64,000 bases of DNA from Gammaproteobacteria bacterium (GTDB lineage: Bacteria > Pseudomonadota > Gammaproteobacteria > Poriferisulfidales > Poriferisulfidaceae): the NCBI GenBank assembly GCA_028819565.1, contig JAPPLD010000020.1:159319-223318 (forward strand). The letters are read 5' to 3'. This document shows positions 1-64,000 of the stretch, in pieces; within the stretch, counting starts at the first letter, position 1; the number at the start of each line of letters is the position of its first letter. The notes beneath the pieces were generated by a model, which had not been told where the DNA came from, made no database searches, and saw only the letters and a program-made list of their open reading frames with translations. The position numbers and the translations under genes were made by a program.

Positions 1-183
1 GACCTTGAGGCGACCTATAATTTCACGGACAATTTCGCTTTCGCTGTCGGTGCGGAGAACCTTCTTGACAACGAACCGACGCGGCATGCACATCAAGGTA
101 GTTACGGGAACCTCTACCCGGAATCCACGCCGTTCGACTACAACGGAGGGTTCTACTACGCCAAGGCCATGTTGAACTTCTGA
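1..183 (+). CDS. C-terminal end of a TonB-dependent receptor (truncated by window start)
   Basis: Frame 1 reads DLEATYNFTDNFAFAVGAENLLDNEPT...FYYAKAMLNF*, a TonB receptor C-terminal beta-barrel end ending in F; closely parallels the end of the next gene. Confidence 0.85.
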   Translation, partial: DLEATYNFTDNFAFAVGAENLLDNEPTRHAHQGSYGNLYPESTPFDYNGGFYYAKAMLNF

Positions 184-195
184 AGTGTTTCAGTT

Positions 196-261
196 CGCGC
201 CTCTGGGCGCGGAATTGATTGATTTGTCGGGCGCAGCCATCAGGTTGCGCCCGATTCTTTT
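196..261 (+). terminator. Rho-independent terminator-like hairpins after the first TonB receptor
   Basis: CGCGCC-TCTG-GGCGCG hairpin (196-211), then TCGGGCGC (227-234) / GCGCCCGA (247-254) followed by TTCTTTT. Confidence 0.65.
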
Positions 262-390
262 GTGGCTTTTCTGAATAGCATTGCAGGTCTGCGAGTGACA
301 GGTGTGCATGGCTGTGAGCAGACTGAAACGAGATAGCCGGTTTGGTATATAGTGAGGCCACAAACTTTTTCTAGGGTGGTTCAGTTCAGC

Positions 391-3300
391 ATGTTGCTTA
401 GAAAAAATACTTTAGTTCCTGTTTGCTGCTTGGCTATCACCATTTGTGGCGGCACCTTGGCGTTGGCCGCCGAGGAAGATGTCGAAGAGATCTCGGTTGT
501 CGGCTCGCGTGGGCACGAGCGCTCAGCTGCTGATCTGGCGGTTCCGGTGGATGTGCTGGATTCCAGCGAGTTGCTGAGGCAGGGCGACTCCAGGATGGAA
601 TCAATGCTGTCTAGGATCGTACCGTCTCTCAATGTGAATCAGGAACAAATCAGCGACGAGGCGACGCTTGTGCGTCCGGCGAGCCTTCGGGGCTTGCCTC
701 CAGATTCAACCTTGGTCCTAGTCAACGGCAAGCGCCGCCATCGTTCGTCCGTGATTACCTTTGTGGGATGGGGATTGAACGATGGTTCGCATGGCGCAGA
801 TCTTTCTTCGATTCCCGCAATTGCCCTGGAACGGGTCGAAGTCCTGAGGGATGGCGCGGCTGCACAATATGGCTCCGACGCAGTGGCTGGAATTCTGAAT
901 TTCGTTCTTAAAGATGCAGCCGAGGGCGGGAGCTTGGATGCTCGTTGGGGCCAGTATTACTACGGGGACGGTGAGAGTGTGACCGTATCGGGCAATATGG
1001 GTTTGCCACTGACGGACAACGGGTTCCTCAATCTCAGCGCTGAATTCAACGAAGTCGACCCGACTAGTCGCAGTGTGCAGAGAGCCGATGCACGAGCTCT
1101 GATTGCAGCAGGAAACACGGATGTGCGAACACCTAAAGCACAAATTTGGGGGGCACCCGACATCAAGGACAATTACAAACTTTTCGGAAATGCCGCTATC
1201 GGTTTAGGGGACTCACACGAAGTTTACGCGTTTGGCAATTACTCTGAGCGAACCACAGAAGGAGGGTTTTTCTTCCGCCACCCGCATAACCGGGACGGGG
1301 TTTTTGCCTATCCGGATGAATTGTTGGGTCTTGTGAATAAAAAGCGGGAGCAGGAAGGCAACAAACCGTTTCCATCTCAGAAAGTCTTGGTAGTCCATCA
1401 CGAAAACCCCTCGACGACAGGTCCGCAGGATGGCCTTAGGTATTCGGATCAGGAGATTGCGGATGCCGAGCAGAGCCTTATCAATGGCACATACATGGAT
1501 AACAACGCGAACTGCCCCGACATCAACATTGTCAACGGGGTTATCAATCAGGAAGATTTGGTAGCAGTGAATGCGGCAGAGAATTGCTTTGCCTTCAACG
1601 AGCCTTTTCCTGGCGGCTTCACGCCGCAGTTTGGTGGCGACATAGAAGACTCCAGTATCGCGTTCGGATTCCGCGGCGAATTGCCTTGGGGATTAACGTA
1701 CGATGCAAGTGCTGTTTTCGGGCGCCATGAAGTCGAGTTCTTTATGAAAAACACCATCAACCCGCAGTTGGCGTCAGAGGGAAAGTATATTCCGACCGAT
1801 TACAAGCCCGGCAGTTTCATTGAGACCGATCAGATATTCAACTTGGATTTCACCAAGCAATTCGACATCGAAGCTTTCCATTCCCCTCTGAACGTGGGAT
1901 TTGGTTTTGAATATCGCGAAGAGGAGTACGAGATTGAGCCCGGAGGGAAGAATTCCTGGTTCATCGACTATCTTTCGAAATCCGGCACTGAGCAAGATCC
2001 AGTATATGGAGAATATGACGAGCCGGATCTTTTGGCGATTAGTTGCGATGAGTATAGGGATTTCCTTGGCGAGATCGAGGCCGGAAATGTTGTACCCAAG
2101 TATCCGACGCTAGGTGTAGGATCCAACGGCTTCCAAGGGTTCCGGCCGGACCCGTGCGACCCAGCCAATGGCAAGCATGACCGCTCCAGTGTTGCAGCTT
2201 ACGTCGATTTTGAGGCGGATGTCACGCAAGATTTGCTGCTGGGTGTGGCGTTTCGCCATGAAGATGCGGAAGAGTTCGACTCGACTTTGGATGGGAAAAT
2301 TTCCGCACGCTTTCAAGCGACCGACACGATGGCTCTACGCGGCTCGTTCAGCACGGGATTCAGGGTTCCTACCGTGGGCCAGACGAATATCCTCAAGTCG
2401 AGCACCAACTTGGAGGGGAATAAATTGGTCGATGAACTGACGGTGCCAACAACGCATCCGCTTCTGGCAGGGATTGCCGAGCCGCTGGAGGCAGAGGAAT
2501 CTGTCAGCGTTGGATTAGGGACGGTGTTCAGTGTGGGGAACCTCGATGTTACCGTGGATTACTATCATATTGAGGTCAAGGATCGAATCGCAACTACATC
2601 TAAAAAACATCGGGACTGCCTGCTTTTGCAAAGAGCCGGGCTAGGGACTTCTTGCGGGTTTGTAGATAGCGAGACTCTCGCCAAAGATAGTTCCGGCAAT
2701 TTGAAGGCGCTGGCCTACAACTTGGAATTTGATACCGAGAGTGATCGACCTGCTGGGGTGGAATCAAGAGCATATGAATCCACGGTTCCAGGTGCAACAG
2801 TTCCGGGTGTTACGGGCGATGCTACTGTGCGACAGATCATCAATCACCAGAAAGATCTATTGCGCCCAAACGTGCCGGCCATCGACACGTTAGTTCAAGC
2901 GAAATGGTTTGCCAATGATTTCGACACGACAACCGAAGGAATCGATGTCGTTGCGACTTACCCAATGGGATTATTCGGAGGTCTGACCCAGTTTACCCTT
3001 ACCGGGAACTACAACCGTACAACGATTGATGAGAGGAACACCGACACAATCGGCAACGTGCGCAAGCATCAGATCGAGGAGGGTCGCCCGAAAATCCGGC
3101 TGACATTAACTGCAGATCATCAGGCGGGTCCTTGGCGGCTGTTGAGTCGGGTGCGTTATTACAGTAGCCATATCGAGTACCACCTGAATGAGCCAAGCCT
3201 GTTTTTGCGCGCCGATGCCCGTTTCCTGATGGATCTCGAGGCTGCTTACAATTTTACGGATCAGTTCTCTCTAGTGGTCGGCGCTGAAAACCTTTTGGAC

Positions 3301-3414
3301 GAAGAGCCGACTGTTAATCCCTATGATTCCATAGCGGGCGCCGAGTATCCCTTGTTTGTGCCGTTCGATTCCAACGGGGGGTTCTACTACCTGAAAGCCG
3401 TGGCACGCTTTTAG
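391..3414 (+). CDS. TonB-dependent receptor
   Basis: Signal peptide MLLRKNTLVPVCCLAITICGGTLALAAEE, TonB-box-like EEISVVGSRG, plug (LVNGKRRHRSS, VEVLRDGAAAQYGSDAVAGILNFVLK), C-terminal barrel; ORF track start 352 is probably upstream of the real start. Confidence 0.93.
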   Translation: MLLRKNTLVPVCCLAITICGGTLALAAEEDVEEISVVGSRGHERSAADLAVPVDVLDSSELLRQGDSRMESMLSRIVPSLNVNQEQISDEATLVRPASLRGLPPDSTLVLVNGKRRHRSSVITFVGWGLNDGSHGADLSSIPAIALERVEVLRDGAAAQYGSDAVAGILNFVLKDAAEGGSLDARWGQYYYGDGESVTVSGNMGLPLTDNGFLNLSAEFNEVDPTSRSVQRADARALIAAGNTDVRTPKAQIWGAPDIKDNYKLFGNAAIGLGDSHEVYAFGNYSERTTEGGFFFRHPHNRDGVFAYPDELLGLVNKKREQEGNKPFPSQKVLVVHHENPSTTGPQDGLRYSDQEIADAEQSLINGTYMDNNANCPDINIVNGVINQEDLVAVNAAENCFAFNEPFPGGFTPQFGGDIEDSSIAFGFRGELPWGLTYDASAVFGRHEVEFFMKNTINPQLASEGKYIPTDYKPGSFIETDQIFNLDFTKQFDIEAFHSPLNVGFGFEYREEEYEIEPGGKNSWFIDYLSKSGTEQDPVYGEYDEPDLLAISCDEYRDFLGEIEAGNVVPKYPTLGVGSNGFQGFRPDPCDPANGKHDRSSVAAYVDFEADVTQDLLLGVAFRHEDAEEFDSTLDGKISARFQATDTMALRGSFSTGFRVPTVGQTNILKSSTNLEGNKLVDELTVPTTHPLLAGIAEPLEAEESVSVGLGTVFSVGNLDVTVDYYHIEVKDRIATTSKKHRDCLLLQRAGLGTSCGFVDSETLAKDSSGNLKALAYNLEFDTESDRPAGVESRAYESTVPGATVPGVTGDATVRQIINHQKDLLRPNVPAIDTLVQAKWFANDFDTTTEGIDVVATYPMGLFGGLTQFTLTGNYNRTTIDERNTDTIGNVRKHQIEEGRPKIRLTLTADHQAGPWRLLSRVRYYSSHIEYHLNEPSLFLRADARFLMDLEAAYNFTDQFSLVVGAENLLDEEPTVNPYDSIAGAEYPLFVPFDSNGGFYYLKAVARF

Positions 3415-3431
3415 GCGAGCAGGCACACCGT

Positions 3432-4457
3432 TCAGGCGCGACTGTCTGGCTCTTTTGCAGGGCCTAGCAGGATGGCCGCGCCCCGGGTGTCCGGGTTTGA
3501 TTCCAGTGCGAGCTTGATGATGACGGTCAGCGGGATCGAAAGCAGCATGCCGACCGGACCGAGCAGCCAGCCCCAGAAGACCAAAGACAAAAACACTACC
3601 AGAACCGACAGTCCCAGGCGCCGGCCCATCAGGTGCGCCTCAAGAATTTGTCCAATGACCGTATTGATAACAACGTAACCGAGAATTACAGGTACTGTCA
3701 TGGCTGCCCCGAGTTGCAGCCAAGCCAGCAGGACGGCTGGGATGGCAGCCAGGATAGAGCCAACATTGGGGATGTAGTTGAGCAGGAAGGCGACCAGTCC
3801 CCAAAGGATGGCGTGGTCGAGGCCGAGCAAGGTCAGCCATCCGGCCACCAGCACTCCGGTCAGCAGGCTGGTCAGCGTTTTCGTGGCGAGGTAGCGGTTG
3901 ACGCTATCGGTGAACTGGCTCAGCGCAAAGCCGGATTCGGAATTCTCGAAGGCTCGCTGGATTTTCTTCGGCAGCTCGAGGGCTTCCAAGAGGATAAATA
4001 TGACTGCCAGAAGAATCAGCAGGGCATTGGTCAGGAGTGCGCCGAACCCGCTGAGGAGATCGGCCACCAGGTTGAGGAAGAACGCCGGGTCGAGATAGGC
4101 TGACAATCCGGCGTCGAGTTCGACCCAGCCTTGTTGCGACAGCCACTGCCCAACGTGCTCCACATGCTCCCGAAGTTGTTCATAGTAGGTTGGCATGGTC
4201 TGACGAAAGCCGGTGATGGATGCGCCAATCAGGGCGGCGAATCCAACACCTGCGGCAATCAGACCTGCGATCATGGTCACCAGGGCGAGCAGGTTGGGGA
4301 ACCCGCGCTCCCGCAACCATTTCATGGGTGGTTCGCAAGCGATGGCAATGAAGACCGCGAGCAGGAAGGGGACGACGATCTCGCGTGCTTGCTGCAAGGC
4401 GGCGGCCACGATGACGAAGCACGTGACAGCCAGCAGGGTTTTGAGGGATGTGGACAT
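3432..4457 (-). CDS. AI-2E family transporter / PerM-like permease
   Basis: 341 aa multi-TM protein with typical ...LLNYIPNVGSILAAIPAVLLA... and VFWGWLLGPVGMLLSIPLTVIIKL motifs. Confidence 0.88.
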   Translation of the reverse strand: MSTSLKTLLAVTCFVIVAAALQQAREIVVPFLLAVFIAIACEPPMKWLRERGFPNLLALVTMIAGLIAAGVGFAALIGASITGFRQTMPTYYEQLREHVEHVGQWLSQQGWVELDAGLSAYLDPAFFLNLVADLLSGFGALLTNALLILLAVIFILLEALELPKKIQRAFENSESGFALSQFTDSVNRYLATKTLTSLLTGVLVAGWLTLLGLDHAILWGLVAFLLNYIPNVGSILAAIPAVLLAWLQLGAAMTVPVILGYVVINTVIGQILEAHLMGRRLGLSVLVVFLSLVFWGWLLGPVGMLLSIPLTVIIKLALESNPDTRGAAILLGPAKEPDSRA

Positions 4458-4470
4458 GTCGCGGCAGATC

Positions 4471-5691
4471 CTAGGTTGTATCCAGGAGCTCGGCCTTCGG
4501 CTTGCCTAGCGCCGCCTTCAGGATGAAGAAGCCGATCAGTGCCGACAGCAGGGAGCCAAGCATGATGCCAATCTTGTCCTCCACGATCAACGCAGGCATG
4601 TCGCCGTGCGCCAAAGTGGAGACGAACAGGCTCATGGTGAACCCGATGCCGCACAGGAAAGACATGCCTAGGAACGCCGGCCAGTGCACGCCGCTTGGCA
4701 GGGAGCCGAATCTCAGAGCCGACCCCAAAGCAGCGAACAGGCAGATTCCGACAGGCTTGCCGACCAGCAGCCCCAACAGGACTCCGAGCGTAAGCGCGTC
4801 ACCTAGGTCGGAGGGCGTCGTGTCCCACAGATAAACTCCAGCGTTGCAGAAGGCAAAGACGGGCAGTATCCCGAAAGCGACCCAGCCGTGAAATTGGTTC
4901 TCTAGCCGAGTCAACGGAGAATACTGGTGGTCGTGCGGAACATGGGTGGGGATCGTAAACGCCAGGATGACGCCGGCCATGGTGGCATGGACTCCGGATT
5001 TCAGGATGAAATACCACAAGACCACTCCGATCAGGAGGTAGGGGATGGCGCTACTGACCTTGAATCGGTTGAGACCGACCAAGAGCACTAGGCACAATGC
5101 GGCATAGCGCAAGGCTTCCAGCGATAGGTCTTCGGTGTAATACAAGGCGATGATCAGTACGGCGCCAAGGTCATCCAGGATCGCGACCGCGAGGAGGAAA
5201 ATTTTGAGCGAGTAGGGAACTCGCGATCCGAGCAGCATCAATACGCCCAACGCAAAAGCAATATCGGTCGCGGTGGGGATGGCCCAGCCCCGCATGGCGA
5301 TCGGATCCTGGTAGTTGAGGCTGGCGAAGATCAGAGCGGGCACCAGCATGCCGCCGATGGCGGCAAAGGCCGGAGAAATGGCGCGGTCGACGGAGGCGAG
5401 GTGCCCCTCCATGAACTCGCGCTTGAGTTCCAGTCCGATGACGAAGAAGAAGATCGCCATCAAGAGGTCGTTGACCCAGAGCAGCAGGGTCTTGTGCAGG
5501 GCGACGGGCCCGGCAACCAAGGAAATTGGCGTGCCTATGAAATTCTCGTACCAGTCGTGCGCGCCGAAATTGGTCAGGAGAATGGCGGCGGCGGCGGATG
5601 ACACCAGCACGACGCTGCTGAAGGCTTCGGTTTTCCGGAAATGACGCAGGACATCCCGGACGTACTCGAAAGCCGAGACCATAACCTGCAT
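4471..5691 (-). CDS. nhaA: Na+/H+ antiporter NhaA
   Basis: MAIFFFVIGLELKREFMEGHL, PTATDIAFALGVL, AILDDLGAVLIIALYY; start placed at the internal ATG (MQVMVSAFEYV) at 5691. Confidence 0.93.
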   Translation of the reverse strand: MQVMVSAFEYVRDVLRHFRKTEAFSSVVLVSSAAAAILLTNFGAHDWYENFIGTPISLVAGPVALHKTLLLWVNDLLMAIFFFVIGLELKREFMEGHLASVDRAISPAFAAIGGMLVPALIFASLNYQDPIAMRGWAIPTATDIAFALGVLMLLGSRVPYSLKIFLLAVAILDDLGAVLIIALYYTEDLSLEALRYAALCLVLLVGLNRFKVSSAIPYLLIGVVLWYFILKSGVHATMAGVILAFTIPTHVPHDHQYSPLTRLENQFHGWVAFGILPVFAFCNAGVYLWDTTPSDLGDALTLGVLLGLLVGKPVGICLFAALGSALRFGSLPSGVHWPAFLGMSFLCGIGFTMSLFVSTLAHGDMPALIVEDKIGIMLGSLLSALIGFFILKAALGKPKAELLDTT

Positions 5692-5816
5692 GGAAGTCTT
5701 CGAAGGAGAAATTCGTAAATGCGCACGGCTATTGTAACTGCCCGTATGCCGGAGAACGGGCACCCGGTCGGTGATAATATGCGCGCGGAAACTTTTCTGG
5801 ACACTCCGCCTTTCAT

Positions 5817-8252
5817 ATGCAGGAACGCTACGACCCTGAAGCCGTAGAACAGGAAGCCCAGAAGTACTGGCGGGACAACGAATGCTTCTCTGCACAGGAG
5901 AAGCCGGGCGAGCGCAAGTTCTACTGCCTGTCCATGTTTCCGTACCCTAGCGGCCGATTGCACATGGGACATGTGCGCAACTACACGATCGGAGATGCCA
6001 TTGCGCGCTTCCGCCGGATGCGTGGCGACAACGTGATGCAGCCGATGGGGTGGGACGCCTTCGGCCTGCCGGCTGAGAATGCTGCGTTGGAGCGCAAGGT
6101 TCTCCCTGGCGCCTGGACCCGGAGAAACATCCAAGCCATGCGCGAGCAGTTGCAGCGTCTGGGATTCGGCTACGACTGGGAACGCGAACTGGCGACCTGT
6201 GACCCGGAATACTATCGGTGGGAGCAGTGGTTTTTCATCCGCTTGTTCCAGAAGGGTCTGGCTTATCGGAAAAAGGCGCTGGTCAACTGGGATCCGGTCG
6301 ACCAGACCGTGTTGGCCAACGAACAGGTCATCGAGGGACGCGGCTGGCGTTCTGGTGCCGTCGTCGAGCAGCGGGAAATCGAGCAATGGTTCCTGCGAAT
6401 CACGGACTATGCCGAGGAATTACTCGATGCCTTGAATCAGTTGGAGGGTCGGTGGCCGCCCCAGGTGTTGCAAATGCAGCGCAACTGGATCGGTCGCTCG
6501 GAAGGGGTGGAGATCCGGTTTGATCTGGAGGGACGGGAAGAGCCGCTGACGGTGTTCACCACGCGTCCGGACACCTTGATGGGAACGACCTATATGGCGC
6601 TCGCTCCCGAGCATCCAATTGTCCAGGAAATATCTAGATCTAACAAAGATTTGAAAGACTTTCTTAATCAATCTGCCCAGACTTCCGAGGAGTCGCTCCG
6701 GGATCGGGAAGGATATCCGCTCGGGCTGAATGCGTTACATCCGCTGACTGGCGAGACGCTGCCCGTGTGGGTGGCCAGTTTCGTGTTGATGGAATACGGC
6801 TCCGGGGCGGTGATGTCGGTGCCGGCCCACGACCAGCGCGATTGGGAGTTCGCACGACACCATGGCTTGCCGATCCGGCAGGTGATTGCTCCATCCGACG
6901 GTTCAGAAGCCGATTTGGATGCCGAAGCCTATTTAGACTGGGGCGTGCTGGTCAATTCCGGGGAATTTGACGGGTTGAGTTCCGAAGAGGGCTACGCCGC
7001 CATCGCTCAGCGGTTGTCCGGGCAGGGTTATGGGGAATCCGTGGTGCGCTACCGGCTGCATGACTGGGGAGTGTCCCGGCAACGCCGCTGGGGTTGCCCC
7101 GTTCCGATGATCCACTGTGAGGAATGCGGTGTTCTGCCGGTCCCGGAAGAAGACTTGCCGGTGGTTCTCGACGAGACCCTGCCGCCGGAGGCAGAGCTCC
7201 CCGAGAGCTGGAGAGTCGTGGAATGCCCGGAGTGCGGCAGGCCGGCACAGCGAGACACGGATACATTCGACACGTTCGTCGAATCCAGTTGGTATCAGGC
7301 GCGGTTCTGTTCGCCCGGTGCCGATGACGCCATGCTGGACGATCGTGCGAGTTACTGGCTGCCGGTCGACCAGTACATCGGGGGAATCGAGCATGCCATC
7401 CTGCATCTCCTATATGCACGATTTTTCCATAAGCTGATGCGCGACGAAGGGCTGGTTGACGGCGACGAGCCATTCGCGCACCTTCTGACTCAGGGCATGG
7501 TGCTCAAGGACGGGCACAAGATGTCAAAGTCATGGGGCAACGTGGTCGACCCAGAACCGTTGATCGAGCGCTACGGTGCGGACACGGTGCGCCTGTTCGT
7601 GCTGTTCGCGTCGCCGCCCGAACATACGCTGGAGTGGTCCGACAGCGGGGTCGAGGGGTGTTCGAGGTTTCTGAAGCGGTTCTGGCGATTCGCCCACCAG
7701 CACCGGGATTGCGCGTCTGCAGAAGGCGTTGATGCGGGTGGGCTTGATTCGCAGCAGGAGGAATTGCGCCGCAAACTGCATGAAACGATCCAGAAGGCGG
7801 GTCGCGTGGTCGAGCAGCGGCATACGTTCAACACGGCGATTGCCGCCAACATGGAACTGCTCAATGATTTGATGCGCCTTTCCGAGGATGGCAAGGCGGA
7901 GCCGGGCCTGGTGCGCGAGTGCTTGGAGGCGATGCTCCGCATGCTGGCGCCAGCCATTCCGCACCTGACTCATGTGCTGTGGGACGAATTCGGGTTTGCC
8001 GGAGTGGTTTTGGATCAACCTTGGCCGGAAGCGGATGAATCCGCCCTGCAGCGCTCAGTCGAGCAAATCGTGGTTCAGGTGAACGGCAAGGTCCGGGCGC
8101 AGTTGGAACTTGCGGTCGACATCGGCGAGGACGAGTTGCGGCAGAAAGTGTTGGATAATGCTAAAGTGCAACGCTTCATTGAAGGAAAAACCGTGGTTCG
8201 TTTCATTCAGGTCCCGCACAAGCTCGTCAATGTCGTGGTGCGTGATGCGTAG
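5817..8252 (+). CDS. leuS: Leucyl-tRNA synthetase
   Basis: 811 aa; HMGHVRNYTIGD (HIGH-like), KMSKSWGNVVDP (KMSKS), class I LeuRS editing domain. Confidence 0.98.
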   Translation: MQERYDPEAVEQEAQKYWRDNECFSAQEKPGERKFYCLSMFPYPSGRLHMGHVRNYTIGDAIARFRRMRGDNVMQPMGWDAFGLPAENAALERKVLPGAWTRRNIQAMREQLQRLGFGYDWERELATCDPEYYRWEQWFFIRLFQKGLAYRKKALVNWDPVDQTVLANEQVIEGRGWRSGAVVEQREIEQWFLRITDYAEELLDALNQLEGRWPPQVLQMQRNWIGRSEGVEIRFDLEGREEPLTVFTTRPDTLMGTTYMALAPEHPIVQEISRSNKDLKDFLNQSAQTSEESLRDREGYPLGLNALHPLTGETLPVWVASFVLMEYGSGAVMSVPAHDQRDWEFARHHGLPIRQVIAPSDGSEADLDAEAYLDWGVLVNSGEFDGLSSEEGYAAIAQRLSGQGYGESVVRYRLHDWGVSRQRRWGCPVPMIHCEECGVLPVPEEDLPVVLDETLPPEAELPESWRVVECPECGRPAQRDTDTFDTFVESSWYQARFCSPGADDAMLDDRASYWLPVDQYIGGIEHAILHLLYARFFHKLMRDEGLVDGDEPFAHLLTQGMVLKDGHKMSKSWGNVVDPEPLIERYGADTVRLFVLFASPPEHTLEWSDSGVEGCSRFLKRFWRFAHQHRDCASAEGVDAGGLDSQQEELRRKLHETIQKAGRVVEQRHTFNTAIAANMELLNDLMRLSEDGKAEPGLVRECLEAMLRMLAPAIPHLTHVLWDEFGFAGVVLDQPWPEADESALQRSVEQIVVQVNGKVRAQLELAVDIGEDELRQKVLDNAKVQRFIEGKTVVRFIQVPHKLVNVVVRDA

Positions 8253-8739
8253 GGGGCCCTTTCTGCTGGGCGCAGTTTTCTGCCTGACTCTCGGAGGGTG
8301 CGGATTCCAGTTGGCAGATTCCAAGGGGGTCGCGACCAAGATCCCGCAAGCCTCGTTGCAACTGGTCGGGGGATCTCCGGGATTTCGCCAAGTACTTGAG
8401 CGCAAGTTGCGCGGCGGCGGTGTCAAAGTGGTGGGAGGCGACGCGGCGGCCGATTTAATCGTTTATCTGGAAGGCCCGGAGGAGCGCCATCAGGTCATCG
8501 GCGTGACCACCGAAATGGACGCTCGCGAATATGAAGTCGGGTTGCATTTGACCGTACGCCTGCAGCGACCGGGTGAAAAGCCATCGGCACCAGCCGTCGT
8601 GTCGCGCTACCGGCACTGGCTGTTTGATTCGGAAGACTACCTCGCGGCCGACGAGGCTCGCGCGGTCCTGAAGAAGGAACTGAGCGGGGAATTGATCGAG
8701 GCGCTGCTGCTGCGCATCCGCGCCTATGCCGAACAGTAG
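8245..8739 (+). CDS. lptE: LPS-assembly lipoprotein LptE
   Basis: Overlaps the leuS stop; lipoprotein signal LLGAVFCLTLGGCGFQL; immediately 3' of leuS as in many gammaproteobacteria. Confidence 0.85.
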   Translation: MRRGPFLLGAVFCLTLGGCGFQLADSKGVATKIPQASLQLVGGSPGFRQVLERKLRGGGVKVVGGDAAADLIVYLEGPEERHQVIGVTTEMDAREYEVGLHLTVRLQRPGEKPSAPAVVSRYRHWLFDSEDYLAADEARAVLKKELSGELIEALLLRIRAYAEQ

Positions 8740-8762
8740 CGGCAGGCGCTCATGAGGGAAGC

Positions 8763-9107
8763 ATGACCGAGCCAACCCTGTTCGAAAGAATCATCAATCG
8801 CGAGATCCCCGCGGATTTCGTGTACGAAGACGAGGTTTGCGTCGCGTTCCGGGATGTCAACCCCCAAGCGCCGACGCATGTACTGATCGTGCCGCGCAAG
8901 CCACTGGACCGGGTGGCGAATGCCGAAGAGGAAGATCAGGCGATGCTGGGTCACTTGCTGCAGGTGGCGGGGAAGGTGGCCGAACAACTGGGTTGCCGGG
9001 AAGCTTTCCGACTGGTGATCAACAACGGTGCCGAAGTCGGGCAGTCGGTTTTTCATTTGCATGTGCACCTGCTGGCCGGGCGTTCATTCGGCTGGCCGCC
9101 TGGCTGA
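8763..9107 (+). CDS. HIT-family (HinT-like) nucleotide-binding protein
   Basis: 114 aa; FERIINREIPADFVYEDE...NPQAPTHVLIVPRKP...GQSVFHLHVHLLAGR (HxHxH). Confidence 0.95.
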   Translation: MTEPTLFERIINREIPADFVYEDEVCVAFRDVNPQAPTHVLIVPRKPLDRVANAEEEDQAMLGHLLQVAGKVAEQLGCREAFRLVINNGAEVGQSVFHLHVHLLAGRSFGWPPG

Positions 9108-9109
9108 GT

Positions 9110-9556
9110 ATGGAGCAGGCTGCACACTGGTACGCTATTGATTGGCGATGCCGCCATACTTGGGGGAAATCCGCCTACAACACGATGTGGTGCCTGATCG
9201 GGTGCGCCATCGGTGATTTTGGCACGATCTTTTACTTTCAGTACTACCAGATCGAAGTCTCACCGTGGCTGATTCTAGGATTGGCCATGCTCAACGGCAT
9301 CCTGACCAGTATTCTCTTGGAGACGATCCTGCTGATGCGAAGCATGCCGTTCAACGTGGCGCTGCGCACGGCGGCAGGAATGAGCCTGATCAGCATGGTG
9401 TCGATGGAAATCGCGATGAATTTGACGGATTGGTTGCTGGTCGGTAGCCTGCAGTTGCGTTGGTGGTCGATACTGCCGGCTTTGGCGGCCGGTTTTGTCA
9501 CGCCTTGGCCTTACAACTACTGGAGACTCAAGGCGTTAGGCATGGCCTGCCACTGA
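9110..9556 (+). CDS. DUF4396-like membrane protein
   Basis: In-frame ATG at 9110 inside ORF 8837..9556; 4-TM protein ending PWPYNYWRLKALGMACH, typical of DUF4396. Confidence 0.7.
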   Translation: MEQAAHWYAIDWRCRHTWGKSAYNTMWCLIGCAIGDFGTIFYFQYYQIEVSPWLILGLAMLNGILTSILLETILLMRSMPFNVALRTAAGMSLISMVSMEIAMNLTDWLLVGSLQLRWWSILPALAAGFVTPWPYNYWRLKALGMACH

Positions 9557-9684
9557 ATCTGTCGGGCAAGGCTGGCCACTCTTTCCTAGGGAGTAGGGTA
9601 CATGCTTGTCCTCCGGCATGGGAGCTGAAGGTCTAGCGAAATCTACAACCGAGAGATTTGGGGTCGTCTTTCGCCACGTTTCCT

Positions 9685-9990
9685 TTATTCACCAAGCGCT
9701 CGTACGACCGCATCCGGGTCATGGGCGATGACGGTCAACAGGACTCGTGCGGCTCGGTCCGGGACGCGACGGCCTTGTTCCCAGTCTTGTATGGCACGTG
9801 CGTCTAGGCCAAATCGGGTTGCGAATTTCTGCCGACTTAGTTTCAAGCGTTTGCGCACAGCTAGGATCCGATCCGCAGAGGGATCGTCAACGATCCGGCA
9901 CATAAGGTCGATTTTGCCGCGCACATGGGAAAGAACTTCGTCCAAGGCGGCTTCAGTTTCCCGGCCAATCCGGGTTCGTTCCGTTGTCAT
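9685..9990 (-). CDS. HTH antitoxin of a HigBA/RelE-type toxin-antitoxin pair
   Basis: C-terminal Xre HTH (RKRLKLSRQKFATRFGLDARAIQDWEQGRRVPDRAARVLL); ATG overlaps the toxin stop (ATGA). Confidence 0.85.
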   Translation of the reverse strand: MTTERTRIGRETEAALDEVLSHVRGKIDLMCRIVDDPSADRILAVRKRLKLSRQKFATRFGLDARAIQDWEQGRRVPDRAARVLLTVIAHDPDAVVRALGE

Positions 9991-10319
9991 TTTTTGACCT
10001 CCTCCTTCTTGATAGTGGCTACTAACCGAGCAAGTATTTTTCGGTCGGCTGAAGTCATCTCTTCACGGCTTGCCTTGGCATAGGCAGTCAGCAAATAGAT
10101 GGCTTTGGCGCTAGCATGGTAAAAGTACAGGGTTCGAATCCCACCTCGTTTGCCTCGGCCGGAGCCAGGCCACCGAAACTTGCGTATCCCGCCTGTCCCC
10201 CGGATGATCGGCGCTCCGATAGGGTCAGCGGCAATCGTCGTTTCCATAGCCTCCCGGGATTCTTTCGAGACCAGCTTTTTGATGGCACGTTCATAAGTAC
10301 GAGTAAAGAAAAGTTCCAT
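9987..10319 (-). CDS. RelE/HigB-type toxin
   Basis: MELFFTRTYERAIKKLVSKE...GGIRKFRWPGSGRGKRGGIRTLYFYHASAKAIYLLTAYAK; start placed at internal ATG 10319. Confidence 0.82.
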   Translation of the reverse strand: MELFFTRTYERAIKKLVSKESREAMETTIAADPIGAPIIRGTGGIRKFRWPGSGRGKRGGIRTLYFYHASAKAIYLLTAYAKASREEMTSADRKILARLVATIKKEEVKK

Positions 10320-10329
10320 CAACCCTATT

Positions 10330-10346
10330 ATGCGGCATTGCCGCAT
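10330..10346. promoter_or_regulatory. Inverted repeat (candidate TA operator) overlapping a -10-like box of the toxin gene
   Basis: ATGCGGC-ATT-GCCGCAT 11 bp upstream of the toxin ATG; complement reads ...GCCGCATAATAGGG with CATAAT as -10-like. Confidence 0.5.
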
Positions 10347-10396
10347 GTTTTTCAATACCTTTGGTCGGCAGGGGCATATATGGTGAAATCTTTATG

Positions 10397-10711
10397 CTAT
10401 CGAGAGTCTTTCAATCCATGTGAATAGGATATGGCCGTTTGAGGTTCTGCCGTGTTTTCAGGATCAGGCCTCCCGAATTCCTTTTCAATCAACCTTAAAA
10501 TCCGTTGATTTTCACCTGCCAAATCGGAGAGGGCACCAAATCCAGCCATCCACGGTGCTTCCGCTTCGCGGGTCTGAGTGTCCTGTGTGTAATGCCGAAT
10601 CTGTTCCTCCAGCGCAGTCGTAAAAAACTGTTTCATGGTGACGCCGCGGCTCGCGGCAATCGCTTTGACACGCCGGAAGGTGGCGTCGGGAAGTTCAATA
10701 GTTGTTTTCAT
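10397..10711 (-). CDS. RHH/VapB-like antitoxin with no adjacent PIN toxin
   Basis: MKTTIELPDATFRRVKAIAASRGVTMKQFFTTALEEQ... PWMAGFGALSDLAGENQRILRLIEKEFGRPDPEN; no PIN ORF downstream. Confidence 0.7.
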   Translation of the reverse strand: MKTTIELPDATFRRVKAIAASRGVTMKQFFTTALEEQIRHYTQDTQTREAEAPWMAGFGALSDLAGENQRILRLIEKEFGRPDPENTAEPQTAISYSHGLKDSR

Positions 10712-10803
10712 TCCGCGGTTTTCCCATAGTTTGAGCCCCCGGTCAAATTATCCTATCGGCTATAATTCCGTTCTGCCTGATTTAAGGCATTTTTATGTCC
10801 CGT

Positions 10804-10880
10804 GCGCCCGTAGCTCAGTTGGATAGAGTGTGTGGCTACGAACCACAAGGTCGGGGGTTCGAATCCCTCCGGGCGCGCCA
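10804..10880 (+). tRNA. tRNA-Arg (ACG)
   Basis: GCGCCCG acceptor pairs with CGGGCGC, anticodon arm TGTGG-CTACGAA-CCACA, T-arm GGGGGTTCGAATCCCTC, encoded CCA. Confidence 0.95.
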
Positions 10881-10911
10881 ATTACCTGCCTGAACCGGGA
10901 AAGGGGAACCG

Positions 10912-11208
10912 ATGGAACCGATTAATTTAAGCCGAGAACTGGTGCAGAAACTGATGCACGTCCTGAACGAGCATGACGCGCAGTGCCAGGACACCCTGAT
11001 TTCCGCTCAATACTTGGCGGCCGTGCTCGGGCTGCTGGTCGGCAGCATTGATCGCTCATCCGAAGAAAAAGAAGAATTACTTAGAGAAATCAATGCGTTC
11101 AGTGGGCATGTTATGAAAGATATTATGAGTCAGGCCCAGCAGCGGCCTGCGCCACCGGCCGCGGACCCTTCCAAGGCGTTCGGAATCTGGAAGCCGCCGA
11201 GCGCGTAG
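10912..11208 (+). CDS. Hypothetical protein
   Basis: 98 aa ORF with plausible RBS between tRNA-Arg and serS. Confidence 0.6.
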
Positions 11209-11220
11209 ACGGACGCGCGT

Positions 11221-12501
11221 ATGCTGGATCCCAAAGTCTTACGCGCTGACCCGCGCGCGGTCGCGGACAATCTTGCGCGCCGGGGTTTCACTTTCGATGC
11301 GGCGATGTACGCCGAACTCGAGGCGGAACGCAAGGCCGCGCAGAGCGAGGCGGAATCCCTCCAGGCTCAGCGTAATACCTTGTCGAAACGCATCGGCGAA
11401 GCTCGACAGCAGGGCGAAGACGCCACTGAAATGATGGCGGAGGTGACCGGCCTGGGAGAACAACTGGAGCATCGGCAGGCAGCGCTGGCGTCGATTCGGC
11501 AGCGTCTTGACGCTTGGCTGATCGGCATGCCGAACCTGCTGGATCCGGAAGTCCCGGACGGCAAGGACCCGCAGGACAACCTCGAATTGCGCCGCTGGGG
11601 TGAACCCGTGGAGTTCGATTTCGAGCCACTCGATCATGTGCAACTAAGTGAGCACTGGGGGCTGCTCGACATGCGGCAGGCCGCGGCCATGTCCGGGGCA
11701 CGCTTTTCGGTGCTGCAGGGCGAACTGGCGCTGCTGCACCGTGCGTTGACCCAGTTCATGCTGGATCTGCACACGCGGCAACATGGCTACGAGGAATGCT
11801 ACGTTCCGTACTTGGTGAATGCGGCCAGCCTGGAAGGGACCGGGCAGTTGCCCAAGTTCCGCGCGGATTTGTTCGCGCTAGATGGAGAACAGCATTTCCT
11901 GATTCCCACGGCCGAGGTGCCGTTGACGAACCTGTTGCGTGACACGATTCTGGAGGCGTCGGAACTGCCCTGGAAGAAGATCGCGCACACGCCATGCTTT
12001 CGGGCCGAGGCAGGCTCCTATGGGATGGATACCCGGGGCCTGATTCGGCAGCATCAATTCGAAAAGGTGGAGTTGGTGCTGGCCGTACATCCAGAGGAAT
12101 CGGAATCGGCGCTGGAGGAACTGACGATTCATGCGGAAGCCGTCCTGCAGGCGCTGGAGCTGCCGTATCGGGTGGTTTCCCTGTGCGGGGGCGATATTGG
12201 TTTTGCCGCCGCACGCACCTATGATCTGGAAGTCTGGTTGCCCAGCCAGAAAGCGTATCGCGAGATTTCCTCTTGCAGCAATTTCCGGGATTTCCAGGCG
12301 CGACGAATCAAGGCACGGTTCCGCCCCGACCAGGAAAAGTCGCCGCAACCGGTACATACTTTGAACGGTTCCGGTCTTGCCGTCGGCCGCACGCTGGTGG
12401 CCGTGCTGGAGAATCATCAGAGCGAGGACGGATCGGTCCAGATCCCGGATTGCCTGGCGCCCTGGATGAATGGCGTGACCCGGCTGGGTGTGGCGGAATG
12501 A
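11221..12501 (+). CDS. serS: Seryl-tRNA synthetase
   Basis: [23 protein letters not shown]; class II motifs [26 protein letters not shown] and [19 protein letters not shown]. Confidence 0.98.
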
Positions 12502-13001
12502 ACCCGGATGAGCCCCACGGGCATTTTCCTGCTTCGGGTCGAGTCGAATGGATCGGGGTTCGTACGGGACGTGGGCAGCCAGTCATGGAACTTCGGGAAG
12601 TGCAGGCGATCCAGGACCGAGGATTGGCCGAGGATCATGCGGCCCGACGCACAGGCGGGCGACGCCAGGTGACTTTGATGCAGTCCGAACATCTCCCGGT
12701 GATCAAGTCGCTGTCGGAGCGCATCCCGAAACCGGATCTATTGCGCCGCAACCTGCTGGTGTCCGGTATCAACCTCCGAGCCTTGGTCGGGCAGCGGTTT
12801 TGGGTGGGGGCAGCGTTGCTCGAGGGCACCGGCGATTGTCCGCCTTGTCGTGCCATGGACGCGGCGCTGGGCGCTGGCGGGAAAAACGCAATGGCCGGAA
12901 TGGGTGGCGTGACGGCACGCGTTCTGGAAGGCGGCCTGATTCGGGTTGGAGATTCAATCGGCCCGTATAATCGGCGCGCCGACCAGCCACGCCTGATCTG
13001 A
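12498..13001 (+). CDS. MOSC domain protein
   Basis: ATG overlaps the serS stop; [41 protein letters not shown] is MOSC-like. Confidence 0.8.
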
Positions 13002-13003
13002 CC

Positions 13004-13330
13004 ATGCCCATATACGAATATCGTTGCGAAGCCTGCGGGTATGGCCTGGAGGTATTGCAGAAGGTTAGCGACGCCCCTCTGACCCGGTGCCCGCAATGCG
13101 GCGAGGAGCGTTTGCGAAAGCAATTGACGGCGGCCGGATTCCGCCTCAAGGGCAGCGGCTGGTACGAGACCGACTTCAAGGGGAAGAAGCCGAGCAAGGA
13201 CACGAACGGAGAGCCGGCCGCGGCCAAGAAGAAGGAAGCAAAACCCGGCAAGGACAAGGCCGCCTCGGGCAAGTCCGAGACGAAGCCGTCCGGCGGGAAG
13301 GCCTCGCAGGCCGGGGCCGCCAATGGCTGA
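13004..13330 (+). CDS. FmdB-type zinc ribbon protein
   Basis: [59 protein letters not shown]. Confidence 0.93.
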
Positions 13331-15101
13331 GGAACGCTGCTACTGCGGAGAGGTTCAGACTGACCAGATCGGGCAGGCGGTTCATCTGTTCGGCTGGGTC
13401 AACCGGCGCCGCGACCATGGTGGAATCATCTTCATCGACCTGCGCGACCATAGCGGACTCGTGCAAGTCGTGGTGAATCCCGAGCAGGCCGAATTGTTCG
13501 CGCTGGCCGAGCAGATACGCACTGAGTTCGTGCTGGCGGCCACGGGGCAGGTTCGGGCCCGTCCCGAAGGCACGGTCAACCCGGCGCTGTCGACCGGTGA
13601 AGTGGAAGTGGTCTGCGAAGAACTGGAGATTCTGAATCCGGCCGATACCCCGCCGTACCAGCTCGACGATGAGCAGGTGCACGAAGACCATCGCCTGCGC
13701 TATCGCTACATGGAACTGCGCCGGCCCGTGATGCAGGAGCGCTTGCGCATCCGTGCCCGGCTGGCGGCCACGGTGCGGCGTTACTTGGACGGACTGGGGT
13801 TTTTGGAAGTCGAGACGCCGATGCTGACCCGTGCGACCCCGGAAGGCGCTCGCGAATACCTGGTGCCGAGCCGAACCCACACCGGCGCGTGCTTCGCACT
13901 TCCACAGTCCCCGCAACTGTTCAAGCAGATGCTGATGATGGGCGGAATGGACCGTTACTACCAGATCGTGCGCTGCTTCCGCGACGAAGATCCACGCCAG
14001 GATCGCCAGCCTGAATTCACCCAGATTGATATCGAAACTTCGTTTCTCGAAGAGGAACACATCCTGGAACTGATGGAGGGTCTGGCATGCGCCATGTTTG
14101 ATGCCGTGGGGATTTCCCTGCCGGGTCCGTTCCCGCAATTGGCCTATGCTGAAGCCATGAGCCGATTCGGGACCGATCGACCGGATTTGCGGATTTCCGG
14201 CATGGAGTTCGTAGATGTGGCGGATCTCTTGACGGAGGTGGAGTTCAAGGTCTTTCAGGAACCGGCCAACCGAGAGGGTGCTCGGGTCGCGGCGATGCGC
14301 ATCCCGGGAGCGGCAGGCATGAGCCTCGGACAGATCGATGCCTACACCGAAGCAATCAAGCCGTACGGCGCGAAAGGACTGGCGTACATCAAGTGCAACC
14401 AGGTCGGGCAGGGGCGCGACGGTCTGCAAGCGGGATTCCTGAAATTCCTGCATGACGAGGCGGTCGCCGGCATTCTGGAACGCACAGAGGCGCAGGACGG
14501 GGACCTGATCGTGTTCGGCGCGGACCGTGCCGACATTGTCAACGCCGCGCTGTCCTTCCTGCGCGAACGCTTGGCGGAGGATTTGAGCCTACGAGAAGAG
14601 GGTTGGCAGCCGCTCTGGGTGGTCGACTTCCCGTTGCTTGAACGGGACCCCCAGACACAGCGCTGGCTGGCGATGCATCACCCATTCACGGCACCGGCGG
14701 TCGAGGATGTTGCGCAGTTGGAAACCGATCCTGGTGCAGTGCGGGCACGGGCTTATGACATGGTGATCAACGGGGTGGAAGTTGGCGGGGGATCGGTTCG
14801 CATCCATCGCCCAGAGATTCAAGAAGCGGTCTTCGCGCTGCTTGGCATCGACGCCGAGGAAGCGCGTGCAAAATTCGGATTCCTGCTGGATGCGCTGCGC
14901 TACGGCTGCCCGCCGCATGGCGGCATCGCATTCGGCTTCGATCGCCTGGTCATGCTTTTGACCGGCGCCGAAGCGATCCGGGACGTGATCGCATTTCCCA
15001 AGACCCAAACGGCCAATTGCCTGTTGACGGGGGCGCCCGAGGTGGTGGAGATGGACCAGTTGCGCGAACTGGGGCTCAGCCGGATCAAAACCCGTTCATG
15101 A
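13323..15101 (+). CDS. aspS: Aspartyl-tRNA synthetase
   Basis: [59 protein letters not shown]; overlaps the fmdB-like gene by 8 nt. Confidence 0.98.
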
Positions 15102-15559
15102 CTGCGAAGGCGCCTTCCCACAAGCGGCCGGAGTCGGTGCTGGTGGTGGTCTACAGCGCAGATTCCCAGGTGCTGATGCTGAGGCGGCACGAACCTCCGA
15201 CATTCTGGCAGTCGGTAACCGGCAGCCTGGAGTGGGGTGAACAGCCGGAGCAGGCGGCACGACGGGAGCTGGTCGAGGAGACGGGTCTGGATGCGACAGC
15301 ACTGGAAGACTGCCATGACAGCCACTTGTTCGAAATCTACGAGATTTGGCGCCACCGTTACGCTGAGGGGGTCACGGAAAACCGCGAGCATGTTTTTCGC
15401 TTGGCTGTTCCCGAAGTATGCCCGGCGGCTTTGGACGTCCTGGAGCACTCGGAATACGAATGGTTGCCCCGGGTGGAGGCGGCGCAGCGCGCGTCTTCCT
15501 ACACGAATCGGCAAGCAATTCTGGACTGGGTTCCGGTCGAGACACCGGCGGGAGGATAG
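15098..15559 (+). CDS. nudB: Dihydroneopterin triphosphate diphosphatase (Nudix)
   Basis: Nudix box [23 protein letters not shown]; directly after aspS as in E. coli. Confidence 0.88.
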
Positions 15560-15581
15560 TGCGGACAGGAATCCGCATTTT
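15560..15581 (+). terminator. Terminator-like hairpin after nudB
   Basis: TGCGGA-CAGGAA-TCCGCA followed by TTTT. Confidence 0.5.
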
Positions 15582-15664
15582 GAATCGAGTGTTAATTGGA
15601 AAAATCAGGCGATCTATGTTTGACAGTCATATTCGAGGCAGAATCGCTATCGTAAAATATCCCT

Positions 15665-18331
15665 ATGCCTAGATCGACCCAAAAACCGCCCCCGCGCGAC
15701 TATCGGCACGCCGATAAAGAAGCATTATTGCGGCCTGAGGGCGGCTCTCAAGACATTTTCCCGGCTTCTAAGAAAAAGAAGCACAGATCGTATCGTTACG
15801 ATTCTTCATTGGCTCCGGAACTCGCCTGGGATGAGGGCGAAGTTCGTGGCGAGGCAGAGCAGATTATCAATGAGATTCTCAATAGCGAAAATCTGGAGCA
15901 TGCAAAGCAAGCTGCTGACCGACTGAAAAGTATGTCGCAGCCATTCCTGAATTGGGCGGGCAAGGCTGAGAGGGGGGGGATTTCCGTACCGACCTTGCCG
16001 CTATTCGTGCACGAACGACTTTCCACGGAAGCGGTTCTGAAAACCTTGAAGCGGCATAAGCGGGATCGTCAACAAACGCTGGATCTTTTTAACGAAGGAG
16101 AAAAATCAATCAGCGAGAAAATCCGTGGCGCCTACGAGCATATGAATGGCTGGCAGAATCGGTTGATTCTTGGAGACTCTCTTCAGGTGATGAATTCCCT
16201 GCTGGAGTATGAGGGCATGGGCGGACAGGTGCAGATGGTCTACATGGATCCGCCGTATGGAGTGAAATACGGGGGCAACTTCCAGCCGTTCGTCCGGAAT
16301 CGGGAAGTGAAGGATGGAGATGATGACAGCATCAGCCGTGAACCGGAAATGGTGCAGGCGTACCGGGACACTTGGGAACTGAATACGCACTCCTGGCTGA
16401 CTTATATGCGGGATCGTTTGCTTTTGGCTCGTGAGTTGCTGGCCGATTCGGGTTCATGCTTTGTACAGATCTCGGATAACAATGTGCACTTGGTTCACAG
16501 CCTCATGGACGAGGTGTTCCATCGGGAGAATTTTGTCAGTTTGATCAGCTATGCGACCACTTCAGGCTTAGGCAACAAGAATCTGGAAACCACCGGAGAT
16601 TACTTGGTTTGGTATGCCAAGAACATTGACAAAATTAAGACCCGGAAGATTTGGCTGAGAAAAGAGATGGTCCCGGATGGCGCGTATAGGCATGTTGAAT
16701 TAGAAGACGGTACACGCCGGCCCATGACGAAAGAGGAAAGGGAAGGAAGCCAACCGTTGCCCGGCGGGTGTCGAATATTTAGGTATGGCGACCTGCGGGC
16801 CACAACCCCATCAAAAGGGGGGCAATTTCCCATTGAGTTTGAGGGGAGAACGTTCAAGATTTCTAAAGGAAGTTGGAAAACCAGCCAAGCCGGCATGGAG
16901 AGACTGATTGCAGAGAAGCGAATTGGCATTGTCGGAAAGAACCTTGGATATATTCGTTATCTGGATGATTTTCCTTGTAAAAAAATTACTAACATGTGGC
17001 CCGATACGGGAATCGCAGGCTATGCAAGTAACAAAAGGTATGTCGTGGAGACGTCCGCCAAGGTGATTCAGCGGTGCATGCTGATGGCGACAGATCCCGG
17101 AGATATTGTCTTTGACCCCACGTGCGGGGGAGGCACCAGTGCGTACGTTGCGGAAAAATGGGGACGTCGCTGGATTACATGCGATATTTCTAGGGTGCCT
17201 CTGGCCCTGACTCGCGAGCGCTTGCTGACAGCCACGTATCCCTACTACCAGTTAAAAGACGAACAGCGCGGCCCCGGAGCTGGCTTCGTCTATGAACGAA
17301 AGGAGAATAAAAAAGGGCAAGAGGTAGGCGGCATTGTGCCGCATATCACGCTTAGATCCATTGCCAACGATGAACCGGCGGATGAGGAGGTTCTGGTCGA
17401 TCAACCGGAAGTGGATCGCAAGGTGACTCGTATCAGTGGCCCGTTCTGCGTGGAAGCTGTCTTGCCGACACCGGTTTCGCCTGATGTCGAAGATACCCAG
17501 ACTCAGTCGACGGGCAATGGTTCGGACGCAAAGGATGAGCAAAATCATGCAGGGCGGATGATTGAGATATTGAGATTGTCGCCAGCCATACGCCTGCCGG
17601 GCAACGAGACTTTCGAAATCAAGAATGTTCGGCCGCCCGCAAAATCGTTGAGTCTGCACGCCGAAGCGGAGTCTTCTGATGGCAGTCAGATCGCGATAGT
17701 TTTTGGCCCAGCCAACGGTGCCATCAGCGAACGCTCGGTGGTGGAAGCGGGGAAAGAGGCACGCGGCAAAGATTACAGTCGGCTTTTGGTGATTGCTTTT
17801 GCAATTGAGCCTGCTGCGCGTGAAACCATCGAACATGGCGCAGAAACTTATGGCTTGCCCTCTGTCTACGTTCAGGCAAGCACGGATGTGGTCATGTCGG
17901 ACTTGCTGAAGAACATGCGTTCCAGCCAGATTTTTTCAGTGTGCGGGTTGCCTGATGTCAAGTTGAAGGAAGCGGATGAAAAGACGGAAGACGGGGATTC
18001 GCTGTGGCAGGTCGAATTGCGGGGTCTGGATGTTTTCGATCCGGCGAACATGGAAGTGGATTCGCGTCAGGGCGACGACGTTCCATGCTGGATGCTTGAT
18101 CCAGACCATGATGGCCAGTGCTTTCGCGCTGGGCAGATATTTTTCCCATGCACGGACGCATGGAAGAAAATCAGCAAGGCGGTGAAAGCGGAGTTCGATG
18201 AGAGTGTTTGGGAACACCTGAGCGGTTCCGAAAGTGCTCCGTTTGTCGCCGGGGAGCAGGTCGCGGTCAAGGTGATCGATGACCGTGGAAATGAACTGAT
18301 GGTGGTGAGGAAGGTTAGCGAGAAGACATGA
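15665..18331 (+). CDS. Type III-like site-specific DNA methyltransferase (Mod)
   Basis: Motif IV MVYMDPPYGVKYGGNF followed later by motif I VFDPTCGGGTSAYVAEKWGRRWI (beta-class order, large intervening TRD-like region). Confidence 0.93.
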   Translation: MPRSTQKPPPRDYRHADKEALLRPEGGSQDIFPASKKKKHRSYRYDSSLAPELAWDEGEVRGEAEQIINEILNSENLEHAKQAADRLKSMSQPFLNWAGKAERGGISVPTLPLFVHERLSTEAVLKTLKRHKRDRQQTLDLFNEGEKSISEKIRGAYEHMNGWQNRLILGDSLQVMNSLLEYEGMGGQVQMVYMDPPYGVKYGGNFQPFVRNREVKDGDDDSISREPEMVQAYRDTWELNTHSWLTYMRDRLLLARELLADSGSCFVQISDNNVHLVHSLMDEVFHRENFVSLISYATTSGLGNKNLETTGDYLVWYAKNIDKIKTRKIWLRKEMVPDGAYRHVELEDGTRRPMTKEEREGSQPLPGGCRIFRYGDLRATTPSKGGQFPIEFEGRTFKISKGSWKTSQAGMERLIAEKRIGIVGKNLGYIRYLDDFPCKKITNMWPDTGIAGYASNKRYVVETSAKVIQRCMLMATDPGDIVFDPTCGGGTSAYVAEKWGRRWITCDISRVPLALTRERLLTATYPYYQLKDEQRGPGAGFVYERKENKKGQEVGGIVPHITLRSIANDEPADEEVLVDQPEVDRKVTRISGPFCVEAVLPTPVSPDVEDTQTQSTGNGSDAKDEQNHAGRMIEILRLSPAIRLPGNETFEIKNVRPPAKSLSLHAEAESSDGSQIAIVFGPANGAISERSVVEAGKEARGKDYSRLLVIAFAIEPAARETIEHGAETYGLPSVYVQASTDVVMSDLLKNMRSSQIFSVCGLPDVKLKEADEKTEDGDSLWQVELRGLDVFDPANMEVDSRQGDDVPCWMLDPDHDGQCFRAGQIFFPCTDAWKKISKAVKAEFDESVWEHLSGSESAPFVAGEQVAVKVIDDRGNELMVVRKVSEKT

Positions 18332-18435
18332 TGAGTGTTTCTGATGCTGTCCTGTAATGCGTTGATGGTTGACCAAGCCTCCGGAATGTGGCGTGGGATT
18401 CTTGGGTGGAATTCCAAGCCAGGAAAGTCCAGCAA

Positions 18436-20097
18436 ATGAAAATCACCAAGGTCACCGTCCGGAATTTCAAGTGCTTTCGAGAGGAAAGTTTCGATCTTGA
18501 CGACAGCATCGTCATCGCCGGACCGAACAATTCCGGCAAGACGACCCTGCTGCAGGCCATCGCGACATGGTCGCTGGTATTGGAGCGTTGGTTTGAACTG
18601 AACGATTTCCAGAAGCACGGGGGCTTTTACGCCAGGGCACCGATCTCAAGGCAGACGTTCTACTCCGTTCCGATGCGGCATTTCAACATGCTTTGGAACG
18701 ATAGGAAATCCAACAAACGGATCAAGGTCGAACTGGAGGTCGCCACTGATGATGCGGGGCGCATCCGCATGGAAATAGAGAGCGACAGCAGCGAGCAGGT
18801 CTATGCCCGTCCTTCCAAGGATGTGGATTCCGCAGCCCTGAAAAAGGCGAGAGATTCTTACCGCACGTTTTTCGTGCCTTCTGTAAGCGGCATCGATCTT
18901 GACGAACCGGTGTACCAAAGACCGAAGATTGAGCAATTGCTGGGACAGGGGAAATCCGGGGATGCGTTGCGCAACCTGTTAGCGGAAACGAGCCTCGACC
19001 CGGACGCGTGGGGTCAGTTGACAGGGCTGATCGAGGACATGTTCGGCTACACCCTGCTCCCGCCCGATGATACCGGAGCCCACATCATCGCCGAGTACCG
19101 GGAGCATCCCGACGGTCCCAGGTTCGACATTAATGCGGCAGGCAGTGGATTCCTTCAGATGCTGTTGCTGCTAGCCTTCCTAGTTGGCCGAAAAAATGCC
19201 GTGCTGTTGCTGGATGAGCCCGATGCGCACCTGCATGTGATTCTGCAGGACACAATCTATGACAAGCTAAAGAGAATTGCACAGGCTTCAAATACCCAGC
19301 TCATCGTTGCCACGCATTCCGATGTGCTGATCAATGCGATCGATCCGAAAGACCTGCTTGCCATGCTGGGTCAGCCCCGAAAACTGGCAAGTGGAGACGA
19401 AAAGTCGTCGTTGATCCGCTCGCTTTCGATTCTGTCGAACACGGACATCCTCTTGGCCGAGGAAAAGGGGCATATCCTCTATGTCGAAGGTCGGACCGAT
19501 TTGAAAATTCTGCTGGAATGGGCCTTAATCCTGGAGCACCGCCTAGCAGATTTCCTGCAACGCCCGTTCTGGAAACCCACAGTGTTTGAGACGCGGGTCC
19601 AAGGCAAAGGCATCAAGGCGCAGGACCATTTCAAATCGCTTTTGCTTGTTCAAGAAGGAATGCGGGGCGTTCGGATTGTGGACAGGGATGGCAATGCGGG
19701 CATCCCGCCGCGGGAGGTCGCCGTCGAAGGCCGATTCCTGAAATTGTGCTGGGGCCGATACGAGATTGAGAATTACTTGCTACACCCGAGTGCTCTTGCT
19801 CGGTTTGTGGCGAAAGTCGCGGGAAAGAATGCACCACAGGCTTCAACCGAAGCCGTAAAAAAGATTATGAGTACTATCTTGTCTGCAAATGCGGCCAATG
19901 ATCCTCTTGGCGACCATGTGGTGCTTAGAGATCTGAAAGCTCGTTACGATATTTTGCCTCCCATTCTTGACCAAGTAGGACTCCAAGGATTCCCATACAC
20001 CCGCTACAACGAAATTGCTGCGGCCATGCGATCTGAGGAAGTCCACCCGGATGTGGCCGAAATCCTGGATGCCACCGCCGACCACTTCAATCTGTAA
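18436..20097 (+). CDS. AAA ATPase with OLD-like TOPRIM region
   Basis: MKITKVTVRNFKCFREESFDLDDSIVIAGPNNSGKTTLLQAI (SMC/OLD-like Walker A), VLLLDEPDAHLH (Walker B), ILYVEGRTDLKILLEW and RIVDRDGNAG (TOPRIM-like). Confidence 0.85.
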   Translation: MKITKVTVRNFKCFREESFDLDDSIVIAGPNNSGKTTLLQAIATWSLVLERWFELNDFQKHGGFYARAPISRQTFYSVPMRHFNMLWNDRKSNKRIKVELEVATDDAGRIRMEIESDSSEQVYARPSKDVDSAALKKARDSYRTFFVPSVSGIDLDEPVYQRPKIEQLLGQGKSGDALRNLLAETSLDPDAWGQLTGLIEDMFGYTLLPPDDTGAHIIAEYREHPDGPRFDINAAGSGFLQMLLLLAFLVGRKNAVLLLDEPDAHLHVILQDTIYDKLKRIAQASNTQLIVATHSDVLINAIDPKDLLAMLGQPRKLASGDEKSSLIRSLSILSNTDILLAEEKGHILYVEGRTDLKILLEWALILEHRLADFLQRPFWKPTVFETRVQGKGIKAQDHFKSLLLVQEGMRGVRIVDRDGNAGIPPREVAVEGRFLKLCWGRYEIENYLLHPSALARFVAKVAGKNAPQASTEAVKKIMSTILSANAANDPLGDHVVLRDLKARYDILPPILDQVGLQGFPYTRYNEIAAAMRSEEVHPDVAEILDATADHFNL

Positions 20098-23000
20098 TGC
20101 CTGCGCACGAAGTCGAAGAGCCGATCATCAACTCCCCGTACGAGGAGCCGGCAAGCCACTGGAAAATCCATGAACATGAGCCGCCGGAGCACCTCGATGG
20201 TCGGCGTGAGCCGACCTACGTGTATCTGCCTCCAGAAAAGAAAACGGAAGGCGACGACGAGCGGACGGTCGGATACGAGTTGAAACTGGAAGAGGTTGCC
20301 CTGCTTCGACAGCGCCTAGCCGAGTGGCGGCCGCTTGCCTTGCAGGGCCAAGGCGGAGTCAGCCGAACCACCATGGACTTGCTGCAGTACTGGCACCGCG
20401 AGGGGCGGGGACAACGATTGTTCTTCGCCCAATTGGAAGCGGCCGAGACCATCATCTTCCTGACCGAAGCGAGGGATGATTTCTTACAAGGCATCAATAT
20501 TCCCCAAGAGGATATCGGTGAGAACAAACGAAAGAAAGGACTGACCGCCTTCCAGCGGTATTGCTGCCAGATGGCGACTGGTACGGGGAAGACCATGGTG
20601 ATGGCCATGCTGGCGGCATGGAGCATACTGAACAAAGTCGCAAACAGGAGCGATGGCAAATTTTCAGATACAGTCCTGGTCGTCTGCCCGAACGTGACCA
20701 TCCGCGACCGCCTAGCCGAATTGAATCCAAAAAGGGGCGAGGCGAGCATTTATCGGACCCGGGACCTCGTCCCGCCTAGCAAGATGCCCGATTTGGCGAA
20801 AGGAAGGCTCTACACCACGAACTGGCACATCTTCGAGCCGCGCAACACGCAAGCAGGCAACAAGGTGATAAAGGCTGGAAAGCGCGTCACTGTTCGGGAA
20901 ACGGTATTCATTGGCGATAAGACGACGACGCTTCGCGGCAAACGCTACATGACCGAAGACGATCTTCGCAAGAAATCGGCGCTGAACTTTCTGGAGATTC
21001 TGGACGAACAGCGCGATGTGAGTGGAACTCTGAAGAAGGTCGAAATCAAATCGGAAAAGTACATGGAGTCTGACGCTGCTCTGGTGCGGCGGGTACTGGG
21101 GAAGGATCTCGGATCCAGAAAGAACATACTGGTGTTCAACGATGAGGCGCATCACGCTTACCGCATCCGGGACATCGGAGAGGAAGACGATGGCCCGGCG
21201 GGAGACGAAGACGAATTCACGGATTACTTTTATGCGGAAGCCACGACTTGGATCGAAGGGCTGGACAAGGTAAATCATCAGCGCGGCATCAATTTTTGCG
21301 TGGACTTCTCCGCGACGCCGTACTTTTTGGGTCGTGCGGGCACGGACACCAACCGTATCTTCCCGTGGACCGTCAGCAGTTTCGGGTTGCAGGACGCCAT
21401 CGAGTCCGGCCTGGTGAAGATCCCGCAACTTGCGGCGCGTGATACGAGCGGGGCGACCGTGCCGGGTTACTTCAACATCTGGAAGTGGATCCTGCCGAAA
21501 CTCACGGCCCCCGAGCGCGGGGGAAAGAAGGCCGGGCCCAAGCCCGAAGCGATCCTGAAATATGCCCATACCCCGATAGCCATGATGGGTGGCCTGTGGC
21601 AGGAACTGCACCGGTTGCAGATTGATTCGGGAGATCCTTACCAGCCGGTTCTCATCATCATCTGCAAGACGAAAAAGTTGGCGAACATCATGTATGACTG
21701 GATTGCCGAGGATAAACCACCGATCCCAACCATTCCGAGAGTCGGCCTGCCGGAACTGCGGAACACCCCAGACCAGGCAAACACCATCTGCGTGTATTCG
21801 GACATGCAGATGGAACTCGAAAGCGGCGTTGCGAAAAGCGACGAAACCCGCTGGATGCGCCATACGCTCGACACGATCGGCAAAGGAGCCTGGCCTCAGG
21901 ATGGGCAAGGGCGCGCGCAGTATCCCGAAAGTTTCGAGGAACTGGCAGAGAAACTCGGACGCGAGAAGCATCCGCCCGGTCGCGATATTCGCTGCATCGT
22001 CAGCGTTGGCATGCTGACCGAAGGTTGGAATTGTAATACGGTCACGCACATCATCGGGTTGCGTCCTTTCATGTCTCAGTTGTTGTGCGAGCAGGTGATC
22101 GGCCGGGGTTTGCGGCGCACTTCCTATGAAGTCGGCGAGGATGAGCGTTTGCCAGAAGAGATCGCGACGGTACTGGGCGTCCCTCTGTCCGCCTTTACGG
22201 TCAAGGCGAAAAAAACAAAGGACAATGGCAAGCCGCCCACCCGCCATCATATTTATGCCTTGCCGAATAGGAGAGAATTTGAAATCCGTTTCCCGCGCGT
22301 TGAAGGGTATTCATACGAAATCAGGTCTGGTCTGGATTGCGACTGGAAGAACGTGCCTCCGACACGCATTGATGCTGAGAACATTCCGCCGGAGGTGGAG
22401 CTGAAGGCTGGTTTGCCATCCAACGAGGGAATACCCGCGATTAGCGGTCCTGGAAAGATAACGGAAGCGCATCTGACGGCATTTCGAAAAGAACGCATGC
22501 AGAAAAGAATCTACGAAATGACCGGTACGCTCGCCAGGGCGTATGCCGAAGATCCCAGTTGCCAATTGCCTTCCGACATTCTATTCCAGCAACTGTTTCC
22601 GATCGTTCGGACATACATGGAACTGAAAGTCGATGCTTCTTACCCTTCCGACAAGAAGGATGCCTTTCTCTCCCCTTACTATGGATGGATCGTCGAGATT
22701 CTGCGCGAGTACATCAAGCCGAACGAGGCTGCCGGAGATCCTCCCCGGCTACCTCGCTACGAGAGCCAGCGGGAAGCGGGGTCGACGGGCGATGTTGACT
22801 TCTATACCAAGCGAAAGCCTTATCAGGTCAACAAAAGTCACATCAATGCCGTAGTCCCGGACACCAATCTCGAACGGAAGGCGGCCCGCCACTTGGACAA
22901 GCATCCCAAGGTGCTGGCGTTCGCCAAGAACGAGGGGATGGGATTTGGCATCCCTTATCTATACAACGGACAGGTTCATGACTACCTGCCGGATTTCCTC

Positions 23001-23216
23001 GTCCGCTTGCCGAGCACAGATGAGGAATTGATCCTTATCCTGGAAACCAAGTTGTTTCCCGACCCCAGGAAAGAGATTAAAAAGGCTGCTGCGGAACGTT
23101 GGGTGGACGCGGTGAACGCGGACCGTCGCTATGGCCGATGGCACTACCGCATGGTGGAAGATGCGGCTGAGATTGGCGATATTATCGAGACCCTTTCGGA
23201 GGCTAGCACCCATTAA
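20097..23216 (+). CDS. Type III-like restriction subunit (Res): SF2 helicase with C-terminal PD-(D/E)xK-like region
   Basis: CCQMATGTGKTMVMAMLAAW, FNDEAHHAY, VIGRGLRR helicase motifs; C-terminal HDYLPDFLVRLPSTDEELILILETK; TAATG overlap with the upstream ATPase. Confidence 0.92.
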   Translation: MPAHEVEEPIINSPYEEPASHWKIHEHEPPEHLDGRREPTYVYLPPEKKTEGDDERTVGYELKLEEVALLRQRLAEWRPLALQGQGGVSRTTMDLLQYWHREGRGQRLFFAQLEAAETIIFLTEARDDFLQGINIPQEDIGENKRKKGLTAFQRYCCQMATGTGKTMVMAMLAAWSILNKVANRSDGKFSDTVLVVCPNVTIRDRLAELNPKRGEASIYRTRDLVPPSKMPDLAKGRLYTTNWHIFEPRNTQAGNKVIKAGKRVTVRETVFIGDKTTTLRGKRYMTEDDLRKKSALNFLEILDEQRDVSGTLKKVEIKSEKYMESDAALVRRVLGKDLGSRKNILVFNDEAHHAYRIRDIGEEDDGPAGDEDEFTDYFYAEATTWIEGLDKVNHQRGINFCVDFSATPYFLGRAGTDTNRIFPWTVSSFGLQDAIESGLVKIPQLAARDTSGATVPGYFNIWKWILPKLTAPERGGKKAGPKPEAILKYAHTPIAMMGGLWQELHRLQIDSGDPYQPVLIIICKTKKLANIMYDWIAEDKPPIPTIPRVGLPELRNTPDQANTICVYSDMQMELESGVAKSDETRWMRHTLDTIGKGAWPQDGQGRAQYPESFEELAEKLGREKHPPGRDIRCIVSVGMLTEGWNCNTVTHIIGLRPFMSQLLCEQVIGRGLRRTSYEVGEDERLPEEIATVLGVPLSAFTVKAKKTKDNGKPPTRHHIYALPNRREFEIRFPRVEGYSYEIRSGLDCDWKNVPPTRIDAENIPPEVELKAGLPSNEGIPAISGPGKITEAHLTAFRKERMQKRIYEMTGTLARAYAEDPSCQLPSDILFQQLFPIVRTYMELKVDASYPSDKKDAFLSPYYGWIVEILREYIKPNEAAGDPPRLPRYESQREAGSTGDVDFYTKRKPYQVNKSHINAVVPDTNLERKAARHLDKHPKVLAFAKNEGMGFGIPYLYNGQVHDYLPDFLVRLPSTDEELILILETKLFPDPRKEIKKAAAERWVDAVNADRRYGRWHYRMVEDAAEIGDIIETLSEASTH

Positions 23217-23302
23217 AAACTTTGACCTGAGAATTGATGATGATGCTTCTGCGGGATGCATGCCACGGATGTCAGAATAATCAATGAAAGAGTGAAAATG
23301 TT

Positions 23303-24550
23303 ATGAACCAGAGCGAACGACGAGAAATATTGCAGCGATTGGAAAGTGCCCAGAAGAGAAGCCAAGAAGCATTCGAAAAAACTGAAAAAGGATGGGATCT
23401 ACATCAAGGAACGCAAATAGCGAATTGGTGGATATTCATGGCAGCGGGTTATTCTGGCATTGAGCAAAGTTTCAAATGTATGATTGCAATGGAAAGAGGA
23501 ATAACCATTGAGGCCCTGTTAAAAGAAAAACAAACAAATTTTCGAACTCATGATTTGGGTGACCTTTTTGATCAGATAAGCGAGGACACGAAACAAGTTC
23601 TGAATGAATATTATGAAAGATTCCAGTCTCTGCATAATTACATTGAGACCGAGAGATTGTGTGATTTTTTGAAAGAAGTGTCGGGGACGGAGGGGAAGGG
23701 ATATGAGCAATGGCGGTATGCGCTAATCCAGCCAGGTCCAATCCCGCCCAATAGCGTGGATTGTATGTTGGCAATTTGGTGCGCAAGCGTACAGTTGGTA
23801 GAGAAGACGCTATACCCAAGCAGATCGATTTGGATGCCTGATAGAGAATTGTTGCAAACATTTGAATCTGTCTTGCAAGATGCCTGGGGTGAGGTATACA
23901 TACGGAGACAGAATGCAGAGATGGAAGTGGCCGATGATACAGGAGAGCTAGACAGGTGGCTTGAGTCATATGACCATCCGATTAATGCCTACGCCGACCT
24001 GCTTTGGAATCATCACCGAGGCATGATTTCAGAATATGTGGGAGGTTCAGATTGGTTGGTGGAGTTATTCTGTGAGTGGTCGGAAAGAATTACGAGGCCA
24101 AGCCAGAATGGCACCCAAACAGGCTTATCGTGTTTTGCTGGTCGCGCGAAAGGGAACACGAGAATGGGGATCGGAGTACGTTGGGATGCTGAAAAAAACC
24201 GGTTCAAAAATGTCCCTTGGAATCTGGATCAGGTTTTGGCTGAATCGGTACCCGATACTGCGAAAAAAATCGAATGGGGAATGGGTGAAACCCGGCACAA
24301 AATATTGAGCAAAATGCACAGAGAGGGGTTTGATGTGAAAGAGTGTAGGTCCTATGGCGGAGAACAAGAAGACAAGGAATGGAGCTGCACTATGGTGGCA
24401 GAAAAAACACAAGCATCGAGGGAAAAACTCATTCTTGAGATGTGGGAAAAAGCACGGAGTTCAGATATCTATGTGGACTTAAAGGGTGCTGCTTCAAAAG
24501 AGATTGATGACGTTCAGAAATGGATACGAAGCCCTAGCCATCGACACTGA
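23303..24550 (+). CDS. Uncharacterised protein, fourth gene of the defence operon; helical N-terminus possibly HEPN-like
   Basis: 415 aa, AT-richer than flanks, same strand 87 nt after Res; N-terminus ...YSGIEQSFKCMIAMERG...NFRTHDLGDLFDQI resembles HEPN-type helical bundles by eye. Confidence 0.7.
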   Translation: MNQSERREILQRLESAQKRSQEAFEKTEKGWDLHQGTQIANWWIFMAAGYSGIEQSFKCMIAMERGITIEALLKEKQTNFRTHDLGDLFDQISEDTKQVLNEYYERFQSLHNYIETERLCDFLKEVSGTEGKGYEQWRYALIQPGPIPPNSVDCMLAIWCASVQLVEKTLYPSRSIWMPDRELLQTFESVLQDAWGEVYIRRQNAEMEVADDTGELDRWLESYDHPINAYADLLWNHHRGMISEYVGGSDWLVELFCEWSERITRPSQNGTQTGLSCFAGRAKGNTRMGIGVRWDAEKNRFKNVPWNLDQVLAESVPDTAKKIEWGMGETRHKILSKMHREGFDVKECRSYGGEQEDKEWSCTMVAEKTQASREKLILEMWEKARSSDIYVDLKGAASKEIDDVQKWIRSPSHRH

Positions 24551-24673
24551 AAGCGTATAAAACAGCACTATCTGCACGGGTGGATGCTAGGCTAACAAAA
24601 TGGCGAGAGTATAAAAGCGCAGCAGTAAAGGCTTGATTGACCTGGACATGTAGCAACAACTTGCAGAGTGATA

Positions 24674-24862
24674 ATGGATCGGACGAAGCACTATTACCAC
24701 GAAGCCTTTTACAAGGGGAAATGGGTGATTTATGCCGATTGGGACAGCAGGGCATATGACTGGCGAGCCAAAAGACTGGCGGATGAGAGCGGGTGCAAGG
24801 TACGTATCCGGCAGTGTGGCAAGATCGTCACGACCTTCAAGCCAAATCCGGTTTTTCGGTAA
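24674..24862 (+). CDS. Small hypothetical protein
   Basis: MDRTKHYYHEAFYKGKWVIYADWDSRAYDWRAKRLADESGCKVRIRQCGKIVTTFKPNPVFR; protein-like composition, no family recognised. Confidence 0.4.
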   Translation: MDRTKHYYHEAFYKGKWVIYADWDSRAYDWRAKRLADESGCKVRIRQCGKIVTTFKPNPVFR

Positions 24863-25188
24863 GCCCGTCGCCTTGACAAGGTAAAAGCCCCGCGAGAGGT
24901 GCGCCTGCCTCCACCTTGAATTGGAAGCAATAGTTTTATTGGGCAAACCAGCCTGTCTGGAGAAAAGAAAGGAGTGAAGCGTTTTTGGGCTCACTTATTT
25001 CCTCGCTTTTTCTCTTTGGAGAGACTGGGAAATCGGGCTTTCTTATAGCAGGTGTAAAATCCGATTCATGACTCAAGCGAAGGCTTCCTTGCGGGCTACT
25101 GTACAGGCCGGGTCAGGAAGCATTTCTTCGCATTACGGTGATTCCCGTTGGATTCAGGGCCTCACCTCACTTCGGAGCACCTGAAATC

Positions 25189-25929
25189 ATGGCAGGTCAC
25201 AGCAAGTGGGCCAACATCCAGCACCGCAAGAAGCGGCAGGACGACAAGCGCGGGAAACTGTTCTCCAAGCTGATTCGGGAGGTGATGGTGGCGGCGAAGA
25301 TCGGTGGGCCGGATCCCACCGACAATTCCCGGTTGCGCTTGGCGGTGGACAAGGCGATGTCGGCGAACATGCCGAAGGACACGGTGGAGCGCGCGATCAA
25401 GCGCGGTTGCGGCGATGCGGACAGCGCCGCGTACGAGGAAATCCGATACGAAGGCTACGGCCCGGGTGGGGTGGCGGTGCTGATCGACTGCCTTACCGAC
25501 AACCGGAACCGCACGGTCTCCGAGGTCCGGCACACGCTGGGCAAGCACGGCGGCAGCCTGGGCAACAGCGGTTCGGTGACCTACCTGTTCTCGGCGGTGG
25601 GGGTGTTGAGTTACGCGCCCGGCACGAATGCAGACAACCTGATGGACCAGGCCGTTGAGGCTGGCGCCGATGACTTGGCCGTGCTGGACGACGAGTCGGT
25701 GGAAGTGCTGACGCAGCCCCAGGACTTCGTGACGGTCCGGCAAGGCTTGACCGAGGCGGGCCAGGCGCCGGATCATGCCGAGGTGACGATGCGGGCGCAG
25801 ACCCTGGTCGAACTGGAAGGCGACGAGGCGCTGAAATTGATGAAACTGGTGGACGGGCTGGAAGAATTGGATGACGTGCAGAATGTTTACACCAATGCGA
25901 GCATTCCAGATGCCCTGTATGCGGACTGA
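25189..25929 (+). CDS. yebC: YebC/PmpR family transcriptional regulator
   Basis: MAGHSKWANIQHRKKRQDDKRGKLFSKLIREV; YEGYGPGGVAVLIDCLTDNRNRT. Confidence 0.97.
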   Translation: MAGHSKWANIQHRKKRQDDKRGKLFSKLIREVMVAAKIGGPDPTDNSRLRLAVDKAMSANMPKDTVERAIKRGCGDADSAAYEEIRYEGYGPGGVAVLIDCLTDNRNRTVSEVRHTLGKHGGSLGNSGSVTYLFSAVGVLSYAPGTNADNLMDQAVEAGADDLAVLDDESVEVLTQPQDFVTVRQGLTEAGQAPDHAEVTMRAQTLVELEGDEALKLMKLVDGLEELDDVQNVYTNASIPDALYAD

Positions 25930-25932
25930 ACC

Positions 25933-26424
25933 ATGATCCGGGTAATCGGCGTGGACCCCGGCTTGCGGCGCACCGGCTACGGTGTGATCGAGACCGACGG
26001 GTACCGCCACCGTTACCGGGACAGCGGCCAGATCTGCCCTGGGCAAGGCTCAATCCCGGAACGATTAGGAAAGTTGTTCCTGGAACTGGGCGAGGTGCTC
26101 GAGGTTCATGCGCCAGACTGCGCGGCAGTCGAGACCTCGTTCATTGCTGCCAACGCGGGTACGGCGCTCAAACTCGGTCAGGCGCGCGGAGCATTGATCA
26201 GCGCCTGCGTGGTGCGCCAGATCGAAGTGTTTGAATATTCTCCGCGCAGCATGAAACAGGCGATCACCGGGCAGGGCGGAGCCACCAAGGAACAGGTTCA
26301 GTTCATGGTGCAGCGCTTGCTGGGGTTGGCCGAATCGCCGCAGGCGGATGAGGCGGATGCGTTGGGGTTGGCCCTGTGCCACGCACACAGCCAGCCGCTG
26401 ACCCCGGAGGGACTCGCGACATGA
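25933..26424 (+). CDS. ruvC: Holliday junction resolvase RuvC
   Basis: [54 protein letters not shown]. Confidence 0.97.
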
Positions 26425-26996
26425 TCGCGTATCTGCGCGGGCCCGTCACCTATCGCCAGCCTCCGGAACTGATCGTGGAGGCAGGCGGCGTCGGCTACCG
26501 GGTGCTGGCATCGATGGCCACGTTCGACAACCTGCCGCAGGACGATTCGGAAGTGGTGCTTCCGACCCTGCTGGTCGTGCGCGAGAACGCGCACACCCTG
26601 TTCGGCTTTGCCGACGAAGCGGAGCGTCAGCGGTTCAGCCAGCTGATGCGGATCTCCGGGATCGGCGCCAAGACTGCGCTGGCGATCCTGTCGGCCCTGC
26701 CGGGTGCGACGCTGCGCCAGCACGTGGAGGCTGGGAACCTGGACGGGTTGACCCAGGTGCCCGGAATCGGCGAGAAGACCGCCCAGCGGTTGCTGGTCGA
26801 GTTGCAGCACATGGTGCTGAAGGCGGAAGACACCGAGGTCGCCGAAGTGGCTACGCCGCAATACGAGGCACAGCAGGGCTTGGTTCGCCTGGGCTGGAAG
26901 CCGACCGAGGCCCGGCGCATGATCGGGGCGATCGAGACGCAGGGGCTGGGGGCCGAGGACATCATTCGCGAGGCCTTGCGCGGGAGCGTGCGATGA
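26421..26996 (+). CDS. ruvA: Holliday junction helicase subunit RuvA
   Basis: [28 protein letters not shown]; HhH motifs [13 protein letters not shown] and [16 protein letters not shown]. Confidence 0.97.
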
Positions 26997-28030
26997 GCGA
27001 GGACACGCTGCTGCAGCGTGGCGCGGCGCTGGGCGAGGCATCGCTGGAAAATAGCATCCGCCCGCGTAAGTTGGAAGACTTTGTCGGCCAAGCGGAGTTG
27101 CGCGAGCAGTTCGAGGTTTTCATCGAGGCGGCGCGACGTCGGGAGCGGCCGCTCGACCATGTGCTGGTGTTCGGTCCGCCGGGGCTTGGCAAGACGACCC
27201 TGTCGCACATCGTCGCCAACGAGATGGGCGGGCAGTTGCGCCAGTCGGCCGGACCGGTTCTGGAGCGCGGTGGAGACCTGGCGGCGATCCTGACCAGCCT
27301 GCAGGAAGGCGACGTGCTGTTCATCGACGAGATTCACCGTTTGCAGCCGGCCGTGGAGGAGATCCTGTACCCGGCACTGGAGGATTGCCGGATCGACCTG
27401 ATGATCGGCGAGGGTGCGGCGGCACGCTCGATTCAGCTCGACCTGCCTCCGTTCACGCTGGTCGGCGCGACCACTCGGGCCGGATTGCTGACGCCGCCGC
27501 TGATGTCGCGCTTTGGCATCGTCGGCCGACTTGATTTCTACTCCGCGGAAGAACTGGCCCGCATTGCCCGCCGCTCGGCAGACATCCTCGACATTCCAAT
27601 CGATGACGATGGCGCGTTGGAGATCGGCCGTCGCTCGCGCGGCACGCCGCGTATCGCGAACCGTCTGCTGCGGCGGGTGCAAGACTACGCAGAGGTCCGG
27701 GCGGACGGGAAAGTGACCGCTCCGGTGGCGGCGGAGGCGCTGGAGTTCATGCGTGTCGACCGTTGCGGCATCGACCGGCTGGATCGCGAGTACCTGCGCA
27801 TCATCATCGAGAAGTTCAATGGCGGACCGGTCGGCATCGACAGCCTGTCGGTGGCGGTCAACGAAGAGCGCGGAACACTGGAGGACATGGTTGAGCCCTA
27901 CCTGATCCAGTTGGGATTCCTGATGCGGACTCCCCGAGGCCGGGTCGCCACGCCGCGGGCACGCGAGCATTTGGGGCTTGAGCCACTGCCGGGGACAAAC
28001 GAATTGCCGTTGACGCAGTCGGAGGACTAA
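26993..28030 (+). CDS. ruvB: Holliday junction helicase RuvB
   Basis: [50 protein letters not shown]. Confidence 0.98.
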
Positions 28031-28431
28031 TGGAGGAGGATTTTCCGGTGCGAGTGTATTACGAGGATACCGATGCGGGTGGTGTGCTCTACCACGCGGC
28101 AGTCATCCGTTACATGGATCGCGGGCGGACTGAATGGCTCCGGAATCGCGGGTATACTTTGGCCGCACTGGAACGAGAGTACCAGCGCGTGTTCGCGGTG
28201 CACAGTTTGTCCGCACGCTACCTGTTGCCGGGCCGGTTGGATGATGAGTTGACGGTTCGCACCCGATTGTCCGGGCGGGCCCGACTCTCGCTGGATTTCA
28301 GTCAGGCACTGTGGCGGGAGGATGAGTGTTTGGCCGAGGTGACCGTCAAGGTGGCGTGTTTGAGCACGGACACCTGGTCGCCTGCACCGCTGCCTCCCGA
28401 TCTTTACGAAAAGTGTGAAAACAATGGTTGA
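28030..28431 (+). CDS. ybgC: Tol-Pal associated acyl-CoA thioesterase YbgC
   Basis: VRVYYEDTDAGGVLYHAAVIRYMDRGRTEWLR (4HBT) at head of the tol operon. Confidence 0.95.
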   Translation: MEEDFPVRVYYEDTDAGGVLYHAAVIRYMDRGRTEWLRNRGYTLAALEREYQRVFAVHSLSARYLLPGRLDDELTVRTRLSGRARLSLDFSQALWREDECLAEVTVKVACLSTDTWSPAPLPPDLYEKCENNG

Positions 28432-29110
28432 ATTTTCGATTCTGGAGATGTTGGGCCAAGCATCCTTGCCCGTGCAGGGAGTGATGTTGATCCTGGTGCT
28501 GGCCTCGTTCGTCTCCTGGGTCATCATCTTCAACAAGTCGCAGATCCTGCGCCGGCAGCATCAGGAAGCGATCAAGTTCGAAGACAAGTTCTGGCAAGGC
28601 ATCGAGCTGGTGCAGTTCTACGACCAGATGCGCCAGCGGCAGTCGCGCCCGCCGCTCGGGGACGTGTTTTGCGCCGGCTTCCGGGAATACGTGCAGTTGG
28701 CCCGGAACAAGCAGTTGTCGCCGGATACGATCAGCCATACGGCGGTGCGCAGCATGCGGGTGGTGCTGGCCCGGGAGGCAGAACACCTGGAAATGCACCT
28801 GCCGGTGCTGGCGACGATTGGTTCGACCAGTCCGTATATCGGGTTGTTCGGGACGGTCTGGGGCATCATCAATGCCTTCCATTCGCTGGACCCGACCCGG
28901 GGTGCCTCCATGCTGACCATGATCGCGCCCGGAATTTCCGAGGCGCTGGTGGCGACCGCCTTGGGCCTGTTCGCCGCCATCCCGGCGGTCATCGCCTACA
29001 ACCGGTTCACGGACCGGGTCGACAAACTGCTGACGCAGTACAGCAACTTCATTGAAGAGTTCACCACGCTCCTGCAGCGCGAGGCTCTGGCCAACCAGGA
29101 GAAGTCGTGA
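28424..29110 (+). CDS. tolQ: TolQ
   Basis: MVEFSILEMLGQASLPVQGVMLILVLASFVSWVIIF; VGSTSPYIGLFGTVWGIINAF-type motif (here IGSTSPYIGLFGTVWGI). Confidence 0.96.
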   Translation: MVEFSILEMLGQASLPVQGVMLILVLASFVSWVIIFNKSQILRRQHQEAIKFEDKFWQGIELVQFYDQMRQRQSRPPLGDVFCAGFREYVQLARNKQLSPDTISHTAVRSMRVVLAREAEHLEMHLPVLATIGSTSPYIGLFGTVWGIINAFHSLDPTRGASMLTMIAPGISEALVATALGLFAAIPAVIAYNRFTDRVDKLLTQYSNFIEEFTTLLQREALANQEKS

Positions 29111-29541
29111 ATCCGTTGAGGACTTCCCGCCGACACATGTCGGAAATCAACATCGTGCCGTACGTGGACGTCATGCTGGTGCTCCTTTTGATCTTCATGA
29201 TCGCGACACCGCTGATGCAGCAGGGCCTGTTGATCGAATTGCCGGAAGCGCCGTCGGAGCCGATCGACCCGGAACCCTACCGCGAGCCGCTGGTGCTGGA
29301 AATCAACCAGCGCGGAGAACTGCGGCTGATCCGCGAAGGGGTATTCGTCTACACCGTGGAAGAGGCAGACCTGCCGGGTCTGGTCGAAGGAATGATGCAG
29401 GAGGGTGGGGACGATACGCTGTACGTCCGGGCCGATGCCCGGCTCTCGTACGGCGCGGTGGCGGCGACCATCGCCCGGCTTGACCAGGCGGGAGTCCCGG
29501 CCCTGAGTCTGCTCACGCAGCCGCCGCCGGAGACCCCATGA
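29107..29541 (+). CDS. tolR: TolR
   Basis: MSEINIVPYVDVMLVLLLIFMIATP. Confidence 0.96.
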   Translation: MNPLRTSRRHMSEINIVPYVDVMLVLLLIFMIATPLMQQGLLIELPEAPSEPIDPEPYREPLVLEINQRGELRLIREGVFVYTVEEADLPGLVEGMMQEGGDDTLYVRADARLSYGAVAATIARLDQAGVPALSLLTQPPPETP

Positions 29542-30413
29542 GCCAGGTGGCACGAGGAACCCGTTCCAGTCGGATCAGCCCTCTCTCCTGGATCGGAGCC
29601 ATTGCCGTTCATGCGGTGATCGCTGCGCTGTTGCTGCAGTTCGGCACCGAACCGGCCCAGTCCAACGTTCCACCCCGACCGGATGTCGAGGCGGTGCGCG
29701 TTCAGGCGGCAGATGAGGAATTGCTGGAGCAAAGGCGCGAAGCGCACCGGCAGGCATTGCGCGAAGAAGAACTCCGCAAACAGCGGGAACGTGAAGCGAA
29801 GCGCAAGGAGGCCGAACGCAAGAAGGCGGAGAAACGCAAACGCGAGGAAGAGGCGCGCCGGAAAGCCGCGGAGAAAAAGAAGGCGGAGGCGCGGGCCGAA
29901 GTGAAACGCAAGGCAAAAGAAGAAGCCAAGCGGAAGCTCGCGGAGAAGCGCAAGCGTGAGGAAGCGGCACGCCGGAAGGCCGAAGAAGAGAAAAAACGGG
30001 CAGCGGAACGAGCCGAGGCCAAACGCAAGGCCGAAGAGGAAGCGCGTAAGCTGAAGGAAGCCGAACAACGGGCGGAGGCACGACGACAGGAACAGGCGCA
30101 GCGGCGGCAGCGGGAAGCCGCCCGGCGGGCCCGGCAGGCCGACATCTGGCGCATTGCGATCAAGAAAAGAATCGAGCGGGTCTGGTTGCGTCCCCCGGCG
30201 GCTGGAAACATCTCGCCTTGCGAGGTGGTCGTGGAACAGGATGAAAAAGGCGTGGTGCTGTCCGCCAAGGTGCGTGGCTGCCGGGCTTCGCAGGCCTGGC
30301 AGGATTCCCTGCGCAATGCCGTGTTGAAGGCCAGCCCGTTGCCGCGACCTCCGATCGCGGAACTGTTCGACCGCCACTTGGTGATCACTTTCCGTCCAAA
30401 AGCACCTCGTTGA
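29538..30413 (+). CDS. tolA: TolA
   Basis: N-terminal TM, long Lys/Ala/Glu/Arg helix, C-terminal TolA domain with CEVVVEQDEKGVVLSAKVRGCRAS. Confidence 0.95.
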   Translation: MSQVARGTRSSRISPLSWIGAIAVHAVIAALLLQFGTEPAQSNVPPRPDVEAVRVQAADEELLEQRREAHRQALREEELRKQREREAKRKEAERKKAEKRKREEEARRKAAEKKKAEARAEVKRKAKEEAKRKLAEKRKREEAARRKAEEEKKRAAERAEAKRKAEEEARKLKEAEQRAEARRQEQAQRRQREAARRARQADIWRIAIKKRIERVWLRPPAAGNISPCEVVVEQDEKGVVLSAKVRGCRASQAWQDSLRNAVLKASPLPRPPIAELFDRHLVITFRPKAPR

Positions 30414-30414
30414 C

Positions 30415-31698
30415 ATGAACCCCACTCGCCTGCGCGCTTGTGCCCTGCTGTTGTCTCTTTTCGTAGGTGCGGCACAGGCGGAATTCCGCATTGACATCGA
30501 GCAGGGAGTCGAGCAAGGCATTCCCATCGTATTGGTGGCGTATTCGGAATCCGAGAAGAAACTGGTAGAAGTCGTTGGCGCGGACTTGGCGCGAAGCGGG
30601 TTTTTCAACGTGCTGGACCCTGAGACGGCACCGCAGGCGGCTGTGCGCGAGGGGGATCTGAACTGGGATGCCTGGGACGGCCATCTGGCGGAGTACGCGG
30701 TAACGGCGATGGTGTCCCCGGGAGCAGGCCGGCTCCAGTTGGATATCCGATTGTTTGACCTGCTGGCGGGCAAAGCTGTCTTGGCGCGCCGCCTCTCGGC
30801 AAAGCCGAAACAACTGCGCCGCTTGGCGCATCAGGCTGCGGACGCGCTGCATGAACAGATCACGGGCATCCCCGGTGCGTTCGACACCCGAATCGCCTAT
30901 ATCGGTCAAACTCGTGAAGCAGGCCGGGTCCGCTATCGCCTGTATGTGGCGGATGCGGACGGGCACAATCCAATCGCGATCCTCACATCGCCGCGCCCGC
31001 TGCTGTCACCCGTTTGGTCGCCGGATGGGATGAGCCTGGCCTACGTGTCGTTCGAAACTCGGCGGCCACAGGTGTTCCTTCAGAATCTGCGAGACGCAAG
31101 CCGCCGGGCGCTGCCGGGTTCCGGGCGCAGTTCCAGCGCCCCGGCTTTCTCTCCCGACGGGCGACGCTTGGCCTTGGCCATGACGGTGGACGGGGACATG
31201 GAGATTTTTATCTACGCCTTGGACACGGGCTCCCTGTCCCGCTTCACCTACAGTGAGGGAATCGATACGGAACCGGCTTGGGAAGCCGCTGGGCAGGGGT
31301 TGGTATTCACGTCCGATCGGAGCGGCAAGCCGAAACTTTATCGCCAGGGATTGCGGGATGCACAGGCCCGGATGTTGCCCCTTCCGGGCAACTACACCAC
31401 GGATGCGGTGGTGTCCACCGACGGTCGTTACCTGGCCTTCGTTCAGTCGACCGAGGCGGGTGGCTATGGCGTGGCGCTGTTCGAGCCGGAGAGTGATGGC
31501 CTGTTTCCCCTGTCTTCGGGAACCCTGGACGAAGCACCGTCGTTTGCGCCGAACGGATTCAGTCTGATCTACGCCAGCACGACCCGGAACGGGGAACAGG
31601 TCCTGATGCTGGCCAGCCATAATGGTAGAATTCGTCAGCGCCTCCCGCTTGCCCATTCGGACGTCCGGGAGCCTGCGTGGTCTCCCTACCGACGCTAA
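30415..31698 (+). CDS. tolB: TolB
   Basis: Signal peptide and WSPDGMSLAYVSFETRRPQVFLQNL beta-propeller repeats. Confidence 0.96.
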   Translation: MNPTRLRACALLLSLFVGAAQAEFRIDIEQGVEQGIPIVLVAYSESEKKLVEVVGADLARSGFFNVLDPETAPQAAVREGDLNWDAWDGHLAEYAVTAMVSPGAGRLQLDIRLFDLLAGKAVLARRLSAKPKQLRRLAHQAADALHEQITGIPGAFDTRIAYIGQTREAGRVRYRLYVADADGHNPIAILTSPRPLLSPVWSPDGMSLAYVSFETRRPQVFLQNLRDASRRALPGSGRSSSAPAFSPDGRRLALAMTVDGDMEIFIYALDTGSLSRFTYSEGIDTEPAWEAAGQGLVFTSDRSGKPKLYRQGLRDAQARMLPLPGNYTTDAVVSTDGRYLAFVQSTEAGGYGVALFEPESDGLFPLSSGTLDEAPSFAPNGFSLIYASTTRNGEQVLMLASHNGRIRQRLPLAHSDVREPAWSPYRR

Positions 31699-31709
31699 AA
31701 GGAATGCCA

Positions 31710-32288
31710 ATGCGACGATTTTTTTCACGCACCGCCCCGCCGTTGATCCTGCTGGGTTTGGGTGTTGTCCTGGGTGCCTGCGGCGTACCGGAGGAAGAGC
31801 CTCCGGCTGCCGTGGAAGACTCGAAGATCCTGCTGGAAGAGGATCCGGATGCCGTCGAGGGCGTGGCCCTGGACGACGAAGGGAACATCGTTACGGGAGA
31901 TCTGGACATCAGTTCGGAGGATGGTTCTGCAGCCGGAACGGCTGCGGGGGCCACAGACCAGGGCATGACCATCTATTTCGATTACGACAGCACCACGGTG
32001 AAGCCGAGGTTCGCGGAAACCATCCAGCGCGCGGCGGCGCATTTGCAGAACAACCCTGCGGGCCGACTGCGGCTGGAGGGGCATACGGATGAACGGGGCA
32101 CCCGGGCCTACAACTTGGCGCTGGGCGAGCGCCGGGCACAAAGCGTTCGGGACATGATCCTGGAATTGGGCGCTTTGGCGGAACAGGTGGATTGGGTCAG
32201 TTACGGTGAGGAACTCCCCGCGGTGACAGGCCAGGACGAGGGCATCTGGGGGCAGAACCGCAGGGTCGAAATCATCCTGGAAGAGTGA
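31710..32288 (+). CDS. pal: Peptidoglycan-associated lipoprotein Pal
   Basis: Lipobox LGACG; YFDYDSTTVKP...LEGHTDERGTRAYNLALGERRAQSV. Confidence 0.96.
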   Translation: MRRFFSRTAPPLILLGLGVVLGACGVPEEEPPAAVEDSKILLEEDPDAVEGVALDDEGNIVTGDLDISSEDGSAAGTAAGATDQGMTIYFDYDSTTVKPRFAETIQRAAAHLQNNPAGRLRLEGHTDERGTRAYNLALGERRAQSVRDMILELGALAEQVDWVSYGEELPAVTGQDEGIWGQNRRVEIILEE

Positions 32289-33295
32289 TCGATTCCGTTC
32301 GTTGGGGCAGGAGAGGACGTGCGCTCGCGTTGGCGGGCAGTCTTGTTTACAGTGTCTGCGCGTTCGCGCAGGATCCTGATCCAAATCCAGGGCCGGACCC
32401 GCAGCCGCCATGGCTCGAACGAGTCATCCAGGCGCTGGAGCGCGTGGAAGTGGAACAGCAGGCATTGCGGCAGGAGATCGAGGCCCTTCGGGCCCGGTCG
32501 GACGACCCCTTGGAGTCTGAAGACGCAATCGACCCGACTGCCTTGTTCGAGGCCGAGCAGGAAGCCCCGGTGCCGGAGGACCCCCCGGAAATCCAACGAA
32601 TCGTCGGGGAACTGACCCGCTTGGAGGCAGAGCAGCAGGCGTTGCGGCAGGAAGTCGAGGCTCTGCTTGCCCAAGGGGACGAGCCTCAGGTTCAGGAGAT
32701 GGAGCCCTCTGCTGTCGAGAGTGAGCCTGCCGTTGAGGGCGAGGAGGATTCCACGCCGCCGGTCGAATTGGCGGAGCAGGATCCGGACGCCCCGATGGAT
32801 ACCCCGGATATCGAAGAAGAGACGGCTTCCGAGGCCGCTCCGGATCCGGAAGAAAGCGAAGCGTCGACTGCCCCGGAGGAGAAGGCTTTCTCCCCACAGA
32901 TCACCCAGCCGGCCGCGCGATTGTACGGACAGGGACGGGAAGCCTTCAGGAATCTCAATTTCTACGATGCAGCCAAGGCGTTCCGGGAATTCCTGGTCAA
33001 GTACCCGGCTCACGAGGATGCCGGGGAGGCCCGGTATTGGCTCGGTGAGACCCTGTACGTGGAAGGCCGCTTCCAGGAGGCGATCGCCGCGTTCGCCGAG
33101 GTCATTGCCGACGAGGCCAATCCGCGCCGCGAGGTGGCGCGCCTGAAGACCGGCTACGCCTGGTTCGAATTGAGTGATTTCGAGAGGGCCGAAGCGATCC
33201 TGACCGAGGTTCGCGAGCAAAACCCTGGCAGTGATCTTGCCCGGCTCGCGCAGTTGCGGCTGGACCGGTTGCAGCGTCGGGCGGGCGGAGAGTGA
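32285..33295 (+). CDS. cpoB: Cell division coordinator CpoB (YbgF)
   Basis: Coiled-coil N-terminus then TPR domain ARLYGQGREAFRNLNFYDAAKAFREFLVKYPAHEDAGEARYWLGE; last gene of the tol-pal cluster. Confidence 0.92.
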   Translation: MIDSVRWGRRGRALALAGSLVYSVCAFAQDPDPNPGPDPQPPWLERVIQALERVEVEQQALRQEIEALRARSDDPLESEDAIDPTALFEAEQEAPVPEDPPEIQRIVGELTRLEAEQQALRQEVEALLAQGDEPQVQEMEPSAVESEPAVEGEEDSTPPVELAEQDPDAPMDTPDIEEETASEAAPDPEESEASTAPEEKAFSPQITQPAARLYGQGREAFRNLNFYDAAKAFREFLVKYPAHEDAGEARYWLGETLYVEGRFQEAIAAFAEVIADEANPRREVARLKTGYAWFELSDFERAEAILTEVREQNPGSDLARLAQLRLDRLQRRAGGE

Positions 33296-33951
33296 TGAGC
33301 CCGGAGGGCGTGCAGGACATCCAACTGCGTGTCACCGAAATCTTCCATTCCATCCAGGGGGAGGGGTCGGCCAGCGGTCGGCCGAGCGCATTCGTCCGCC
33401 TGACCGGTTGTCCGCTGCGTTGCGGGTACTGCGATACGGCTTACGCTTTCACTGAAGGCGAATGGATGACTCTGGAGGAAATCCTGGGGGCAGTGGCCAC
33501 GCAACCGGTTCAGGACGTCTGCGTGACCGGCGGCGAGCCGTTGGCGCAGCCGGAATGCAAGCAACTGCTGAGCGAGTTGTGCGACCGGGGCTACCGCGTG
33601 ACCCTGGAGACCAGTGGCGCGCTGTCCGTCTCGGAAGTGGACCCGCGGGTTCTCAAGGCGCTGGACATCAAGACCCCGGGAAGCGGGGAAGAGGCGCGCA
33701 ATGACTGGAGCAACCTGGAACACCTCCAGCCTACGGATCTGGTGAAGTTCGTGATTTGCTCGCGCGAGGATTACGAATGGGCGCGCGACCAGGTTCAAAG
33801 GCGCACGTGGGATTGCGAAGTCTTTTTCTCGCCATCCTGGGAGGAACAGGACGCCGGGCAGTTGGGGGAGTGGATCGTGGCCGACGCATTGCCGGTGCGC
33901 CTGCAAGTCCAGCTCCACAAGGTGCTGTGGGGTGATGTCCGGGGACGCTAG
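33295..33951 (+). CDS. queE: 7-carboxy-7-deazaguanine synthase QueE
   Basis: Radical [40 protein letters not shown]. Confidence 0.96.
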
Positions 33952-34621
33952 ACCGGCTGTCGTGCTGCTGTCCGGCGGCATGGATTCGGCGACGGTCCTG
34001 TACTGGGCGCGCGCCGAGGGCTTTGTTCCGACGGCTCTAAGCTTCTGCTACGGGCAGCGGCACAGTGCGGAACTGCAGGCGGCTCGGCGGCTGGCTCGGG
34101 AAGTGAATTGCGAGTTGGTGGAGATGGACCTTGATCTGGCGAAATTTGGCGGCTCGGCACTGACCGACCCGGAAATCGCCGTGCCGGAAGGGCCGGACGA
34201 CGGAATCCCGGTCACTTACGTGCCGGCCCGCAATACCGTCTTCCTGTCAATTGCGCTTGCCTTGGCCGAAGCGCGGGATATCCACGACATCTGCATTGGC
34301 GTCAATGCGATCGACTATTCGGGTTATCCGGATTGCCGGGGCGAATTCATATCGGCATTCGAGGAGATGGCCAATCTGGCGACTAGGGACGGAGTGGAAG
34401 GGCGTCCGTTCCGCATCCACACGCCGCTGATCGACTGGACCAAGGCCGAGATCATCCGCGCCGGGATGCAGCTGGGGGTCAACTATGCGATGACGATTTC
34501 GTGCTACCGGGCAGATTCTGAAGGCCGGGCTTGTGGAACTTGCGAGGCTTGCCGCTTGCGCCGGGAAGGATTCGAGGCGGCTGAAGTCGAGGATCCGACC
34601 CGTTACCAGGAGCCGCAGTAA
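33935..34621 (+). CDS. queC: 7-cyano-7-deazaguanine synthase QueC
   Basis: [53 protein letters not shown]. Confidence 0.97.
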
Positions 34622-34699
34622 CAGACGTCGACTGAAAGCCTAGAGGGCAAGGCTTGCGTTGTACAATTGAACAATTGCCGCAACGACTCATGACTTCCT

Positions 34700-35929
34700 A
34701 TGGAACTTGAAATCTACCGCCAGGTTCTGTTCGCCGGGTTCATCATCACGATCATCCTCGGCGCGGTGGCCTACAAGACCAATTTCTGCACGATGGGGGC
34801 CGTCTCGGACCTCGTGAACATGGGCGATTCCGGTCGCATGCGGGCCTGGGTACTCGGCATGGCGGTGGCGGTGCTGGGCGTGGCCATCCTCGAATACATC
34901 GGGTTGGCAGACATGAGCCTGACCGCGAGTGCGGAAACCGGGCGGCCGCCGTACCGCTCTGCCATGTTCCCGTGGCCGCGTTTCCTCATCGGCGGGCTCC
35001 TGTTCGGCGTCGGCATGACGATCGGTTCCGGCTGCGGCAACCGCACCATGGTGCGCATCGGAGGGGGCAACCTGAAGTCGATCGCAGTGTTGCTGGCGAT
35101 GGGTGTCGCCGGCTACCTGATGATCTTCACCAACTTCGGCTACTACGCCTTCCTGCAGTGGATGGAACCGGCCTTCATCGACCTGCGCAATCTCGGCATC
35201 GCGGACCAGTCGCTGGGAGCGGCGGTGTCCGGCCCGCTCGGGTTGCCGGGGGCCGCGGCGTCACTCGCCATCGGCTTGATCGTTGGAGTCCTGATGCTGA
35301 TCTGGGTGCTGCGTTCTTCCGATTTTCTGCAGAACCGGGACAACGTGCTGGCTGGCATCGTGCTGGGGCTGTGCGTGGCGGCGGCTTGGTACGTGACCGC
35401 CGGCTCGATGGGACAGGGCTTGATCGAGGAAGTCGCGTTCCTGGAAGGCGATGAGCAGCCATACGGGGTCGGAGCCCAGTCGCTGACGTTCGTGCAGCCT
35501 GCGGCCATCCTGATTCGCTACCTGGAGACCGGCTTCGCCAGCCGGTTCATGAACTTCGCCTTGGTGGCGGGGGCAGGCGTGATCGCTGGCGCATTCCTTT
35601 ACGCGCTGGTCTCGCGGCGGCTTCGGGTCGAGTGGTTCCAATCGCTCGGCGACGCGGGGCGCCACGTGCTCGGCGGGCTGCTGATGGGGTTCGGCGGGGT
35701 GTTGTCGATCGGATGCACGATCGGCCAGGCGGTCTCCGGCGTATCCACGCTGGCGATCGGATCGTTCCTGACTTTCGTGAGCATTTGCCTGGGCAGCGCG
35801 TTGACGATGAAAGTCCAATACTACAAAATGGTCTACGAAGACGAGGCGAATTGGGCAAGTGCGCTGGTTACCGGAATGGCCGACCTGCGCTTGATTCCCC
35901 AGAAATGGCGCCGCCACGAAGCGGTATAA
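34700..35929 (+). CDS. YeeE/YedE family membrane protein (putative sulfur-compound transporter)
   Basis: YKTNFCTMGAVSDLVNMGD; GMTIGSGCGNRTMVRIGGGNLKS; LSIGCTIGQAVSGVSTLAIGS. Confidence 0.9.
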   Translation: MELEIYRQVLFAGFIITIILGAVAYKTNFCTMGAVSDLVNMGDSGRMRAWVLGMAVAVLGVAILEYIGLADMSLTASAETGRPPYRSAMFPWPRFLIGGLLFGVGMTIGSGCGNRTMVRIGGGNLKSIAVLLAMGVAGYLMIFTNFGYYAFLQWMEPAFIDLRNLGIADQSLGAAVSGPLGLPGAAASLAIGLIVGVLMLIWVLRSSDFLQNRDNVLAGIVLGLCVAAAWYVTAGSMGQGLIEEVAFLEGDEQPYGVGAQSLTFVQPAAILIRYLETGFASRFMNFALVAGAGVIAGAFLYALVSRRLRVEWFQSLGDAGRHVLGGLLMGFGGVLSIGCTIGQAVSGVSTLAIGSFLTFVSICLGSALTMKVQYYKMVYEDEANWASALVTGMADLRLIPQKWRRHEAV

Positions 35930-35939
35930 GCGGGATCTT

Positions 35940-36016
35940 GGGTCGTTAGCTCAGCTAGGTAGAGCACCGGACTTTTAATCCGTTGGTCGCAGGTTCGATC
36001 CCTGCACGACCCACCA
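35940..36016 (+). tRNA. tRNA-Lys (TTT)
   Basis: GGGTCGT acceptor pairs with ACGACCC, loop CTTTTAA (anticodon TTT), T-arm GCAGGTTCGATCCCTGC, encoded CCA. Confidence 0.95.
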
Positions 36017-36174
36017 CCCTCGATTGATGTCATGCGAGCCCGAAAATACAGGTCGAAAAAACTACTGCCTGCGTATTCCAAGGGGGCAAGGCAATTTCTT
36101 ATTCTCCCGGCCTTGGTGTATGATCTGTCCTACGGGTTACATCCGGGCTGCCAGATATGAGGAGGAATGAACCC

Positions 36175-36660
36175 ATGAAGATGATCAGGATCGCGTTCCT
36201 GGCTTCTCTCGTTGCCGGGACCGCTCACGCCGAGAGCCTGACCGTTCAGGAAGGCGACACGGTGGACTTCTCCATCGTCGTGACCCATCCCCAATATGTC
36301 GAAGGGGTATCAGCGAAGAAAATCCGCCTGTGGTACGACACGGACGGCGGCACGGCCACGGAAGGCGAGGACTATGAGACGGCCCATTCGTGGAGAGATC
36401 ATGTGACGGGCGAGATTAACTCTTCGTTGACGATTTCGGTGGAGACGTTCTCAGACGATGTGGTGGAAGGGGACGAGACCTTCTCGATCCGGATGAGAAA
36501 GCTGGAGCAGTGGGTTGTATGTGCCCCGTTGGCCTCGCGGCACTGCACAGACGGCTGGAGGGAAGTACCGATGAGAACCTGGGTTTTCACGGGCGCCAAG
36601 ACCGCCGTCATCGAAGATGTCACCGTCCAAGATGCCGCGGGCACCACATCGACGAATTGA
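36175..36660 (+). CDS. Secreted single Calx-beta domain protein
   Basis: Signal peptide MKMIRIAFLASLVAGTAHAES; GGTATEGEDYETA...SVETFSDDVVEGDETFSIRM Calx-beta signature. Confidence 0.75.
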   Translation: MKMIRIAFLASLVAGTAHAESLTVQEGDTVDFSIVVTHPQYVEGVSAKKIRLWYDTDGGTATEGEDYETAHSWRDHVTGEINSSLTISVETFSDDVVEGDETFSIRMRKLEQWVVCAPLASRHCTDGWREVPMRTWVFTGAKTAVIEDVTVQDAAGTTSTN

Positions 36661-36922
36661 AGCGCTCGGGATACCGCACGATAACGCCTTGCCCAATTTC
36701 CAACGAGAAACGAGTCTCAACGGAGAGGGGCTGGATTCAACGACGGATGAGTTCGTAGCCTTTTGAGTCCCGAAGCAAGACTGTGCCGTATTCTCCGGTT
36801 TCCGGTCCCGCGTACCCAGTGCGTGATGGATTCCGAAGGCCCGCACCGGTTTGGCACGGCGATACACATTTTCTTCTGTATCGGCCAAGGGTCCGCATCT
36901 ATACTGGATCCGTATTGATTTT

Positions 36923-37209
36923 GTACCGGTGCCGCCGCGGTACATCAGCAGCGACGAGGCACCATCGGGCCGAGAAGCAGGTGCACTGGCCGCAAGGCTG
37001 CGGCCCATTTTCAAGTCCTGCATTCAGGACGCCGAATCAGGCCTTGAGCCGGCCCATCTTTCAATATCACGGGCCGAAGGCCCGTTCTTCAGGCTTCGGC
37101 CTGTTTCATCCACGTGCCTTGCGTACTGCACTGTGATTCCAGCTCCGTAGCGGCGACTCTCGTGCTGAACGCTTTGCCCGTTATTCCACCCATGCGGAGC
37201 GGTCCGCAT
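36923..37209. other. Cluster of short inverted repeats in a gene-poor interval
   Basis: GTACCG..CGGTAC 36923-36943; GGCCGCA-AGGC-TGCGGCC 36988-37005; GTCCTG-CATT-CAGGAC 37015-37030; ACGGGCC-GAA-GGCCCGT 37069-37085; CAGGC-TTCG-GCCTG 37090-37103; ATGCGGA-GCGG-TCCGCAT 37192-37209. Confidence 0.6.
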
Positions 37210-37770
37210 ACGATCAAAGGAGGTGAGAACCATCTTGAACTATCGCCCGATAAGGGCACCATACCCTACATAGGATAGATCTTCGACAGAAGATTCCCTG
37301 TACTGCCTTGACGGAGGCATATTCAGGTCATTGAGGGAGTCGTGTCCCGTCAGCAGTATCGCGAAGCGAACTTGTGAACCCAGGCTCTCAGGCACTCAGA
37401 AACACTCACCGAAAGGAAAACGCACGGTAAAGACCTGAACCATACGCTCAAACCAGTTCTGCTGGCACTGCCGGGCAGGCCGCTATGCACGCAGAGGAAT
37501 CGAGACCGTATCCCGGCACAAACCGCCCATGGGCTGCCGGAAGTGCGGGAGGGTAGTGTATCTGTTTGAAATCAAGACTTCTTCTTGTGCCGCTTCGGAC
37601 GGTTTGGCTTCTTGACCCTAGCATCAATCAATCAGCTTCCATGCAGGGGCAATGCCTTTTGACTGGAACCACAAAAAACCGGATGGCGGTGCTGCGATGG
37701 TGGGCAACTCGGAATTTTCTGGTTCAAGGGATGAATTTGCCCCAGGAGACAGGACTGGACTATTCCCATA

Positions 37771-37800
37771 CCGCAGAGGCTTTTTACCTCTGCGGTTTTT
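37771..37800 (+). terminator. Rho-independent terminator
   Basis: CCGCAGAGG-CTTTTTA-CCTCTGCGG-TTTTT. Confidence 0.8.
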
Positions 37801-37938
37801 CGCGAGACCCGGGCGTTACGCAAGTCTCCGGCCAAGGCTTACGGGGATTTGACCCGAAATCGGATCGAGCTGGAAACGAGTGTGGCAAACTCAGTTTCTG
37901 ACTATAGAGCAGCCTCCAGACCCTCGCAAAGGCAGCAT

Positions 37939-37963
37939 AAACCCTATCGGGTTTGTGTATAAT
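37939..37963 (+). promoter_or_regulatory. Candidate promoter/operator of the molybdopterin oxidoreductase operon
   Basis: AAACCC-TATC-GGGTTT inverted repeat immediately upstream of TATAAT (37958-37963), about 50 bp before the ATG. Confidence 0.4.
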
Positions 37964-38013
37964 TTAAAGGGTTCAAGGCAGTTTGCCTTCCGCGAGATTT
38001 TCGAGGATCGGTT

Positions 38014-40305
38014 ATGACGCAAGTTTCAAAAATCAAGGTGCCTGAAGGGCACTCTTTGCACCATGTGTGCTGTCCGCATGACTGTCCGGATACCTGCTCC
38101 ATGCTGGTCACCCGAGACGACAGCACGGGGCGCGCGGTCCGGGTCCAGGGCGACCCCACGCATCCGGTGACGCGCGGCTACCTGTGCAACAAAGTCAATC
38201 ATTATCTAGACTTGGTTTACAACGACAACCGGGTCCTTTATCCGCATAAGCGGGTCGGCCCTAGAGGGCCCGGCGCCAAGTTCGAGCGCATCAGCTGGGA
38301 TGAGGCGCTGGACATGGTCACCGACAACTTCAAGGAAGTGATCGCCGAGTACGGCTCAGAGGCCGTGCAGCCGTATTCATATTCCGGCACCTTGGGCATG
38401 CTGGGCTACTGGGCGATGGATCAGCGCTTCTGGAACAAGATGGAAGCGGCCCGGCTGGAGCAGTCCATCTGCATTTATGCCGCGATGTGGGCTGGCATTC
38501 ACACCTATGGCGTGGCCAATGGGCCAGCCGTCCATGACGCCGTGCAGGACGCGGAACTGATTGTCCTGTGGGGCGCGAACCTCGTCAGCACGGGGGTGCA
38601 TGCCATTCCGTTCATTCGCGAGGCTCAGGAACGTGGCGCCAAGTTGATCGTCATCGACCCCCGGATCACCCGCACGACCATGATGGCGGACTGGCATATC
38701 CAGCCGCGTCCCGGGACCGATGCCGCGTTGGCACTGGGCGCGATGAAAGTCATCGTGGACAACGGTCTGCATGACGAAGCGTTCCTGCGTGAGCAGACGA
38801 TTGGCTGGGAGCAGTTCATCAACGAGAAACTCCCCGAATACCCGCTTGACAAGGTGTCGGAAATCACCGGTGTGTCGGAGGCGGACATCGAGAAGTTCGG
38901 CCTGATGTACGGCAAGGCGAAGAAATCCTTCATCCGCGCCAACTACGGCCTCAACCGGCATCAGAACTCGGGGCAGACCTGCCGGGCCATCCTGGTCATG
39001 CCCTGCATCACCGGTTCTTGGCGCGAGCCGAATGGCGGTGCCGCATTCGGGACACTGGAGGAGATGTGGCTGCAGTTCAACCTGGCCAAGCTGCAACGCC
39101 CGGACCTCGGCAACCGGGCCGAGAAACGGGTGGTCAACATGGTGCAGATCGGTCGCGCCCTCGCCGACCACATCGGCGTAGACGACAAGCCGCTCGATCC
39201 GCCGATCAAGTCAATCTTCGTGTACAACTCGGATCCGGCAAACTGTGCGCCGAATTCGGGCAATGTACGGCGTGGCTTGATGCGCGACGACCTGTTCGTT
39301 GCGGTGCACGATACATTCTGGACGGACACCTGCAACTACGCGGACGTGGTGTTGCCGGCAGACACGCAGCTCGAGCGGATGGACTTGCATGCCGCGTACG
39401 GGCACTGGCACTTCAACCTGAACAAGGCGGTCATCGAGCCGCTGGGCGAAAGTTGTGCCAACACCGAGTTGTTCCGCCGGATGGCGCAGAAGATGGGTTA
39501 CGTGGAGGAAGGCGACAATGCGTTCACCCAGACCGACGAGGAGATGATCCGCGACATCCTGTTCGACGAGGAGGTCAACCCGCTGATGGAGGGGATAACC
39601 TACGAGCAATTGGAGAAGAACGGATGGGCTCGTGCCAGCGACAAATCGAAACGGCGCGACTTCCTGAACATCGGTTGGCCGACCGCGAGCAAGAAGATCG
39701 AAATCTTCAGCCAGACGCTGGCGGATGAAGGGCAGGACCCGCTGCCGACCTACAATCCGGAAGTTGAAGGGCAGGAGGACCCGAAACGCAAGGATTATCC
39801 GATCCAGGTGCTGAGTTCGGCGGCTCACTACTTCATTGGCGACTCGTTCCAGTCGGTGCCGAGGTTGCAGGCGATGATGTCCCGACCCACGGTGGAGATG
39901 AGCGTCAACGACGCCAAGGAACGGGGCATCGAGGACGGCGACTTGGTTCGCCTGTACAACGACCGGGGCGAAACCTATTGCTATGCGGTCGTGATTAACG
40001 GCCTGCTCGACGGCGTGTGTGCGACGCAGAAGCAGTTCAAGGGCAGCAACACCCCTGGTGGGATAAACGTGAATGTCCTGAACTCGGAGATGCTGACCGA
40101 CTTCGGCATGAGCCCGACCTTCTACTCGTGTCTGGCCGAGATCGAGAAAGCGGATCCGGAAACCACCAAGAAGGCACGTCTCAAGGAACTGGGAGGCGTC
40201 GACGGCTATGTCGCCGCTTGGCGCAACAAGAACCGGGATTCTGATGCGAGCGACGACCAGATTCTCGAATATGCCAAGCAAGAGCATCCGGAGATCTTCA
40301 ACTGA
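38014..40305 (+). CDS. Molybdopterin-dependent oxidoreductase (DMSO reductase superfamily)
   Basis: N-terminal Fe-S Cys cluster CCPHDCPDTCSM...GYLCNK, YNDNRVLYPHKRVGPRG, C-terminal molybdopterin dinucleotide-binding region. Confidence 0.9.
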   Translation: MTQVSKIKVPEGHSLHHVCCPHDCPDTCSMLVTRDDSTGRAVRVQGDPTHPVTRGYLCNKVNHYLDLVYNDNRVLYPHKRVGPRGPGAKFERISWDEALDMVTDNFKEVIAEYGSEAVQPYSYSGTLGMLGYWAMDQRFWNKMEAARLEQSICIYAAMWAGIHTYGVANGPAVHDAVQDAELIVLWGANLVSTGVHAIPFIREAQERGAKLIVIDPRITRTTMMADWHIQPRPGTDAALALGAMKVIVDNGLHDEAFLREQTIGWEQFINEKLPEYPLDKVSEITGVSEADIEKFGLMYGKAKKSFIRANYGLNRHQNSGQTCRAILVMPCITGSWREPNGGAAFGTLEEMWLQFNLAKLQRPDLGNRAEKRVVNMVQIGRALADHIGVDDKPLDPPIKSIFVYNSDPANCAPNSGNVRRGLMRDDLFVAVHDTFWTDTCNYADVVLPADTQLERMDLHAAYGHWHFNLNKAVIEPLGESCANTELFRRMAQKMGYVEEGDNAFTQTDEEMIRDILFDEEVNPLMEGITYEQLEKNGWARASDKSKRRDFLNIGWPTASKKIEIFSQTLADEGQDPLPTYNPEVEGQEDPKRKDYPIQVLSSAAHYFIGDSFQSVPRLQAMMSRPTVEMSVNDAKERGIEDGDLVRLYNDRGETYCYAVVINGLLDGVCATQKQFKGSNTPGGINVNVLNSEMLTDFGMSPTFYSCLAEIEKADPETTKKARLKELGGVDGYVAAWRNKNRDSDASDDQILEYAKQEHPEIFN

Positions 40306-41426
40306 TGGCACAGGAAATGTTTGGGGGCTACCGGGACCCGCTGGCCCTGCCGCAGCCGAACCGCGAAATCCAGACGCTGCGCGTCGGCTACCGGGAGGGG
40401 CGAGTCAAGAGCATGCGGAACCTGACGCACGACACCTACGAGATCGTGGTGCAGTGTGATATCGATCAGAAGCAGATCGGGGAGGCGGGCCAGTTCTGGA
40501 CCATCCGCGTTCCGGGCCTCCGCAAGCCACGCCCGTATTCCTTTGCCCGTGCTCCGGAGTCGGAGAGCCTAGGGGAGCATACGTTCTTCATCCGCTTGGT
40601 GCCGGGGGGCGAGTTATCCGCCTGGCTGGCGGGAGGAGACCGCACCGGGGAGGAGGTGACCCTATCCGGTCCGCTCGGCAAGTTCAAGCTGGATCCGTCC
40701 AGCGAGGACATGGTCTGCATCGCGGGTGGCTCTGGCATGAGTGCGGTTCACGCCATTATCGAGCATGCCGCGAACCTCAAGGTGCCCCGTAACTGTTATT
40801 TCTTCTATGGAGCCCGTACGCAAAAGGATCTATACCTAGAGGAGGAAATCGAGGCGCTGCAGAAGCGCTGGCATCCGGACTACGTGCTGAAGTTTCACCA
40901 GGTCCTCAACGAGGAACCGGAAGACTCCGACTGGACGGGTGGGCGCGGCTTGGTGACAGACTATTTCAAGAAACATTACCTGGCCAACGGACAGGTGGAC
41001 ATCAATCGGATGAAAGCCTATTTCTGCGGTCCGCCGCCGATGATCGACGCGGGGATCGCGGTGCTGAAGAAGGCCGGGCTGTCGGATCGTGACATCTTCT
41101 ACGACAAGTTCGAAGATGCGCGCTCTCCCGTGCCGATCATCGACAACACCAAGTGCGTGTTGTGCGACGAGTGCCTGATGGTTAAGCCGGTCGAACACTG
41201 CATCGTGGAAGCCGCGAGTCTGCGCCGTGGGAACGGCGGGACACCGGGAACCATGGAGTACGAGGAAGTCGAGCCGGCTGCCACCGCCGGGTTGTACTAC
41301 AACACGCTCTACATCAACGAGAAGGAATGTATCCGCTGTTACGCCTGCGTGGAGATTTGTCCGGCCAAGGCGATTTCTCCGGATTATGCGCCAATGCCCA
41401 GGACACTGGCGGACATCATTGAATGA
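40305..41426 (+). CDS. FAD/NAD(P)-binding oxidoreductase fused to a C-terminal ferredoxin domain
   Basis: RPYSFARAPES (FAD), GGSGMSAVHAIIEHA (NAD(P)), YFCGPPPMIDA; C-terminal CVLCDECLMVKPVEHC and CIRCYACVEICP. Confidence 0.88.
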   Translation: MAQEMFGGYRDPLALPQPNREIQTLRVGYREGRVKSMRNLTHDTYEIVVQCDIDQKQIGEAGQFWTIRVPGLRKPRPYSFARAPESESLGEHTFFIRLVPGGELSAWLAGGDRTGEEVTLSGPLGKFKLDPSSEDMVCIAGGSGMSAVHAIIEHAANLKVPRNCYFFYGARTQKDLYLEEEIEALQKRWHPDYVLKFHQVLNEEPEDSDWTGGRGLVTDYFKKHYLANGQVDINRMKAYFCGPPPMIDAGIAVLKKAGLSDRDIFYDKFEDARSPVPIIDNTKCVLCDECLMVKPVEHCIVEAASLRRGNGGTPGTMEYEEVEPAATAGLYYNTLYINEKECIRCYACVEICPAKAISPDYAPMPRTLADIIE

Positions 41427-41428
41427 TT

Positions 41429-41452
41429 AAGGCCGGGCATGCGCCCGGCCTT
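41429..41452. terminator. Bidirectional terminator-like 10-bp hairpin between convergent genes
   Basis: AAGGCCGGGC-ATGC-GCCCGGCCTT. Confidence 0.75.
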
Positions 41453-41490
41453 GCACCTAAATCAGAATTTGCGGCTTGCCGTGCGGGGAA

Positions 41491-41949
41491 CTACCCGCAC
41501 CCGCCGGCGGTTACTGTCACTTTTCTTTCGGCCTGGAAAATTCCATCAGGCGTATGCACCAGTGCGATAACACGCGAAGTCTTGCGCATCTTGGCCCGTA
41601 GCGAGACGTAGGGCTCAGCCTGCTCTTGGAGGTGGGAGATGGAGATCAATGGAACCGGGTTGGCTTCGATCAGGATGCTGATTTTCTCGGCGCCGGGGAG
41701 CGGGGCGTAAACCTGGATCGGGACCTTGCCGCTGTCTTCGGCGATGTCTGGCACGTCCAGTTCAATGTCGGGATGGTCCTGGATGCTCTGCCCGCTGGTG
41801 AGTTCGGCCAGCGCGTCCTCAAGGGTTTCCGCCGCGAAAGATTTCGGGAGGCTGGGGAAGGCCGGGCGGGCGAGAGCCAGTACCGGCAGGACGGCGGCGG
41901 CCTGCAGCAGCAGGCGGCGCGATCGCTGGGGTGAAGTCGAGTGTTTCAT
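41491..41949 (-). CDS. soxY: SoxY-like thiosulfate oxidation carrier protein
   Basis: Tat-like RRLLLQAAAVLPVLALA signal, SoxY core (IELDVPDIAEDSGKVPIQVYAPLPG...VSLRAKMRKTSRVIALV) and C-terminal VTAGGCG*. Confidence 0.82.
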   Translation of the reverse strand: MKHSTSPQRSRRLLLQAAAVLPVLALARPAFPSLPKSFAAETLEDALAELTSGQSIQDHPDIELDVPDIAEDSGKVPIQVYAPLPGAEKISILIEANPVPLISISHLQEQAEPYVSLRAKMRKTSRVIALVHTPDGIFQAERKVTVTAGGCG

Positions 41950-41969
41950 GCATTCATTGTACGGCAGGT

Positions 41970-43439
41970 TCAGTAAAACTCATTCGCCATGATCAGGATT
42001 TCCTTGCGTCGGTGATCGATCCGGGCTTGGTTCGCCGAGTTTGCCTTGGTGTGCTTTTCCGCGATTTCCAGTTGATTGGCAGCCTGCCGGAGCTGCCCCT
42101 TGCTGAGGTAGTGGCCGGCCAATGCGATATGCGAAATAACCGGTTGATGAGTGGCATTGGCGGCCTCGGCGAGTAGGCGATAGGTCTGGGGACTTTGGAT
42201 CCCCCGGCGAACGCGTTTGCGAATCAGTTTCAGGGCCTGATCGGCCTGCCCGGCCGTCAGGTACGCCTGCGCCAGATAGAGCTCCACCGCGGTATGCGCA
42301 GGATATTTCTGGTAGAGGGATTGAAGCACCTCGACAGCCTGATCCATCTGGCCCAGATGCTTTTGCGATTCGGCTTCCGCCAGGTTTAGCAAAAGGCGGA
42401 GTTCTGGCACGTCCGTCCTGATGTTGCGCAATAGTTCGAGGGCACGGGCATGATCACCATGCTTTTGCCAGGCCACTGCGATGCCGTATTGCTCGGGTGC
42501 CTGCGGTTCATGACCGGCACCGAGTTTGTCCTGGAACAGACCCAGCCTTTCATGCGTGGGAGTCTGCAGAGAGATCATGCGTTGTCGGATGAAGCGGAAC
42601 TCCATCGTGTCTTGGACAAAAGTACCTTGGTACTGCCGTGCCCGGTCCCGGGCTTCCACGATTCGGGAAGGGGTGGCTGGATGGGTACTCAAATACTCGA
42701 AATCCTTCCCGTAATGATGACCGGAGTGTTTGATCAGAACCTCGAAGAAGTTTGCGACCCCGTTCGGATCGATACCCGCCTTCGCGAGGAATTGGCTTGC
42801 GAATCGGTCCGCTTCCTGCTCGTTGGCGCGGGAGTAATTGAGAAAACGTTGCTGTTCCGCAGCTTGGCTCAACACGGCGGCTGGCAATAGCGCGGAGGTT
42901 TGGGTGACTCCAGCCAGAATGACTCCGGCCATGGTGAGGAGGCTGAAGTTTGAGTTGCTCATGTAGTCCTGCATTCGGGCTAGGTGGCGTTGTGTGACAT
43001 GCGCCATTTCGTGAGCGATGACGCCTGCCAATTCGCTTTCATTCCTCGCTTTCGTGATCAGGCCGGTATAGAAGGCCAATAATCCACCGGGCATGGCGAA
43101 AGCATTGACTTGCTGGTTGTGGACGATCAACAGGTCGAATTCTTGCTGGATTCCAGCGCGGTCCAAGATGCGGTGGGCCAAAGATCGGATATAGGCGTTG
43201 GATTCCGGATCTTCGCTGACCGGCAGGTGACCGTACAGTTGAGCTTTGAGGAAGCGTTTGATTCGGGCTTCTTCGGCTTGGGTCATGACCCGATCGGCCG
43301 GTTCGCCGACGCTGGGCAGTTCGGAGTCATCGATAACGTCGGTGTGGGCCTGCACGGCGCCGGTGACGAGCAAGACCAGCAGTAACCCCAAGGCGCTGGC
43401 GTGCATGGGAAATAAACTCAAGGTCGGGGAAGTAACCAT
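41970..43439 (-). CDS. bepA: M48 family metalloprotease with TPRs, BepA-like
   Basis: GVIAHEMAHVTQRH (HExxH), EQEADRFASQFLAKAG, C-terminal TPR; start set at 43439 (MVTSPTLSL) or 43406 (MHASALGLLL), because the ORF-track extension runs into the transposon. Confidence 0.9.
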   Translation of the reverse strand: MVTSPTLSLFPMHASALGLLLVLLVTGAVQAHTDVIDDSELPSVGEPADRVMTQAEEARIKRFLKAQLYGHLPVSEDPESNAYIRSLAHRILDRAGIQQEFDLLIVHNQQVNAFAMPGGLLAFYTGLITKARNESELAGVIAHEMAHVTQRHLARMQDYMSNSNFSLLTMAGVILAGVTQTSALLPAAVLSQAAEQQRFLNYSRANEQEADRFASQFLAKAGIDPNGVANFFEVLIKHSGHHYGKDFEYLSTHPATPSRIVEARDRARQYQGTFVQDTMEFRFIRQRMISLQTPTHERLGLFQDKLGAGHEPQAPEQYGIAVAWQKHGDHARALELLRNIRTDVPELRLLLNLAEAESQKHLGQMDQAVEVLQSLYQKYPAHTAVELYLAQAYLTAGQADQALKLIRKRVRRGIQSPQTYRLLAEAANATHQPVISHIALAGHYLSKGQLRQAANQLEIAEKHTKANSANQARIDHRRKEILIMANEFY

Positions 43440-43459
43440 GAGACAGAGGCGTGAAAGTT

Positions 43460-43484
43460 GGGAATTATACGGAAGAGTTTGCAA
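43460..43484 (+). repeat. Left terminal inverted repeat
   Basis: GGGAATTATACGGAAGAGTTTGCAA. Confidence 0.93.
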
Positions 43485-43562
43485 AACTGCATAACTAATT
43501 GATTTTTCATGAGTTTTATGGTAAAATCTCGCATGCGAAAGTGAGAAACCAAGAGCAAAAAT

Positions 43563-44493
43563 GACAAAAAAGTTGCAAAAACGTTGAGCCTGTTCGACTT
43601 GATGCGGAGGTTCCCGACAGAGGCCGAAGCGATCGCCTATTTTGAAAAACTGCGCTGGGGCGACGAGCCGCATTGCACCCGGTGCGGAGCCGACGACATG
43701 GTGTCGCCCAAGCCCAGGCCCGGACGCTACTGGTGCGGGCATTGCCGCCAGCACTTCAACGCGTGGACGGGCACGCCGCTCGAATACGGCAAGGTCAAAC
43801 TGAACAAGTGGATCTTCGCCGCCTACCTGCTGATGACGGCGCGCAAGGGCATTTCCAGCCTCCAGTTGTCAAAGGAATTGAGCACCCGCCAGATACGGCG
43901 TGGTACATGCTGCACCGCCTGCGCGTGGCCTGCGGGCCGACCCGGATGACGGCGCTGCACGGCGCCGTCGAGATCGACGAGACCTATCTGGGCGGTTCCG
44001 AAAAAAACAAGCATGCCGACAAGCGCATGCCGATCGGAGCGGCGCAAGGCGGTGCGGCAAACAGGTCGTGCTGGGCATGCGGCAGCGCGGCGGGCGCACC
44101 GTCGCCATGCCGATCCGAACCAAGGATAAGGATCGCATGCACGGCATCATCGAAAAGTTCGTCAGACCCGGAACCATGGTGTACACCGACGATCACCCCA
44201 TCTACAACGACCTCATGTGGCACCGGCACGAATCGGTCTGCCACTCGGCCAAGGAATGGGTCAACGGCATGGCGCACACCAACGGCATCGAATCGGTCTG
44301 GGCAGTTCTGAAGCGAGGCTTCAACGGCACCTACCACCAGTGGTCACGCAAGCACTGCCGCGCCTACGTCGACGAGTTCACGTTTCGGCTCAACGAGGGC
44401 AACGTTGAACGCGACACCCAGGACCGGCTCGACGACCTGTTCCGCGCCATGGTCGGCAAGCGGATCACCTACCGGGAGTTGACTCAAAACTAG
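43563..44493 (+). pseudogene. IS1595-family (ISXO2-like) transposase with apparent frameshifts
   Basis: SLFDLMRRFPTEAEAIAYFEKLRWGDEPHCTRCG...YWCGHCRQHF zinc ribbon; VEIDETYLGG; VYTDDHPIYNDL; NGIESVWAVLKRGFNGTYH; the domain is spread over three frames (43584.., 43673.., 43900.. ORFs). Confidence 0.9.
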
Positions 44494-44508
44494 AATTGGC
44501 GATCATGG

Positions 44509-44739
44509 ATGCCTATGCCACCGACGCTCCAGAAATTTCATGTTCTTTGCAAGGGTCAGAAAAAACCCTTCGACATTAGCGCCCATTGCATCATAGAGCC
44601 GACAATTGAAAATACAGTTTATGAATTCAAGGTCAACGAAAATACCGTGGCAAGATTTGAAGCATCAGCCGTTCTCGGCAAACAGGCAGGGCTTCCTAAC
44701 TTCTGGAAACTTTTGCAACGGCCCGGCGCCATTTACTAG
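44509..44739 (+). CDS. Transposon passenger hypothetical protein
   Basis: 76 aa protein-like ORF just after the transposase. Confidence 0.5.
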   Translation: MPMPPTLQKFHVLCKGQKKPFDISAHCIIEPTIENTVYEFKVNENTVARFEASAVLGKQAGLPNFWKLLQRPGAIY

Positions 44740-44775
44740 GGCACCGAATCCTGCAGACCAGAACCGAGGGAAACT

Positions 44776-45201
44776 ATGCCCAGTAGAACCAGAACTGCCG
44801 TCGTGGCGGCAGCCGCTATCATGCTTGCCGGGTGCCTCGCCCAAGTGGCAAAGCAAATCGAGGAAGACTCCGCCAAAGCCGATGAAAGCCTGCACAAGGC
44901 CATCGTTGCCGTTGCGGAAGCATTTGTGAACGACGCGAATAACAAGTGCGATTACATGGAGGAGCAGTTCAAACTCAAAAAACTGAAAGGCGAAGAATTC
45001 GAGTTCGACTCCCAGACCCTGCGGGAGCAGTGCCTCGTCATAGAGGGGTCAAGCCCAAAGCACCGCCACATGTGCGCCGAGTTCAGCAACGCAAGGATCA
45101 AATCCTACAAGTGGGATGCCAAATCTAGGTACTACGTTAGGGACGCGATCAAAACGGCCAACCAGACCCTGATCGAGGCCGGGTTAAAGCCCTGCCTCTG
45201 A
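44776..45201 (+). CDS. Transposon passenger putative lipoprotein
   Basis: MPSRTRTAVVAAAAIMLAGCLAQ lipobox; 141 aa. Confidence 0.7.
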   Translation: MPSRTRTAVVAAAAIMLAGCLAQVAKQIEEDSAKADESLHKAIVAVAEAFVNDANNKCDYMEEQFKLKKLKGEEFEFDSQTLREQCLVIEGSSPKHRHMCAEFSNARIKSYKWDAKSRYYVRDAIKTANQTLIEAGLKPCL

Positions 45202-45234
45202 CGCAGGATAGGCTGGGTTGCCCCAGCCTTCCTA

Positions 45235-45372
45235 TCAGCGGAGATTGATGGATTTCTCGTCTCGGTTGTGAACCCAGCCGTTATACATCAAAGGCCCGTT
45301 AGGACGATCCTGCTGCTTGGGCTTCGTTGGATTTTTCGTAGAAACCGGAGGCTTCGCGGATTTTTCATTCAT
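45235..45372 (-). CDS. Small hypothetical protein (45 aa) in the transposon
   Basis: MNEKSAKPPVSTKNPTKPKQQDRPNGPLMYNGWVHNRDEKSINLR*; below the ORF-track length cut-off. Confidence 0.4.
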   Translation of the reverse strand: MNEKSAKPPVSTKNPTKPKQQDRPNGPLMYNGWVHNRDEKSINLR

Positions 45373-45481
45373 AAAACTGACCCTCATTCGAGGCTGATCG
45401 AATGGTGGTCAGGTCACTAATTCTTGTGCTATGATTCGCACAGGTACTTAGATTCGGTGACCTAACCACCGCTTCCCATCA

Positions 45482-45504
45482 ACGCCCCCCGCAGGGGCGT
45501 TTTT
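45482..45504 (+). terminator. Terminator-like hairpin
   Basis: ACGCCCC-CCGCA-GGGGCGT-TTTT. Confidence 0.65.
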
Positions 45505-45583
45505 GGTTCAGTCGAGTATATCAGATCAATCCTTAAATCAGATCGCGGCATCGCTATAATGCCGCGCTAAAGGAGGTAGAAAT

Positions 45584-45895
45584 ATGTCTGTTATTCAAAC
45601 CGGATACTCCGAATCAATGCAGCCCGTCAACCCCGAGGCGCAAAGCCTGCCGGTCAGGTTCATTCTGGATTCAGGCGTTCACTCGATGGAGCCGGTTAAA
45701 ACCGCCAGTCTTGATTATCCAGAGCATACGGTTCTTCTGGATCTAACCTTCGATCAAAGCCGAGGCCAAGGTTCAGCCCACGTTGTGGCTGATCCTCGGG
45801 TGCCAGAGCGAATGAATCAAATACTTTTGTCTCTTCGACCCGAAGATGCTAGGAAGCTGGTTTGTCAGTTACAAAAAATAGTAGATAGCAACTAA
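45584..45895 (+). CDS. Transposon passenger hypothetical protein
   Basis: 103 aa ORF preceded by AAAGGAGGTAGAAAT RBS. Confidence 0.7.
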   Translation: MSVIQTGYSESMQPVNPEAQSLPVRFILDSGVHSMEPVKTASLDYPEHTVLLDLTFDQSRGQGSAHVVADPRVPERMNQILLSLRPEDARKLVCQLQKIVDSN

Positions 45896-45896
45896 T

Positions 45897-45989
45897 ATGA
45901 AAAAAGTATTTTTCTTTCTTCTATATACAGCCGGGTCTATTATCCTTCTGGCGATTCTTTTGGCGATGATTTCACCATTCTTGCGGTGA
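45897..45989 (+). CDS. Small single-TM protein (30 aa) in the transposon
   Basis: MKKVFFFLLYTAGSIILLAILLAMISPFLR*; below the ORF-track length cut-off. Confidence 0.4.
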   Translation: MKKVFFFLLYTAGSIILLAILLAMISPFLR

Positions 45990-46038
45990 TTTTCTGCTCC
46001 TGATGCCCGACGGGCAACGGGATTATACTTGTCGCCTG

Positions 46039-46060
46039 TCAACTCTTCCGCGTAATTCCC
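46039..46060 (-). repeat. Internal additional copy of the transposon right end
   Basis: TCAACTCTTCCGCGTAATTCCC, same orientation as the right TIR GCAAACTCTTCCGTGTAATTCCC; weaker similarity continues ~20 nt inward (subterminal). Confidence 0.8.
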
Positions 46061-46467
46061 TATACAAGTGCCCTTTTCATGGCGGCGCGCAGTAGCAGAA
46101 AAGCAATTGCCACCATCGTCAGTTCAAATGCCGCAACAATTCCCTGATTGATGGTGAATCCGTCCATCGCCTGAATAACGATTCGTGTAGATACTAGCCC
46201 ACCTGCGCCAAAGAATGTTCCGGCAAGCGCGGCAACAGTCATAAGGCGATGGAACAGGCCGGACAGCACCAGCAACCCGGACCCGACCACCAGTCCGCCA
46301 TAGGTTGCACGGATTTCAGTTTCCCCGGATGGGTTCATGGGCGCGATGCCCAACGCTTCCCCCATCGTGTGTGGGTCAACAAAAGTGAAGATTCCCGACG
46401 CAAGGAATATGATCCCGATGATGACCAAGAAAATGTGCGTGAGGGTCAGAACCTTTTTATCGTCCAT
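46060..46467 (-). CDS. DUF4345-like 4-TM membrane protein, transposon passenger
   Basis: MDDKKVLTLTHIFLVIIGIIFLASGIFTFVDPHTMGEALGI...RATYGGLVVGSGLLVL; stop codon overlaps the first base of the internal end copy. Confidence 0.75.
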   Translation of the reverse strand: MDDKKVLTLTHIFLVIIGIIFLASGIFTFVDPHTMGEALGIAPMNPSGETEIRATYGGLVVGSGLLVLSGLFHRLMTVAALAGTFFGAGGLVSTRIVIQAMDGFTINQGIVAAFELTMVAIAFLLLRAAMKRALV

Positions 46468-46513
46468 GTTTTCTCCTATGAAAAAGTGGCGGCAATGAGA
46501 TTTTACCCCGCCG

Positions 46514-46538
46514 TTGCAAACTCTTCCGTGTAATTCCC
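46514..46538 (-). repeat. Right terminal inverted repeat
   Basis: TTGCAAACTCTTCCGTGTAATTCCC. Confidence 0.93.
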
Positions 46539-46736
46539 TGAAAGTTGGTTGTTGCGCATGCCGAAGACATCCGAGCGTGGACCTGCCGCGTCATATGGGT
46601 AAGACAAAGGACCTTGAGCCGAAGTTTCCAGTCTGACGCCCGCATGCTGTTGGCCAAAGCCGCGCATGAAACCACCATGCAATGCATTGTACGCCAGATA
46701 TAATGAACTTTTGATTACCAACAGGAGTTTACGCAC

Positions 46737-46967
46737 ATGGCGGATTTTGACCAAGAGCTGGATGCCTCCGGGCTGAATTGCCCCCTTCCCATCCTGCGCG
46801 CGAAAAAATCCTTGGCCTCTATGGAGAGCGGGCAGGTTCTGCGCGTGGTTGCGACCGACCCCGGTGCGGTCAAGGATTTCGAGGCATTCTCGAAACAGAC
46901 TGGAAACCCGTTGCTGGAATCTTCCGAAGAGGGCGGAAAGTTTTATTTTCGGCTGCAGAAAGTCTGA
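46737..46967 (+). CDS. TusA/SirA-like sulfurtransferase
   Basis: MADFDQELDASGLNCPLPILRAKKSLASMESGQVLRVVATDPGAVKDFEAF (CPxP). Confidence 0.92.
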   Translation: MADFDQELDASGLNCPLPILRAKKSLASMESGQVLRVVATDPGAVKDFEAFSKQTGNPLLESSEEGGKFYFRLQKV

Positions 46968-47020
46968 CTTTTGCTCGGCAGGAGTCGTTTCCTGCTTAGT
47001 ATTTATTCACCAAAACACCT

Positions 47021-47048
47021 GGGCGGCAAGAATGCCGCCCGGTTTTTT
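47021..47048 (+). terminator. Rho-independent terminator
   Basis: GGGCGGCA-AGAA-TGCCGCCC-GGTTTTTT. Confidence 0.85.
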
Positions 47049-47235
47049 ATCAGTGCGAGTCCATAAAATGTTCGGAAGTCTAGTCGGGAACCCTGGTTAT
47101 TCCATTCCGGTGACATTCGACGGGCTGATTTTTCGACTTTTTCAACGACAATATCTTTGTAACAACAGGGCACTCTATTCCCATCATCTCTCATCTCTCA
47201 TGTGAAGAGACTGGGCTGGATTTCCGGCTTTTGAG

Positions 47236-47434
47236 TGCTACAATCCCTAGTATCGCAAGGCTTAACTTGAGGTGTTAGCGTGCTGATTATGCAAGGAAAC
47301 TTGCCTATCGGATACTTCCGGATCAGTCGGCGAACAATGCCTTGCACACGAATGCCGGGCTACAAAGATGTTGTTTTTCAGCAACAACTCGGCTCACAAC
47401 GAATGAGCCGGCACCTTTGGTGACCGGCTTTTTT
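47236..47434 (+). promoter_or_regulatory. Candidate promoter plus transcription attenuator leader of the TonB receptor gene
   Basis: Extended -10 TGCTACAAT (47236-47244); GCAAG-GAAA-CTTGC hairpin; CGGCTCA/TGAGCCG hairpin (47390-47410) mutually exclusive with AGCCGG/CCGGCT-TTTTTT terminator (47406-47434). Confidence 0.55.
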
Positions 47435-47467
47435 ATGTCTTCTGTCTCAGGAGCGAGGGTAGAGATC

Positions 47468-50056
47468 ATGAGACCGACCAAACATTTCCACACGGGCGTT
47501 TCACTTTTTCTCGCCATGGCCTTATGTGGTCCAGTGGTGGCGGAAATCGAAGAAATTACGGTTACGGCGCAGAAGCGCGAGGAAAACGTGCAGAACGTGC
47601 CGATTTCCGTTACGACTTTCTCTGATGATTTCTTTACGAAATCGAACGTTAGCACCCTCCGGGATATGGCGCGCTATGCGCCTAACCTGAGTCTGCCTCA
47701 GTCCAGCACGATCGCCAACCAGCGAATTATCCTGCGTGGCGTGGGGTCGGTCGGCAACAGTGCGATTGAGCCGACTGTGGCGGTTTTCATTGATGGCGTT
47801 TACTACCCGCGACCGTCTTCGATTGTTGGTAGCATGACCGATTTGGATCAAGCAGAAGTGCTGCGCGGACCGCAGGGCACCCTGTTCGGGCGCAACGCCT
47901 CGATGGGCGCGTTGAACATCGTCACCAAGAACCCGACGAATGAACACGAAGGACGGATCACCTTCGGCTATGGCGACTACGATGAGAAGCGCATTTCCGG
48001 TTACATCAACAGCGCGATCTCCGAGAAGGCTTCTGCCCGCCTTTCGTTCCAAGCCTCGGACCGTGATGGCTATGGCGAGAACACCTACACCGACCAGGGC
48101 AGCCGAAGCACTGTGGGCGACTGGAACGATGTCACCGTGCGAGGAAAACTACTTTTCACTCCGAACGACAATACTGATGTCCTCCTGACGGCGGATTTCT
48201 CCCGGGTCAGGAACGAGGGTGCTGTCACTGAATTTGTCGGTGATACGGCACCGGGGCAAAGTCTTTTAGGACTTATCCAAATCCTTCCTACTGGAGAGTT
48301 GCCGGAGGCTAGCGATGTCTACGACCACAAACTCCACCAGATGCACCGCGATGATGCCGACAATGAGCAGTGGGGTCTGAGCAGTGATATCACATGGGCA
48401 GTAGGCGGTCACACGATTCGTTCGATAACAGCTTACCGAGACTGGGAGAACGATAGTTTGGACCAGTCGGTTATTCGCTTACCTGCGGACCTGGTGCCGA
48501 CGGATCAGTTCTATGAAGCGGAAACCTTCTCGCAGGAACTGCAGATTCTTTCTCCTGAGGGCGAAAATGTTGAATACGTGTTCGGCCTGTACTATTACGA
48601 CGAGGAATATTCCCTGGACAACTATTCCCGCGTTGGGAAGGACTTCTGCGGGATGGTGAGGACTTTGACGGGCGCTTCATCCGCCGTGTTCCTCACTCGC
48701 CTACTGACAGCGGCAAGAGTTATAGATCAATCTCAAGGTAGCTCCTTAGCAACTGCGATAGAAGAGGCTTTGCCTGATCAACAAACAGCAGGCTCGAGTC
48801 CGTATTCGGTTTGCATGGCTGGTGGAGAGGATATGTTCTCGTCGGAGTTTACCCAAGATGTTAGCAACTATGCTGCCTATGGGCACCTGACCTACCACCT
48901 GACGCCGCAATGGCGCCTTGCTGCGGGGGCGCGTTACACCCGGAGCGAAAAGGACGGGGAATTCGAAAGCGTTGTCTACAATCAACTGGCTGCTCCGGCC
49001 TCGGCGACTAATCCGTTTGGCTTGGACTTGCGTGATCCTGAGCCCTTGAAAAGCCTGACTCACGATGAAGAGAAAGTCACTTGGTTGACCAACCTCAGCT
49101 ATTTTCTTGATGACGACACCATGCTGTTCGCGAATTTCTCTACTGGATTCAAATCAGGAGGTTTCAGCCCCGATGGTTTCAACAGCCAGGTTGCAGAAGC
49201 TGGGAGAACCCGGAAATTTGACACTGAAACCACCAAGAATTATGAACTCGGCATCAAAAGTACCTTGTGGGACGGCCGATTGATCGCCAATGCGACGCTC
49301 TACCGCACCAAGATCAGCGACTTCCAGGAACGTCAATTCGATGGACTGAACCTCGTCGTGCACAATTCTGGCGATCTGACGCAGCAGGGAGTCGAGTTGG
49401 ACGCGCGGTTCCAGCCGCGGGAAGAGTTCCACGCGACACTGGGCGTGAGTTATCTGGATTCGGAATTTGATTCTTTCCCTGCCGCCACCGCACTCCCGGG
49501 CAGGATTGCCGCAGTTTCGGGGCACAACAGCTATGTCGGGTTTTGCCGTGGAGTCGTGGGCCCGTTGTTCCAGGCGGATTCAACCAATCAGGGATTCGGG
49601 CAGATTCTCCAAGGGTGCCATAGAATGGCGATTCCCACTCAGGACCTGAAAGGTGAACGCAACCATTTTTCCCCGAAATGGCAGGTGGCGTTGTCCGCCG
49701 AATGGTCCGATTCCATGCCTGACGCCTCTCTGGACTGGTTCATCCGGGGCGAGTTCCAGTTCGTCGACGACCAGAATGTGGGCGCTGATACCAATCAGGA
49801 CCCGGACACCATGCAAAGCAGTTACAGCCTTTTTAATGGAGGGGCCGGCGTGCGTGGCTCGAACGGTGACTGGGAGGTATCACTATTCGTCAAGAACATC
49901 TTCGACGAGGATTACTGCCAGACCAAATATGCCCAGCCACTGCTGGGTTCATTGGGACTGGCGGACACGACGGGCGCAGAGGGATTCCGTGGCGCGAAGC
50001 GTTGTCCACTTGGCGAGCCGCGCACTTGGAGCCTGGTTGGCAGTTTCCTGTTCTGA
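47468..50056 (+). CDS. TonB-dependent receptor
   Basis: Signal peptide, EIEEITVTAQKREENVQNVPISVTTF, plug GVYYPRPSSIVGSMTDLDQAEVLRGPQGTLFGRNASMGALNIVTKNP, C-terminal aromatic. Confidence 0.95.
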   Translation: MRPTKHFHTGVSLFLAMALCGPVVAEIEEITVTAQKREENVQNVPISVTTFSDDFFTKSNVSTLRDMARYAPNLSLPQSSTIANQRIILRGVGSVGNSAIEPTVAVFIDGVYYPRPSSIVGSMTDLDQAEVLRGPQGTLFGRNASMGALNIVTKNPTNEHEGRITFGYGDYDEKRISGYINSAISEKASARLSFQASDRDGYGENTYTDQGSRSTVGDWNDVTVRGKLLFTPNDNTDVLLTADFSRVRNEGAVTEFVGDTAPGQSLLGLIQILPTGELPEASDVYDHKLHQMHRDDADNEQWGLSSDITWAVGGHTIRSITAYRDWENDSLDQSVIRLPADLVPTDQFYEAETFSQELQILSPEGENVEYVFGLYYYDEEYSLDNYSRVGKDFCGMVRTLTGASSAVFLTRLLTAARVIDQSQGSSLATAIEEALPDQQTAGSSPYSVCMAGGEDMFSSEFTQDVSNYAAYGHLTYHLTPQWRLAAGARYTRSEKDGEFESVVYNQLAAPASATNPFGLDLRDPEPLKSLTHDEEKVTWLTNLSYFLDDDTMLFANFSTGFKSGGFSPDGFNSQVAEAGRTRKFDTETTKNYELGIKSTLWDGRLIANATLYRTKISDFQERQFDGLNLVVHNSGDLTQQGVELDARFQPREEFHATLGVSYLDSEFDSFPAATALPGRIAAVSGHNSYVGFCRGVVGPLFQADSTNQGFGQILQGCHRMAIPTQDLKGERNHFSPKWQVALSAEWSDSMPDASLDWFIRGEFQFVDDQNVGADTNQDPDTMQSSYSLFNGGAGVRGSNGDWEVSLFVKNIFDEDYCQTKYAQPLLGSLGLADTTGAEGFRGAKRCPLGEPRTWSLVGSFLF

Positions 50057-50123
50057 ATAAGAAGAGAAGGCTTGCTGCGGCAGGCCCTCGTTCTACAGAG
50101 TGGTTTTCTGAAGAACGCAAACT

Positions 50124-52154
50124 TCAGTTCAATTTTCTACCGTGATACGCGGTTTCAGTGGCCTCGAAAGGATACCGGTGCCGTATCACCCGAAATCCGA
50201 ATTTCTTATCGGGACTCATCTTGGGTAGCGGGTTGATTCCGAGCTTGTAGTTCTTCGGGTACAGTTCCAGTTCAAGGTGATGAGCCATCAGCATCAGGTT
50301 CATGGCCAATTGCAACTCGCTCCAGCGTGCGCCCCCGCAAGTGTGCGTTCCGATGCCGAACGGTGCGTAAGCTCCTGGTACCTGCTTGTGTTCGCTTCGG
50401 GGTGGTGCGAAGCGGTCGATGTCAAAATTCAGGGGATCCTTGAAGAATCTCTCGTCAAAATGGGAGGCGGTAAACGCGACCATGAGTGTGGAGTTGGGAG
50501 GGATCTTGTAGCCTTCGACCTCGAAACCGTTCATCACGGTTCGCAGGTGCATGGGAATCACGGGATGTAGCCGCAGCGTTTCCATGATGAACCGATGAGT
50601 CACGTCGATTGCAGACACGTCGAGGTCGTCACCAGCCGGGTCTCCGTCGGCAAAGAGCGCGTCTGCTTCAGCGGCGATCCGTTCATGTACGTCTGGGTTT
50701 GTAAGCATCTCATAGATGGCGAAGGACATTTCACTTCCCAAGTAATGTCCGGCGATGATCGGCGCGATGAACGCAAAACCGAGATCGGTTTCAGGCAGGA
50801 ATTGCGGGTCGGAGTAGTGCAGGTCCATCAGGTCGTCGACGAGGTCTCGACGCTTGCCGGCTCGCTGGGCTGAAGTGTGTGAAGCGTGAATCTGAGCATA
50901 AAGATCCAGCACGCGTCCGAGGGATCGCTTCATCGCAGGTGTGCGCAGCATGAAACGGGGCACGAGCTTGTGCACTGTGACCAGAAGTGCTCGGTACTCG
51001 TACTTGATGAGATCATCGAGGATGTCGGCAGGTGCAATGCTCACGCTGAGATTGGCGACTTGTTCGCCGATCATCCGCTGACATGCCATCTCGGTACGGA
51101 TGGTGTTTCCGATTCCCCACCAATCGAAGTGTCCCCTGGCCATGGCCAGCAGTTCATCCAACCGATCCTCAACCACTGCGCGGGAATTGCCTGCGCGCAC
51201 CATCTTGCGCATGCGGAAGTGATCGGCACCATCCATACTGGCGATAGATCGCCCGGTCCCCCACGTATGTTGAAAGTCCGCGATAAAGTCCTGCGAACGG
51301 ACATGGAGCCGACCTTTTTGGCTGAACCAGTGGTTCAGTTCTGCGCTGGCGATAACAATCATGTCTCGGCCACCAGTCTTGAGTCTAAATACCGGTCCAT
51401 GCTTTTGGGCTTGTTCAGCAAAGAATTTGGGTAGGTCTCTCGAACGGAATGTCTTCGAGAAGATCATGTCCTTCAGGCCAATGACCGGCATGGCTCGGTG
51501 CCGTACCGTCCGCATGCTTTCGGGGGGGCGATAGGAACTTTGTACCGCAGCCCCGATGTTCTGTCCGATCAGGTCCATCTTGCTGAGGAGTTCGATCCGC
51601 TCCTCGGCGAGTTCGTATTCTTCGGGCTCAAGCATCGCGTGAATTCCGCCGCAGCTCTGCATGAGGCCGATGATGGCGATGTCGCGCGGATCCGGGATCT
51701 CGTCGTCCAGTAGCGTCCGCATGATTCGGCTCTTGATTTCCTCTCCGGTCCGGCCGTCCACCAAGGGATAGCGGCCCGAGCGTGCAACCTTGCTCGAAAG
51801 ATTCCAGAACCCGCCTTCATCTGCATCTAGGATGCCTATCTTGGACAGGCGGTCGAGCGCTTCCGTATTGATCGCATCCGCGTTCCGCGCAATGCGCTCG
51901 ACCCAGAATTGTGGAGTGTGTGCCTCGGTTTCCTTGGTGATTTCTGCCAGCGTTGGATCCAGCAAGTTGTCACCGATGGGAGTCGAATCAATCAGAGTGA
52001 GTGTTTCCACGTCAGTGTCGATTCGGTTCTCCAGCGCGAGGTCCATTAGGACGCCTCCCGCGAGCACGCAGGACATCTTCCATTCCGGGATGGGGATGAA
52101 ATAGCCCGTCTTCTCGTCGAGCAGCATCAGGAGAATTTCTTCGGCGAATCTCAC
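50124..52154 (-). CDS. GPP34 (GOLPH3-like) - cytochrome P450 fusion protein
   Basis: N-terminus MRFAEEILLMLLDEKTGYF...CVLAGGVLMDLALENRI...PIGDNLLDPTLAEI (GPP34); C-terminal P450 with METLRLHP (ExxR) and FGIGTHTCGG (heme Cys). Confidence 0.88.
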   Translation of the reverse strand: MRFAEEILLMLLDEKTGYFIPIPEWKMSCVLAGGVLMDLALENRIDTDVETLTLIDSTPIGDNLLDPTLAEITKETEAHTPQFWVERIARNADAINTEALDRLSKIGILDADEGGFWNLSSKVARSGRYPLVDGRTGEEIKSRIMRTLLDDEIPDPRDIAIIGLMQSCGGIHAMLEPEEYELAEERIELLSKMDLIGQNIGAAVQSSYRPPESMRTVRHRAMPVIGLKDMIFSKTFRSRDLPKFFAEQAQKHGPVFRLKTGGRDMIVIASAELNHWFSQKGRLHVRSQDFIADFQHTWGTGRSIASMDGADHFRMRKMVRAGNSRAVVEDRLDELLAMARGHFDWWGIGNTIRTEMACQRMIGEQVANLSVSIAPADILDDLIKYEYRALLVTVHKLVPRFMLRTPAMKRSLGRVLDLYAQIHASHTSAQRAGKRRDLVDDLMDLHYSDPQFLPETDLGFAFIAPIIAGHYLGSEMSFAIYEMLTNPDVHERIAAEADALFADGDPAGDDLDVSAIDVTHRFIMETLRLHPVIPMHLRTVMNGFEVEGYKIPPNSTLMVAFTASHFDERFFKDPLNFDIDRFAPPRSEHKQVPGAYAPFGIGTHTCGGARWSELQLAMNLMLMAHHLELELYPKNYKLGINPLPKMSPDKKFGFRVIRHRYPFEATETAYHGRKLN

Positions 52155-52244
52155 AATTCACATTCCTCAAGAAAACCGATATTGTCTTCTTGGCTTCTGT
52201 TCCATAACTCTGGACTAATCATATTCGGACAAATCGACATCGTG

Positions 52245-53334
52245 TTAGTGTTGGTCGCAATCCTCCATGTCCGGGTAGAACTGTGCGCAGTAGCGCCGGT
52301 ATTTTCCGATTTCACCGTCAGACTGGCATAACCGAGGGCGAGAGCGATACCGTTTTCACCCCATATTGTAATGTCTTGCAAGGACATCACGCTTTTGCGA
52401 AGTCAAGACAATTTGATTCATAATCTTGGCTCGCCACTCTGGCGGAAGAAACCGCAAACCGGCGAAAAATCGCTTCGGTTTGTGCAGATTCCGGACCTGC
52501 CCGGCGGGCACCATTTCGATGAGTTCGCTGTCGACGGGCGTGGCGAGCACCCACAAACGCGCATCCATGCCGATGAAATGCTCACGGATATCTACGTATG
52601 AATAGCCAAAGCCATACACGTGCGTGATTGCGGAAACGTCGTAAATACTCTTGATTTCAATGATATTTCGGGTGCGTTTGAAGTCGAAACAACTCTTGAG
52701 ATAAGGCCCGTCTGTGGAAACCGAACCGACCGGGTGCACGCTGTCATAGCCGTGGACATACCGCAAATGCGCGATGTCCACGGAATTTTCACTGGTTTCC
52801 TGAGGATGGCTGGGAGATCGCATAATTCGATATCTGATTTTACTCCAATCCGCGCCCATCAGAGGACCCTCGGGAAGATCCCATTGCGGCGACCGTCCGC
52901 CGTTTCCCCATCAGGCAAAGATCAAGTCATCCATCTCCCGTGTCTCGAATACCCTGAGTTGAGTGGCTTTCGGAGGAGGAGTGTAGGGTGTGGCCACGCA
53001 TCTGCCGGTTGCATCGTATTCGTAGCCGTGAAACGGGCAGACGAGACAGCCGTCGCGAATTTTGCCTCCAGCGTCAGGGCCCAATTCGGAGCCTGGGTGC
53101 GGGCAGGCCGATTCGGCAACGCAGATGCGCCCCTTACCGTCGCACCAGACCACGATCTTTTCACCTATCCAAATCTTTTGGATCAGTTGTTCTTTTTTGG
53201 ATGGCCCGACGGCTGCCGATGAAGTACCAACCCTCGGGGAAGGGCGGAAGCGAGGGGATGTCGTAGAGTTTGGCCGGGCTTGTTCGCATCACCTTGTAGA
53301 ATCTCGTGGCGAAAGGGGAGGCATAGGCGGACAT
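52245..53334 (-). pseudogene. Rieske [2Fe-2S] oxygenase, degraded
   Basis: Rieske motifs CPHPG...CLVCPFHGYEYD and catalytic-like DIAHLRYVHGYDSVHPVG; broken by a frameshift at an A6 run (53193-53198), an in-frame TGA (52911-52913) and indels near 52360-52385. Confidence 0.85.
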
Positions 53335-53421
53335 GTACTAGACATACTACTATCACAATAGCAGATTTGACGATTCCCAGAAACCAGATAATGAATAGTA
53401 AGGCCGCTTCGTTCGGACAGC

Positions 53422-53853
53422 GTGCCCACTCTATTTCTCGAAACCGAGCGCGTGTATCCGGCCATCCCATGGCAGATTCGGACCGTAATGAACGGTTGCA
53501 CCATTGCTGAGCACGAACTCCCGAGCCCGACCCGGATATTGAGTTGCCACACTGCCACGCACTATATGGGCGACCTGTTCATGGATCCGCTGAGATTCGA
53601 CATCGACCGCTACCTGCCCGAGCGTCAGGAGCATCTGACTCCAAGTGCCTACGTTCCCTATGGCTTGGGGGCGCATACCTGTCTGGGGCATAACTGGGTC
53701 AATTTTCAAATGGCAGTCAATCTGCCGTTTATCGCCCATCATGTGAAGTTGGAATTGTAGCCTGACGGCTATCAAATGGGAATCAACCCATTTCCTACAG
53801 CGGCACCGAATAAGAAGATGAAGTTTCGGATTGCCGAAATCAACGCTCTGTAA
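53422..53853 (+). pseudogene. Cytochrome P450 C-terminal remnant
   Basis: FLETERVYPAIPWQIRTVMNG, PYGLGAHTCLGHNW; internal TAG at 53758-53760, after which homology continues (PDGYQMGINPFPTAAPNKKMKFRIAEINAL). Confidence 0.88.
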
Positions 53854-53937
53854 ATTCACGACAGGAAACCTTCCAGGTCGTAGGATCTGCAGGTTTGTGC
53901 AAATATAATGGACAGCAATCTCCCCGGAGTAGCAGCA

Positions 53938-55589
53938 TGCCCCTGTTGCCAATTACGATGCGAGTTTACCAGTTGTCCATTAGTCAGACATTGACTAGTC
54001 GGAACAACTTAAAGCCACGCCAGCGGCTGACTGATCCCAAGGCGACCACTGTAAAGTCGTACAAATTCCGATGGCGTGCCGCATCGACGGCGGTATTCTT
54101 GAGCCTGATCGGTGGCTTCACTGTCGCTTGCTCGGCAGCGTTAGTTCCTCCTGTTTCCGAACCGGTGTCGCAGTTGCCCGAAGAATTCTCAGGCAGCACC
54201 GTGCTTGGCGCATATGCCCCATCGGAATGGTGGAGTGCATTCAATGATCCTACCTTGAATCGGATTATCGAAGCCGTTCTTGCTTCGAATTTTGATCTGG
54301 CAGAGGCAGTGGCCCGGGTCGATCAGGCGAGAGCAAGGGAGCGAATTGCGGATTCCATTAGATCTCCGCAAGTTCAGCCGGTTGGCACAGCCGAAGATAC
54401 GAACGCGCCGACCAATGCGGGAATTGGTGCGCAAGTGGACGAGTTGGATCAAGATTTTAGGCTACAGCTACCTGAACGGATCAGTTTGACTACTTACACT
54501 TTCAGCATCGACTTCTCCTACGAGGTCGATTTCTGGGACCGTAACCTCAATAAGTCACGTGTTGCCGGAGCCGAGCTTCTGGCTTCGGAGTGGGATTACC
54601 GTGCTGCTCGCATCGGAGTTGTAGCTGAGACCGTTCGCACGTACCTGGAAATCACCCATCTGCGGCGCCAATGGGAGTTATCGGAAGAAATCGTAGAGAT
54701 TTTCCGGGAACGCGAAAAACTAACCTCGTTCCGGTACAACAGCGGGGTGGACAGTGCCCGTGATCTCTACCGGGTGCGTCGAAGCCTGTGGGATGCGGAG
54801 ACCGAATTGCCGGCAATTGAAGGACGGTTGGCTGATGCTGAGGCACGCTTTTGGGTGTTGCTAGGGGGATTCCGCGAAGGCTTGGCGGATATGCTGCCTG
54901 ATACGCTGCCGTCATTGGGGGCACTTGAACCCGTCCCGGCAGGAATCCCGGCGGATCTTTTGACGCAACGCCCCGACGTGGGTGCAGCGAGGCAGAGAAT
55001 GGAAGCAGCCCGCTACTTGGTTGGCGTGCGGCGGGCGGAATTGCGCCCATCCTTGTCGCTGGGCGGCACGATCGGATTGCAGAACTCGGATTTCGAGAAC
55101 TGGTTACACCCCGACCAGTGGTTCCGGAACCTGACCGTGAATCTGCTGGGACCGGTGTTCCAAGGGTCCCGCCTGCAGCAAAACGTGACGCTGGCCGAAA
55201 AGCAATGGAACGAGGCCGTTGCCGCGTATGGGCGTACCGTCGTGACCGCGGTGAATGAAGTCGAGGCTGCCTTGTCTGGATGGGGAACCAGCCATCGCTT
55301 CTATACCTTGCGGAAATCTTTCGCCGAAGAGGCGCGGGCGGAAGCAGAGTACCAGGAACGGCGCTATCAATCCGGGGTGGCGGACTACGAAGACTATTTG
55401 ACCGCCTCTCAGACCCTCGTCAGTGCAAATTCAGCATTGGCGGCGGCAGAACGCGACCTGGGCTATGCGCGCTTGGCATTGCACCGCGCCTTGGGGGGAA
55501 CGTGGGTGACTTCCGGCTCGCTCCCGCCTCAAGCGGATGATTCTGCCCAGACGGAGGGTTCGCCGTCTACAGCGACATCCACCGACTGA
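53938..55589 (+). CDS. RND efflux outer membrane lipoprotein (NodT/OprM-like)
   Basis: SEWWSAFNDPTLNRIIEAVLASNFDLAEAVARVDQARA; LTQRPDVGAARQRMEAARYLVGVRRAELRPSLSL; start uncertain. Confidence 0.9.
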
Positions 55590-55649
55590 ATCAGGGTGCT
55601 ACGATGGACGATTGTGCAAAATGTCCCAGATCAAATCTCCGAAATTAGC

Positions 55650-56858
55650 ATGAGCAGACGAGTCGGTCTCCTGGTTGCCGTGGTCATCATTGCCGCCTCC
55701 GTGGCATTGGCGACCTTACTGGTGTCCATGGTGCCCGAGCCTGAACGGCACGAGCCTCCACCCCAGGTTCCATTTGCGCAGACCAGTCGTGTAGTACTTG
55801 GTGATGGCTCCATTCCAGTGCACGGGGCCGGAACGGTGCGGCCCAGCGCGGAAATCGACGTCATTCCGCAAATCAGTGGCAAGGTGATTTGGATCAATCC
55901 AGGCTTTCAGAGTGGCGGCCGGATCGAAGCCGGCCAGACAATCTTCCGGATCGAAGAAGAAGACTACCTGTATCGCGTACGCGAGGCAGAAGCGGATCTT
56001 GAGGCCAAGCGTGTGGAACTCCTAGAGGCTCGGGAAAAAGCGGAAATTGCTCGCACCGAATACGAACAATTCTCTGGTCGGCGTTCCAATGGAAAGTTTT
56101 CAGCACGTCAGGCACACCCCTTGACTCTGCGGGAGCCCCAGTTGAAAGCGGCCGAGGCTGCGCTTGATCGCGAGGAAGCCCGGGTTGCCGAAGCCAAGTT
56201 GGCGCTGTCCCGTACTCGGATTCAGGCACCTTTTGACGGTTATGTGCGTGACGAATCGATAGATTTGGGGCAATTCGTGACCGCTGGACAGGCGGTCGGC
56301 CGCATATTCGCCACGGATGCCGTCGAAGTGGTGGTGCCACTGCCCGACACCAGCGCGGTCTTGATTCCCGGACTATGGGAACTTCAGGCTGGAGATGCAG
56401 AGCAACAGGTGCCTGCGCGCGTGACCGCCCGGTATGGTGATGGCAACCACGCTTGGGAAGGCTATGTGGATCGGGCTGAAGTGTCGCTGGATAAACAAAC
56501 GCGAACCATCGACGTGGTCGTGCGCGTACCGGATCCTTTTTCTAGGGAAATTTCATCGAACGGGGTTGGTGCAACCCCGCCGTTGCTGGTCGGCAAATTT
56601 GTTGAAGTGGCGATTGAGGGTCTCGTTTCAGAGGCGTATTATCGAGTTCCCCGGGCGGCATTACAGCCGGGCAATGAGATCTGGGTGGTTCGCGGCAACA
56701 GTGCCGTGCATATTGTCCCGGTGCGCGTTTTGCAGCGTATCAACGATGAAGCCTATGTCGCCGGGCCTCTTGAAAATGGGCAGCAGGTGGTCACCGGTGG
56801 CATTCCGTTCGCCACGGAAGGTATGGCGGTGCAGACCGGGACTGACGCGACGCAATAA
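55650..56858 (+). CDS. RND efflux periplasmic adaptor (MFP/HlyD)
   Basis: GAGTVRPSAEIDVIPQISGKVIWINPGFQSGGRIEAGQTIFRIEEEDY; RIQAPFDGYVRDESIDLGQFV. Confidence 0.92.
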   Translation: MSRRVGLLVAVVIIAASVALATLLVSMVPEPERHEPPPQVPFAQTSRVVLGDGSIPVHGAGTVRPSAEIDVIPQISGKVIWINPGFQSGGRIEAGQTIFRIEEEDYLYRVREAEADLEAKRVELLEAREKAEIARTEYEQFSGRRSNGKFSARQAHPLTLREPQLKAAEAALDREEARVAEAKLALSRTRIQAPFDGYVRDESIDLGQFVTAGQAVGRIFATDAVEVVVPLPDTSAVLIPGLWELQAGDAEQQVPARVTARYGDGNHAWEGYVDRAEVSLDKQTRTIDVVVRVPDPFSREISSNGVGATPPLLVGKFVEVAIEGLVSEAYYRVPRAALQPGNEIWVVRGNSAVHIVPVRVLQRINDEAYVAGPLENGQQVVTGGIPFATEGMAVQTGTDATQ

Positions 56859-56926
56859 GCAAGGTCGCGATCCACGGCAAATGGCCTGCGGCTGCCCGTC
56901 AACAAAACAAGAACTCGACCGACCGC

Positions 56927-59900
56927 CTAGCTTGCGGCTTGGGTCTGCATGGAAGTGTCGGATGCGCCGGACCTTCCGCGTCGGGAAATCACTCGCAAAT
57001 GAATCGTGGATAGTGCGGGAATCACGAACATCAGCATGCCCGTGGTAATCATGATGCCGAAACCCAGCGACGCGGCAAAGGGAATCAGGAATTGCGCTTG
57101 GATCGCGCGCTCGAGAATCAAAGGCATGAAACCGAGGAAAGTGGTGACGGAAGTGAGGAAGATTGGCCGAAAACGTCCCTTTGCGCCCTCGATGATGGCA
57201 GTTCGTGCCGAGTCGCCTTCGCGGAGCCGCCGGTCAATGAAGTCCATCATGACCAGAGAGTCGTTCACGACTACGCCGCTGAGGCCGAAAATCCCCATGA
57301 AGGACACTGCGCCCATGGCGATCCCCAGGATCCAGTGACCCATGATTGCACCGACGATCCCAAGTGGAATGACGGCCATGATGATGAACGGCTTGGTGTA
57401 GGAGCGAAGGGGGATGGCCAGCAAGACAAAAATCATGAACAGCGCAATCGCGAAGCCGCGGTAAAGCGAATCCAGGGATTCGATTTGCTGTTGTTGCTCG
57501 CCTCCGAACGTGTACGTCAGGCCGGGATCCGCGGCGACCAGCTTCGCCAGGATCGACTCGTCCAGGATACGGTTGGCCTCATTGCCGGAAATTACGGCAT
57601 CGTCGACATCCGCAGTGACCGTCACAACCCGTTGCCCGTCCTTGCGCCGGACCGTCGGCGGCGATGTGCCCGAATTCAGTCGAGTGACCTGACTGAGCGG
57701 GACTTCGGCTCCAGCCGGGGTTCGAATCAGATAACTTTCGATGTCGGTGATGGCGTTGCGCTCGTCCTCGGGCAGGCGTACGTAAACTCGGACTTCTTCC
57801 CGGCCTCGCTGCACGCGCAAGGCTTCCGCGCCAAAGAAGGCAGCACGCGCTTGTTGTGCCATCCCCTCAAGCGTCAGCCCGAGCGTCCGCGCTTCGGGGC
57901 GGAGTTCGAGCTGGATTTCCCGGATGCCCGGCGTATGGTCGGAACGCACGTCGTAGACGCCACCGATTCCACGCAAGCCATTGACGACCGAGTCCGCGAT
58001 TTCCCCGATCCGTTCCGGGTCCGGATGAGACAGCACGGCTTCAACGGGATTGCCAAGGTCGATAATTTCGCCGCTGAAAACGATGCCACGCACGTAGGGG
58101 AGGGTGCCCACCTCGTTGCGCCATGCCTGTACGACCTCTCCGGTGGAAATCTGCCGTTCCTGTGCGCTCAGCAGTTTGAACTCGACCGCGGCAATATTGG
58201 CTTCCGGTCTCAGTGAGAGTTTGGGTTCAAGCCCTCCGCCTTCGACCCGCGGGCCCTGGCCCACGGTCACCGTCGATCCGGACAGCAGGGGGGGCGCCCC
58301 CTCGGGGCGATTACGTGAAAGCCGTTCGATGACTCGCAGTCCAGCCGCTTCCAGTTCTGTCGCCACTTCATAGGTTCGCTGCGCTGTCGTTCCGTCAGGC
58401 ATCTCAAGGGTGGCGGTCACGAAATCGCCTTCCACCGCGTCCGCGAAAGTCGTCGCAACGATACCGGCCGGCAGCAGGGAGATGCTGAGAATGAGTGTTC
58501 CGATGGCGCCCGCGAGCGTGATGGCGGGTTGGTCTGTCGCGAATCGCAGCCCGCGGTCCAAGGGGCCCTCGACGAATTTGTGCAGCAGGTGATCCACATG
58601 GCGTTGAGTTCGCGAGAAGAACCGGTCGACCGCGCCGGTCGGCGTCCACTCGGGTCCATGCAGGCGAGACAAGTGATTCGGAAGGATCAGCAGCGATTCG
58701 GTCAGCGAGATCAGTAGCATGGCGATGAGGATGACCGGCAATGCGCCCCAGATTTCACCAATGCCTCCAGGGATGAAGAGCAAGGGAATGAAGGCGGCAA
58801 CCGAAGTGAGGACCGCGAACGTCAGTGGAACCTTGATGCGTCGCGCGCCGCGAATTGCCGCGACCACTCCGGATCGACCCTTCTTTCGCTCATGGTGGAT
58901 ATGCTCAGCCACGACGATCGCGTCGTCGACGATGATGCCGATGGCGAGCACGAATGCGAACAGGGAGATGGTGTTGATCGCGATGTCGAGCGCCAACATG
59001 ACCGCCAGGGCGCCGATTCCCGAAATGGCCAGACCGGCCGCGACCCATAAAGCGAGCCGGATTTCGAGAAACAGGGCCAGTGCGATGATGACGAGCAACA
59101 GGCCCAGGAGGCCATTCTTGATGAGAAGATCGACACGCTCCGCATAGGATTGAGATTCGTCATTCCAGATGGTAATGTTCACGCCATCAGGCAGAGAAGG
59201 AGTGATGATGTTCGCGATGTGTTCCTGTACGGTTGTGGCCACGTCCATGACCTTCTCGCCGTCGGCCCGGTAGACCTCGATGTAGGCGGCTGGCTGGCCT
59301 TGATGCCGCACGATCAGGTCGACATCCTCAAAACCGTCATGGACTTCAGCGATGTCGCCGAGACGTACCACCGTGCCGTCATTGCGGCTGATGACGACAA
59401 TTTCTTCGAAGTCCTGCTGGTCATAGCGCTGGCCAAGGGTTCGGACACGCACCTGGGACTCCCGGGTCTCGATGCGGCCGGCGGACAGATCAAGAGAACT
59501 TTGGCGGATCGTGTTCGCGACGTCGCCGAGAGTCAGGCCGAGCGCCCGCAGGCGATGCAGGGGCACTTCGACCGAGATCTCGTAATTGCGCGTGCCGCTG
59601 GTTTCGACCTGGGACACGGCGGAGAGTGCGGCCAGGCTGTCTTCGATCTGGCGGGCCAGTTCTTTCAGCGAATGCTCGGAGACGCCGCCATAGACGACCA
59701 GGCGAATCATGCTCTGCCGGTTGGTCAACTCCCTGATTTCCGGGCGCTCGGCACGGACGGGGAAGGACTGGATGCGATTGACTGCCGATTCGACATCGTC
59801 CAGCACCCGATTGATGTCCGTGCCCGACTTCACCTCAATCTTGACGGACGCCATGCCCGGTGCCGCAATAGATTTGACCGTTTTCACGTCATCCAGTGAT

Positions 59901-60148
59901 TCGACCTGCTCCTCGATCTTGACGACGATCGCTTCCTCGACTTCCTCGGGCGTGGCCCCGGGGTAGGCCATGGAAACCTCGATCTGGTTGAAGGGCAGTG
60001 TAGGCCAGGCCTCCCGCTCAAGGCCGGTCAGCGCCACCAGGCCAGCGAACAGGATGGCGGCCATGAACAGGTTGGCGGCAACGCCGTTGCCGGCCATGTA
60101 GGCGATAGGTCCGCCTGGTTCCGCCGGATGGCCGTTGTCTGGGCTCAT
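56927..60148 (-). CDS. RND efflux inner membrane permease (HAE1-type)
   Basis: 1073 aa; VSMAYPGATPEEVEEAIVVKIEEQVESL; FAFVLAIGIIVDDAIVVAEHIHHERKKG; FGLSGVVVNDSLVMMDFIDRR. Confidence 0.96.
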   Translation of the reverse strand: MSPDNGHPAEPGGPIAYMAGNGVAANLFMAAILFAGLVALTGLEREAWPTLPFNQIEVSMAYPGATPEEVEEAIVVKIEEQVESLDDVKTVKSIAAPGMASVKIEVKSGTDINRVLDDVESAVNRIQSFPVRAERPEIRELTNRQSMIRLVVYGGVSEHSLKELARQIEDSLAALSAVSQVETSGTRNYEISVEVPLHRLRALGLTLGDVANTIRQSSLDLSAGRIETRESQVRVRTLGQRYDQQDFEEIVVISRNDGTVVRLGDIAEVHDGFEDVDLIVRHQGQPAAYIEVYRADGEKVMDVATTVQEHIANIITPSLPDGVNITIWNDESQSYAERVDLLIKNGLLGLLLVIIALALFLEIRLALWVAAGLAISGIGALAVMLALDIAINTISLFAFVLAIGIIVDDAIVVAEHIHHERKKGRSGVVAAIRGARRIKVPLTFAVLTSVAAFIPLLFIPGGIGEIWGALPVILIAMLLISLTESLLILPNHLSRLHGPEWTPTGAVDRFFSRTQRHVDHLLHKFVEGPLDRGLRFATDQPAITLAGAIGTLILSISLLPAGIVATTFADAVEGDFVTATLEMPDGTTAQRTYEVATELEAAGLRVIERLSRNRPEGAPPLLSGSTVTVGQGPRVEGGGLEPKLSLRPEANIAAVEFKLLSAQERQISTGEVVQAWRNEVGTLPYVRGIVFSGEIIDLGNPVEAVLSHPDPERIGEIADSVVNGLRGIGGVYDVRSDHTPGIREIQLELRPEARTLGLTLEGMAQQARAAFFGAEALRVQRGREEVRVYVRLPEDERNAITDIESYLIRTPAGAEVPLSQVTRLNSGTSPPTVRRKDGQRVVTVTADVDDAVISGNEANRILDESILAKLVAADPGLTYTFGGEQQQQIESLDSLYRGFAIALFMIFVLLAIPLRSYTKPFIIMAVIPLGIVGAIMGHWILGIAMGAVSFMGIFGLSGVVVNDSLVMMDFIDRRLREGDSARTAIIEGAKGRFRPIFLTSVTTFLGFMPLILERAIQAQFLIPFAASLGFGIMITTGMLMFVIPALSTIHLRVISRRGRSGASDTSMQTQAAS

Positions 60149-60573
60149 TTTCTCGGGGATGCGCCCTGAGGCTCGGGTGCTAGGATCATGAAGCGCTGAT
60201 CGCTCCTAGTCGACGCGAGAAACCTGCATGGAGTTCGGATTCTAGCATTGTGGGCGCAGACCGGGGCCAAAATCCGTATTTCTTCGCATTTCGATTTGAA
60301 AAACAACGGCTTTTCTATGCACAATAGCGTGCGAGAGCAGGACATGCGCTCCGTGCGGAACCCTGTCGAGCGGAGGGCGGCGCCGATCAAGTCGCGGTTG
60401 CGCGACGAGGGCTGCGTGGACGACCTGCAACGGGTCAACAAGACCTACCGCGGGCGCATGGCCGACGTGAGCGCCTTGTGCTACACCAGCGAAGGGATCC
60501 GCTCTTGGCCGCCCGGCCTTGCGAGTGGCGGACGGGGAGGATCTGCCGACTGCTGTATTTCTGTATGAAATTG

Positions 60574-60598
60574 TCATAACAGAATGATTTTGTTATGA
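60574..60598. repeat. Inverted repeat, operator-like
   Basis: TCATAACA-N9-TGTTATGA. Confidence 0.4.
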
Positions 60599-60990
60599 TA
60601 TACGGTGCGACTTTGGGACATCACGAGCCCTAAGCTTTGGCGACCCACTGGCAATATGCCTTGCCGGTGATTTGGCGCCTTTCCACACCAGAACAGGTCC
60701 GGTTTGCTGAAGTTTCTGCAAGTTCGGGATGGTTCCCTATACATGGGAGAGTCGGGAGGTCGGGATGACATGGAAGATTGCAGAGCGGACGGGCGTTTTG
60801 CCTAGGCAGCGACAGGCCAGGTTTTTCTCCTTTCAGTCATCGGAAAACCAAGAGAGCGGGAGGAGAGCCGAGCCGGGCATGAAAAAGGCTGTCCCAGTCT
60901 GCCGGGCTTGGAATCCCTGCGGCTCATTGTCCAGCCGATCGGTTAGGACAGGCGGGTCGAATACCGTCTTGCCGGCTTGTAGCCATGTGA

Positions 60991-61003
60991 CCCCCCCCCC
61001 CCC
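60991..61003 (+). repeat. Homopolymer tract C13
   Basis: GTGA-CCCCCCCCCCCCC-TACTAAT. Confidence 0.9.
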
Positions 61004-61241
61004 TACTAATTTGCTTTTGTCCGGTTCCCTCAGGCCGTTTGGGCTTGCGGGGGCCGAGGTCGAGGTGCCGCCGGAAGCCGGTGGCGCAAGCCTGCACAAG
61101 AATTCCCATTCGCCCGGGCGGCATGGTCCGGGGCTTCCTCCAACATCCGGCAGCCTGTGCAGGCGGGCACCTTGTCTCCAGCTTTTTAGTGGGCTTTGAG
61201 TCTCGCGCGACTTGGGAAGTGCGAGGAGCCGGGTGACAGCC

Positions 61242-64000
61242 ATGCGAGAGAGACGACACGGACGCGAAGCGCTTCCGCGCGAAATGCCCTTGCGGGAGTG
61301 TGACGGGTTGCCCGACTTCCTGTTTTCGGGGCGTCTGGGGCTGGAGTCGGCGTGGTCGGCGCGCCCGCGTCCGTCCGTTTTACTCGCCTTTCTGCTTCCA
61401 GTGATTCTGGCAGGGCCGGTCTCTCCGGCTGCCGCTCAGGGCCCGTCGGCTGCCTTCGTTGGTGGTAGCGAGGTCAGAAGCCCCGAGTATGATTCAGGCA
61501 TGGATTTCGTTACAGCGGAATTCGTTGTGGAGCGTACGGGAGACACTTCGCAGGAACTGGTCGTTTTCTATGCAGTGAGTGCCGCCGACGGCGGAGGAAC
61601 TCCATACAGGGAGGGCACGACCTCGGCGGACATCGAAGAGAAGACCGGCACGCTGACGTTCGCGGCAGGTTCCAGACAGCGACAGACGATTTCAGTGAAG
61701 ATCAAAGACGACGATGTCTATGAGCCCTGGGAACGATACATGGTCACGCTGAGCCTTACCGATGGGGGGCCTGCAGTGGATACGGCCTACGGGAGAATCA
61801 CGGAAGACGACAAAAGGTCTCTGACCTTCGCCACTGCGATTCGAGTCAAGGAAGGGATGCCTCAACAGGCGCTGAAGATCGAGTTGGACAAGCCCCTTCC
61901 TTACGATCTGTCGGTCGAATACGAAGTGGTGCGTTCACGCCATTTGACTTCTACCGAAACAATCGGAGACGGCGGCGCCACAATGGCGGATCACAAATTG
62001 GTGGGCAGCGAAGGAACATGCAACCCGAACGTCAAGATCCCGAAAGGCTCCCTGTCGGCCGCCATCGACATCCCGATCGTAGACGATCGGGTTCCGGAAC
62101 CGGACGAGCAATTCCGCTTGCTGGTCGCAGCCTGCCGGCATCAAACCCTCGATGGCTCATATTATCCCTCGGTGGGCGAAGGCAAGATAGTCACGATCAC
62201 GATTGAGGACGACGACGTTCCGGGAGCGAATCGATACGTCTACCTGCAGGGGGGGAGTGAATCCATCATGGGTACGCAAGAGTGGGTCGATGAGGGCAAG
62301 AGCGTTCCCGTTACGGCGACGTTGGTCGGCGTGGCTCCCACGACCGATGTGCGGATCCCGCTCAAATTCACCGGCTTCCCGTCGGCTGAAGTAACGACGG
62401 CGGACTACACGATCCCGGGTTTCATCACGATCCAGGCCGGGAAAAAATCCGGCTCCGTGACTCTGGCGGTCAGGGATGATTCGACGGACGAGCGTCATCG
62501 GGAGCTCCTGGCTATCGAAATCAATGACGGTCATGATGACTGGCCAAGCGGCTATGTCAAGGGGGATCGCAGCCGGTTCGAGGTCATCATGAAGGATGTC
62601 CAGGGTCTTGGCGTGCAGTTGAGATCCCTCGGCAAAAGTTCCTTGTCGGAGGGTGCGGCAGACAAGCAGGTCACGTTTGAAATCCACATGGACCGGTTGC
62701 CCAAGGGAGCCCCCACGGGGACGGCGCCTTTCAGCGACATTGAACTGGAAGAGGGTCAGGCGCCTGAATTTGCGCTGAGTTATGGCGGGGGAGCCGCCCG
62801 TGGTGCCGACTACGAATCCGTGAACTCGGTTTCAGCAGGGACAGGGAACACGGACTGCCAACGAGGCACGGGCATCACCTGCACGGTCACGCTCACGGTC
62901 AAGGACGACGATCTGTACGAACATGATGAAAAGGTCACCATTGCCTTGAATCCCGATGGCAGCAAGATTGAGAATGGCGGAGGCTTCACGAAGAAGGGCT
63001 CCGACCTCAGCCTGACCATCGAGGACAACGACGTGCAGCCCATGCTCTCGATCGAGGACGTCGAGGTGCGGGAAGGCGGTTCGGCCGGATTCAAGGTGAA
63101 ACGCGCGTCCGGCGCGAAAGAGAACTCCATCTCCGTGCAGGCAGCCACTGCCCGTGATGGACGAATGGGACAGACTCCGGCGACCGCGGGGAGCGATTAC
63201 GGGGCAAAATCGGGAACACTGACCTTGGGAAGAAATGTCACGCAGACGATCTTCACGGTGGCCACGACCGATGACATGCTCGACGAGCCGGACGAGACCT
63301 TCCAGGTGTCGCTGAGCAATCCAAGAGACACGCAAGGCAATCCCGCCCCCGGCATTTCCGACGGCGAGGCCATCGGCACAATCGAAGACGGCGACGACCC
63401 GCCGAGCTTCTCGATCGCGGGGGGCGAAGCCGATGAGGGCGAGGATGTCGTGTTCACGGTGACCCGGTCGGGGGCGACGGGGAACGCGGCGACGGTCAAG
63501 GTCGCGACCGCCGCGGACACGGACGACGACGCAAATCCTGCTGCGGTCGCGGACTATGAGGCGATCAGTCCGGCGCGGACGCTCAGTTTCCCGGGCGGCA
63601 CCACGAGCGTGACGGTCGAGGTCGAGGCCAAGGACGACGACCTGTACGAGCCGGACGACGAGACCTTCCTGGCGGTGATCAGCGGCGCGGCACTGGCGGA
63701 CGGCGACCCGGGCACGGGGGTGGGCATCGCGGCGGACGGCGGAAGCGCGAAAGGCACCATCATGGACACCGACGAGCAGCCGTCATTCTCGGTGGCGGCG
63801 GCGAGCGCGACGGAAGGGGTGGCCGTGACCTTCACGGTGACCCGGTCGGGAGCGTCGGGCAATGCGGTGTCGGTGCACTGGAAGACGAAGGCGGATGCCG
63901 GGGAGGGGGTGAACTCGGCCTCGTCGGCCGACTACACGGCGGTGACGACGGTGCAGAGACTGGATTTCGCGGCGGGGATCACGGCGGTGACCTTCACGGT
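61242..64000 (+). CDS. Large multi-Calx-beta-domain exported protein (truncated by window end)
   Basis: Open frame from ATG 61242 to the window end, absent from the ORF track; hydrophobic stretch PSVLLAFLLPVILAGPVSPAAAQ, then repeated 'F.V.RSGA.GNAV.V...DY.......L.FAAG.T..T.TV...DD..YE.DE.F.V.L' units. Confidence 0.85.
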   Translation, partial: MRERRHGREALPREMPLRECDGLPDFLFSGRLGLESAWSARPRPSVLLAFLLPVILAGPVSPAAAQGPSAAFVGGSEVRSPEYDSGMDFVTAEFVVERTGDTSQELVVFYAVSAADGGGTPYREGTTSADIEEKTGTLTFAAGSRQRQTISVKIKDDDVYEPWERYMVTLSLTDGGPAVDTAYGRITEDDKRSLTFATAIRVKEGMPQQALKIELDKPLPYDLSVEYEVVRSRHLTSTETIGDGGATMADHKLVGSEGTCNPNVKIPKGSLSAAIDIPIVDDRVPEPDEQFRLLVAACRHQTLDGSYYPSVGEGKIVTITIEDDDVPGANRYVYLQGGSESIMGTQEWVDEGKSVPVTATLVGVAPTTDVRIPLKFTGFPSAEVTTADYTIPGFITIQAGKKSGSVTLAVRDDSTDERHRELLAIEINDGHDDWPSGYVKGDRSRFEVIMKDVQGLGVQLRSLGKSSLSEGAADKQVTFEIHMDRLPKGAPTGTAPFSDIELEEGQAPEFALSYGGGAARGADYESVNSVSAGTGNTDCQRGTGITCTVTLTVKDDDLYEHDEKVTIALNPDGSKIENGGGFTKKGSDLSLTIEDNDVQPMLSIEDVEVREGGSAGFKVKRASGAKENSISVQAATARDGRMGQTPATAGSDYGAKSGTLTLGRNVTQTIFTVATTDDMLDEPDETFQVSLSNPRDTQGNPAPGISDGEAIGTIEDGDDPPSFSIAGGEADEGEDVVFTVTRSGATGNAATVKVATAADTDDDANPAAVADYEAISPARTLSFPGGTTSVTVEVEAKDDDLYEPDDETFLAVISGAALADGDPGTGVGIAADGGSAKGTIMDTDEQPSFSVAAASATEGVAVTFTVTRSGASGNAVSVHWKTKADAGEGVNSASSADYTAVTTVQRLDFAAGITAVTFT

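Follow-up and report, generated by a model that had tools for sequence, protein, structure and literature searches.

Cytochrome P450s and GPP34 domains are each of a known kind. In the GPP34 protein GOLPH3, the residues that contact PI4P are W81, R90, R171 and R174 (PMC13408441), also given as R90, R171, N172 and R174 (PMC12494035), and the membrane-inserting β-hairpin comprises residues 190–201 (PMC13408441). With regard to bacterial sterol synthesis in sponges, a sterol cluster is carried by 115 of 537 Ircinia sponge MAGs (PMC9531527), and GPP34 is not mentioned in that paper or in the other sponge-symbiont sterol cluster paper (PMC10070321). In the literature that we searched, no description of a GPP34-P450 architecture was found; papers combining the two terms concern, according to their titles, insect pests, insecticides and Bt toxins.

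We analyzed a 64,000-nucleotide stretch of gammaproteobacterial DNA (the window), which contains a gene encoding a GPP34 domain joined to a P450 domain (Table 1), with a GAGGA motif 9 nt 5' of its GTG start. This architecture had been proposed in an earlier note on the same DNA, and Pfam assigned both domains well above the cut-offs: PF05719 (GPP34) at residues 4–205 with 112.4 bits (cut-off, 29.1; E = 3.9e-32), and PF00067 (P450), as a full domain, with 139 bits (cut-off, 22.8; E = 2.5e-40). The P450 signatures named in that note were also found, i.e., ExxR as E525-T-L-R528 and FGIGTHTCGG with the heme ligand C606, and the Glu and Arg of ExxR and the heme Cys are invariant in the 29 members of the fusion family that were aligned. 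By profile comparison, the GPP34 domain matched GOLPH3 (3kn1, 3.7e-14) as well as Vps74. The AlphaFold check that the note had called for succeeded for one domain: the GPP34 part was modeled confidently and matched the GOLPH3 fold in Foldseek (3kn1 and 9qpq; E values of 3e-8 to 5e-8; TM-scores of 0.64–0.67 by target length), but the P450 part had low confidence both in the full-length protein and as a domain alone, probably because the alignment consisted of only 13 closely related sequences.

Table 1. Features of the window at and around the GPP34-P450 fusion gene
Feature	Coordinates	Strand	Basis
GPP34-P450 fusion gene, group A, 676 aa, GTG start	50124..52154	(-)	ORF, Pfam, intact orthologues
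GPP34/GOLPH3-like domain, residues 1–205	51540..52154	(-)	Pfam; profile match to GOLPH3 and Vps74; Foldseek 3kn1/9qpq
Cytochrome P450 domain, residues 223–660; ExxR E525-R528, heme Cys606	50175..51488	(-)	Pfam, alignment
KshA-like Rieske oxygenase pseudogene, directly upstream	52269..53316	(-)	One frameshift, two in-frame stops; intact in relatives
Group B GPP34-P450 remnant, C-terminal P450 part only	53416..53847	(+)	In-frame TAG; 80% identical to intact L016
NodT-type outer-membrane efflux protein, conserved neighbor in other loci	53895..55589	(+)	Orthologue annotation
RND periplasmic adaptor, conserved neighbor	55596..56858	(+)	Orthologue annotation
RND efflux permease, conserved neighbor, 65–80% identity across loci	56927..60148	(-)	Orthologue annotation
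TonB-dependent receptor, convergent neighbor, conserved in genus	47342..50056	(+)	

Three close relatives, G001, G003 and G004 (the last a single 1.59-Mb contig), carry the window-type fusion in intact form, and the genus mate G002 has a paralogue. A contig scan identified 12 named loci that encode the fusion, with 63–94% identity over nearly the full length. Comparison of the window gene with its relatives gave dN/dS values of 0.06–0.16 for the GPP34 domain and 0.05–0.12 for the P450 domain, so that both domains are under purifying selection. An assembly or annotation artefact was ruled out by the intact orthologues found in independent assemblies, the occurrence in two phyla and dN/dS values far below 1. 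The genome that contains the window (G000; 1.8 Mb in 31 contigs, 96.7% complete) encodes GPP34 in four genes, of which two are P450 fusions; its P450 matches are a CYP51, the two GPP34 fusions and one P450 remnant. The second intact fusion (L004; L039:7211-10381, on G000:C13) belongs to group C and is preceded, at a distance of 66 nt, by a sulfotransferase-like gene, so named by inspection of a P-loop-like motif (FVFSTGRCGST) only. The source bacterium is probably a sponge symbiont; the records of fusion carriers include candidatus Porisulfidus and several MAG series (APA, COS, RHO, SB and jk18) that are probably sponge metagenome bins.

Among 297 sampled genomes of Acidobacteriota, the phylum of G119, 14 encode GPP34 in open frames of about 680–810 aa. 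The P450 domain was confirmed in nine Acidobacteriota genomes (G119, G799, G825, G883, G910, G935, G981, G989 and G1045), by means of 11 regions from eight of them plus G119 itself; in the other five of the 14 genomes, the length of the frame and, in most cases, an adjacent cyclase as well point to the fusion. Among 369 class and 399 phylum genomes sampled around the window, fusions occurred in the window's own genus only. The large-frame GPP34 proteins of other Gammaproteobacteria are MFS transporter fusions (L007 and L020 by Pfam, L062 by eye), in which GPP34 recurs on membrane or lipid-facing proteins; in another protein (L001:931-2124), GPP34 is followed by several apparent hydrophobic (transmembrane) stretches, the C-terminal half being without a Pfam match. 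Among the plasmids covered by a search, GPP34 was found only in distant form, in Streptomyces, Nonomuraea and Chroococcidiopsis. A tree of 29 fusions resolved the well-supported groups A (the window type), B, E, C and D, in which three group B rows were N-terminally trimmed (less than half of the columns filled), and the finer order within group B is not relied on. Acidobacteriota group A sequences nest among those of Gammaproteobacteria, which suggests that the fusion module moved by horizontal transfer; MAG mis-binning is an unlikely source of multi-megabase Acidobacteriota contigs with the fusion. The earlier note would have been undercut by a fusion already common and characterized: the architecture does recur in two phyla, but no characterization was found.

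The neighborhoods of the fusion gene suggest sterol or triterpenoid substrates. In two group D loci (L113 and L121), the TGA of a squalene-hopene cyclase gene (605–617 bits; cut-off, 431) overlaps the ATG of the fusion gene as ATGA; further downstream, the same strand encodes a sulfotransferase homologue. These stretches (L113:4776-9884 and L121:4650-9761) have the appearance of a compact operon for a sulfated oxidized triterpenoid. According to coordinates, cyclase and fusion matches abut in G864, G910 and G997; in G892 and G901 they abut too, but the cyclase matches are split. The group C fusion L115 likewise has a sulfotransferase beside it. Sterol-methyltransferase (SMT) homologues occur near the fusion in six loci (L027, L032, L033, L112, L117 and L118), a squalene synthase gene lies two genes upstream in L025, and a gene for an MMPL protein with weak similarity to sterol-sensing domains lies directly upstream in L026. 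L031 had no related neighbors in the stretch inspected. Coupling of the fusion to sterol and triterpenoid genes was thus found as the ATGA overlap, the SMT homologues and the squalene synthase, together with the co-occurrence of oxidosqualene cyclase (OSC) described below. Other conserved neighbors are a FAD amine-oxidase-like protein and a KshA_C Rieske oxygenase, the latter often directly upstream on the same strand. The identity of RND permeases from Acidobacteriota loci to those from Gammaproteobacteria loci reaches 75%, and a TonB receptor is near the group E fusion of L112 as well. In the window, the region 52269-53847, with its Rieske pseudogene and group B remnant, shows local gene decay beside the intact group A fusion. 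Since the fusion is intact though this Rieske gene is broken, the window fusion does not depend on that Rieske protein.

The same genome contains, on contig C24 (L038:4740-14036), a complete-looking bacterial sterol operon with all genes in one direction: an SdmB-like reductase, an SdmA-like Rieske protein (405 bits to the 4β-methylsterol monooxygenase model, below its cut-off of 600), an ERG4/ERG24 reductase, CYP51 (best PDB match 6mcw, E = 2e-102), squalene epoxidase and OSC fused in one 1176-aa ORF, and SMT. OSC matches above 700 bits, all in frames of 1143–1581 aa, were present in nine of the 12 named fusion carriers; OSC was undetectable in the other three, for which genome completeness is not given. 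At more than 600 bits, OSC was found in 6 of the 369 class-sample genomes, two of them in the window's genus. Outside the genus, OSC occurred in 6 of 9 carriers versus 4 of 367 class genomes (Fisher p = 5e-9), and the excess over the Ircinia frequency of 115/537 gave a binomial p of 0.004, both values being optimistic owing to phylogenetic non-independence. The co-occurrence argument is weakened because OSC-bearing sponge MAGs are common anyway (PMC9531527). Among sampled Acidobacteriota, a true OSC was found only in G943 and G894, of which only G943 has a fusion-size GPP34 protein. With this single Acidobacteriota carrier, and with three of the 12 named carriers lacking a detectable OSC, some members of the family may have substrates other than sterols.

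The fusion family is linked by genomic context to sterol/triterpenoid biosynthesis, and from this context we infer its function, including the type of substrate, the part of GPP34 as a membrane tether and that of the RND pump. Such association of genes cannot by itself name a substrate. We consider, with a probability of about 60%, that the fusion is a sterol/triterpenoid-tailoring P450 whose heme domain is held at the membrane by GPP34, in place of the usual membrane anchor; eukaryotic P450s are anchored by a transmembrane helix. The fusion probably oxidizes sterol- or triterpene-type lipids at the membrane. A cyclase or the sterol pathway would deliver a membrane-soluble polycyclic lipid, and GPP34 would keep the P450 at the cytoplasmic face of the membrane, where the water-insoluble substrate sits, so that the P450 could oxidize the polycyclic scaffold. 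For the window lineage, the substrate would most likely be a sterol or sterol intermediate that the symbiont either synthesizes itself or obtains from its host. In the deeper branches, the fusion may act on products of the adjacent squalene-hopene-type cyclase, the product then being sulfated. The KshA/SdmA-like Rieske protein and sometimes a C24-type methyltransferase may modify the same scaffold, and the RND pump may export the product or protect the cell. A tether to membranes or lipid substrates, as first suggested in the earlier note, is now the best-supported idea, with sterol/triterpenoid substrates suggested by genomic context. The lost PI4P pocket and the acidity of the domain speak against tethering by GPP34, and the broken state of the adjacent Rieske gene in this genome speaks against the reading as a whole.

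How GPP34 would act was approached through its alignment with GOLPH3. The PI4P-contacting residues are not kept in the window protein (W81 corresponds to P23, R90 to A32 and R174 to N96, and R171 falls in a gap), and every orthologue of groups A, B and E that is readable there likewise has Pro and Ala at the W81 and R90 positions. The net charge of the window GPP34 domain is -20, and values of -9 to -22 were obtained in 14 fusion proteins. A counterpart of the hairpin region is present, with W117 invariant in 13 group A proteins, and this would suit membrane insertion without PI4P. Given the lack of conservation in the pocket and the strong acidity of the domain, phosphoinositide binding, at which the earlier note had hinted, is unlikely, and a role as PI4P effector was rejected. 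The acidity also bears on the proposal that GPP34 is not a membrane anchor but a protein-protein adaptor, through which the P450 would attach to a redox partner, to the cyclase or to the RND pump. GOLPH3 binds basic cytosolic tails of membrane enzymes through an acidic face (PMC12494035, PMC13408441), as the very acidic bacterial domain might, but no partner tail was identified. The MFS transporter fusions of GPP34 in other bacteria can be cited for such an adaptor and also, these being membrane proteins, for the membrane-holding role. We regard the adaptor proposal as unlikely.

A second alternative reverses the metabolic direction: the P450 would be a detoxifying or catabolic oxygenase for host or environmental steroids and other hydrophobic compounds, with the RND pump conferring resistance, and would not be biosynthetic. 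The KshA-type Rieske gene, the multidrug-type RND pump and the TonB receptor that adjoin the fusion could all serve such a process, and KshA is a steroid-degradation enzyme (PMC4064121). However, in the deep branch, the start of the fusion gene lies within the end of a squalene-hopene cyclase gene and a sulfotransferase homologue comes next, other neighbors (SMT homologues, squalene synthase) are anabolic, and no ring-degradation genes were noticed among the annotated neighbors. Catabolism is thus quite unlikely, and a tailoring role in biosynthesis is preferred.

The chemistry of the P450 part was considered with reference to CYP51. The closest solved P450s were sterol 14-demethylases, with Methylococcus capsulatus CYP51 first (1.2e-23 with the single sequence, 3.9e-32 with the profile). 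CYP51 identity was ruled out: the genome has a CYP51 of its own, encoded by another gene, to which the window protein is about 25% identical, and the fusion forms a clade apart from it. As the earlier note had stated, the window I-helix (AGHYLGSE) lacks the acid-Thr pair, L472 occupying the catalytic Thr position, but this is untrue of the family; the pair is common among P450s and not a strict requirement for being one. The motif is AGHYL or AGHYT in group A, whereas MHTTAS, LHTAAS, LHTGAF and canonical LDTTAS occur in other groups, with HT or DT in groups C and D; groups B (YL) and E (YV) have AS[IL]YLGS and ASVYVGD. Relative to the HT/DT groups, the window helix and those of groups B and E show a one-residue gap in the groove. 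M. capsulatus CYP51 (AGHHTSS) keeps HT and has no acid at that position. The presence of HT in CYP51 as well makes the loss of the acid-Thr pair from the window protein look like a derived, stepwise and lineage-specific change. The loss of Thr could signal substrate-assisted or peroxide chemistry, but we put little weight on it because near orthologues retain Thr. Together with the gap, it might be taken to mean that the P450 is no longer a monooxygenase but a peroxygenase, an isomerase, a desaturase or a non-catalytic protein; this appears very unlikely, in that the ExxR residues and the heme Cys are invariant, the Thr position tolerates both residues among near orthologues and CYP51 itself does without the acid here. 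Least credible of all, indeed barely so, is the view of GPP34 as a lipid sensor of the phosphoinositide type, which would guide the enzyme to membranes of the host or to ones that bear phosphoinositides; for this view, GPP34 family membership and the GOLPH3 fold speak, against the replaced pocket residues and the negative charge described above.

More tentatively, and as a possibility that we would not expect to hold in full, GPP34-P450s may be undescribed membrane-docked sterol/triterpenoid oxidases of Gammaproteobacteria and Acidobacteriota, largely sponge symbionts, that help to make the unusual sterols, oxidized and sulfated, that are attributed to sponges, with GPP34 as a phosphoinositide-independent membrane or triterpenoid docking module and thus a function of the GOLPH3 fold in bacteria. 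Two questions could be tested on a single gene: the role of GPP34 domains in bacteria, which have no Golgi, and the identity of the bacterial enzymes that modify sterols and triterpenoids within sponge holobionts. The source of unusual sponge sterols is debated because early animals are traced by means of sterane fossils. For heterologous expression, the genes for cyclase, P450 and sulfotransferase would make up a compact system.

The window protein resembles several known systems in part. It shares with GOLPH3/Vps74 the GPP34 domain, as judged by Pfam, profile and fold, but its domain is bacterial, fused to a P450, strongly acidic, without the PI4P residues and without a vesicle-coat context. 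M. capsulatus CYP51 (PDB 6mi0/6mcw) is the best match among solved P450s, has an AGHxxxS-type I-helix and has its counterpart in the sterol operon of the window's genome, whereas the window protein adds an N-terminal GPP34 domain and has Leu at the Thr position. The CYP51-ferredoxin fusion of Methylococcus capsulatus is likewise a bacterial sterol P450 with an additional fused domain; its partner, however, is a redox domain, in contrast to the N-terminal GPP34 here. As in the sponge-symbiont sterol clusters (PMC10070321, PMC9531527), the core of OSC, CYP51, ERG24, SMT and SdmA/SdmB is present in the window's genome, but the fusion maps elsewhere, in the company of a Rieske gene and of genes for an RND pump.
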